Origin: Tissierellia bacterium
Lineage (GTDB): Bacteria > Bacillota > Clostridia > Tissierellales > Tissierellaceae
NCBI GenBank assembly: GCA_012519355.1
Contig: JAAYQJ010000128.1
Span: 1-43,726, forward strand
Direction of reading: 5' to 3'
DNA length: 43,726 nucleotides
A program made the translations under genes and the position numbers. This document shows, piece after piece, positions 1-43,726 of the stretch. Below the pieces are notes generated by a model that saw only the letters and a list, made by a program, of their open reading frames with translations, was not told the origin of the DNA and searched no databases. The stretch's first letter is position 1; each line of letters starts with the position of its first letter.

Positions 1-268
1 GATAACACTTATAATAAATTAGAGGAACTGGAAAGAGATTTAATTAAGCACATAGAAGTGGAAAATCAGGTTCTATTTGAAAGGTTGAAAAATGAAAAAT
101 AGTAGAAACTTCTACTATTTTTTTTATTTTAAGGAAGAATAAATCTAATAGCTATATTGAGTCCATGGTATTTTTCTTGACATGAAAATCCAATTATGAT
201 ACATTTTTTTGGAATTATTGGCTTTTATATCTTTAAAATATGAGTTTTTATTATTTGGAGGAGAGAAG

Positions 269-1732
269 ATGAAAATATTAATACCAGTTGTCGTAGGAGC
301 CATTATAGGGTATTTTACAAATTGGCTAGCTATAAAAATGTTGTTTAGACCCCACTACCAAAAGAAATTTATGGGAGTTAAAATCCCATTTACTCCTGGC
401 TTGATTCCAAAGGAAAGAAAGAGAATTGCTGAAAGTATAGGCCAAGCAGTAGGCAAGTATTTGCTAGACTCTGATACTATCATTAAATCACTATCAAACC
501 AGGGGGTAGATAAGAAAATTAAAGGATGGATAGAGGGGAAAATTGGCAATTTAAAAAACAATCATAATACAATTAAAGAAGTATTAGAAAATGCCTGGGA
601 GAATTACACAGATATAATAAGTACAATAAAAGCCAATATAGTAAACCTAATCTTGTCCCAAATTAGAAAGGAACAATTTATAAATGAAACACTTGCCTTT
701 CTTCATAGAAAAATAGATAGGTTAGATACTAATAATATTTATAGCATAGTTGAAAAACAATTAGAAGATTTAATTAAGGGCCTATCTAATTCCCATGAAT
801 TTAAGGAAAGGTTAGGAGAATTGGTAAATGAAAACATTAGAGGCCTTAGCCAAGATGATAGGACCTTAGGCGAAGTATTACCTGAAGAAATAAAAGAGTC
901 CTTAGATAAGTATTTGGAAGAGAATAAAGAGTTAATAGGTCAGTCAATAAAGAGAGTATTAAAGGAGCCAAGCATTAAGATAAAAATCAGAAACTCTATT
1001 TCAGACCTTATTACTGAAAATTTTAATAAGGTTTTTTTTGCCTTTATCAGTCCAGACCTAATAGCAGAAAAGATTTACTCTGCCATTGAAAGGCATATAG
1101 AAAATGATGAAACAAATGATGACCTTATATATATTATAAAAACCTTCTTAAATAGGCTAATGGAAGCAAAGATTTCAGATCTTGTACCAAGGGCAGTAGA
1201 TAGTATTGGTGAGGAAGGCCTTGAAAAAATTGGAGATAGAATAATTAAAGCCTTTTCAAATCCTAAGACCCACAATATATTCCTTCAAATAATAAGGAAT
1301 AGACTTGAAGCTAAAGAAGGGGAAAACAAGGAAAAGCTACTAGAATATTTGGATAGGAATATTAGGCTAATATTAGATTCAGAGGAAATGAAAGAAAGCC
1401 TATTTAGTTTTGTAAGCACTTTTATAGATGAAATTTTAGATAAGCCTATATCTTCAATAATAATTAAAATTGATAGTAAGGACTTTGAAAAAACATATAA
1501 ACTTGTAACGACAATATTCAACAAATTCTTGGAAAAAGACCTCCCTCAAATAGTTGAGTTTTTCAAAATCGAGAAAATAGTGGAAGACAGGATGAATGCC
1601 TTTGAAGTAGACTTCTTTGAGGAAATTATATTAGAGATTGCAGAGAGGGAATTAAAGGCAATTACATGGTTAGGTGGAATTTTAGGAGGGCTTCTAGGTC
1701 TATTGTCCCCATTACTTCAAATGATATATTAA
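269..1732 (+). CDS. DUF445 family membrane-associated protein (YheB-like)
   Basis: N-terminal GAIIGYFTNWLAIKMLFRPH...PFTPGLIPKERKRIAESIG is typical of DUF445; start moved from 209 to the ATG at 269 preceded by GGAGGAGAG. Confidence 0.85.
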   Translation: MKILIPVVVGAIIGYFTNWLAIKMLFRPHYQKKFMGVKIPFTPGLIPKERKRIAESIGQAVGKYLLDSDTIIKSLSNQGVDKKIKGWIEGKIGNLKNNHNTIKEVLENAWENYTDIISTIKANIVNLILSQIRKEQFINETLAFLHRKIDRLDTNNIYSIVEKQLEDLIKGLSNSHEFKERLGELVNENIRGLSQDDRTLGEVLPEEIKESLDKYLEENKELIGQSIKRVLKEPSIKIKIRNSISDLITENFNKVFFAFISPDLIAEKIYSAIERHIENDETNDDLIYIIKTFLNRLMEAKISDLVPRAVDSIGEEGLEKIGDRIIKAFSNPKTHNIFLQIIRNRLEAKEGENKEKLLEYLDRNIRLILDSEEMKESLFSFVSTFIDEILDKPISSIIIKIDSKDFEKTYKLVTTIFNKFLEKDLPQIVEFFKIEKIVEDRMNAFEVDFFEEIILEIAERELKAITWLGGILGGLLGLLSPLLQMIY

Positions 1733-1774
1733 TATTATTTAATAGTCTTGCTTTATATTTATAGGTTTGGTAAA

Positions 1775-1822
1775 GTAGTATATATAGTAGTCAAAACTAT
1801 CTATACATACTACATATAGTAA
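1775..1822 (+). promoter_or_regulatory. Pair of putative NrdR boxes upstream of class II RNR
   Basis: gtaGtAtATaTaGtag (1775-1790) and ataCtAcATaTaGtaa (1807-1822); both resemble the NrdR palindrome acaCwAtATaTwGtgt, with centres 32 bp apart. Confidence 0.6.
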
Positions 1823-1892
1823 AGTGTTTATTTTCTCTTTATAGGGAAATTTCGACAAATTACTTTTAATCTAATGAAAAGAGGGGGAGAAT

Positions 1893-4028
1893 ATGCTACA
1901 AGTTGAAAAACGAAATGGTGATATTGTACAATTTGAGGAAGAGAAAATTGTAAATGCCATTAAAAAAGCCATGGCTGAATCGGATATAGGTGTAGATGAA
2001 GACCTTGCCAAGGAAATTGCCCATCAGGCTTTTTTAGATTTTAATGGTAGTTTAGAAGTAGTTCATATAGAACAAATTCAAGACTTTGTAGAGATCCAAT
2101 TAATGAAATCTAGGCCTGACGTGGCAAAGCTATATATTCTCTATAGGGAAGAAAGAGCTAGACTAAGAGAACAGGGCTGGTCTATGACAGACCTTCAAAG
2201 GGATATATATGAGAAAAAATATCGTTTTAATAATGAAGGATTTGAAAACTTTTTAGATAGGGTTAGCGGTGGAAATAACTATATTAAAAAGGCTATTAAG
2301 GATAAGAAGTTTATGCCTGCTGGTAGGATTTTGGCAGGAAGGGGTTTAGATAAGCTTGGTAGAAAGATTACCCTTAGTAACTGTTATGTAATGCCAAAGG
2401 TTGAAGACAACATAGAATCCATATTTGATACTGCAAAGTATCTAGCTAGGACTTATTCCTATGGTGGAGGAGTAGGCTTAAGCATTTCTAAACTAAGACC
2501 AAAGGGTTCAAAGGTTAACAATGCAGCCAATACTACTACGGGGGCAGTATCTTTCATGGACTTGTACTCCATGGTTACAGGCCTTATAGGTATGAGAGGT
2601 AGACGAGGGGCCCTTATGTTAAATATGGATTGCAGCCATCCTGACATTGAAGATTTCATAGATGTAAAAAATGATCTCTCAAAGGTAACCTATGCCAATA
2701 TATCCGTCAATATTGATAATAAATTCATGGAAGCCGTAGAGAGAGATGAAGAATACACCTTGTATTTTTATGTAGAGGCTACTGGAGAAGAAATTAAAAG
2801 GACTATAAGGGCTAGGGACTTATTTAAGAAGATCGCTGTAAACAATTGGAATATGGCAGAACCAGGAGTATTATTTACTGATAGAATTAACTCTTGGCAT
2901 CTAATGAGTGAAGATGAAAGTTTTGAATTTGCAGGAGTTAATCCTTGTGCAGAGGAGACCCTTCCTGCCTTTGGTAGTTGTAATCTATCATCCATTAACC
3001 TATCAGAATTTGTTAAGAAACCCTTTACAAGACATGCTTATTTTGAGTTTGAAAAATTTGGGGAAATGGTTAGGGAAGGAGTCATATATTTAAATGAAGT
3101 TTTAGATGAAAATATGGAACTTCATCCACTGGCGGAGCAAAGGGAAATGTCTAGTGAATTAAGACAAATAGGTCTTGGTATTATGGGACTAGCAGATATG
3201 TTCATTAAATTGGGGATAAAATATGGAGATGCTGAATCTATTTCCTTAATCCATAAAATAGGCCATATTATGATAAATGAAGCCTTAAGACAATCTGCCC
3301 TATTGGCTAAAGACCATGGGCCATTCCCTAGATTTAATAAGGAGGCCATATTGAAATCACCCTTCCTTCAAGCCAATGCAACAGAGGATGTATTGGAGTT
3401 AATTGAAGAGTATGGATTGAGAAATAGCCAATTATTGACTATACCACCTACAGGAAGCATTTCCACATTAATAGGATGTAGCAATGGAGTTGAGCCAATC
3501 TTCCAAATATCCTATACAAGAAAGTCAGAGTCCCTTCACCATGTAGACACCTATTACAAGGTATTTACACCTATAGTTAAGGAATATATGGACAAAAACA
3601 ATCTTTCCAAGGAAGAGGACTTACCAGAATTCTTTGTGACTACTTCTAATTTAGATTATAAGAGTAGAATAGAAGTCCAAGCAGCATGGCAACAATATAT
3701 AGATGCCAGTATTTCATCTACAGTAAATGTTCCAAATGACTTTACAGTAGAAGAAGTAGAGGAATTATACTATTATGCTTGGAAAAAGGGCTTAAAGGGA
3801 GTTACTATTTATAGAGATGGTTGTGCAAGGTCAGGTATACTAATAACTGAAAAATCAAAGGAAAGCAGATTAGAAAAGATAGATAGGTTAAAAAATGAAT
3901 TGAATGAGTTAGCAGCTGAACAGATAAAGGAAGACCCAGACACTTGTCCAATGTGTGGGGGAAGATTGATCCATAGTGGTGGATGTTCTGAATGTCAAGA
4001 CTGTGGATATAGTCCATGTTCTGTTTAG
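1893..4028 (+). CDS. nrdJ: Adenosylcobalamin-dependent (class II) ribonucleoside-diphosphate reductase with N-terminal ATP-cone and C-terminal Cys-rich tail
   Basis: N-terminal ATP-cone (VEKRNGDIVQFEEEKIVNAI), NPCAEETLPAFGSCNLSSINL, LLTIPPTGSISTLIGCSNGVEP, C-terminal CPMCGGRLIHSGGCSECQDCGYSPC; SD aagaggggga. Confidence 0.93.
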   Translation: MLQVEKRNGDIVQFEEEKIVNAIKKAMAESDIGVDEDLAKEIAHQAFLDFNGSLEVVHIEQIQDFVEIQLMKSRPDVAKLYILYREERARLREQGWSMTDLQRDIYEKKYRFNNEGFENFLDRVSGGNNYIKKAIKDKKFMPAGRILAGRGLDKLGRKITLSNCYVMPKVEDNIESIFDTAKYLARTYSYGGGVGLSISKLRPKGSKVNNAANTTTGAVSFMDLYSMVTGLIGMRGRRGALMLNMDCSHPDIEDFIDVKNDLSKVTYANISVNIDNKFMEAVERDEEYTLYFYVEATGEEIKRTIRARDLFKKIAVNNWNMAEPGVLFTDRINSWHLMSEDESFEFAGVNPCAEETLPAFGSCNLSSINLSEFVKKPFTRHAYFEFEKFGEMVREGVIYLNEVLDENMELHPLAEQREMSSELRQIGLGIMGLADMFIKLGIKYGDAESISLIHKIGHIMINEALRQSALLAKDHGPFPRFNKEAILKSPFLQANATEDVLELIEEYGLRNSQLLTIPPTGSISTLIGCSNGVEPIFQISYTRKSESLHHVDTYYKVFTPIVKEYMDKNNLSKEEDLPEFFVTTSNLDYKSRIEVQAAWQQYIDASISSTVNVPNDFTVEEVEELYYYAWKKGLKGVTIYRDGCARSGILITEKSKESRLEKIDRLKNELNELAAEQIKEDPDTCPMCGGRLIHSGGCSECQDCGYSPCSV

Positions 4029-4064
4029 TTAAGCCATAAAATACATAATTAAAAGGAGGATACT

Positions 4065-5150
4065 ATGTTTTTAACCAATTTATGGAAAAAGGGAATTGTT
4101 GTAAGCACAATAATTGCTTTACTAATTTCTGTAGTAGCTTGTACTCAAAAGGAAAGCCTTACCCTGGATGTGGAGGATAATCAAGAAGACAAGAATATTG
4201 TAAAAGTAGTTGATGAAAATGATGTAGAAGAAATCAGGATAATAGACCATCTTGGTAGGGAGATAGTCTTAGAGAAGGAAGCAGAAAAATTGGTTAGTGG
4301 CTATTATATTACTACATCTATGCTTATTGCCTTAGGTTTAAGAGATAATGTAGTTGGCATAGAAGCAAAGGCTAATAGTAGACCAATATATTCTATGGCT
4401 GCACCTGAGTTTCTAGACCTCCCCAATGTTGGTACTGCAAAGGAATTTAATTTAGAAGGTACCCTTGCCTTAGAACCAGACTTAGTTATTTTGCCTATTA
4501 GGTTAAAAGAAGCAGTAGAAAGTTTAGAAAAACTAGGTATAAATGTAATTGCAGTTAACCCTGAAGACATGGAGCTTTTAAAGGAAAGCTTGAAAATGAT
4601 AGGACAAGCCACAGGAACAATAGACCGAGCTGAAAGTTTGATAGCCTATTATGAAGAAAAAACTGAAGAAATAGAAAAGCTTGTAGCTTCTAAGGATAAA
4701 AAGAGGATTTACTTTGGTGGGAATAGTGACTTTTTATCTACAGCAACAAATAAAATGTATCAAAACTATATGATAGAGACTGCTGGTGGGGAGAATGTAG
4801 CAGGAGACATAGATGATACCTATTGGGCAAATGTTAGCTATGAACAGTTAATAGCCTATAATCCAGATATAATCATCATAGCTCCAGGTGCAAACTATAG
4901 CCTAGAAGACATATTAAATGATAGTAACCTAGCAGCTATCAATGCCATTAAGAACAAAGCAGTTTATGCAATGCCTGATGACTTTGAATCATGGGATTCA
5001 CCGGTGCCATCTAGCATTTTAGGGACAATGTGGTTGACCAGCATATTGAACGGGGAAGATTATCCTTATGATAAATTTGTTGATGATGCGGAAAGCTTCT
5101 ATAAGGAGTTTTATAATATTACCATAGATAGGGAAGTATTAAATAGATAA
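4065..5150 (+). CDS. ABC transporter substrate-binding lipoprotein (iron-siderophore/cobalamin BtuF-type)
   Basis: Lipobox VVAC, TroA/FepB-like IRIIDHLGREIVLEKEAEKLVS...LEPDLVILP; SD aaaggagg; followed by FecCD permease and ATPase. Confidence 0.85.
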   Translation: MFLTNLWKKGIVVSTIIALLISVVACTQKESLTLDVEDNQEDKNIVKVVDENDVEEIRIIDHLGREIVLEKEAEKLVSGYYITTSMLIALGLRDNVVGIEAKANSRPIYSMAAPEFLDLPNVGTAKEFNLEGTLALEPDLVILPIRLKEAVESLEKLGINVIAVNPEDMELLKESLKMIGQATGTIDRAESLIAYYEEKTEEIEKLVASKDKKRIYFGGNSDFLSTATNKMYQNYMIETAGGENVAGDIDDTYWANVSYEQLIAYNPDIIIIAPGANYSLEDILNDSNLAAINAIKNKAVYAMPDDFESWDSPVPSSILGTMWLTSILNGEDYPYDKFVDDAESFYKEFYNITIDREVLNR

Positions 5151-6145
5151 TGAAAGAAAAAAAAAATCTTTATAAATTTATAATTGCCCTTTTAATACTA
5201 GCTATTACCTTTACCTTGTCCATAACCCTTGGGAGATATCCTATATCCATGGAGGATTTTGGTAAAATCATCTTAGGTGGAGAAGTGAATCCTACAACAA
5301 AATTGGTATTTTTCCAGCTCCGCCTTCCAAGGACTATTATGGTTGTACTAGGTGGACTAGGATTAGGCATGGCTGGGAGCATATATCAAATGATATTTAA
5401 AAACCCCCTAGCTACTCCAGATATTATGGGGGTTTCTTCTGGGGCAAACCTTGGAGCTGCCATAGCCATCATATTTTTTACAGGTGGCTCCTTTGTTTTA
5501 GGTTTTTCTGCATTTTTAGGGGGGCTTTTAGGAGTCATTACTGCCATTGGCCTCACAAATTTATCTAAGGATAAGGGGATTTCAAGTATTGTACTTGCTG
5601 GTATTGTAATTACTTCCATTGCCCAAGGTATTATTATGATGTTAAAATATTTTGCAGACCCAGAAAGGCAATTGGCAGCCATAGAGTTTTGATCCATGGG
5701 AAGTTTTGCGGGCATTACATTGGATAAGCTCTTATCTATATTACCTTTTTTCATCCTAGGTATTATTATTTTATTTTTACTTAGATGGCAAATAAATATA
5801 TTGTCCTTAACCGATGATGAAGGAAAAAGTCTTGGGGTAAATGTTACTCTAATCCGGACCCTTGCAATAATTGGCGCCACTTTAGTCGTAGCCAGTATTG
5901 TAAGTGTAACTGGCCTTATAAGCTTCATAGGCCTCATAGGGCCTCATATTGGAAGAATTATAAGGAAGAAAAATGATTTTAATACTGGAATCTTCAGCGG
6001 TATTATTGGGGCTATAATCTTGATAATAGCTGATTCCTTAGCAAGGAATATTTCTAGTAGTGAAATCCCCATTAGTATCTTGACTACCTTTATTGGTGCC
6101 CCTTATTTGGCATATTTAATAGTAACCAAAGATAGGAGGCTATAG
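5150..6145 (+). pseudogene. FecCD/BtuC-family ABC permease interrupted by a single in-frame TGA (two ORFs 5150-5692 and 5696-6145 in the same frame)
   Basis: The two halves give one continuous FecCD permease; junction reads QLAAIEF-TGA-SMGSFAGITLDKL, with TGA (5690-5692) at the position usually Trp in the FW.MGS motif. Confidence 0.8.
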
Positions 6146-6147
6146 GC

Positions 6148-6915
6148 TTGTTAAAGGTTGAAAATATTCATGCAGGATATAACAAAAATCTAATAATTGA
6201 AGATATAAGTTTCCACTTACCTTCAGGTAGCTTATTAGGCCTACTAGGCCTAAATGGTGTGGGCAAAACTACTTTGTTAAAGGTCATAGGGGGCTTATTG
6301 AAACCAATAGAAGGCAAGATTTTCATTGGTAACAAGGATATCTTACAATATAGAAGTAAAGAAAGGGCAAGGCATATAAGCTTCATGCCCCAGAGGAATA
6401 GCATAATCTATAATACCCTAGTAATAGATGTGGTACTTATGGGTATCACCCCATACTTAAATATTTTCTCCTATCCAAATGATGGCCATATGGAGAAGGC
6501 CTATGAGGCCTTGAAGATAGTAAACATGGAAAAGTATTATAATAGTAATTTTTTACATTTAAGTGAAGGGGAAAAACAGTTAATCCTTATAGCCAGGTCC
6601 TTGTTACAAAGCTCGCAGATTATGCTATTTGATGAGCCAGACTCCTCTTTAGACTTTAACAATAAACATATGATACTATCTAAAATAAGGGAGATAGTAA
6701 AAGAACACAATAAAACAGGGATTATTTCCTTACATGATCCCAATATAGCCCTGGAATATTGCGATAATATCCTTATATTAAAGGATAAAAGACTACATAC
6801 CTATTTTAATACAAGGGAAATAGATAAAAGTTATGTTTCAAGGGTTTTTAGTGAAGTATATGGAAATATAGAAGCAATTGAATATAAAAATAGATACTTT
6901 GTCTTAAGGCAGTAA
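6148..6915 (+). CDS. ABC transporter ATP-binding protein (FepC/BtuD-type)
   Basis: Walker A GLNGVGKTT, signature LSEGEKQLILIARSL, Walker B IMLFDEPDSSLD; TTG start after aggaggc. Confidence 0.88.
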   Translation: MLKVENIHAGYNKNLIIEDISFHLPSGSLLGLLGLNGVGKTTLLKVIGGLLKPIEGKIFIGNKDILQYRSKERARHISFMPQRNSIIYNTLVIDVVLMGITPYLNIFSYPNDGHMEKAYEALKIVNMEKYYNSNFLHLSEGEKQLILIARSLLQSSQIMLFDEPDSSLDFNNKHMILSKIREIVKEHNKTGIISLHDPNIALEYCDNILILKDKRLHTYFNTREIDKSYVSRVFSEVYGNIEAIEYKNRYFVLRQ

Positions 6916-6936
6916 GATATTTTCTTTATATGGTAG

Positions 6937-6970
6937 GAGTTAAAGATTAATTAATCTTTAACTCTTTTTT
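6937..6970 (+). terminator. Rho-independent terminator
   Basis: GAGTTAAAGATTAATTAATCTTTAACTC followed by TTTTTT. Confidence 0.85.
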
Positions 6971-7020
6971 CATTGATGATATAATTTGTATAAGTCCAAA
7001 AGCGATAAAGGAGGATCCTA

Positions 7021-8115
7021 GTGAAAAAAGTACTGCCATTATTGATTATTATATTGATACTTACCTCCTCTGTAATATTGGGAGAAGGTGAGGAGGATAT
7101 TTCTCAGATCCAAGAGATATTATTTAGCATAACAGAGGAAGAAAAGGAAATCCTTGAATATCTATTTATCCAAACTCAAGAAATTGAGGAAATGGAGAGA
7201 GAAGCGGAAAGAATGGATGTAGAAATCCATAGTATAGAAGAGGATATAGCTAATATAGACAATAGGATTAAAGAAGAAGAGGAAAATTATGAAAGGAATT
7301 TAGAAGCTTTAAAGATAGTATTACAAACCTACCAGAGGATGGGACCAGGATCTTATCTTGAAATAATCCTTAGTTCAGATAGTTTGACCAGCCTTATTCG
7401 TAGAGTAAATGTCCTTAGGGATTTAACAAAAAATACTGATGAACTTCTAGCCAATATAGAAATAAGTAGAGAAAAACTCATATCAGAAAGAAGCAACCTA
7501 GACGAGAAGGTTAAACTATTAGAGGAAAAACGAAGTGTACTGGAAGAAAATTTACATAAAAAACAGGAATTGGTTAAAGAACAGGAAGAATATCTAGCCT
7601 CCTTGCAAAGTGATAGGGAAGTATATTTAGAAAGATTAGAATATATCTCTATGATGATGGAGGAGATAAAGGAGATTTTGAAGGAATTCACCTTAGGTTT
7701 CAACCGAATTTTAGTAGAAGGTAATTTCCCTGAAGATGGAATTAAACAAAGCTCTACCTTAAGGGGAATAAAGGCTTCCATAGATGAAAAGGTCTTTAAT
7801 GATATAGTTAATGCCTATGATTGGATACCTAGAATAGAAATTAGGTTCCTTGATGGAGAAATCGAACTAAATGCTCCAGAAAAGGGATTAAGGATGGCTG
7901 GGAACTTTCAGATAGAAGACGGACAAACCTTAAAATTTGTACCTGAGAAGGGATCTTTCTTAGATATGCCCTTAGGGAAGGGGACCTTAGATAGTCTATT
8001 TGAAGGGGGAGACTTTACTTTAAACTTTGAACCTTTAATAGGGAGAAATATTATAAGAGAAGTTAATGTTTTAGATGGGTATTTGGAAGTACTAGTAGCC
8101 ATTAGATTATTTTAG
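7021..8115 (+). CDS. Secreted coiled-coil protein (EnvC/PcsB/CwlO-like N-terminal coiled coil) with a C-terminal domain that is not an obvious peptidoglycan hydrolase; adjacent to ftsEX
   Basis: Signal peptide MKKVLPLLIIILILTSSVILG, long coiled coil, GSYLEIILSSDSLTSLIRRV motif like CwlO/PcsB coiled coils; immediately upstream of FtsE/FtsX. Confidence 0.65.
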   Translation: MKKVLPLLIIILILTSSVILGEGEEDISQIQEILFSITEEEKEILEYLFIQTQEIEEMEREAERMDVEIHSIEEDIANIDNRIKEEEENYERNLEALKIVLQTYQRMGPGSYLEIILSSDSLTSLIRRVNVLRDLTKNTDELLANIEISREKLISERSNLDEKVKLLEEKRSVLEENLHKKQELVKEQEEYLASLQSDREVYLERLEYISMMMEEIKEILKEFTLGFNRILVEGNFPEDGIKQSSTLRGIKASIDEKVFNDIVNAYDWIPRIEIRFLDGEIELNAPEKGLRMAGNFQIEDGQTLKFVPEKGSFLDMPLGKGTLDSLFEGGDFTLNFEPLIGRNIIREVNVLDGYLEVLVAIRLF

Positions 8116-8130
8116 CTGGAGGTGGTAATA

Positions 8131-8805
8131 GTGATAGAGGCAAAAAATGTATCCCTAGTATATGGTGATGGGACAGAAGCTTTAAAGGATGTGAATCTAA
8201 AAATTGATAAGGGAGATATTGTATATATTACAGGCCACAGTGGCTCAGGAAAGACAAGTCTGCTTAAACTCTTCATGGGTATTGAATATCCCAAAAAGGG
8301 GGAATTAAAGGTACTTGACTTATCCATTAAAAAAGAAGAGGAAAATAACATTAGGAAGATGAGAAGATTCATAGGTCCAGTATTTCAAGAGTTTAAGCTT
8401 ATTAAGGGAAGGACAGCCTTAGAAAATGTTATCCTAGGACTTAGGTTTCTAAACATACCCCATAAAAGGATAAAAGAAGAATCTATAATTGCCTTGGAAA
8501 GGGTAGGTTTGAGCCATAAAAGAGATTCTCTAGTGGAACACCTTTCCTTTGGTGAGACCCAGAGAGTAGCCATAGCTAGGGCTGTAGTAAGAAAACCTGC
8601 CATTATCTTAGCTGATGAGCCAACGGGAAATTTAGACATAGATAATGCTTTAAATATAATGGAACTCCTATCTTCCTTTAGGGATGAAAATACAGCAGTA
8701 ATCATTACTACCCATGCAACCCACCTCTTAGAGGATGTTAGTGAAGGAAAATTTATTAGGGTGAATCAGGGGATTATTACTGTAGAAAGTCGAGGTGAGG
8801 CATAA
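8131..8805 (+). CDS. ftsE: FtsE-like ABC transporter ATP-binding protein
   Basis: Walker A GHSGSGKTS, LSFGETQRVAIARA, ILADEPTGNLD; GTG start at 8131 after SD ggaggtgg. Confidence 0.82.
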   Translation: MIEAKNVSLVYGDGTEALKDVNLKIDKGDIVYITGHSGSGKTSLLKLFMGIEYPKKGELKVLDLSIKKEEENNIRKMRRFIGPVFQEFKLIKGRTALENVILGLRFLNIPHKRIKEESIIALERVGLSHKRDSLVEHLSFGETQRVAIARAVVRKPAIILADEPTGNLDIDNALNIMELLSSFRDENTAVIITTHATHLLEDVSEGKFIRVNQGIITVESRGEA

Positions 8806-9692
8806 TGAAAAATTTCATTTCAAATCTTGGATATTTTTTAAAGGAAGCCAAGACCATATTTCGCATAGACTTTCTATCAAATATTTTTTCCATATTTAGT
8901 ATAGGCCTAATCTTCTTTATTCTTTCCATGGTCATTTCAGGTTGGTGGCTCAGCAAGGAGGTAGTCCAAGTCCTCCAAAAAGAGGCGGAAATAAATATTT
9001 ACTTTGAAGAGAATTTAGATGATATTAGGATTAATAATCTAGTGGAAAATATCAAAATTATAAAAGGAGTAAGGGAAGTAAAATTAGTGGATAAAGATGA
9101 ATCCTATAGTAGGATGGAAGAAATCTTAGACAAGGAAGCAAGGATATTGGAATTATTCGATGAAAACCCTTTCCAACCCTTTATAGAAGTTAAGATAGAT
9201 ATAGAAGAAGTAGATGAGATTTTGGAGGATTTAGAGTCCATAGAAAATATTGATTATATAAGGGATAATAAGGATATAATAGATAAACTCCAAAAAATAA
9301 TTACTATACTTACTATAGTAGGATTGCTTGTAATTACTGCAACAGGCATATCTACCCTAGTAGTCATATCCCATATTATTAGGCAGGGTATATATAATAA
9401 TAGGGACCAGATAAATACCTTAAAACTATTGGGAGCTCCAGATTCCTTCATAGGTTTTCCATTTTTATTAGAAGGCTTATTTTTGACCCTAGTAGGTGGG
9501 ATTTTGGCCTTGGGTTTAATATTCTTTACATTTAAATTGGGATATAATCAGATTGGAACAAGTCTATTATTTATACCCTTACCTAATATGGAAAGCCTAG
9601 TTAAGACCATAGCCTTGTTCATCTTAACTCTAAGTGGAGCCTTAGGTATAATAGGCAGTTTCTTTGGTTTATCATCAGCAAAGGGAAATTAA
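8805..9692 (+). CDS. ftsX: FtsX-like permease
   Basis: TAATG overlap with ftsE; FtsX extracellular domain pattern and C-terminal TM helices (GISTLVVISHIIRQGIYNNRDQINTLKLLGAPDSFI). Confidence 0.82.
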   Translation: MKNFISNLGYFLKEAKTIFRIDFLSNIFSIFSIGLIFFILSMVISGWWLSKEVVQVLQKEAEINIYFEENLDDIRINNLVENIKIIKGVREVKLVDKDESYSRMEEILDKEARILELFDENPFQPFIEVKIDIEEVDEILEDLESIENIDYIRDNKDIIDKLQKIITILTIVGLLVITATGISTLVVISHIIRQGIYNNRDQINTLKLLGAPDSFIGFPFLLEGLFLTLVGGILALGLIFFTFKLGYNQIGTSLLFIPLPNMESLVKTIALFILTLSGALGIIGSFFGLSSAKGN

Positions 9693-9792
9693 CAAAAATT
9701 ATCCTTTACAGGTATTTGTTTTTTTACTAATATATAATATGGCACAAATTTAGATAGAAAAGGAGTGAAAACAGGATTTTCCTGTGAATAAT

Positions 9793-10881
9793 ATGAAAAT
9801 TGGATTGATTGGATTACCAACAGTAGGAAAAACGAGTTTGTTTAATCTTTTAACAGGTTCAAATATAGAAGTAACAGAGTTCTCCCAAGGGAAAGTGGAG
9901 GCTAATTTAGGTATTGCAAAGATACCCGATGAAAGAATAGACTACTTAGCAAGTATCTATGACCCTAAAAAGAAAACCTATGCTACTATAGAAGTTATAG
10001 ATGTACCAGGTTTAGTTAAGGGTTCCAGTGCAGGTAAGGGCGTAGGCAACCAATTTCTAGACAATATTAGGAAAGTTGATTTATTAGTTCATGTACTTAG
10101 GGTATTTGAAAATGACAATGTAATCCATGCTGATGGCAGCATTGACCCTATGAGGGATATTGAGACTGTAAACTTAGAACTCCTATTTGCAGACTTAGGA
10201 GTTATAGAGAATCGAATAAGCCGTATAGAAACCTCTAAAAAGGTTACAAAAGAGAACTTAGCCGAGCTAGAGGTCCTAAAGAAATGTAGAGAAGGCTTAG
10301 AAAATGGACTCTTACTAAATAATATTGACCTTAGTGATGAAGAGAAGGACTTATTAAAAACCTTTTCCTTCCTTTCAGAAAAACCAATGATTCTAGTTGC
10401 CAATATAGATGAGAATCAATTGATGGAAAAGGATTATCCAAGTAAAAAGGATTTAGCTGAATTTGCAGAATCTGCAAATACACCCTTAATTGAATTATGT
10501 ATTAAGACTGAATTAGAAATATCAGAACTAGAACCAGAGGATAGGGAAATGTTCTTAGAAGAATTAGGGATCGAGGAATCGGGAATAGACATTTTGTCTA
10601 AGACTTCCTATGATTACCTTGGGCTTATTTCCTTCCTTACAGCAGGAAAGGATGAAGTTAGAGCATGGACCATTAATAAGGGGACTATTGCAAAGGAAGC
10701 AGCAGGAAAAATTCACTCTGATATAGAAAAAGGATTTATAAGGGCAGAAGTATGCAAATTTGACTATCTAAAGGAACATGGTTCTATGGCAAAGGTAAAG
10801 GAAAAGGGACTTGCAAGATTAGAAGGCAAGGAATATGTAGTAGAAGATGGAGATATTATAGAATTTAGATTTAATGTATAA
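9793..10881 (+). CDS. ychF: YchF-family nucleotide-binding ATPase
   Basis: MKIGLIGLPTVGKTSLFNLLTG, IEVIDVPGLVKGSSAGKGVGNQFLDNIR, C-terminal TGS-like FDYLKEHGSMAKVKEKGLARLEGKEYVVEDGDIIEFRFNV. Confidence 0.9.
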   Translation: MKIGLIGLPTVGKTSLFNLLTGSNIEVTEFSQGKVEANLGIAKIPDERIDYLASIYDPKKKTYATIEVIDVPGLVKGSSAGKGVGNQFLDNIRKVDLLVHVLRVFENDNVIHADGSIDPMRDIETVNLELLFADLGVIENRISRIETSKKVTKENLAELEVLKKCREGLENGLLLNNIDLSDEEKDLLKTFSFLSEKPMILVANIDENQLMEKDYPSKKDLAEFAESANTPLIELCIKTELEISELEPEDREMFLEELGIEESGIDILSKTSYDYLGLISFLTAGKDEVRAWTINKGTIAKEAAGKIHSDIEKGFIRAEVCKFDYLKEHGSMAKVKEKGLARLEGKEYVVEDGDIIEFRFNV

Positions 10882-10882
10882 G

Positions 10883-10920
10883 AATTAAGCTTGAACAGAC
10901 AAGTTCAAGCTTAATTTTTT
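10883..10920 (+). terminator. Rho-independent terminator
   Basis: AATTAAGCTTGAAC-agacaa-GTTCAAGCTTAATTTTTT. Confidence 0.9.
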
Positions 10921-10973
10921 GAATGGATTTATAGTAGTTCACTTAACTAACCATATTCATAGGGAAGGATTTT

Positions 10974-12254
10974 CTAATCCTCTTCCCTCTTTCTTTTAAA
11001 GAAGGTATTTAATATTGGTGCCATAATAGCTGCTACTACTCCGCCGGAAAAACCATTATTATATAGACTTAGTCCACCATGGACTCCAATTATATTGGAT
11101 ACTACAGAAACATGGAGGAAACCAGCAAAGATTCCAGCAATAGTTCCATAAGCCCCAGCAATAGGAGCTAAAGTTGTACCGAATAATGCAGCTATAATCA
11201 TTGATGTGGAAGATACATCAAATACTTTCAAACTAGCAGCAATATATACTCCTATAAAAATAGGTATTGAGTTAACAGGATTTTTTCCAAAGGGTGAAAA
11301 AGCTATTACAGTGATTATACCAGCTACAACTGGACCATTGAACACACCTTTGGCTAATATTACATAAAGAATAGATATAAGTCCCATTATTCCCATATTA
11401 ATTAATGCCAATCCAAAACCAAAACGATCAATAAAATCTGACAAAAATCTTCCACTATGTTTAAAAATATTTGAATATCCATTAAAACTATTTCTATTCA
11501 TGAAATATCCAATGATTATATATAAAAGAGAGATGATTATTAATAGATTTCTCATATGAATACTGTATTCAGTAGAAAGAGTAGATTGGGTTTGTATTAC
11601 AAATCCAAATCCTCTTAGTAAAGATGCTATTATGGTTCCTATGACTCCACCTGTAAAACCAATATTATAAAGATTATATCCATCATGGAATTTAGACATA
11701 TGACCTGCCATAGGTGTAACTATAAAACCAATAATAATACCTGTAAATATAGCCAATGGAATGCTGATCATATAATCTAAATCAAGGCCTAGACCTATTT
11801 CGGTAACTACTGGTGCCAAAGTAGTTACAAAGAAAACAGGAACTAATACATTTTTCAACTCTATTTTCTTGAACTTTGCATATAGGTAACCACCTATAAA
11901 AATAGGCCATACATTGACTATGTTTTTTCCCATAAATGAGAAACCTAAAACAGTAATTACTGCAGCTATTAGAGGTCCTGTTATAGTAATATTATTTACA
12001 TACATAATAATAATACAAAATAGGGTAGTAAGACCTGCATTTACTAAAGTAGCTCCTACACCGCCAACTGCTAAATAATCCACCAATAATACATCTTGGC
12101 ATAGGATAATTTTATATAGTCCTTCAAAAATTTCCCTAGGCTTGTCTATTATAAACCCTAATAAAATTAGCAAAATTGGTACTGAAGAAAGTACAATATA
12201 ATTCAGTTTTTCCTCAGAAAAAATTAATTGACTTTTATTTATAGTTTCCTTCAT
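10974..12254 (-). CDS. Polytopic membrane protein, probable DUF1576 family, with internal duplication
   Basis: ~10 hydrophobic segments; repeated motifs GKNIVNVWPIFIGGYL / GKNPVNSIPIFIGVYI and DGYNLYNIGFTGGVIG / GGLSLYNNGFSGGVVA. Confidence 0.6.
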   Translation of the reverse strand: MKETINKSQLIFSEEKLNYIVLSSVPILLILLGFIIDKPREIFEGLYKIILCQDVLLVDYLAVGGVGATLVNAGLTTLFCIIIMYVNNITITGPLIAAVITVLGFSFMGKNIVNVWPIFIGGYLYAKFKKIELKNVLVPVFFVTTLAPVVTEIGLGLDLDYMISIPLAIFTGIIIGFIVTPMAGHMSKFHDGYNLYNIGFTGGVIGTIIASLLRGFGFVIQTQSTLSTEYSIHMRNLLIIISLLYIIIGYFMNRNSFNGYSNIFKHSGRFLSDFIDRFGFGLALINMGIMGLISILYVILAKGVFNGPVVAGIITVIAFSPFGKNPVNSIPIFIGVYIAASLKVFDVSSTSMIIAALFGTTLAPIAGAYGTIAGIFAGFLHVSVVSNIIGVHGGLSLYNNGFSGGVVAAIMAPILNTFFKRKREED

Positions 12255-12427
12255 AATCCTCTCCAACTATGATATTTATTAGACATATTATTATACCATA
12301 GGAATACATAAAGTGAATAGTAAAAACTAAATATTAATAAAATTATATGCTATTTAGCTACTTGCATATTTAACACTTGAAAAAATTTTATAAATATATT
12401 ATTATATATAGGTAATGGAAAATATTA

Positions 12428-12500
12428 GGGGCTTTGGCGAAGTTGGGATCGCGCCTGACTGGCAGTCAGGAGGTCAGGGGTTCAAGTCCCCTAAGCTCCA
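12428..12500 (+). tRNA. tRNA-Ala (anticodon GGC)
   Basis: Complete cloverleaf: acceptor GGGGCTT/AAGCTCC with G3:U70 identity pair, D-arm GCGA..TCGC, anticodon loop CTGGCAG, T-arm AGGGG TTCAAGT CCCCT; no encoded CCA. Confidence 0.95.
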
Positions 12501-12509
12501 TTTAGAAAT

Positions 12510-12540
12510 GGCTAGGAATACATATCCTAGCCTATTTTTA
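12510..12540 (+). terminator. Rho-independent terminator after tRNA-Ala
   Basis: GGCTAGGA-atacata-TCCTAGCC-TATTTTTA. Confidence 0.8.
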
Positions 12541-12685
12541 TGCTTATTTTTATCTCTCAAAAATATATAAAATCACAAAAATTTTTACTCGTAACTAACA
12601 GACAAGTAACAAATTTTTAATATTATGTGTATAATTTGGAAAAATGGGTAATAACATATTCATATTATATAAAAGAGGTGGTAAA

Positions 12686-13183
12686 ATGGGAAAATACAAT
12701 ATGGAAGAATTACACAAGATGACTATAGAAATGCTTGAAAAAAGAGGTGTAACACTAGAAGACATAGGAGAAATAGTTTTAATGCTTCAAAAAAAGTATT
12801 ATCCAGAGCTAACCTTGGAGACTTGCGTAGAGAACATTAGGCTAGTCCTTACCAAGAGGGAAATTATCCACGCAATATTAACGGGAATTGCCTTAGATGA
12901 ATTGGCAGAAAAAAAGCTATTACCTGAGCCCCTTCAAACCATAGTTGAAAGTGATGAAGGCTTGTTTGGTATAGATGAAATCATACCCTTATCCATAGTA
13001 AATGTCTATGGCACTATTGGATTAACCAATTATGGATACTTAGACAAGGAGAAACTAGGTGTTATAAAGAAACTAGATAAGATGAAAAATGGGTCTGTCC
13101 ATACTTTCTTAGATGATTTAGTAGCAGCCATTGCAGCAGCCACTGCCAGTAGAATTGCCCATTCTAAAAGTGAGAAAGAGTAG
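12686..13183 (+). CDS. Phosphatidylglycerophosphatase A-like protein (PgpA/YutG)
   Basis: EIVLMLQKKYYPELTLETCVENIRLVLTKREIIHAILTGIALDELAE...NVYGTIGLTNYGYLDKEK...HTFLDDLVAAIAAATASRIAH; start set at ATG 12686 after gaggtgg. Confidence 0.8.
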   Translation: MGKYNMEELHKMTIEMLEKRGVTLEDIGEIVLMLQKKYYPELTLETCVENIRLVLTKREIIHAILTGIALDELAEKKLLPEPLQTIVESDEGLFGIDEIIPLSIVNVYGTIGLTNYGYLDKEKLGVIKKLDKMKNGSVHTFLDDLVAAIAAATASRIAHSKSEKE

Positions 13184-13201
13184 ACTTTTTGTCTACTCTT
13201 T
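13175..13201. terminator. Bidirectional terminator between convergent genes
   Basis: AAAGAGTAGAC-tttttt-GTCTACTCTTT. Confidence 0.85.
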
Positions 13202-14222
13202 ACCATTCTATGGATATCATCGATTTATTGATAGATTTTAAATCCTTAGCACCAGTTAATATCATAGTCTGTAGGAGCTGATATTTCATATCATTGATAA
13301 CCTTGGCAACCCCTTCCCTAAACCCACCATAGGCTCCAATGACTATCGGTCTACCTATTAGAACAGCATCAGCACCTAGGGCTAACATCTTAAATATATC
13401 TACTCCAGAACGTATGCCCCCATCTACAAGTATCATAATTTTTCCCTTAACAGCTTCTACTACTTCAGGTAAGACTTTTGCAGTAGACTGGGTACCATCT
13501 AAAACCCTGCCACCATGATTAGATACTACTATGGCTTTTGCACCAGCTTCAACAGCCAGTAGGGCCTCTTCCTTTGTCATTATTCCCTTTAGTATAAAGG
13601 GTAGGTGGGTGGAAGAAATTATTTCCTTAAGCTCATCTACAGTTTTAGGACCAACTGGGGCTCCGTGTAAAGCCAAGGTTATTAAACCAGCCCCATCTAT
13701 ATCCATACCTACAGCAATAGCATTAATATTTTCTGCTTTTTTCACAGCATCTATAACTACTGGGTTTTCTTTAGGCTTAATAATGGGGACACCTCTACTA
13801 TTTACTTTCTCAAGCAAGCTTAAGCCAATATTGTAGTTCTTAGGATCTGCAGAATCACCGATCATTGCAATGGTACCAGCATCTATACTACCATTAACTA
13901 CACTTTCTATATACATTTCTTCTAACAAAGCTCCTCCCATATTAAAGGAAGTGCCAGTTATAGGAGCACTGATTAAGGGCAAGTCCAATTTTGCTCCAAA
14001 GAAATCAAAGGTTAAATCAGGATTTTTAGCATCATGTATGGTTTTTAACCTTACTTTGACTTTGGCCAAATCCTCCACATTAGCTTTAAAGGAAGAGCCA
14101 GTAAGGGCACCACCCATACCAGGGACTTCTCCAGCACAGGCTACTCCATTACATAGGGGACAAACCCTACAAAAGTCCTTCAAATTTTCTTTTGCAACAG
14201 CTCTAATTTCCTTCATATCCAT
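13200..14222 (-). CDS. FMN-dependent alpha-hydroxyacid dehydrogenase/oxidase family protein with N-terminal Cys motif
   Basis: Lactate oxidase/glycolate oxidase family motifs FILKGIMTKEEA, AIVVSNHGGRVLDGT, ILVDGGIRSGVDIFKMLALGADAVLIGRP; N-terminal CRVCPLCNGVACAG. Confidence 0.82.
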   Translation of the reverse strand: MDMKEIRAVAKENLKDFCRVCPLCNGVACAGEVPGMGGALTGSSFKANVEDLAKVKVRLKTIHDAKNPDLTFDFFGAKLDLPLISAPITGTSFNMGGALLEEMYIESVVNGSIDAGTIAMIGDSADPKNYNIGLSLLEKVNSRGVPIIKPKENPVVIDAVKKAENINAIAVGMDIDGAGLITLALHGAPVGPKTVDELKEIISSTHLPFILKGIMTKEEALLAVEAGAKAIVVSNHGGRVLDGTQSTAKVLPEVVEAVKGKIMILVDGGIRSGVDIFKMLALGADAVLIGRPIVIGAYGGFREGVAKVINDMKYQLLQTMILTGAKDLKSINKSMISIEW

Positions 14223-14251
14223 TTAATTATACTCCCCCTTTATGTTTTTAG

Positions 14252-15358
14252 TTAATGGCTTTCTATAATTGATGCCACTAACTTAGAAAGCTTAATTAAA
14301 TCATCAACTCCTATGTATTCATTAACGCTATGGGCATTAAACATACCTACACCTAAGGTTGCAGCTTTAACACCCTTACTATTGAGGATATTAGTGTCTG
14401 AACCACCACCTGTAGTATTTGGTTTGTAAGTAATATTAATTTTTTCCATGGCAGTTTTGATGATATTTAATATAGGTTCATCTTTATCTAAGGAAAAGGT
14501 TGGATAAGCATGCTTTACCTCAATGACAACTTCAGCACCAAATTCCTTTGCAGCATTTTCCATGGCTTCAACCATATGAGCTACCTGTTTTTCTAACTTT
14601 TCTTCCTTTAAACTACGAGCCTCCAATTCCATTTCTGCATAATCGGCTACAATATTGGTTGCAGTCCCTCCCCTTATGATACCTACATTAGCAGTAGTTT
14701 CTTCATCTATTCTTAGGAGGTTCATCTTGTTAATGGCTTTAGATGCAACCTGAATAGCATTAATACCCTTTTCAGGACTTAGGCCTGCATGGGCAGCCTT
14801 CCCATGGAATTTAGCATGGATTTGAGTTTGTGCGGGACCCTGTACATTTACTCCACCTATATCCCCACTGGCATCTAAGACGAAGGCCATTTTTGATTTT
14901 ATATTGGAGTAGTCTAGGTATTTTGAGCCATAAAGACCTACTTCTTCACATATTGTAAATACTACTTCAATATCTCCGTGGGGAATATTATTCTCCTTTA
15001 TATACCTAATCCCTTCTAAAATACCTATTATCCCTGCCTTATCATCAGCAGAAAGGATGGTATTTCCTTTAGATTTTATAATCCCATCTTCAATAATAGG
15101 CTCAATGTTTTCGCATGGAGTAACTGTGTCCATGTGGGCGCAGAACATAATGGGGTCTACATCCTTATTTCCTTTTAAGAAACCAATCAGGTTTCCAGTA
15201 TTTGAACCTGCCTTTTCTCCAGCATTATCAACTATTACTTCAAATCCTAATTCTTCCATATCCTTTTTAAGTACTTTAGCAAAATCAGCCTCTTTATAGC
15301 TAGGACTTGATATTTTAACATAATCAATAAATCTTGAAACAATTCTATCTTTGTTCAT
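14252..15358 (-). CDS. M20/M28-type metallopeptidase, peptidase T-like
   Basis: MFCAHMDTVTPCENIEP, ILSADDKAGIIGILEGIRY, FTICEEVGLYGSKYLD; start set to MNKDRIV after aaaggagg. Confidence 0.82.
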   Translation of the reverse strand: MNKDRIVSRFIDYVKISSPSYKEADFAKVLKKDMEELGFEVIVDNAGEKAGSNTGNLIGFLKGNKDVDPIMFCAHMDTVTPCENIEPIIEDGIIKSKGNTILSADDKAGIIGILEGIRYIKENNIPHGDIEVVFTICEEVGLYGSKYLDYSNIKSKMAFVLDASGDIGGVNVQGPAQTQIHAKFHGKAAHAGLSPEKGINAIQVASKAINKMNLLRIDEETTANVGIIRGGTATNIVADYAEMELEARSLKEEKLEKQVAHMVEAMENAAKEFGAEVVIEVKHAYPTFSLDKDEPILNIIKTAMEKINITYKPNTTGGGSDTNILNSKGVKAATLGVGMFNAHSVNEYIGVDDLIKLSKLVASIIESH

Positions 15359-15424
15359 TACAAGCCTCCTTTGTTTGAGTTTATACAAGTAAATCATACT
15401 ATAGTTAGGATTTACTTTCAATAA

Positions 15425-15452
15425 AATATCAGGCTTTTATGAGCCTGATATT
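15425..15452 (-). terminator. Rho-independent terminator of the ABC exporter operon
   Basis: ATATCAGGCT-tttatg-AGCCTGATAT with A/T-rich flanks. Confidence 0.7.
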
Positions 15453-16551
15453 ATTTTCTTACAAAATCTTTTAATTTATAACTACCTGCAGTAAATAGTG
15501 CTAAAATCATCAAAAGTACTATGAAAGTATTGGGGAAGAGTATTGACTTTTCTAAACTATCAAATATCCAGTATTGGGGTGTAAATTTTCCAAGGTTTTT
15601 TATAAATTGAGGTGCATTATCATATATACCTCCATAGGCAAACATAGATAAAAACAAGGTTAACATTGCTACTAAAGCGGTAATCAAAGACCCAATACTC
15701 TCATTGTTGAAAATCCTAGTCATAGCTAAAGATAAGGTGATGGAAAACAAACTAGATAATATTAGATTAACAACAATAATATGAAGATTTATTATGTTAT
15801 AACCAATAAATTTTTGACCTAATAGAAGAACTATTAAATTGGAAGCTACTTGAAAGATCAGCAATGACAAGGCTATACTTCCCAAGATGGTTGCTGTTTT
15901 ATTTGGAGTAGTCACAGCTCTTGAAATTATATTTTTCTTTTTAAATTCAATTAATTCCGTTCCAATGGTTGAAGCACCTAGTATAATGAAATATATTAAA
16001 AGCATGGTTACAGTATGCAAATCACCTGTGGTAGTCTTTCTATGTCTCTCAAATAATGTACTAGCCTTTAGTACATACAAATCATCTTTACTAGAAATAA
16101 CGCCCTTATCTACCAATAGCTTTTCCTTTATCAGTTCATTTATTTTATTGTTAATCTCCATTTCTAGAGGAATTACAGCATTTCCTTCTTCTCTTTTATA
16201 GGATTCAATAATAGGCTTTTGGTAGTTATTAATCTTTTTAGTAAAATCCTTTGGAATATTATAAACTATAGCTACTTCATTTCTCTCCAAAAGTTCTAGG
16301 GCCATATCTATATCATTTTCAAGTATCCATTGAGATTTAGTTTGAGCCCCTAATATTTCCATGCCTAAGTTTCCACTATCCTCTATATTAAAAGCTACAT
16401 CAATAGTTGAAGGAGAAGGTCCATTACTTCCTCCGTCTATAAAGTTAACAAAGAAAATAACTGCTACAGGCATAATGAGCATTAGACCAAGTTTGAGAGG
16501 ATCTTTTAACATCCTTTTTATATTTACATATATCAGTTGAATTAAATTCAT
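15451..16551 (-). CDS. ABC-2 type transporter permease
   Basis: ABC-2 membrane topology: N-terminal TM, large extracytoplasmic domain, C-terminal TM cluster; ATGA overlap with the upstream permease. Confidence 0.8.
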   Translation of the reverse strand: MNLIQLIYVNIKRMLKDPLKLGLMLIMPVAVIFFVNFIDGGSNGPSPSTIDVAFNIEDSGNLGMEILGAQTKSQWILENDIDMALELLERNEVAIVYNIPKDFTKKINNYQKPIIESYKREEGNAVIPLEMEINNKINELIKEKLLVDKGVISSKDDLYVLKASTLFERHRKTTTGDLHTVTMLLIYFIILGASTIGTELIEFKKKNIISRAVTTPNKTATILGSIALSLLIFQVASNLIVLLLGQKFIGYNIINLHIIVVNLILSSLFSITLSLAMTRIFNNESIGSLITALVAMLTLFLSMFAYGGIYDNAPQFIKNLGKFTPQYWIFDSLEKSILFPNTFIVLLMILALFTAGSYKLKDFVRK

Positions 16552-17726
16552 TTACTTACACCCCATTTCATTTGAACTGCCAAGATATTCAGTATATATA
16601 AGAAAAGAGATATTCCAACCATAATAAATAGATAATTTGAGATTGAGCTTATTGTACCATCTAATAAATAATTTCTATAGGTATTACTAAACAGTATATC
16701 CAATTTTATTTTGGATAAAAATGCCACTGTTTTATTTGTATTAAACTTTGTTATAGGTCCTAGCATGCCACCAAATACCATTTGAACTATTAGAAGAATT
16801 TGGATTAAAGGGAGACCATATTTTTTCTTAAATATAGTGGATATTAAAGTACCTACTCCTGTAATTAAAAGGCTTTGTACTAGAATAATCAATAGTAGCA
16901 ATGGAAGTGGTCCTTGAAAAGAAAGACCAGTAATTCTATATGCAAATATATAGATAATATTAGCTACAATAATAGTAAGATAGTTTGATGCAAATCCATA
17001 ATTAAAATATTGGAGTCTAGTCATGGAAGTGGACATTATCCGATGATATATTCCTCTTTCCTTTTCTAAAGCATCTGAAGAGATTACTGCCATCATAAAA
17101 ATAATAAAAGCAAAACTTAGAAAAGTAATGGAGTAATATTCATAGGAGTTTAAACTTTTTCTTACATTATGAATATTATTCTTTATTGGGTTAGTAGTAT
17201 AAGCAGTAGTTAATATATTGCTAATTTCCAATATAAGATTTTCCTTCTCTTCAGGTGATATGGGCATATTTTCTATATTTCTGTATATAACTAGTCCTTG
17301 ACTTATTTCCTCATTATATTTATCAATAATATTCATCAAAATATTTCCCATGGTAGTTGAAGCTTTTTCTTCTGCTTCTACCTTTATAGGAGTAGAATTA
17401 TTGCCTAGTAAACTATCTTCATAGCCTTGTGGAATTCTTATGGTATAATCGTATTTTTCCTCTGGAGAAGTTTTAACGGTCATGATATTTGACATTTCTT
17501 CGCTGTTCAAAAAGTTAACCAAATTCTCTGATTGAACAGTATTATCTTCATCTTGGATTATAACTGAAAAAATAGGGTTATTAATTGTAGGAGTAAATAA
17601 ATCTTTTTGCATATATCCCATGACTAAGGCAATTATTATGGGGTAAATTCCATAGGATAGTAAAAAAGCAGGGAACTCTTTTATTAATCCTTTGATATTG
17701 ATTTTTAAATAAGCTAATAATTTCAT
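16548..17726 (-). CDS. ABC-2 type transporter permease
   Basis: ABC-2 topology; SSDALEKERGIYHRIMSTSMTRLQY; natural TGA stop overlapping the next start (ATGA). Confidence 0.8.
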   Translation of the reverse strand: MKLLAYLKINIKGLIKEFPAFLLSYGIYPIIIALVMGYMQKDLFTPTINNPIFSVIIQDEDNTVQSENLVNFLNSEEMSNIMTVKTSPEEKYDYTIRIPQGYEDSLLGNNSTPIKVEAEEKASTTMGNILMNIIDKYNEEISQGLVIYRNIENMPISPEEKENLILEISNILTTAYTTNPIKNNIHNVRKSLNSYEYYSITFLSFAFIIFMMAVISSDALEKERGIYHRIMSTSMTRLQYFNYGFASNYLTIIVANIIYIFAYRITGLSFQGPLPLLLLIILVQSLLITGVGTLISTIFKKKYGLPLIQILLIVQMVFGGMLGPITKFNTNKTVAFLSKIKLDILFSNTYRNYLLDGTISSISNYLFIMVGISLFLYILNILAVQMKWGVSK

Positions 17727-17736
17727 AATATCACCT

Positions 17737-18675
17737 CTAATCCCTTAATTTCTTTCCAGTTAAGGCTAAAAATACTTCTTCCAAATTTGGCTCTTCAACA
17801 TTTATACTTCTAATTGTGGAATGATTGTTTTCTAGGATTTTCAAAAGCGGCTCAAGTTTGAAATTATAATCCTCAACTAGAAGTTTTATTTCATCGTGAG
17901 AATTCTCACAATCAATTACCCCATCTATGGATTTAATCTTGTCTATCAATTCATTTGTTATATTTTCGATTTTTAGATTTACTTTATTATTGTTGCTTAT
18001 CATGGATTTTACATTTTTTTTGCTGCCATAGGCAATTTCTTTTCCCTCATCTATGATAAATAGGTTGTTGCAAAGATATTCTACCTCCTCCATGTAATGG
18101 GAGGTATATATGACTGTTGTATTATGGTCCCTATTAATTCCCTTAATAAATTCGAATATATGGTTCCTTGAGTGAGGGTCAATACCTACTGTTGGTTCAT
18201 CTAAGATCAATATTTTAGGTTGATGCATTATTGCTGCTGCTAAATTTAATCTCCTTTTCATACCACCAGAGAATTTCTTAACTTTTTCCTTTTTCTTTTC
18301 ATTTAGGCCTGTAACATCTAGGGCATAAGAAATTTTTTCTTTCAATAACTTTCCCTTTAAGCCATAGAGGCTTCCAAAGAATTCTAAATTATCATAGGCA
18401 GATACGGTTTCAATTAGGGCTAGCTCTTGAGGAACTAAGCCAAAGAACTCCTTAGCTTTCAAGGTTTCCTTTTTAATATCATATCCCCCAATAGTAACCT
18501 TACCGTTATTCGCATCTAATAGGCCAGTCATGATATTGATTAAAGTTGATTTTCCTGCCCCATTTGGACCTATTAGGCCAAAAATATCTCCTTCTTCTAC
18601 TGTAAAGGATATATTGTCTAGTACAATTTTGTCATCGAACTTTTTGCTAACATTTTTTACTTCAATAATATTCAT
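17737..18675 (-). CDS. ABC exporter ATP-binding protein (drug/linearmycin-type)
   Basis: Walker A GPNGAGKST, FSGGMKRRLNLAAAIMHQPKILILDEPTVGIDPHSR. Confidence 0.88.
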   Translation of the reverse strand: MNIIEVKNVSKKFDDKIVLDNISFTVEEGDIFGLIGPNGAGKSTLINIMTGLLDANNGKVTIGGYDIKKETLKAKEFFGLVPQELALIETVSAYDNLEFFGSLYGLKGKLLKEKISYALDVTGLNEKKKEKVKKFSGGMKRRLNLAAAIMHQPKILILDEPTVGIDPHSRNHIFEFIKGINRDHNTTVIYTSHYMEEVEYLCNNLFIIDEGKEIAYGSKKNVKSMISNNNKVNLKIENITNELIDKIKSIDGVIDCENSHDEIKLLVEDYNFKLEPLLKILENNHSTIRSINVEEPNLEEVFLALTGKKLRD

Positions 18676-18732
18676 TCTAAAACCCCCTGTCTTTATAGTG
18701 AATAACTAATAGTTAATAGTGAATGGCTTTGT

Positions 18733-18834
18733 CAATTCACAATTCACAATGCACAATGTATAATTGTGAAAGTCGAGGATTAGGGTTTCAATGACCCAAA
18801 AGTATGACCCTAATAATTGTGAATTGTGCATTGC
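18733..18834. repeat. Intergenic imperfect inverted repeat with AATTGTG/CACAATT heptad repeats
   Basis: CAATTCACAATTCACAATGCACAATG ... GATTAGGGT...ACCCTAAT...AATTGTGAATTGTGCATTG; nested inverted arms. Confidence 0.65.
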
Positions 18835-18891
18835 TTAGTTTAATTATATGGAAAATCATGTCAAAAACACATTGCCTAAGGTAACAAAAAA

Positions 18892-18909
18892 AGAGTGACT
18901 TTCGTCACT
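18892..18909 (-). terminator. Rho-independent terminator after response regulator gene
   Basis: Minus strand AGTGAC-gaa-AGTCACT followed by CTTTTTTT. Confidence 0.8.
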
Positions 18910-19555
18910 ACTTTATTAGATGGTTTTTATATGCAAAGACTGCTATTTGCGTCCTATCTCGAAGGTCAAGCTTTGATAATATTGAACTTACATTGTTCTT
19001 TATTGTTCCTTCAGAAAGGAAAAGCTTTTCACCTATTTCCTTATTTGAAAACCCTTCTGCTATAAGCTTTATAATATCGTATTCCTTTTCAGTAAGCTTA
19101 TATTCCTTTAAGATTTTGTTGAGATCAGGATTTGAACTATTGTGATTGAGTAAATCAAGGGCTATATCCGGATGTATTACAACATTTCCTATTACTGCAG
19201 CCTTTATGCCTTCATAGATTAAATCATAGGAACTGTCCTTTAGAAGATAGCCTGAGGCCCCATTTTTCAAAGCTTCTTGAATATATTCAATATCCCTAAA
19301 GGTGGTTAGTATCAAAACCTTAGTATTAGGGAATTCATTTTTTATTAATCTAGTGCCTTCTACTCCATCACATAGGGGCATCCTAATATCCATTAGGACT
19401 AAGTCTATTTCATGGCTTTTACAGATTTTCAAAGCATCAAGGCCATTTTCCCCCATATCAATTACATCAATGTCTTCATATGAAGATAGGATGATTTTTA
19501 AACCTTCCCTTATTAACTTTTCATCATCAACAATTGCAATTCTTATCTTATCCAT
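18908..19555 (-). CDS. NarL/LuxR-family response regulator
   Basis: REC IRIAIVDDEKLIREGLKIIL...DLVLMDIRMP; C-terminal HTH LTEKEYDIIKLIAEGFSNKEIGEKLFLSEGTIKNNVSSILSKLDLRDRTQ. Confidence 0.9.
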   Translation of the reverse strand: MDKIRIAIVDDEKLIREGLKIILSSYEDIDVIDMGENGLDALKICKSHEIDLVLMDIRMPLCDGVEGTRLIKNEFPNTKVLILTTFRDIEYIQEALKNGASGYLLKDSSYDLIYEGIKAAVIGNVVIHPDIALDLLNHNSSNPDLNKILKEYKLTEKEYDIIKLIAEGFSNKEIGEKLFLSEGTIKNNVSSILSKLDLRDRTQIAVFAYKNHLIK

Positions 19556-19631
19556 ATAATCACCACCTTCTTTTAAGAAAGCTCAAGAAATTTGCATTGA
19601 TATTAATTAAAAGCTCAGTGTCTTTTAGTCA

Positions 19632-20798
19632 TTAAGATAATAAATCTAGCTCATATCTACTGATTTTAAGTACGATTCTCATGAAAAACCCACTACCACT
19701 TTTACTCTCATAAGTTAGATTTCCACCTATTTCTTTTATCCGCTCTGAAAGACTTGTCAATCCCATACCTGGTTTGATTGCATCTGTACCTATTCCATTA
19801 TCTTGCATAGTAACTATTAACTCATCATCCTTATAATGGATAAATATATTAATCTTTGAAGCTTTTCCATGCTTTGCAGAATTAGATAAGAACTCCTGTA
19901 TTGCCCTATATAAAACTAAAGAGGATCTCTCATCCAGATTCCATTTACTCTTTGTAAAAGTTAACCTTACATCTATGCCAGTTAATTTGCCAAAATCCTT
20001 TACTAAGCTTTCTATGGAGAGTATGGTTTCATATTCCTTGAATTCCTTAGGCTTTAATTCCTTTAAGGCCTTTCTAATTTCTTCTAATCCATTTTTAGTA
20101 AAATCCCTTAAATTTGATGCCATTTGAGATGCAAGATGGCCATCCTCCCTAGCGATTTTCTCAATGGCCCCCAATTGAATAATAATGGTGGACAAACTAT
20201 GGCCTACACTATCATGGATCTCTCTGGAAATCCTATTTCTTTCCTTTAATATAGATAATTCCTTAATGGAATCAGCATAAGCCTTCAATTCTTCATTAGC
20301 TTTTATTAACTGATTTTCAGATTTTCTAAGTTCATTATATAAGTCTTCAACTTTTAATTTACTTTTTTGCTCCTTTACAATTATTGAAGATATTAAAGAT
20401 AGAATAAGAGTTGAAACAACATGGGATAAAACCACCTCAAGGGGTAAATTTTTACCTCCATACACCATAATAAAAATACCTAAGATTACAAGAATATACT
20501 TACTAGGCCTTTTCAATAAGAAGAAAGAATCTATTATTCCAAGAAGAAAATAAGGCAAAATCAATCCACCATAATTAGTATATGTAAAATAACCTATAAG
20601 AAAATCTACTAATATGGATATAAAATTAGGGACAAACTTGTCCCTAATTTGAAAGTATCTAAATTGTGTATTTATAACAAAGATGAGGGTTAAAACAATC
20701 AAGGGGATATCTATAGCTTGAATCTGTGTAATAGCTACACTGAATATTATAATTAAGTTAATAAGATATCTTGCAATTATAAATGCCCTATTTTCCAT
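19632..20798 (-). CDS. Sensor histidine kinase (DesK/LnrJ-like, HisKA_3)
   Basis: N-terminal TM region, ERNRISREIHDSVGHSLSTIIIQLGAIEK, HATPase ITMQDNGIGTDAIKPGMGLTSLSERIKEIGG-like. Confidence 0.88.
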   Translation of the reverse strand: MENRAFIIARYLINLIIIFSVAITQIQAIDIPLIVLTLIFVINTQFRYFQIRDKFVPNFISILVDFLIGYFTYTNYGGLILPYFLLGIIDSFFLLKRPSKYILVILGIFIMVYGGKNLPLEVVLSHVVSTLILSLISSIIVKEQKSKLKVEDLYNELRKSENQLIKANEELKAYADSIKELSILKERNRISREIHDSVGHSLSTIIIQLGAIEKIAREDGHLASQMASNLRDFTKNGLEEIRKALKELKPKEFKEYETILSIESLVKDFGKLTGIDVRLTFTKSKWNLDERSSLVLYRAIQEFLSNSAKHGKASKINIFIHYKDDELIVTMQDNGIGTDAIKPGMGLTSLSERIKEIGGNLTYESKSGSGFFMRIVLKISRYELDLLS

Positions 20799-20827
20799 AA
20801 AATCACCCCTTGTGATTAAGAATTAAA

Positions 20828-21733
20828 CTAAGAACCCATAACCTTAAAAATGTGGTCTAATAGTTCAAGGCAGTTATTTAAAGTCCTTCCATCTTCATGG
20901 TCTATTTTTGGATTGAATTCTACAAAATCCATGGAAGTGACAAATTTTTCATTTAAAATAGTAGTTAATAGGTGCTTTCCTTCATCCATTGTGAACCCAT
21001 TATTTACTGGAGTACCAGTTCCAGGCACTAGGCTTGCATCAAGAACATCTATATCAAAGCTCAGGTGGACTCCATCCACATTTGAAGCTTTAATATCTCC
21101 TATTATCTTCTGTAAAAGATTATTTAGTCCCTTTTCCCTAACAGTTTCCATTGTATAGAAGTTGAGTTTAAGTCTTTCTACTAACTTCTTTTCTCCTTCG
21201 TCAATTTCTCTAACGCCTATGATATGAACGTTTTCTGGTTTAACCTTTTGACCTTGAAAATATATGTTAGTTAGACTAGGGTGTCCTACATTCATTGAGG
21301 CAGCTAAGGGCATGCCGTGTGCATTTCTAGAAGGTGAAGTTTCATCAGTATTTATATCTCCGTGTGCATCTACCCATATAACAGCTAAATCACTAAAATA
21401 CTTGCTAGCTCCTGCAATACTACCTGCTCCAAGTGAATGATCTCCTCCTATTGTAAAGGGGAAACCGCCACCAACAAGGGAGCTGTATACATTGTTGGCT
21501 AAGTTTGTATTAACATTTACTATTGGATTAAGATACTTAATCTTTTCACTGTCCTTATATTTATCTTCGACAGATACATTAGGAACATAAATATTGCCCA
21601 TATCATAAACTTCATGGCCATTGCTTGTTATAATATCAACAAGGCCATTCTCCCTAAGCTTATCTGGGCCATATTGAGCACCGTCTCTATCACATCCATA
21701 ATATAGTGGCATACCAATAACATTAATTTTCAC
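20828..21733 (-). CDS. Arginase/agmatinase-family ureohydrolase
   Basis: FTIGGDHSLGAGSIAG, AVIWVDAHGDINT, VHLSFDIDVLDASLVPGTGTPV; start set to GTG at 21733 after ggaggt. Confidence 0.88.
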   Translation of the reverse strand: MKINVIGMPLYYGCDRDGAQYGPDKLRENGLVDIITSNGHEVYDMGNIYVPNVSVEDKYKDSEKIKYLNPIVNVNTNLANNVYSSLVGGGFPFTIGGDHSLGAGSIAGASKYFSDLAVIWVDAHGDINTDETSPSRNAHGMPLAASMNVGHPSLTNIYFQGQKVKPENVHIIGVREIDEGEKKLVERLKLNFYTMETVREKGLNNLLQKIIGDIKASNVDGVHLSFDIDVLDASLVPGTGTPVNNGFTMDEGKHLLTTILNEKFVTSMDFVEFNPKIDHEDGRTLNNCLELLDHIFKVMGS

Positions 21734-21884
21734 CAGCTTACCTCCTATTTGATATATTTTATATGGATTTACAGTTACCATTATATCATGTAGAATATCA
21801 TAATGTGAATAGTTTATATTAATTATCTAAGGGGATAATAGAATTTATGGTATAATGAGTCTAATAATGAAGGGTGTGAAAATA

Positions 21885-22496
21885 ATGACAAAGTGTTATT
21901 ATGGAGTAAGAAAAGGCAGAAAAATAGGGATATACACTACATGGAAGGAATGTGAGGAAAACGTAAAGGGTTATTCAGGTGCAGAGTATAAAAAATTTTC
22001 AACCTATGAAGATGCCCTTGGTTTTATTGGAGATGATGAAAAGAGGGCGGAAATATTTGAGGAAAAGGATTTGGGAGATGGGGAGGCCATTGCTTATGTG
22101 GATGGTAGCTTTAGCTTAAAGGATTTTTCTTATGCTTATGGTATTGTATTTATAACCTCAGCAGGCAAGGAATTATATAATGGTAAAGAAAATGACCGAG
22201 AATTAGTAGAAATGAGAAACGTAGCAGGAGAAATAAGGGGAGCAATAGAGGCTATGAAAATAGCAATAGAAAAGGAGAAATCGACTTTATATCTTCATTA
22301 TGATTATGCAGGCATAGAGAACTGGGCTAGGGGAACTTGGAAAACCAATAAGCTAGGTACAAAAAAATATAAGGAATATTATGACTCAATAAAGGATAGA
22401 CTAGATGTTAAATTTATTAAGGTAAAGTCCCATTCAGGTGTTGAGTATAACGAAGAAGCAGATAGATTAGCAAAAAGTGCCCTAGGAATAGAATAA
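21885..22496 (+). CDS. Ribonuclease H with N-terminal viroplasmin-like domain
   Basis: KCYYGVRKGRKIGIYTTWKECEENVKGYSGAEYKKFSTYEDAL plus RNase HI AIAYVDGSFSLKDFSYAYGIV...VKSHSGVEYNEEADRLAKSAL. Confidence 0.9.
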   Translation: MTKCYYGVRKGRKIGIYTTWKECEENVKGYSGAEYKKFSTYEDALGFIGDDEKRAEIFEEKDLGDGEAIAYVDGSFSLKDFSYAYGIVFITSAGKELYNGKENDRELVEMRNVAGEIRGAIEAMKIAIEKEKSTLYLHYDYAGIENWARGTWKTNKLGTKKYKEYYDSIKDRLDVKFIKVKSHSGVEYNEEADRLAKSALGIE

Positions 22497-22532
22497 TTCT
22501 TCCAGCTAACTTAGAGGAATTATTCTATTTTT
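22488..22532. terminator. Bidirectional terminator
   Basis: AATAGAATAATTC-ttccagctaacttagag-GAATTATTCTATTTTTT. Confidence 0.75.
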
Positions 22533-22948
22533 TCAAAGCCTACATTGTTTTTATTAAGTAGTTCAACAGCATAATCATCTATCCTATAATCATTTTTATA
22601 ATAGATAAACTTTATACCAGCTTGTATCAATGCCTTGGTACAATTTAGGCATGGAAAATGTGTTACATAGGCAGTACAGTCCTTTACGGATATACCTTCC
22701 TTGGCACAATATAAGAGGGCATTCATCTCAGCATGTATAGTAGCTATGCAGTGGCCATCCCTCATAGTATGTCCCACATCGTTACAGTGAGGATTTCCAG
22801 ATATGGAACCATTATATCCACTTGAGACTATCCTATTATCATCATTAACTAATAAACAGCCAACATATGCCCTGTCACAGGTGGAACGGCTAGCTACAAG
22901 TTCAGCTATTTCCATGAAGTATTCCTTCCAAGGTTTTCTCTTGCTCAT
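22520..22948 (-). CDS. dCMP/cytidine deaminase family protein (ComEB-like)
   Basis: HAEMNALLYCAKEGISV and PCLNCTKALIQAGI zinc-binding motifs; start MSKRKPW after ggagg. Confidence 0.88.
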   Translation of the reverse strand: MSKRKPWKEYFMEIAELVASRSTCDRAYVGCLLVNDDNRIVSSGYNGSISGNPHCNDVGHTMRDGHCIATIHAEMNALLYCAKEGISVKDCTAYVTHFPCLNCTKALIQAGIKFIYYKNDYRIDDYAVELLNKNNVGFEKIE

Positions 22949-23066
22949 AATATCAGCCTCCATATCATATTTTATAACTATAGTACCAGATTATTAAAGA
23001 GTTTCCAATGATTTATTAAATAAAATAATGGGTATATTTTAACAATATAAAGGGAGGAGGATTATT

Positions 23067-23513
23067 ATGTTAAAAGAATTTAGGGAATTTGCAGTAAAGG
23101 GTAATGTCATAGATTTAGCCATAGGTGTAATCATAGGTGGAGCCTTTGGTAAGATAGTTACATCATTGGTCAATGACATGATAATGCCAGTAATAGGTTT
23201 ATTAATTGGGAAGGTGGATTTTTCCAACCTATTTATTAGTCTAGATGGGACCAGTTATACATCCCTATCTGCAGCCCAAGAAGCTGGTGCAGCTACTTTA
23301 AATTATGGAATATTTATAAATACTGTTATTGAATTTCTAATTATTACTTTTTCCATATTTATAGTTATTAGGCAGATTAATAGGTTGAAGAAGAAAGAGG
23401 AAAAAGTTGAGGAGAAGGCACCTACTACAAAGTCTTGTCCATATTGCTATACAGAGATTCATATAGAAGCAACAAGATGTCCAAACTGTACATCAGTAAT
23501 TGAGAATAAATAA
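23067..23513 (+). CDS. mscL: Large-conductance mechanosensitive channel MscL with C-terminal zinc-ribbon tail
   Basis: [45 protein letters not shown]-terminal [18 protein letters not shown]. Confidence 0.93.
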
Positions 23514-23554
23514 AAATTGACTAAAAGAAATATCACGTATTTTGGAGGTAATAA

Positions 23555-24637
23555 ATGAAAAAAGGGGTATATTTGTTTTTTGTATTAACTATGTTTTCTA
23601 GACTCCTAAACATAGACACCTTAGATATGGTGAAAGACATACAAAAAGTAGAAGTAGGAATTGAAGAGGAACAGGAGATTAATAATGCCACAACTATTTC
23701 CTTAGTCGGGGATATATTTATGGATGGAAGCATAAGAGCTTTAATAGATAGGAATGGAATTGATTATCCTTGGGAAATGGTTAAGGAATATTTCCAAAAT
23801 GATGATATAAGCATAGGCAACTTAGAAACAAGTATTACAACTAGGGGAAAGAAATGGGAAGACAAGCAATTTAATTTTAGGTCGGATCCTAAGAATTTAA
23901 AGGCAATGAAAGAAGTTAGCTTAGATGTAGTAAGTTTAGCTAACAATCATAGCTTAGATTATGGATACGAGGGATTCTTAGATACCTTAGACTATCTGGA
24001 TAAATATGAGATAAATAGAGTAGGTGGTGGGAGAAACAGAGAAGAGGCCTTAAAAGGCTTGATATTAGAGAAGGATGGAGTGAAGATAGGAGTCTTAGGC
24101 TTTTCAAGAGTAGTGCCCCATGTGGATTGGTATGCAACTGGTAAAAGACCTGGAATAGTGGGAGCTTATGATGTACATATTAACCAGGTAATAGATAAAG
24201 TAAAAGAGATGAAAGAAAATGTAGATATATTAGTCATCTCCATCCATTGGGGAGAAGAGGGTAGCAATACACCAAGACAAAATGAAATAGACTTAGCAAG
24301 AAAACTAATAGATAATGGTGTAGATATAATAATGGGACACCATCCCCATGTATTGCAAGGTATAGAAATATATAAAGGGAGACCAATATTTTATAGCTTA
24401 GGGAATTTTATATTCAGCTCCAGATCTGAAAGCACAAGAAATACAATGATTGCGCAAGTTATCCTAAGGGATAAAACCATAGATAAAATACGTATAATCC
24501 CTTGTAGCATTGAAAATGGTAGACCTATACCAGTAGCTGAGTCAGACCTAGAAGAAAGGTTGGAATATATTAATAGTATTTCAAAAGGATTTAATACTTT
24601 TATAGATAATAAGGGAATAATAGAAATTGAAGAGTAG
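23555..24637 (+). CDS. CapA-family (PGA_cap) metallophosphatase-like protein
   Basis: ISLVGDIFMDGSI, SIGNLETSITTRGKKWEDKQFNFRSDP, VVSLANNHSLDYG, DIIMGHHPHVLQGIEIYKGRPIFYSLGNFIF. Confidence 0.88.
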   Translation: MKKGVYLFFVLTMFSRLLNIDTLDMVKDIQKVEVGIEEEQEINNATTISLVGDIFMDGSIRALIDRNGIDYPWEMVKEYFQNDDISIGNLETSITTRGKKWEDKQFNFRSDPKNLKAMKEVSLDVVSLANNHSLDYGYEGFLDTLDYLDKYEINRVGGGRNREEALKGLILEKDGVKIGVLGFSRVVPHVDWYATGKRPGIVGAYDVHINQVIDKVKEMKENVDILVISIHWGEEGSNTPRQNEIDLARKLIDNGVDIIMGHHPHVLQGIEIYKGRPIFYSLGNFIFSSRSESTRNTMIAQVILRDKTIDKIRIIPCSIENGRPIPVAESDLEERLEYINSISKGFNTFIDNKGIIEIEE

Positions 24638-24651
24638 TTGAGGTGTTGCAA

Positions 24652-25860
24652 ATGTATGGACTGGTTTTAGAGGGTGGTGGAGCTAAGGGTTCATACCATA
24701 TTGGAGTATATAAGGCACTGATGGATGAAGGAGTAAGGATAAGGGGAGTAGTAGGCACATCTATTGGTGCCTTAAATGGTGCCATGATAGTCCAAGGAGA
24801 CTATGATAAGTGTTATGAGCTTTGGAACAAAATTACTTACTCCATGGTGGTAGATGTAGAGGATGATGAGATAGAAAAAATTATCCAATTGAAATTAGCT
24901 AGGGATGATCTGAGGTTTGTAAAGGAAAAGATTAAGGAGTTTATTGGGCATAAAGGCTTTGATATAACTCCCTTGAAAAGGTTATTAGATGAATACATAG
25001 ATGAAGAAAAGATTAGAAGCTCGGGTATGGACTTTGGTATGGTAACTGTAAATTTAAGCGAATTCAAACCTCTCTACATGTTCATCGAAGATATTCCAGA
25101 AGGGGAGTTAACACAATACTTACTTGCCAGTGCCTATTTACCTTTTTTCAAAGCTGAAAAACTAGGTGGAAAAAGGTACTTAGATGGGGGGTTTTATGAT
25201 AATCTTCCTTATAGAATGTTATTAAAAAAGGGATATAAGGATATAATCCTAATAAGGACCCATGCAAAGGGGATTACAAGAAGACTTGTTTTACCCAATA
25301 CTAATTCAATTTTAATATCACCTAGTGGAGATATAGGAAAGTCTATTGAATATGACCGAAATAGGGCAAGAGAAAATATTAAAATGGGATATTATGACGG
25401 GTTAAAGGCCATTAGGGGATTGAAGGGACAAAGTTATTATGTAATTCCTAAGGAGAATAAGGATTATTACTTAGATTTTCTGTTAAATATAAAAGAAGTG
25501 GATATAATAAAACTCCAAAGGATACTAAAACTTCCCCAAGCTCCCTATAGGAGGTCTTTGTTTGAAGACATAATACCTAAGATATGTTCTTTATTATCCA
25601 TAGACAAAGATTATGACTATGAGGATATACTAATCTATTTATTGGAAAAGAAGGCAGAGAAATGTAAAATAGACAGATTCAAAATCTTTACCTTTGAAGA
25701 GCTCTTATCAGAGGTTATGGATAAAAGAATACCCTGTAATAAGGAGTTAGGCCCATTTAATAGGCTGATTGAAAAGGTAGATATACTACCTATTTTTAAT
25801 AAAGATGAAACCATTTTAGAAGTGGCAAATATAATATTTGGCAATGATAATCAAAATTAA
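24652..25860 (+). CDS. Patatin-like phospholipase
   Basis: GLVLEGGGAKGSYHIGVYKAL, GTSIGALNGA (GXSXG), YLDGGFYDNLPYRMLLKKGY (DGG). Confidence 0.88.
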   Translation: MYGLVLEGGGAKGSYHIGVYKALMDEGVRIRGVVGTSIGALNGAMIVQGDYDKCYELWNKITYSMVVDVEDDEIEKIIQLKLARDDLRFVKEKIKEFIGHKGFDITPLKRLLDEYIDEEKIRSSGMDFGMVTVNLSEFKPLYMFIEDIPEGELTQYLLASAYLPFFKAEKLGGKRYLDGGFYDNLPYRMLLKKGYKDIILIRTHAKGITRRLVLPNTNSILISPSGDIGKSIEYDRNRARENIKMGYYDGLKAIRGLKGQSYYVIPKENKDYYLDFLLNIKEVDIIKLQRILKLPQAPYRRSLFEDIIPKICSLLSIDKDYDYEDILIYLLEKKAEKCKIDRFKIFTFEELLSEVMDKRIPCNKELGPFNRLIEKVDILPIFNKDETILEVANIIFGNDNQN

Positions 25861-25959
25861 TTGATAATAACTATCATTTTCCTGTTTAAATTTTTTATTA
25901 TTGGATATAAATAATTTAGAAAACATAAAATAAAAAACAAAAGAGTATGGAGGTAGTGT

Positions 25960-26481
25960 ATGGAAAGATTAGTAGGAAAAAAAGCACCAGATTTTACTAT
26001 GAAGGCTGTTAAAGGAGATGGGTCTGAATTTATTGATGTCAAACTATCAGACTACGAAGGCAAATGGTTAGTAATGTTCTTCTATCCATTAGACTTCACA
26101 TTTGTTTGCCCAACAGAAATAACAGCATTTAGCCAAAGAATAGAAGACTTCAAAAAAGAAGGAGCAGAAGTACTATCAGTTTCTGTAGACAGTGAATATT
26201 CACACAAGGCATGGATAGAATCAAGCTTAGGAAAAGTAAACTTCCCAATGGCTTCAGACATTACAAAACAAGTAGCTAGTGATTATGGAGTACTAATAGA
26301 AGAAGCAGGAGTTACTTTAAGAGGTTTATTCATCATAGACCCAGAAGGAGTTCTAAAATATTCAGTAATTCATGACAATAATGTAGGTAGATCTGTAGAC
26401 GAAACTATAAGGGTACTTAAAGCACTTAAAACTGGCGGACTTTGCCCTGCAAACTGGGAAGAAGGCCAAGAGTTACTATAA
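25960..26481 (+). CDS. Peroxiredoxin (2-Cys, AhpC/TSA family)
   Basis: FFYPLDFTFVCPTEITAFS and resolving Cys GGLCPANWEEGQ. Confidence 0.92.
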   Translation: MERLVGKKAPDFTMKAVKGDGSEFIDVKLSDYEGKWLVMFFYPLDFTFVCPTEITAFSQRIEDFKKEGAEVLSVSVDSEYSHKAWIESSLGKVNFPMASDITKQVASDYGVLIEEAGVTLRGLFIIDPEGVLKYSVIHDNNVGRSVDETIRVLKALKTGGLCPANWEEGQELL

Positions 26482-26486
26482 TTATT

Positions 26487-26512
26487 GGGGGTCATCATTG
26501 ACCCCTTTTTAA
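26487..26512 (+). terminator. Rho-independent terminator
   Basis: GGGGTCATCATTGACCCC followed by TTTTT. Confidence 0.85.
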
Positions 26513-26568
26513 TGTTTTTGTATGATATACATAAGATATATGTAAATGATGGCTTTTGGAGGGAGAAG

Positions 26569-27189
26569 ATGGATATAGAGAGGATAAGAGAAAAAATAAA
26601 AAACAGAAATCCAAAGCCTATGGATATAAAAAAAAGATATTCTGTTCTGATACCTATTGTAAAGAATAACAATAGATTGGAAATTATCTACGAAGTTAGA
26701 GCCAAGGATTTAGAGACTCAACCTGGAGAAATATCCTTTCCTGGGGGAGAAGTAGAAGCAGGAGAAAGTTTTGAAGAGGCAGCCATTAGGGAAACCATAG
26801 AGGAGTTAAATATACATAAGGAAAATATTGAAATCTTAGGAGAACTAGATTACCTAATATCCTATGCAGGCTTAACTATTCACTGTTTTGTAGCCACAAT
26901 ATCTGGAGTAAATGTGGATAAGATCAAACCAAATCCTGATGAAGTGGACCACTTATTCACAGTCCCCTTAAACTTTTTCTTGGAAAATGAGCCAGATGTC
27001 TACTATTTAGACTTAAAAACTGTGTTAAACGATGAATTTCCCTACAATTTAATCCCAAATGGGAGAGACTATAATTGGAGGGTTGGAAAACATTCAGTTA
27101 TGTTTTATCACTACAAGGATTATATTATATGGGGATTTACAGCTAGGATGACAAAGGAGCTAATAGATACGATAAAGGACCTAAAATAG
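26569..27189 (+). CDS. NUDIX hydrolase (CoA pyrophosphatase-like)
   Basis: GEISFPGGEVEAGESFEEAAIRETIEELNI NUDIX box; start corrected from 26485 (inside the upstream terminator) to ATG 26569 after ggagggag. Confidence 0.88.
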   Translation: MDIERIREKIKNRNPKPMDIKKRYSVLIPIVKNNNRLEIIYEVRAKDLETQPGEISFPGGEVEAGESFEEAAIRETIEELNIHKENIEILGELDYLISYAGLTIHCFVATISGVNVDKIKPNPDEVDHLFTVPLNFFLENEPDVYYLDLKTVLNDEFPYNLIPNGRDYNWRVGKHSVMFYHYKDYIIWGFTARMTKELIDTIKDLK

Positions 27190-27193
27190 GTCC
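27177..27193. terminator. Short inverted repeat between convergent genes
   Basis: GGACCT-aaaat-AGGTCC followed by a T-rich tract. Confidence 0.5.
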
Positions 27194-27194
27194 C

Positions 27195-28592
27195 TTAATT
27201 TTCTTTAATAATCTTATTATTAATTGGATTTACCTCATTGCCTAGATTTTTTACACTTCTAATAACTAAAAATCCTGTAATCACAGAGGAAGTAAAATCT
27301 GCAAGAGGTCCTGCTAACCATACCCCAGTCAAACCAAAGAGCTTAGGTAGAATTAATAAGGCTGGAATAAGGATTAAAACTTGTCTTGATAAACTAAGGA
27401 GCATTGCTTGTTTTGGTTTTCCAGTGGCTTGGAAATAATTCGAGCTTACTACTTGAAAACCTATTATTGGGAACATGGCCAGGTAAATCCTCATGCCAGG
27501 TACACCGATTTTTGATATTCCTTCTATGTTTCCTTGTGAACTAATAAATAATTTATATAATAAGACAGGGAAAAATTGAGTTAGTATAAAACCTAAGGTG
27601 GTTATAGTAGATGCTGCAATGGCAGCATATTTTAAAGCTTCCTTTACCCTGTCATAGTTTTTAGCCCCATAGTTAAATCCAATAATTGGTTGAGAACCTT
27701 GATTAATACCGAAGACAGGCATCATGACCATCATGGCAATACTATTTATTACGGCCATACTTGAATTAGCCAGGTCTCCACCATAGGTCTTTAAGCTATT
27801 ATTTAATAGGACTGTAACCATACTACCAGCCAATTGCATACTAAAGGGACTTATACCTATGGACAAGATATCCTTAATAATACTTGTCCTTAATTTTAGA
27901 TATTCCTTTTTAACTGTAAGTACTGACTTGCCAGTAAAGAAATAAGCTAATACCCAAATAGCGGATAAAGCTTGGGATATAATAGTTGCTATAGCTGCTC
28001 CTTCAACTCCCATATTAAAAACAAATATAAATATTGGGTCTAATATGGTGTTAGCAATAGCACCAATTAACATGGTTTTCATTGCAGTAGTAGGGCTTCC
28101 TTCCCCACGAATAAAATTATTCATACCAAAACCAATTGCTTGAAATGGTGCACCTAGAAGTATAATCTTCATATAATCATAGGCGTACTGATAATTAGAA
28201 GGAGATGCACCGAAAAGATTAAGCAGGGGTTTCAAAAAAATTAGACCTAGGACTGCAATTGATGTAGATATTAATGCCAATAATACGAAGGCATTTCCCG
28301 CAACCTTATCTGCTTCCTCTTTCTTATTTTGACCTAGTTTTATTGAAACTAGGGTATTGCCACCAATACCTATTAACATACTGAAGGCCATGAGGATTAA
28401 TGATAAGGGAAGGGTAATAAATATACCACCAATGGCTAGCTCTCCAACACCTTTTCCAATGAAAATCCTATCTACAACATTATATAATGCATTTACTATC
28501 ATTCCAGTAATTGCAGGCAATGAGAATTTAAAGAGCAGTTTTCCAACTGGTTCTTCTCCTAATAGCTTCCTTCTTTCTTGTTCCTTGTTCAT
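27195..28592 (-). CDS. MATE-family efflux transporter
   Basis: LLFKFSLPAITGMIVNALYNVVDRIFIGKGVGELAIGG; NQGSQPIIGFNYGAKNYDRVKEALKYA. Confidence 0.9.
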   Translation of the reverse strand: MNKEQERRKLLGEEPVGKLLFKFSLPAITGMIVNALYNVVDRIFIGKGVGELAIGGIFITLPLSLILMAFSMLIGIGGNTLVSIKLGQNKKEEADKVAGNAFVLLALISTSIAVLGLIFLKPLLNLFGASPSNYQYAYDYMKIILLGAPFQAIGFGMNNFIRGEGSPTTAMKTMLIGAIANTILDPIFIFVFNMGVEGAAIATIISQALSAIWVLAYFFTGKSVLTVKKEYLKLRTSIIKDILSIGISPFSMQLAGSMVTVLLNNSLKTYGGDLANSSMAVINSIAMMVMMPVFGINQGSQPIIGFNYGAKNYDRVKEALKYAAIAASTITTLGFILTQFFPVLLYKLFISSQGNIEGISKIGVPGMRIYLAMFPIIGFQVVSSNYFQATGKPKQAMLLSLSRQVLILIPALLILPKLFGLTGVWLAGPLADFTSSVITGFLVIRSVKNLGNEVNPINNKIIKEN

Positions 28593-28606
28593 TCTATCAC
28601 CTATAA

Positions 28607-28650
28607 AAAATAGTTAGCTTCCCTTATTTAGAGAAGCTAACTATTATTAT
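28607..28650 (-). terminator. Rho-independent terminator after CAP-domain gene
   Basis: Minus strand ATAGTTAGCTTC-tctaaataagg-GAAGCTAACTATTTTTT. Confidence 0.85.
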
Positions 28651-28689
28651 ACCACATATGTTTATATAATAAAGTATTTTTAAAAACTA

Positions 28690-29499
28690 TTAATTAGTGA
28701 ACATTTGAGTCCAATAGTTTGTCCCATTACCAGACTTGTAATGACCTACTCCAATTTTATTGAATCTAGAGTTTAATATATTTGCCCTATGACCTGAAGA
28801 GTTCATCCAAGCGTTAACTACTGATTGTGGAGTTAATTGGCCTTTTGCTATATTTTCACCTGCAGTATTGTATTTAATACCGAAGGACTTCATCATATCA
28901 AATGGTGAACCATAAGTTGGTGATGTATGGCTGAAGTAATTGTTTTTAGCCATATCCTCTGATTTCTTTCTAGCAACATTTGAAAGTTCTACACTTGCTT
29001 GAAGTGGATGTAGACCTGCTTTTTGTCTTTCAATATTTACTAATCTAACTACTTCTGCTTCAAATTGTGATAATCCAGAAATTCCAGGATTTGTTGGAGC
29101 AGGATTTGTTGGTTCTGCTGGTGTTGGGTTAGTAGGATTACTTGGTTTTGGATTATTTGGTGTACTTGGATTACTTGGTGTACTTGGTTTTGGATTACTT
29201 GGTTTATTAGGTAATTCTACCACAGTTCCTGGTCTTGTTTTTGGTTTTGTACTTATAACAGTCCATGTCCATTTTGGATACTCATTAATTACATTATCTG
29301 AGTTATTATTTCTATTGTTATTGTTATTATTGCCAATATTATAGTAATAAGTTATAGTATATCCTATATTATTATTGTTTCTTTCATAAGTTACATTTGG
29401 ATAATTATTTGCAGCACTTGCTGCAGATGAACTAAGAATAGTGGCAGCTAGCAATGAGTAAACTACTTTTCTTTTTCCTTTAAACAAATTAATTTTCAT
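28690..29499 (-). CDS. Secreted CAP-domain (SCP/YkwD-like) protein with Asn-rich and Pro-rich linkers
   Basis: Signal peptide; linker TPSNPSTPNNPKPSNPTNPTPAEPTNPAPTNPG; CAP motifs FEAEVVRLVNIERQKAGLHPL, YFSHTSPTYGSPFDMM, GENIAKGQ, WMNSSGHRANILNSRFNKIGVGH. Confidence 0.9.
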   Translation of the reverse strand: MKINLFKGKRKVVYSLLAATILSSSAASAANNYPNVTYERNNNNIGYTITYYYNIGNNNNNNRNNNSDNVINEYPKWTWTVISTKPKTRPGTVVELPNKPSNPKPSTPSNPSTPNNPKPSNPTNPTPAEPTNPAPTNPGISGLSQFEAEVVRLVNIERQKAGLHPLQASVELSNVARKKSEDMAKNNYFSHTSPTYGSPFDMMKSFGIKYNTAGENIAKGQLTPQSVVNAWMNSSGHRANILNSRFNKIGVGHYKSGNGTNYWTQMFTN

Positions 29500-29813
29500 T
29501 TTATATCCTCCTTAAAGTGTAAGTAAATTTAACCTTCTTGCTTGCCTCCTTTCTAAAGGTTACAAAATAGTTACATTTTCTATAAAGTATAACACTAGGT
29601 ATAAAGACTAATAAACCCTCAATATATGGTGAGTTTTCTTGAATATGGTAGAAAAACTTTAATAGATTAATGTTGAAATTCTGTAATTTACTAGACTTTT
29701 GTAATTTCATATGATACTCTAAAATAAAGATATTTTAGCTGTTAATATTGAAGGACTATGGGTATAGGGTAATTTGTTAATATTATTTTTAAAAATATAC
29801 TAGGAGGTAAACA

Positions 29814-31460
29814 ATGGATAGGAGAAGATTTCCATTAATCGCAATTTTATCAGCCATACCAACTATTTTATTTTTACTTGTCTCTTATGTAATGAAAATC
29901 AAAGTAGGTGTTTTACTAGTACCATTACTAATCAGCCTAATAGGATCCATAGTAGTAGTCATAATTTCAATGTCATTGTCGAACACAAATTTATATGATG
30001 TTATAAAAAGAATATCTAAGGCAATTGATCTAATGGTATCAGGTGATTTTTATGGGTCTTTAGCCTACTTAAAAGAATGTGAGAGCAAACATGAAATGTT
30101 TTTCCAATTTGAGAATTTAGTCAATTACTTAATGGCAATGTTAGAGCAATTTGAGATATCTGCACAAAAAAATGCTTATTACTCCAATAGGCTTGTGGAA
30201 GTAGTGGAGGGGGCTAATGCTTCTGATAAAAATGTTGTTCAAGCAATAAATGAAGTGGCCAAGGGTGCAGACGAAACAGCTTACTCAATAGAAAACATAG
30301 CAAATCTAGTCAATAATCTTTTAGAACATGCCATGAAGTTGGAAAAGGAAACAGAAGAATCATCATTGATTGTGGAAGAATTCCAACAAATTTCTGATAA
30401 TATTAGAGAGATATTAACAAAACTAACAGATGATATTGATAGGACTGTTCAATCAAACAAGGTTTCTGCTGAAAACATTAGGGAATTACAAATAAAATCT
30501 CAGGAAATCAGTACTATCGTTAACTCAGTGACCCAGGTGTCTGAACAAACAAACCTACTTGCATTGAATGCTGCTATAGAAGCTGCCAGGGCTGGAGAGG
30601 CAGGGAGAGGATTTACAGTGGTTGCTGAGGAAGTTAGAAAGCTAGCAGAGGAATCAAAGCTAGCAGCAGAAAGAATCCATCAAACAGCTAATGAAATTAA
30701 AAACCAAACCTATATAACAGCTACTAATATTGAGGAGGCTGTTAAGTTAATAGAATTTAACTCTGCAGAAGCAAAAAAATCAGCCAATAGGTTTTATGAG
30801 ATGAAAGACCTAATAGACAATGTAAGGCATACTGTTAATGGCATAATAAACTTTTTAAGGGAAGATTTAAACATTGCCAAGGATATTTTTGAAGAAGTGG
30901 ATACGGTTTCAGCCATGGCTGAAGAAACAGCTGCTGGTAGCCAAGAAGTCAGTGCTTCTAGCCAAGATCATAGTCGCTTAATGGACAAGCTTAACAATAT
31001 TTCCCAACAGCTACATACAATGTCACTATCACAAAATAAATTGGCTGGTGATTTCGTAAAGGCGACACAATTAAATGACACTCAAGCTAAAGAAAGCAAG
31101 AGAATACTAGGATTGTTGACAGGCCTAGCTGATAAATTAGATATTAACAAGATGTCAAAGGAAAGTATTAAAGACCTACTTCAAGCTTTTATGGATAATA
31201 GCCAATACCTGGATTTTGTTTATGTAACTGATAATGAGGGTAAGGTGATAGCCTCCGATAGCTCAAAGGGTATTGGGTTAGAATTTGCCTTTAGACCATG
31301 GTTCATTGATGTTATGAAGGGAAATAATCATATAACTAAACCATATGTTTCCTTAGTAACCCATAAACCATGTATTACTGTAGCAGCACCTATATATGGT
31401 GAAAACAGACAAATTGTAGGTAGTGTATTAACAAATTTAAGAATCATGGAAATAGAATAA
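29814..31460 (+). CDS. Methyl-accepting chemotaxis protein with N-terminal TM pair and C-terminal Cache/PDC-like domain
   Basis: Signalling hairpin [44 protein letters not shown]-terminal [46 protein letters not shown]...[18 protein letters not shown]. Confidence 0.88.
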
Positions 31461-31592
31461 AATAGAATTTCACTAGCAATTTGTATAATATATACATAGG
31501 ATTATTATCTAGTAAATAATATAATATTTTTGTAGTATTAGGAGGATTGTGCCAACGAAAATACTGGATAATAATTAAAGGGGTGAAATTTT

Positions 31593-32867
31593 ATGGATAA
31601 AATGGTGCTTAAGGGGGATATAGTTTTTACCTCTGTAAAGGATAGACTAGATATTTTTGAAGATTCCTACTTAATAGTTGAGAATGGAAAAGTTGTAAAA
31701 ATATCTAAGGTCTTAGAGGAATCTTACAAAGGCTATCCTTTGAAGGATTATTCAAAAAAACTAATTATACCAGGTTTTGTAGATCTTCACCTTCATGCTC
31801 CTCAATATCCTAATAGGGGTTTAGGCTTAGATAAGGAATTAATTCCTTGGTTGGAAACCTATACCTTTCCCGAAGAGGAAAAATATGATGATTTAGAATA
31901 CTCAAGAAAGGTATTTACAAGACTAATTAATGAACTTTGGAGTCTTGGTACCACAAGATCAGTTGTATTTGCTAGCGTTCATAAAGAAAGCACTAAGCTT
32001 TTGTTAGAGTTATTTTTAGAATCTGGTCTTGGAGCTTATGTGGGAAAAGTAAATATGGATAGAAATACTAAAAAGGAATTAAAAGAGGATACTAATAAGT
32101 CCATTTTAGATACAGAGGAGATAATAAAGGAATATAAAGATAAATCTAATTTAGTAAAACCTATAATTACACCTAGATTTGTACCTACCTGTAGTGAAGG
32201 CCTTTTAGAAGCCTTAGGGAATTTAGCCTTAAGATACGAAGTTCCGGTACAATCTCATCTCAATGAAAATACCAGTGAAGTTGTATGGGTTAAAGAATTG
32301 TTCCCAAATTCAAAGAATTATGCTTCAGTTTATGATGATTATAACCTATTTGGCCAAACAAAGACTATTATGGCCCATTGTATCTATAACACTGATGATG
32401 AAATAGAGCTAATGGCTGAAAATGGGGTTTATGCTGCCCATTGCCCTTATTCTAACTACAATTTATCCAGTGGTATAATGCCAGTTAGAAAATTCTTAGA
32501 TATGGGGGTACCAGTAGGATTGGCTTCAGACATTTCAGGTGGTAATAGCCTAAGTATGATGAGTATTATTGCAGCCACCATACAAGCATCGAAGATGAAA
32601 TGGCTAGATACTAATAAAGAACTTGCTCCTCTTACTTTTAGTGAAGGGTTCTATTTAGCAACTAAAGGGGGAGGTAGTTTCTTCGGTAAGGTAGGTAGCT
32701 TTGAAGAGGGTTATGATTTTGATGCATTAATTATAGATGATTCATCTCTTGCAGATATAAAGGAATTAACTATAGAAGAAAGACTGCAAAAGTTTATCTA
32801 TATAGGTGATGATAGAAATATTGTAAACAGGTATGTAGAGGGAAGGGAGATAGAAAAACCTTTCTAG
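31593..32867 (+). CDS. guaD: Guanine deaminase-like amidohydrolase
   Basis: GFVDLHLHAPQYPNRGLGLDKELIPWLETYTFPEE, VQSHLNEN, MAHCIYNTDDEIELMAENGVYAAHCPYSN, GLASDISGG. Confidence 0.82.
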   Translation: MDKMVLKGDIVFTSVKDRLDIFEDSYLIVENGKVVKISKVLEESYKGYPLKDYSKKLIIPGFVDLHLHAPQYPNRGLGLDKELIPWLETYTFPEEEKYDDLEYSRKVFTRLINELWSLGTTRSVVFASVHKESTKLLLELFLESGLGAYVGKVNMDRNTKKELKEDTNKSILDTEEIIKEYKDKSNLVKPIITPRFVPTCSEGLLEALGNLALRYEVPVQSHLNENTSEVVWVKELFPNSKNYASVYDDYNLFGQTKTIMAHCIYNTDDEIELMAENGVYAAHCPYSNYNLSSGIMPVRKFLDMGVPVGLASDISGGNSLSMMSIIAATIQASKMKWLDTNKELAPLTFSEGFYLATKGGGSFFGKVGSFEEGYDFDALIIDDSSLADIKELTIEERLQKFIYIGDDRNIVNRYVEGREIEKPF

Positions 32868-32909
32868 GCAATGGGAAAATAGATAACTGCTTTTAAAGAA
32901 GGTGTTAAT

Positions 32910-34580
32910 GTGGCTAGGCAAAATGGCATAAGTATAGAGGATATGTTAAAGCTAGATGTTATGAAATCCTGCAAATTAATTGCAGGATTTCGAGGTGCTA
33001 GAAATACCATATCTAGAGTAAATATCATGGCAGACCCAGATATAGTTGAATGGACAACAGAGGGGGAGTTTTTGTTAACCACAGCTTATTCCTTTAAAAA
33101 GGACAATATTGATGCACAAAAAGAATTGATTAGCCAATGTGCAAAGAAAAAATTAGCTGGCATTGGTATAAAAATCACACCCTATTTAGAATCCCTAGAC
33201 AATGAAGTGTTAGAATTAGCCAACGATTTAAGTTTTCCAATTATAGATATACATTATTCCATACCCCTATCAGATGTAATGATGTCTACCTTCAAGGAGA
33301 TTTTTAACAAACAGGCCTCCCTCTTAGAGAGGATTGAAATAGTTCACGAAGATTTAATGAATGCAATGTTAGAAGGAAGTGGGTTGGAGACTTTAACTGA
33401 AATAGTCCAGAACAATGTAAGGAATCCAGTTATACTCCATTTAAACTATTCAAATGAAATAGTAGAATGTTTAAGTGGAATAAGTGAAAATACATATGAT
33501 GAGTTGATAGGTGAAGTAAGGGGTTTTTATAATCCAAACAATAGCAAGAATAAATCCAAAAGGCTAATAGAGGATAAGGTTCTGATAAATGGGAAATATG
33601 TAAAGAGGATGATAATGCCCATAGTTTTAAGAGACCATATCTATGGTCATTTATTTACATGGAGTACTGATATGCCCTTGGGTGGTTTTGATCTAGCCAT
33701 TATAGAATCAGTATCCACCACCATATCCCTTTATATATTACAGGAGTTGTCCATAAAGGAAGTAGAAATAAGATATAGGTCTGAATTCTTCGAAGATCTA
33801 ATTTCTGTAGATCTAAAAAGGAAAAGAAAGGCTTTAGATAGGGCAAGGTTTTTTAATTTGCCCTTGGACAATTACTATGTTATTGAAGTTATGAGCTTTA
33901 AATTTGAAGATGAAAGAAATGACCAAGACCTCTCTATTGAATATATGAAGGATTATCTAAATCCAATAGTATCTATTATAGAAGAATTAATGGATTACTT
34001 AAAGTTTGAAGGTATAGTGTCAACTAAAGCCAATGGAATACAGATTTTATTAAGCTTTGTCGATGATGTACAGATATCAGATAGATTAAAGCGTTTTAAC
34101 GAAGATATAATAGAGTGTATATCAAACAAGTTTAATAGCCTAAATGTTAAAATAGGTATAGGAAGAATCTACAAAGGTTTAGATAATGTTGATAAGAGTT
34201 TCCAAGACGCAGTCCGTACTGTTAGGTTAGGAAAGGTAATTTCTCCAAAGGATATAGTTACCTTTGATGAGTTGGGGATATTTAAAATTTTATCCCAGGA
34301 TATACTACAAGAGGAGTTGGAGGATTTTTACAACACAACATTAAAACCTCTAGTAGATTATGATAAAAAGAGGTCTACTGAACTGGTAAAGACCTTGGAA
34401 GAATACTTCAATAATAATGGGAATTTAACCAGAATATCCGAACAACTTTTTACCCACTATAATACGATTCTCTACAGGATAAGCCGGATTTGTGAAATAA
34501 CAGGTATGGATTTGGAAAATCCAAACCATAGGCTAAATTTAGAAATAGCCTTGAAAATAAAGAAACTTTTGGACAAATAA
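32910..34580 (+). CDS. PucR-family transcriptional regulator
   Basis: N-terminal PucR domain (SCKLIAGFRGARNTISRVNIMADPDIVEWTTEGEFLLTTAYSF) and C-terminal PucR HTH (LVKTLEEYFNNNGNLTRISEQLFTHYNTILYRISRICEITG); GTG start. Confidence 0.88.
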   Translation: MARQNGISIEDMLKLDVMKSCKLIAGFRGARNTISRVNIMADPDIVEWTTEGEFLLTTAYSFKKDNIDAQKELISQCAKKKLAGIGIKITPYLESLDNEVLELANDLSFPIIDIHYSIPLSDVMMSTFKEIFNKQASLLERIEIVHEDLMNAMLEGSGLETLTEIVQNNVRNPVILHLNYSNEIVECLSGISENTYDELIGEVRGFYNPNNSKNKSKRLIEDKVLINGKYVKRMIMPIVLRDHIYGHLFTWSTDMPLGGFDLAIIESVSTTISLYILQELSIKEVEIRYRSEFFEDLISVDLKRKRKALDRARFFNLPLDNYYVIEVMSFKFEDERNDQDLSIEYMKDYLNPIVSIIEELMDYLKFEGIVSTKANGIQILLSFVDDVQISDRLKRFNEDIIECISNKFNSLNVKIGIGRIYKGLDNVDKSFQDAVRTVRLGKVISPKDIVTFDELGIFKILSQDILQEELEDFYNTTLKPLVDYDKKRSTELVKTLEEYFNNNGNLTRISEQLFTHYNTILYRISRICEITGMDLENPNHRLNLEIALKIKKLLDK

Positions 34581-34658
34581 AAGATTCTTCGCTTTAGACA
34601 GAATGACCTATGGGGGAGTAGCTCCTTTGTCATACTGATTAAGCGAAGAATCTTTTTT
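34579..34658. repeat. Long imperfect palindrome of the GATTCTTCGCTT...CAGAATGAC type, probably also acting as a terminator
   Basis: AAAAGATTCTTCGCTTtagaCAGaATGAC...GTCATaCTGattAAGCGAAGAATCTTTTTT with inner GGAG-tag-CTCC. Confidence 0.7.
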
Positions 34659-35352
34659 ATTCCTCGACTAAGGCTACAGCTCTAATAGGTGAGCCTGACC
34701 CATCCCTAATTTTTAGGGGTAATCCAATATATAAAAACCTCTTATTAACCAATTTATCTAAGTTACATAAATTTTCAGTATTGGTTATATGGTATTCTCC
34801 GCAAACACGGTGGGCAGAGAAATCAATATCATCTGGAGTTAAATCAATGGCTGGAGCATCAACTCCAATATTTACAACTCCTTTTTCAGCTAGCCATTTA
34901 GCTCCTTCATAGCTTAAACCAGAGTAATCAGTTTGAAACTTGTCTGTACCAAAGGTCCTATCATGGTGGCCAGTATATAAGAGGACTATATCTCCTTTTC
35001 TAATCTCTTGGCCAGACCTTCTCAAGGCTTCTTCCAAATCCCTTGGCTCAAAATAATTTGGATACCTAATATGGGATACATCAAGACATATAGCAGAACC
35101 CCAGAAATACTCTAAAGGCATTTTATCAATAGTAGGTCCATCGGGGTTATATTCCCATACTCCGTCACAATGGGTACCGCAGTGCTCGCTTATAAGTAGG
35201 TTTCTTGCAGAAAAACCTAATGTTTTGCTTCCTGTTTTCTCCATATTTTCCTCATGGGTCATATTAGTCATTATAAATGTAGGTTGATGCATAGGGAAAA
35301 TACTCATACCTTGGTAGATCTCTTGTGATAAGTCAATCAATTTTAAGGCCAT
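34657..35352 (-). CDS. Cyclase-family hydrolase (kynurenine formamidase-like)
   Basis: IDLSQEIYQGMSIFP, ISEHCGTHCDG (HxGTHxD), GDIVLLYTGHHDR, VNIGVDAPAIDL. Confidence 0.82.
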   Translation of the reverse strand: MALKLIDLSQEIYQGMSIFPMHQPTFIMTNMTHEENMEKTGSKTLGFSARNLLISEHCGTHCDGVWEYNPDGPTIDKMPLEYFWGSAICLDVSHIRYPNYFEPRDLEEALRRSGQEIRKGDIVLLYTGHHDRTFGTDKFQTDYSGLSYEGAKWLAEKGVVNIGVDAPAIDLTPDDIDFSAHRVCGEYHITNTENLCNLDKLVNKRFLYIGLPLKIRDGSGSPIRAVALVEE

Positions 35353-35596
35353 CTAATCCCCTCCAATAAAAAAATAATAGACAATACCTTATAAACATAT
35401 GTATTTAACTACATTGTATTATAACTAAAGTAATTGTTAAAGGATATAGAGAAAATATACAAAAATATTATAGGATTCCCACAAAATATTTGGGATATTC
35501 GTATATAACATAAGAAATTTTTATAAGAAACTAACAAGGAATAATTAACCTAAATATGGTATTATTAGTACAAATTAAATAAAGGGAGGACTATAT

Positions 35597-36967
35597 ATGT
35601 ATGATCTTATTATTAAAAATGCCAGGATACCTCAGGGAGATGACACTGTCCTTACCAATATCTTAGTTAAAGACGAAAAAATAGCAGGGTTTTTAACCGA
35701 TATTGAAGGGGTAGAGGCTAAAGAAATAATAGATGCAAAGGGATTTTTAACATTACCAGGATGTATAGATTCCCATACTCACTTTATGTACCAAGGTTTT
35801 CCTCATAGAGAAAACTTCCTAACAGGTACAGCGGCTGCAGCTAGAGGTGGAGTAACAACTATAATCGATATGCCATGTTGTTCGGTACCATCTGCTAGAA
35901 GCGTAGAACAACTTAAGCTTAAATTAGACTTAGTCGGACCTCAAGCCTTAGTAGATTATGCTATGTGGGGTGGAGTAACTGGAGAGGATGTAAGAAATGA
36001 TTGGCTCCACAATGTTCAAGAACAGGCAGATTATGGTGTAGTTGCATTTAAGGCTTATATGACACCATCAGTACCCACCTTCCCTAGGGTAACAGATCCG
36101 GAAATGTATGAATCCTTTAAAGCAGTTGCCAAAACAGGACTACCAATTGGTATACATGCTGAAAACTTTGCTATGTGCGATTTTTATGTAAAGAAATTCC
36201 AAAGAGAAGGTAGAATGGACGGACCAGCTTGGGCTGAAGCAAGAATGGAATTAGCAGAAAAAGTAGCCATTGAATTAGGAATAAGCTTTGCTGAAGATAC
36301 AGGAGCTAGACTTCATATAGTTCATATGAGTACAGGAATTGGCGCCAAATTAGTAGGAGAAGCCAAAAAGAGGGGATTAAACGTAACCTCAGAATCCTGT
36401 CCACATTATCTAACCTTGAACTATCAAGATGCAATGTCAAAATATGGTCCTTTAGCAAAAATAGCTCCTCCATTAAGGACTAAAAAAGACAACGAAATGC
36501 ATTGGGAAGGAATTAATAACGGCAGCATAGACTTTATAGCTACAGACCATGCACCATATGAAATCGAAAGCGAAAAGGCTAGAAAGGGAATGAACATCTG
36601 GACTGCATTCCCAGGTATTCCAGGTGTAGAAACTATGGTTCCTGTAGTAATAAGTGAAGGTTACAATAAAGGCAGGATTTCTTTAAGCAAATTAGTAGAA
36701 ATCTTATCTACCAATGCTGCAATCCATTATGGATTATATCCAAAGAAAGGTGCTATGTTTATCGGTTCAGATGCTGACTTTACAATAATAGATTTAGATA
36801 AGAAATGGGTAATCGATCCTAAAGAACAAGCAACTATGTGTGGCTATACTCCATTAGAAGGTATGGAATTAACAGGTAAGGTTGCAATGACCATAGTTCG
36901 TGGACACTTAGTATTTGAAGATGAAGAAGCAAGCACATTGACTAACTTAACAGATGATGAGCTATAA
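35597..36967 (+). CDS. Dihydropyrimidinase/allantoinase/hydantoinase-family cyclic amidohydrolase
   Basis: PGCIDSHTHFMYQG, FKAYMTP (metal-bridging Lys), LHIVHMSTG, ATDHAPYE; binuclear amidohydrolase pattern. Confidence 0.88.
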   Translation: MYDLIIKNARIPQGDDTVLTNILVKDEKIAGFLTDIEGVEAKEIIDAKGFLTLPGCIDSHTHFMYQGFPHRENFLTGTAAAARGGVTTIIDMPCCSVPSARSVEQLKLKLDLVGPQALVDYAMWGGVTGEDVRNDWLHNVQEQADYGVVAFKAYMTPSVPTFPRVTDPEMYESFKAVAKTGLPIGIHAENFAMCDFYVKKFQREGRMDGPAWAEARMELAEKVAIELGISFAEDTGARLHIVHMSTGIGAKLVGEAKKRGLNVTSESCPHYLTLNYQDAMSKYGPLAKIAPPLRTKKDNEMHWEGINNGSIDFIATDHAPYEIESEKARKGMNIWTAFPGIPGVETMVPVVISEGYNKGRISLSKLVEILSTNAAIHYGLYPKKGAMFIGSDADFTIIDLDKKWVIDPKEQATMCGYTPLEGMELTGKVAMTIVRGHLVFEDEEASTLTNLTDDEL

Positions 36968-36970
36968 AAA

Positions 36971-37195
36971 GTGGTTCACAACTATCCTGAAGGAGTGGAA
37001 GAAAGATATCCTGAAATATTCAAAGAGTTTCCAAATCTATATAGTAAGGAATACGAAAACTCTTATAGGAAAGAACACCCTGAATTAATCGATAAGCATA
37101 TAAGAGGAATTAAGGGTATAAAGGTACAACCAGGATTTGGAAAATTTGTTAAGAGACAAAGTATTCAAGTATTACCAAAAAAAATAACATTCTAA
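36971..37195 (+). CDS. Small protein of unknown function (74 aa), operonic
   Basis: GTG start 3 nt after the amidohydrolase stop, same strand, followed 24 nt later by the next gene; no recognised motif. Confidence 0.55.
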   Translation: MVHNYPEGVEERYPEIFKEFPNLYSKEYENSYRKEHPELIDKHIRGIKGIKVQPGFGKFVKRQSIQVLPKKITF

Positions 37196-37219
37196 GAAAA
37201 ATAATAAGGGGGAATTTAA

Positions 37220-37831
37220 GTGACAAGACATGCAATTTTAATTATCGATATGTTAAATGATTTTGCTCATCCAGATGGAGCACTATTTTGCGAAGGAAAT
37301 AGGGTAATCATTCCAAAACTACAAGAAATCTTTAAATGGGTAAGGGAAAGAAATGCTAAGGGTAACTTTGATGTACAAATAGTTCATATACAAGAAGCCC
37401 ATAGAAAAAATGACGCAGACTTTAAAGTTAGACCAGTTCACGCTGTAGATGGAACTTGGGGTTCAGACTTTATTCCTGAGTTACAGCCTGAAGGAGACGA
37501 ATATATAGTAAAGAAAAGAAGACATAGTGGCTTTGCATATACAGACTTAGACCTATTTCTAAGAGAAGAAAACATAGATACTGTTGTAGTTACAGGTACC
37601 TGGACTAATGTTTGTGTAAGAAGTACAGCTACAGATGCATTGGCTAGGGCATATAAGGTTATTACACTAACAGATGCCACCTATTCAAAAACTCAAGAAA
37701 TGCACGAATATGGACTAAAGGACTTAAGTATATTTACAAAACTTATGACCTTTGACGAGTATAAGGAAGCATGGGAAAATGGTATTGACCCATGGGTAGG
37801 TGGAGGAGACCCAGAAAATAAAGTTGAATAA
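37220..37831 (+). CDS. Isochorismatase-family cysteine amidohydrolase (N-carbamoylsarcosine amidase/ureidoacrylate hydrolase-like)
   Basis: AILIIDMLNDFAHPDGAL, KKRRHSGFAYTDLDLFL, VTGTWTNVCVRSTATDALARAYKV: Asp-Lys-Cys triad; SD aaggggga. Confidence 0.85.
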   Translation: MTRHAILIIDMLNDFAHPDGALFCEGNRVIIPKLQEIFKWVRERNAKGNFDVQIVHIQEAHRKNDADFKVRPVHAVDGTWGSDFIPELQPEGDEYIVKKRRHSGFAYTDLDLFLREENIDTVVVTGTWTNVCVRSTATDALARAYKVITLTDATYSKTQEMHEYGLKDLSIFTKLMTFDEYKEAWENGIDPWVGGGDPENKVE

Positions 37832-37832
37832 T

Positions 37833-37913
37833 GGATAGGTATTCATAGGCTAATCTAATAGGCATATGGTAGGCACCTCCTACCATATGCCATATAGGCT
37901 TTTCAGCCTATCC
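37833..37913 (+). promoter_or_regulatory. Large intercistronic stem-loop in the BMC operon
   Basis: Perfect 13-bp inverted repeat GGCATATGGTAGG-cacct-CCTACCATATGCC (37861-37891) nested in outer arms GGATAGG/CCTATCC; no U-tract. Confidence 0.75.
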
Positions 37914-37938
37914 AATACATAGAAAGAGAGGAAATAAG

Positions 37939-38493
37939 ATGAAGGTAGTAGTTGGAGTATCTGGAGGTAGTGGTTCAATTTATGCCATCTCCCTATTGAG
38001 AGCATTAAAAGAATTAAATATAGAGACCCATCTTGTTGTATCTACCATGGGAGAGTACGTAACTAATCATGAGTGCGGTGTTAGTCTTGAAGAACTAAAA
38101 TCCATGGCAACTTACTACCATGACAATAAAAACTTGGCAGCACCAATAGCAAGTGGTTCCTTTAAAGTTGACAAGATGATAGTTATACCCTGTTCCATGA
38201 AGACCCTATCCAGCGTTGCCCATGGATATACTGATTCTTTACTATCTAGGGCATGCGATGTAACCATAAAGGAAGGGCGAAAACTAATCTTAGTTCCAAG
38301 GGAAACCCCATTAAGCCCTATACATTTAGAAAACATGCTAAAACTTGCTAGGATAGGAGTTACAATATTTCCCCTAAGTCCTGGATTTTACAATCATCCA
38401 CAGACCATTGAAGAAATGGTAATCAATATGACCGGGAGATTGTTAGATACCTTGGGAGTAGAAAATAACTTAGTTAATAGATGGAAAGGGTAG
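37939..38493 (+). CDS. ubiX: UbiX-family flavin prenyltransferase
   Basis: VVVGVSGGSGSIYAISLLRALKEL, IVIPCSMKTLSSVAHGYTDSLLSRACDVTIKEGRKLILVPRETPLSPIHLENMLKLARIGVTIFP. Confidence 0.93.
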   Translation: MKVVVGVSGGSGSIYAISLLRALKELNIETHLVVSTMGEYVTNHECGVSLEELKSMATYYHDNKNLAAPIASGSFKVDKMIVIPCSMKTLSSVAHGYTDSLLSRACDVTIKEGRKLILVPRETPLSPIHLENMLKLARIGVTIFPLSPGFYNHPQTIEEMVINMTGRLLDTLGVENNLVNRWKG

Positions 38494-38509
38494 AAAAGGG
38501 GGGAGAGAA

Positions 38510-39847
38510 ATGCTAAGAAGCACCTTGAGTTTTTTAAGAGAAAGAAAGCTACTTTTAGAGTGCAACAAGGAAGTAGACTATATATATGAAATGGGAGCAG
38601 TAATGTCCTATTTTAACAATAAACAACCTATCCTATTTAATAAAATTAAGAATAATCCCTTTTCTTCCATTGGTGGCCTATATGGGGATAGGGAAATAAT
38701 CTATAGCCTATTAGGAGTGACCCATGAGAATAGGATAGAAAGGTTTATGGATGCCTTAGTCAATCCGAAACCCTATAAGGTAGTTAAGACTGGGCCAATT
38801 AAAGAAAATATTCTTAAGAGAAATATAGACCTACCCAAATTACTTCCCATAAACAAATTTCAAGAAAGAGACTCATCTAGTTTTATTACTGCAGGTGTGA
38901 TGGTGGTAAAGGATCCTACCACTGGTAAATTCTTTACTTCCATTAGAAGGCTTCAAGTTAATGGTGGGAATATACTATCTGCTCTAATCGCTTCACCTAA
39001 ACTGACAAATGATTTCTTAAGCTTAGAAAAGCAGGGAAAACCTTTGGAAGTGGCCATAGTTCTTGGCTATGATGCTCCATTTTTAATGGCATCCCAATAT
39101 AGCTCTGCAACCTATGGAATAGATAAATTTGAAATAGATTCCAACCTAAGGGGTAGCCCTCTAGAGCTAGTAGCCTGTGAAACAGTAGATTTATTGGTTC
39201 CTGCCAATGCAGAAATAGTCCTTGAAGGTAAAATAGTCCCAGGTAAAAGGGAATTAGAAGGCCCCTTTGGTGAACTAATGGGTTATTATGGTGCTCAAGC
39301 TCCACATCCAATTATAGAGGTATCTTGTGTACTACATAGGAATAATCCCATTTACCAAACTGCCTTTCCATGTAGAGAGGAGCATGTATCTAATGGACTG
39401 ATTAGGGAAGTAGAACTATATTATCATCTGAAAAATCAATTAGATGTAGTGGATGTAAATGTAACAGAAGGTGGAGGCTACAGATTTAATGCCTTTGTAT
39501 CCATTAGAAAACAAAGGGAAGGAGATGGCAAGACTGCAATACTTGCTGCCTTAGGTTTAAACAAGGATTTGAAACATGTAGTCATAGTAGATGATGATGT
39601 GGATATTTTTGATCTGCAGGATATAGAATGGGCAATAACAACTAGGTCTCAAGCATCAATGGATTATGTCATAGTAGAAGGAGCCCTAGGCTCATCCTTG
39701 GAACCCTCCCATGATTTAAGGGGAGTGACGGATAAGCTAGGCATAGATGCGACAAAACCATTAAAGGACAAAAATGGGAAATTTTCTAGAGCAATTATAC
39801 CAAATTATGATAAAATAGAGATTAGCAGATATTTTCCAAATATTTAA
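38510..39847 (+). CDS. ubiD: UbiD-family prFMN-dependent (de)carboxylase
   Basis: [86 protein letters not shown]; directly follows ubiX. Confidence 0.92.
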
Positions 39848-39925
39848 ATAACAAGAAGTTAGTTGAAGATTTAAGGGACATAGGCTTAATAAGTTTTTTA
39901 AGTATTCAGGAGAGAGGGTGGTAAA

Positions 39926-40207
39926 GTGAGAGAAGCCATAGGAATGGTTGAGACTAGGTCCTTAATTGGAGCTATAGAAGCAGCAGATGCCATGCTAAAG
40001 GCTGCCAGTGTTAAGATTATGGACTTTCGTGTCGTAGGTTCTGGATTAGTTTCTGTTACAGTAGCAGGAGATGTTGCAGCAGTTATGGCAGCAGTAGATA
40101 CTGCAAAGCTTAGGGCAGGAGCCGTGGCAGAAGTAATCTCAGCCAATGTAATACCTAGACCTCATGATGAAGTAGATAAAATTTTTGATGCTGATGGTGG
40201 TGAATAA
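39926..40207 (+). CDS. BMC-H shell protein (EutM/PduA-like), paralog 1
   Basis: AIGMVETRSLIGAIEAADAMLKAASVKI...GSGLVSVTVAGDVAAVMAAVDTA...ANVIPRPHDEVDKI; GTG start. Confidence 0.93.
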   Translation: MREAIGMVETRSLIGAIEAADAMLKAASVKIMDFRVVGSGLVSVTVAGDVAAVMAAVDTAKLRAGAVAEVISANVIPRPHDEVDKIFDADGGE

Positions 40208-40209
40208 AT

Positions 40210-40446
40210 ATGGTGAATCCATTATCTAGGGTTGGGATGAAAAACATAGTAAATAAGGGTCCCATTATTAGTTCAAATATATCGAGAAATTTACCAAGGG
40301 CAGGAAGCCTTTCCAACCTAGATGAAAGAGAAGAGGACTTGCTACAAGATATTATTAATGGCCAAAGAGAAGTTGTAGAAGGCCTAAGTACTAATAAAAC
40401 CATAACCTTGGAAGAAGCAGTTGAAAGAATTAAAAACAATTATTAA
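40210..40446 (+). CDS. Small protein of unknown function (78 aa) between shell genes
   Basis: ATG 3 nt after the BMC-H1 stop; 19-nt gap to BMC-H2; acidic helical C-terminal half; no recognised domain. Confidence 0.65.
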   Translation: MVNPLSRVGMKNIVNKGPIISSNISRNLPRAGSLSNLDEREEDLLQDIINGQREVVEGLSTNKTITLEEAVERIKNNY

Positions 40447-40464
40447 TAAGGGCGGAGGTGTAAA

Positions 40465-40833
40465 ATGAGTAAAGCATTGGGCCTCATAGAAGCGTTGGGA
40501 CTTGCAACTGCTGTTACTGCCTTAGATGCGGCAAGCAAAGCTGCTGATGTAACCCTAGTAGGATTTGAAAGGATTATAGGGGTAGGCAAAGCAGTAGGTG
40601 TAAATATACAAATAGCTGGGGAAGTAGCTGCTGTAAAGGCAGCCGTAGATGCAGGGGTTGAAGCTGGTAATAGGGTTGGAGTGATATTTTCATCCCATGT
40701 AATCCCTAGACCCCATGATGAAGTAAATGCTTTAATTGCTAAGTTTGGCAAAAACTTAAATACAAAAAAGAAAGACAAAACACCAAGTAAAAACAAGAAG
40801 GCAGAAGGCAATAGCAAAAAAGAAGAAAAGTAA
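40465..40833 (+). CDS. BMC-H shell protein, paralog 2, with Lys-rich C-terminal extension
   Basis: [61 protein letters not shown]...SSHVIPRPHDEVNALI then NTKKKDKTPSKNKKAEGNSKKEEK; SD gcggaggtg. Confidence 0.9.
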   Translation: MSKALGLIEALGLATAVTALDAASKAADVTLVGFERIIGVGKAVGVNIQIAGEVAAVKAAVDAGVEAGNRVGVIFSSHVIPRPHDEVNALIAKFGKNLNTKKKDKTPSKNKKAEGNSKKEEK

Positions 40834-40894
40834 AATTTGTTATTAAAGAAGGAAAGTAAAAAAACTAATAAATTTATATTAAGGAGGAATATGA

Positions 40895-41173
40895 ATGAGT
40901 CAAGCATTAGGATTAGTTGAAACTAAAGGATTAGTAGGAAGTATAGAGGCTGCAGATGCCATGGTTAAAGCTGCAAATGTTACGTTAGTAGGTTATGAAA
41001 AAATAGGTTTTGGTCTTGTAACAGTTATGGTTAGAGGAGATGTAGGGGCTGTAAAAGCAGCAGTAGATGCTGGAGCAGAAGCTGCTAGAGCTGTTGGAGA
41101 ACTACACTCAGTTCATGTAATCCCAAGACCACATGCAGAAGTAGAAAGGGTTATATTAAAGCAATACGAATAA
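40895..41173 (+). CDS. BMC-H shell protein, paralog 3 (canonical)
   Basis: [85 protein letters not shown] aaggagga. Confidence 0.95.
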
Positions 41174-41192
41174 ATCCATTGGAGTGTTTTAG

Positions 41193-41939
41193 ATGAAAAC
41201 CAAGATAACTTCAAACGTATTGGAGGATCTATCTAGGAGGCTTAAGGGGGATAGTAGTTCTGTTAGTGGTGAGGGAGTAGTAGTAGTTTTCAATGGTTCA
41301 AATATTAGGTTAGATAAGAAATTAGAATATATAAAGTCACTAAAACAAAGGGGAATGATGATATCCTTAGCCTTTTCCTTTATGGCAGAAGGCATAATAG
41401 ATACAAAAAGGATAGTAGATTATTTAAATCCATATAAAGTTTATAAGGAAGCAGATATATTTAATCTACAAGACATAGTAAGGGAAAATTCAACACTAAT
41501 AGGACCAAATATTACAACAAATACCTTGTCCAAGGTTGCATTAGGTATGATAGATAGTTTTGTACCAAGCCTTATATGGACCTTCCTTTATAAAAATAAA
41601 AAAGTATATTTAGACTTTTCATCAGTAAAACAATACCTGGGGGAAGAGACCCAGAACAAAGGCATTTTAGACTTAATTAATGGGCATGTAAAGACCTTAG
41701 AAAAGATGGGTGCTATAGAGATCAATGAAAACAATTTTAAGCAAGTTTACCTTGATGGGGTACAAATTCCAATTGTTGACAGTGACAGGAAAGTAGAAGG
41801 CATAAAAAAGGTACTTACAGAGAAGGATATATTGTCCATATCGGCTAAGTCTAATCTAATATTACCAAGGGGAACTATATTGACTCCTTTAGCCAAGGAT
41901 AAGTCAAAGGAAAAAAACATTACAATCCAATTTAAGTAA
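41193..41939 (+). CDS. BMC-associated HFCD flavoprotein-like protein
   Basis: GVVVVFNGSNIRLDKKLEYIKSLKQRG, NTLSKVALGMIDSFVPSLIWTFLYKNKKVYLDF (flavoprotein-like), C-terminal ILPRGTILTPLAKDKSKEKNI. Confidence 0.6.
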   Translation: MKTKITSNVLEDLSRRLKGDSSSVSGEGVVVVFNGSNIRLDKKLEYIKSLKQRGMMISLAFSFMAEGIIDTKRIVDYLNPYKVYKEADIFNLQDIVRENSTLIGPNITTNTLSKVALGMIDSFVPSLIWTFLYKNKKVYLDFSSVKQYLGEETQNKGILDLINGHVKTLEKMGAIEINENNFKQVYLDGVQIPIVDSDRKVEGIKKVLTEKDILSISAKSNLILPRGTILTPLAKDKSKEKNITIQFK

Positions 41940-41951
41940 GGGGGGCTAGAT

Positions 41952-42233
41952 TTGCTCTTAGGAAAAGTTATAGGAACCGTAGTTGCAACTAGAAAGGACG
42001 AAAAGTTAATAGGGTCTAAGCTGATGATTACACAGCCTCTCGATTTAGAATTAAATCCAAAAGGAGATCCGATTATTGCTGTAGACACTGTAGGTGCAGG
42101 GATAGGTGAATTGGTAGTCTATACTACTGGAACAGCAGGTAGAATTGCTGCTAGAAAACTAGATGCCCCTATAGATGCTGCAATAATAGGTATTATAGAT
42201 GAGATGGATGTAAACAAAAAAGTATTAGAATAG
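41952..42233 (+). CDS. BMC-P vertex shell protein (EutN/CcmL family)
   Basis: LGKVIGTVVATRKDEKLIGSKLMITQPLD...IIAVDTVGAGIGELVVYTTGTAGRIAARKLDAPIDAAIIGIID; TTG start after aaggggggc. Confidence 0.93.
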   Translation: MLLGKVIGTVVATRKDEKLIGSKLMITQPLDLELNPKGDPIIAVDTVGAGIGELVVYTTGTAGRIAARKLDAPIDAAIIGIIDEMDVNKKVLE

Positions 42234-42254
42234 ACCATAGAAGGGGGGAAAGCG

Positions 42255-43726
42255 TTGAAAGATACTAAATACTTGAAAATGGCTATGGAATATAGGTCCC
42301 TAATAGATGCCCTAATGAGCAACAAGGAATTTGCTGATACAGTCCTTGTTGGCGGAGAAGTAGTCAATGTAATTACTAGGGAAATATATAAGGCTGATAT
42401 AGCCATAAAACATGGATATATTTTACTGGTGGGAGACTGTAGAGATTTAATAGGACCAGACACTACTGTAATAGATGTAAGTGGAAAATACCTATCACCA
42501 GGCTTTATAGATTCCCATATGCATTTTGAATCCAGTATGCTTACAGTTACAGAATTTTCCAGGCTATCCATACCTTCAGGAACTACTACCTTGGTTGCAG
42601 ACCCACATGAAATAGGAAATGCCCTAGGTCCTGTAGGTATGAAGGCTATAGCTGATGAAATAGACAATGTTCCATCTAATGTTTATTTAGTAGTCCCTGC
42701 CTTAACACCTGATTGCCCAGGATTGGAAACAGCAGGTTATGATACAAACTCTAAGGATATGGAGGACTTACTAAATTATAAAAACATAATAGGAATAGGA
42801 GAATTGCAAGGTTTCAGTAATGCTAAACATGTATATAGAAATACTCCAGAAATAATTACGGATTTGCTTGCTTCCACCATGTATGCCAAATCAAAAAATA
42901 TGGTTGTAGATGGAAATGCTCCAGAACTATTCGGGAAAGAATTAGCAGCCCATATAATTGCTACAGCTGGCAAATGTTCTTGTCATGAGACAACAACAAA
43001 GGAAGAAGCCATGGAAAAACTTCGTCAGGGAGTATACCTATTCATGAGAGAAGGCTCAACTCAAAAGAATATGGCAGAGTGTATAAGGGCAGTCACTGAA
43101 GAAGGCATGGACTCAAGAAGGTGTATTTTAGCTACAGACGATATGGTAGCTGCAGATTTGGAAACCTTAGGTCATATGAATGAAATAATTAGGAGGACCA
43201 TAAGAGAGGGGATTAGCCCTACAGAAGCAATTCAAATGGCTACTATAAATCCAGCCACATATTTTGGTCTTGACCATGTAGGAGTATTAGCTCCTGGAAA
43301 ACAAGCAGATATAGCTATTATAGATGACATCTATGAAATGACTGTGGCAGGAGTATTCTTGAAAGGTCAATTAGTAGCTGCCAATGGAGAGCTTCTAATA
43401 GATTTACCTAGATATATTTATCCTGAAGAAGTGAAAAACTCTGTTAAAAGAGGTCCAATTACTGAAAGGGATTTAGAAGTCTTAGCAGACTCACCTACTG
43501 TAAGAGTAAGGTGTATAGAAGTAATACCAGATCAAAACTTGACAGGTAAGGGAGAGGAAACCTTAAGGACTAGTAGAGGTGTAGTGGAACCAGATGTTTC
43601 AAAGGATACTCTAGCCATAGCCTGTGTTGAAAGATATAATCGTTCAAATTCAATAGGTAAGGCCTTTGTAAAGGGCTTTGGTTTAAGAGAAGGAGCCTTT
43701 GCAGAATCTGTAGGACATGATACTCA
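42255..43726 (+). CDS. ade: Adenine deaminase-like amidohydrolase (3' end truncated by window)
   Basis: Open frame translated by hand from TTG 42255 (alternative ATG 42279), absent from the ORF track: SPGFIDSHMHFESSMLTVTEFSRLSIPSGTTTLVADPHEIGNALG, ILATDDMVAADLETLGHMNEIIRRTIREGISPTEAIQMATINPATYFGLDHVGVLAPGKQADIAIIDD. Confidence 0.85.
   Translation, partial: MKDTKYLKMAMEYRSLIDALMSNKEFADTVLVGGEVVNVITREIYKADIAIKHGYILLVGDCRDLIGPDTTVIDVSGKYLSPGFIDSHMHFESSMLTVTEFSRLSIPSGTTTLVADPHEIGNALGPVGMKAIADEIDNVPSNVYLVVPALTPDCPGLETAGYDTNSKDMEDLLNYKNIIGIGELQGFSNAKHVYRNTPEIITDLLASTMYAKSKNMVVDGNAPELFGKELAAHIIATAGKCSCHETTTKEEAMEKLRQGVYLFMREGSTQKNMAECIRAVTEEGMDSRRCILATDDMVAADLETLGHMNEIIRRTIREGISPTEAIQMATINPATYFGLDHVGVLAPGKQADIAIIDDIYEMTVAGVFLKGQLVAANGELLIDLPRYIYPEEVKNSVKRGPITERDLEVLADSPTVRVRCIEVIPDQNLTGKGEETLRTSRGVVEPDVSKDTLAIACVERYNRSNSIGKAFVKGFGLREGAFAESVGHDT

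Follow-up and report, generated by a model that had tools for sequence, protein, structure and literature searches.

The xanthinase (Rabinowitz) pathway is the classical anaerobic purine fermentation and was worked out in the 1950s. The abstract by Tong and co-workers reportedly names a prFMN-dependent decarboxylase together with four hydrolases from separate families, and this enzyme list presumably matches the set of the locus described here. In the passages of PMC12507026 and PMC12990295 that cite Tong 2023, the gene cluster of the xanthinase pathway is stated to have been identified experimentally, and the pathway to occur in Clostridia and Bacilli; the cluster, as these citing papers describe it, leads anaerobically from xanthine to glycine with hydrolases and a decarboxylase, as does the one proposed here. 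Bacterial microcompartment loci of the BUF, BUF1 and Xau types have been catalogued (Axen 2014, PMC4207490; Sutter 2021, PMC8217296; Ravcheev 2019, PMC6620236), and Ravcheev 2019 (PMC6620236) predicted that this locus type serves anaerobic xanthine degradation, with the decarboxylase included.

Here we analyzed a stretch of 43,726 nucleotides from a Tissierellia bacterium (the window), which is one whole contig (C257) of a draft genome that is 84% complete. We consider with high confidence that the locus at 31593-43726 is a BUF1/Xau-type microcompartment gene cluster for anaerobic xanthine fermentation. It is a new example of a published cluster type and purine pathway, and the locus type itself is already known. 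The sequence-only reading had suspected that the type might be catalogued, and it is indeed listed as BUF1/Xau in Axen 2014 and Sutter 2021. Its view that the UbiD assignment would be the new part did not hold, because the decarboxylase had already been included by Ravcheev 2019. The resemblance to BUF/BUF1/Xau lies in shell genes without a metabolosome core, in the amidohydrolases, isochorismatase, carboxy-lyase, formiminotransferase, and xanthine dehydrogenase, and in the gene order of the relatives, which fits the description of Amet_4568-4587. However, the formimidoyltransferase and xanthine dehydrogenase genes are on another contig in our genome, and three of the steps are assigned differently from Ravcheev 2019.

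Gene content and conservation

The locus contains the genes of guanine deaminase (GuaD), PucR, a PF04199 cyclase, a cyclic amidohydrolase, an isochorismatase-family amidase, UbiX, UbiD, three BMC-H proteins, one BMC-P protein, and an adenine-deaminase-like (Ade-like) amidohydrolase. All the genes named in the sequence-only reading were confirmed in place with the support of Pfam and NCBIfam, but it had missed an ORF of 78 aa and the interruption of the amidohydrolase frame. GuaD (31593-32867, + strand) matched the equivalog model TIGR02967 with 401 bits against a cut-off of 375 and, as an upstream feeder, would convert guanine to xanthine; its gene adjoins the locus in Tissierella-type relatives as well. 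The PucR-family regulator of purine catabolism (32910-34580, +; PF07905, PF13556, and PF17853) is present in 32 of 53 loci.

These 53 loci, each with 8 kb or more of flanking sequence on either side, are a subset of 80 that were gathered with the UbiD profile. BMC-H genes adjoin UbiD in all 80, and UbiX, UbiD, BMC-H2, BMC-H3, BMC-P, and Ade each occur in 53/53, which excludes a chance grouping. The order of the amidohydrolases, the isochorismatase, and the aromatic decarboxylase is conserved between our locus and the relatives, whose operon also carries the genes of a xanthine permease, a split xanthine dehydrogenase, formimidoyltransferase, and formate-THF ligase. In our genome, contig C248 encodes the xanthine permease, the split xanthine dehydrogenase, and the formimidoyltransferase, and in a genome of the same genus (G391) the latter two are contiguous with the locus. 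C248 probably carries the missing downstream half, in a join of C257 and C248 that is modeled on the relatives.

Gottschalkia acidurici 9a is a model purine fermenter, and its genome paper failed to locate the pathway genes. We found a complete locus in its genome (G450, whose ferredoxin is 100% identical to PDB 1FDN), with the formimidoyltransferase gene next to that of formate-THF ligase; the gene set thus occurs in an organism in which the pathway has been demonstrated. Since the locus is present in this purinolytic organism and shell genes stand at each of the 80 related UbiD loci, observations as direct as that of gene content, the function in xanthine degradation that had been proposed earlier is strongly supported, also by the purine gene neighbors. 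The cluster very probably serves an organelle for the anaerobic breakdown of purines (xanthine) to glycine.

Proposed assignment of the enzymes to the pathway steps

Xanthine supplied by guanine deaminase and xanthine dehydrogenase would be opened at its pyrimidine ring to 4-ureido-5-imidazolecarboxylate by the cyclic amidohydrolase (35597-37195, +; PF01979), the proposed xanthine amidohydrolase (xanthinase). The protein is hydantoinase/allantoinase-like, scores below the single-function cut-offs shown, and belongs to a family with metal-site motifs kept in 69 homologues. Its ORF stops at an in-frame TAA (36965-36967) and the frame goes on to 37195; the two nearest relatives have CAA at this place, and the stop is either a real mutation or an assembly error. 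The carbamoyl group of 4-ureido-5-imidazolecarboxylate would be taken off by the isochorismatase-family amidase (37220-37831, +; PF00857), the proposed 4-ureido-5-imidazolecarboxylate amidohydrolase, in which the D, K, and C motifs are conserved and for which 3HB7 is the nearest solved structure. The sequence of 3HB7, presumably the crystal sequence from Alkaliphilus metalliredigens, gave a best match of 78% in the family searched.

The product, 4-amino-5-imidazolecarboxylate, would be decarboxylated by the UbiD-family enzyme (38510-39847, +; PF01977, PF20695, PF20696, and TIGR00148) with prFMN made by the flavin prenyltransferase UbiX (37939-38493, +; TIGR00421 above the cut-off). The nearest solved relative of this UbiD is HmfF (6H6V); it shares with HmfF and HudA the family, the prFMN partner UbiX, and the conserved catalytic motifs, and EGPFGE and RR-Q are kept in the 80 loci. 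The substrate of HmfF is furandicarboxylate. HudA, another UbiD enzyme, catalyzes a low-level decarboxylation of imidazole-4-carboxylate, and the earlier assignment of UbiD as the imidazole-carboxylate decarboxylase is supported by these two relationships. The UbiD enzymes of the Xau loci form their own shell-associated group.

The Ade-like amidohydrolase (42255-43726, +, running into the contig end) would deaminate 4-aminoimidazole. Its 490 of about 604 aa scored 366 with TIGR01178, a value shortened by the contig end, against a cut-off of 472.5; the full-length homologue of G. acidurici also remained below the cut-off (459), whereas a separate Ade2 of genome G427 reached 612. The 4-imidazolone formed would be hydrolyzed to formiminoglycine by the PF04199 cyclase-family metal hydrolase (34657-35352, - strand), the proposed 4-imidazolonase, present in 50/53 loci. 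Kynurenine formamidase and isatin hydrolase, with which it shares fold and family, are matched by its structure model, but members of the Xau family do not have the third histidine that is usual in the metal motif; E67 is conserved instead, and the substrate is putative. The formimidoyltransferase from the other contig would finally transfer the formimino group to tetrahydrofolate and leave glycine. We infer these assignments of the individual Xau enzymes; the steps to aminoimidazole agree with those proposed earlier, when the cyclase had been given no role despite being the best candidate for imidazolone ring opening.

Other assignments have to be considered. In the order published by Ravcheev 2019 (PMC6620236), the rings of xanthine and imidazolone are opened by the cyclase (XauA) and the cyclic amidohydrolase (XauF), respectively, and aminoimidazole is a substrate of the protein at the Amet_4572 position (XauE), which deaminates it; Amet numbers were mapped to genes by the gene order in A. 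peptidifermentans (L096). It speaks for this order that both candidates for ring opening belong among the hydrolases of cyclic amides. However, three scattered loci without the amidohydrolase/isochorismatase pair keep UbiD, Ade, the cyclase, and the formimidoyltransferase (FTCD), which suggests that the pair catalyzes steps 1 and 2, as the sequence-only reading held, and that the cyclase opens imidazolone. Moreover, the XauE candidate at the Amet_4572 position has the score of a 5'-deoxyadenosine deaminase (720 bits versus 522) and is found in 33/53 loci, whereas Ade is in all of them, in support of its earlier placement at the aminoimidazole step. We therefore regard the published order as improbable. 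That the locus degrades another cyclic amide (of the hydantoin, dihydropyrimidine, or creatinine type), while UbiD would have some unrelated aromatic acid as its substrate, would agree with an amidohydrolase that passes no single-function model, but we consider it extremely unlikely given the conserved neighbors PucR, guanine deaminase, Xan_ur_permease, xanthine dehydrogenase, and formimidoyltransferase, the specialist purine fermenter that carries the locus, and the xanthinase-pathway literature as far as represented in PMC12507026 and PMC12990295.

Shell proteins and probable encapsulation

The search for BMC types confirmed three BMC-H proteins above the PF00936 threshold (39926-40207; 40465-40833, with a charged C-terminal tail; and 40895-41173, E value 1.9e-30; all +) and one BMC-P vertex protein matching PF03319 (41952-42233, +). 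BMC-H3 is the most conserved of the shell proteins, 77-99% identical across loci. Axen 2014 (PMC4207490) lists BMC-T for BUF, but PF00936 yielded only three single-domain BMC-H proteins in our 84%-complete genome, in two genomes of the same genus, and in the complete relatives G064 and G408. We treat the missing BMC-T as a variant trait, given that the locus otherwise fits BUF1/Xau in its enzyme set and gene order. Neither among the ORFs of the locus nor in the annotated part of C248 did we find an aldehyde dehydrogenase or any further core enzyme of a metabolosome.

The 78-aa protein (40210-40446, +), which has homologues at the same place in most loci, has an encapsulation-peptide-like N-terminus and a short repeat motif, and is a possible scaffold or cargo linker. 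CsoS2 and CcmN are scaffold or linker proteins of carboxysomes; the 78-aa protein resembles them in its disorder, peptide-like terminus, and short repeats, a comparison limited to the putative mode of working. The BMC-associated protein at 41193-41939 (+), previously called flavoprotein-like, has no Pfam match and only a weak one to TIGR02536, but its AlphaFold model (mean pLDDT of 84) has the UbiX/EpiD-type fold of FMN proteins behind a linker and an encapsulation-peptide-like N-terminal helix (residues 2-17).

We infer from the gene arrangement that the shell encloses the enzymes, and it would probably hold back labile imidazole intermediates. It is also conceivable, if somewhat unlikely, that the shell holds only part of the pathway (such as UbiD and Ade) or something else, with the pathway enzymes in the cytosol. 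No encapsulation peptides were recognizable on UbiD, UbiX, the isochorismatase, or Ade, and in the model of Ravcheev 2019 (PMC6620236) the pathway starts and ends outside the shell, with its first and its last step. However, the shell genes are within the enzyme operon in 80/80 loci, and the peptide-like N-termini of the 78-aa and 41193 proteins could recruit cargo. Candidate peptides were rejected on UbiD, the isochorismatase, and UbiX, whose lengths equal those of solved homologues, and on Ade, whose extra N-terminal helix is merely short; the C-terminal tail of the amidohydrolase is conserved but may be part of the hydantoinase fold.

Possibly exchangeable front ends

The three loci without the pair are those of Neofamilia (L129), Synergistales (L088), and Oscillospiraceae (L140). 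They contain an M20 amidohydrolase in 3/3 and an AbgT transporter in 2/3 cases. L082 was dismissed as a further case, since the amidohydrolase and isochorismatase were found elsewhere in its genome. We tentatively suggest, while considering it rather unlikely as a whole, that the organelle is a 4-amino-5-imidazolecarboxylate module with exchangeable front ends, one for xanthine and one, in these three loci (for L140 only in part), for AbgT import and M20 cleavage of an amide-linked aminoimidazole, with the 78-aa protein as a class-wide cargo scaffold. Such a substrate could be N-(5-aminoimidazole-4-carbonyl)-aspartate, which forms the base of SAICAR and is an analogue of p-aminobenzoyl-glutamate. 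Neither the front-end variant nor the possible scaffold protein was described in the literature searched.

The locus ties the classical purine fermentation to a protein organelle in the model organism G. acidurici 9a, and the connection between shell and pathway is therefore directly testable. The 78-aa scaffold-like protein may offer a handle on how enzymes are recruited by a shell without aldehyde chemistry, and the swapped front ends suggest that the chemistry conserved in the organelle centers on handling labile aminoimidazoles and not on xanthine itself.

The locus, its probable continuation and earlier descriptions

The sequence-only reading had proposed a microcompartment locus at 31593-43726, and a check of the open reading frames together with family profile matches confirmed that it is genuine and that its coordinates are correct. 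The window is the entire contig C257 of a draft genome of 2.16 Mb that is 84% complete, and its final gene is cut off by the contig end. Another contig of this genome, C248, begins within a xanthine/uracil-type permease gene, which is followed by the genes of XdhB, XdhC, XdhA1, and XdhA2, and then by those of a methyl-accepting-type protein, a MobA-like protein, and a formimidoyltransferase (TIGR02024). Since the permease and dehydrogenase genes directly follow Ade in a genome of the same genus (G391), C248 very likely holds the rest of the locus. In Xau loci, xanthine dehydrogenase has its molybdenum subunit split between two genes, MoCoBD_1 and MoCoBD_2 (L018, 15703-17966; L186, 2193-4459).

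This locus type has been named BUF (Axen 2014, PMC4207490), BUF1 (Sutter 2021, PMC8217296), and Xau (Ravcheev 2019, PMC6620236), and the last of these studies predicted anaerobic xanthine degradation, decarboxylation included. In the citing passages of 2025 papers (PMC12507026, PMC12990295), the gene cluster of the xanthinase pathway in Clostridia and Bacilli is credited to Tong et al. 2023, one giving the xanthinase as slow (kcat of 0.1 per second) and another describing the identification as comparative genomics plus experiment. The interpretation of the locus as one for xanthine degradation holds; the step assignment with UbiD as decarboxylase, the main novelty claimed for it, is not new, because locus type, pathway prediction, and gene cluster had all been published.

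Conservation among relatives and in Gottschalkia acidurici

A UbiD profile scan with one genome per species gave 120 relatives, of which 80 named loci were returned, and the nearest named relatives were Tissierellia metagenome-assembled genomes. BMC-H genes adjoin UbiD in 80/80 loci, which is no proof against shell-less versions, because the scan picked UbiD relatives near the conserved patterns. Among the 53 loci with at least 8 kb on either side, UbiX, UbiD, BMC-H2, BMC-H3, BMC-P, and Ade were each present in all, followed by the amidohydrolase (51), the cyclase (50), XdhA1 (46), the permease (39), the formimidoyltransferase (36), a deoxyadenosine-deaminase-like protein (33), and PucR (32). 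Among the hosts are Tissierella, Alkaliphilus, Caloramator, Romboutsia, Paraclostridium, Acidaminobacter, Fictibacillus, and Neobacillus. A second isochorismatase-family protein (35-37% identical) recurs with a 350-aa membrane-like protein in Gottschalkia and Synergistales (L061, 9007-10670; L064, 9823-11546; L088, 5423-7095); the L088 copy of the latter had no Pfam match.

The ferredoxin of G450 (G. acidurici 9a) is 100% identical to PDB 1FDN, the C. acidurici ferredoxin. In this genome, the complete operon lies near 3.042-3.055 Mb together with a divergent cyclase, PucR, and an FchA-like gene; the formimidoyltransferase gene adjoins that of formate-THF ligase near 0.321 Mb. The locus is also present in G451, probably G. 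purinilytica. The C. acidurici 9a genome paper (2012) reported the genes between xanthine and glycine as not located. No paper combining "Gottschalkia" and "microcompartment" was found in the literature searched, the partial coverage of which means that this says little.

Shell and accessory proteins

No BMC-T turned up in this genus, in G064 (100% complete), or in the one-contig genome G408, where the BMC-H complement found came to just three single-domain proteins; this shell set differs from the BUF description of Axen (PMC4207490). A two-domain BMC protein is encoded in G. acidurici, far from the Xau locus.

Between BMC-H1 and BMC-H2 lies an ORF of 78 aa (40210-40446), absent from the earlier gene list. 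Most loci (most of L071-L141) have homologues at the equivalent place, 65 of which (65-260 aa) were retained after filtering. These conserved, small, apparently disordered proteins have no Pfam family match, and their N-termini follow a common pattern, N-P-L-A-R-V-V-M-x-N-I, that is similar to encapsulation peptides. They carry one to several [ST]-[LIF]-x-x-[LIAVY] type motifs (107 observed versus 16 expected in shuffles), an excess that is indicative only, since membership filter and motif were set after inspecting the sequences. Because no comparable peptides were found in the pathway enzymes, a scaffold role for the ORF product can be no more than a reasonable guess. In Bacilli and Carboxydothermus (L145-L150, L142), the slot is filled by proteins roughly 290-330 aa long, whose helix-like N-terminus is different.

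The protein at 41193-41939 gave only a weak TIGR02536 match among family profiles. In its predicted model (mean pLDDT 84), a disordered linker joins an N-terminal helix to a UbiX/EpiD-type fold, and this fold upholds the label "flavoprotein-like" in the sequence-only reading. Lying beside a prFMN enzyme system, such a helix-tagged UbiX-fold protein might be a flavin carrier. Its TIGR02536-type relatives, however, take their names from ethanolamine loci.

Enzymes and the order of steps

The cyclic amidohydrolase is of the hydantoinase/allantoinase-like type and its metal-site motifs are conserved, which suits an enzyme that would hydrolyse a cyclic ureide to an N-carbamoyl acid. It ends at an in-frame TAA (36965-36967), where the two nearest, same-genus relatives have CAA, and its remaining residues continue in frame to 37195; the TAA is either a genuine nonsense change or an assembly error. 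The next gene encodes an isochorismatase-family enzyme with intact D, K, and C motifs, for which 3HB7 is the closest match and N-carbamoylsarcosine amidase and RutB are distant relatives. The closest solved relative of UbiD is 6H6V (HmfF), and HudA, which also belongs to the UbiD enzymes, shows low-level conversion of imidazole-4-carboxylate to imidazole. Xau Ade-like proteins score just below the adenine-deaminase cut-off of 472.5 (459 for the full-length protein of G. acidurici), whereas a separate Ade2 in genome G427 scores 612, well over it, a difference that fits a shift in substrate. The predicted model of the cyclase matches kynurenine formamidase and isatin hydrolase, the latter of which opens a five-membered lactam. 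The abstract of Tong and co-workers reportedly lists four hydrolases of different families plus a prFMN-dependent decarboxylase, matching the set in the window.

In three loci, from Neofamilia massiliensis (L129), Oscillospiraceae (L140), and Synergistales (L088), both the amidohydrolase and its partner isochorismatase are missing. Searches of their genomes gave only distant homologues of the former (31-35% identity) and at most 38% identity for the latter. All three retain the shell, UbiX, UbiD, Ade, cyclase, and formimidoyltransferase, and all contain an M20 amidohydrolase (mutual identity 44-48%); L129 and L088 also have AbgT transporters 63% identical to each other. These loci possibly act on a different substrate. 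They stand at three positions in the UbiD tree, and well-supported branches enforce at least two of these. Because loci so scattered lack the pair but keep the others, the pair behaves as a detachable front end, and the cyclase, Ade, and UbiD belong together; the argument draws on these three loci, of which L140 is high-GC metagenome sequence. This favours the amidohydrolase and isochorismatase as the enzymes of steps 1 and 2 and the cyclase as the imidazolonase, in contrast to the assignment of Ravcheev, in which the cyclase-family enzyme opens xanthine (XauA), the cyclic amidohydrolase opens imidazolone (XauF), and XauE is the aminoimidazole deaminase.
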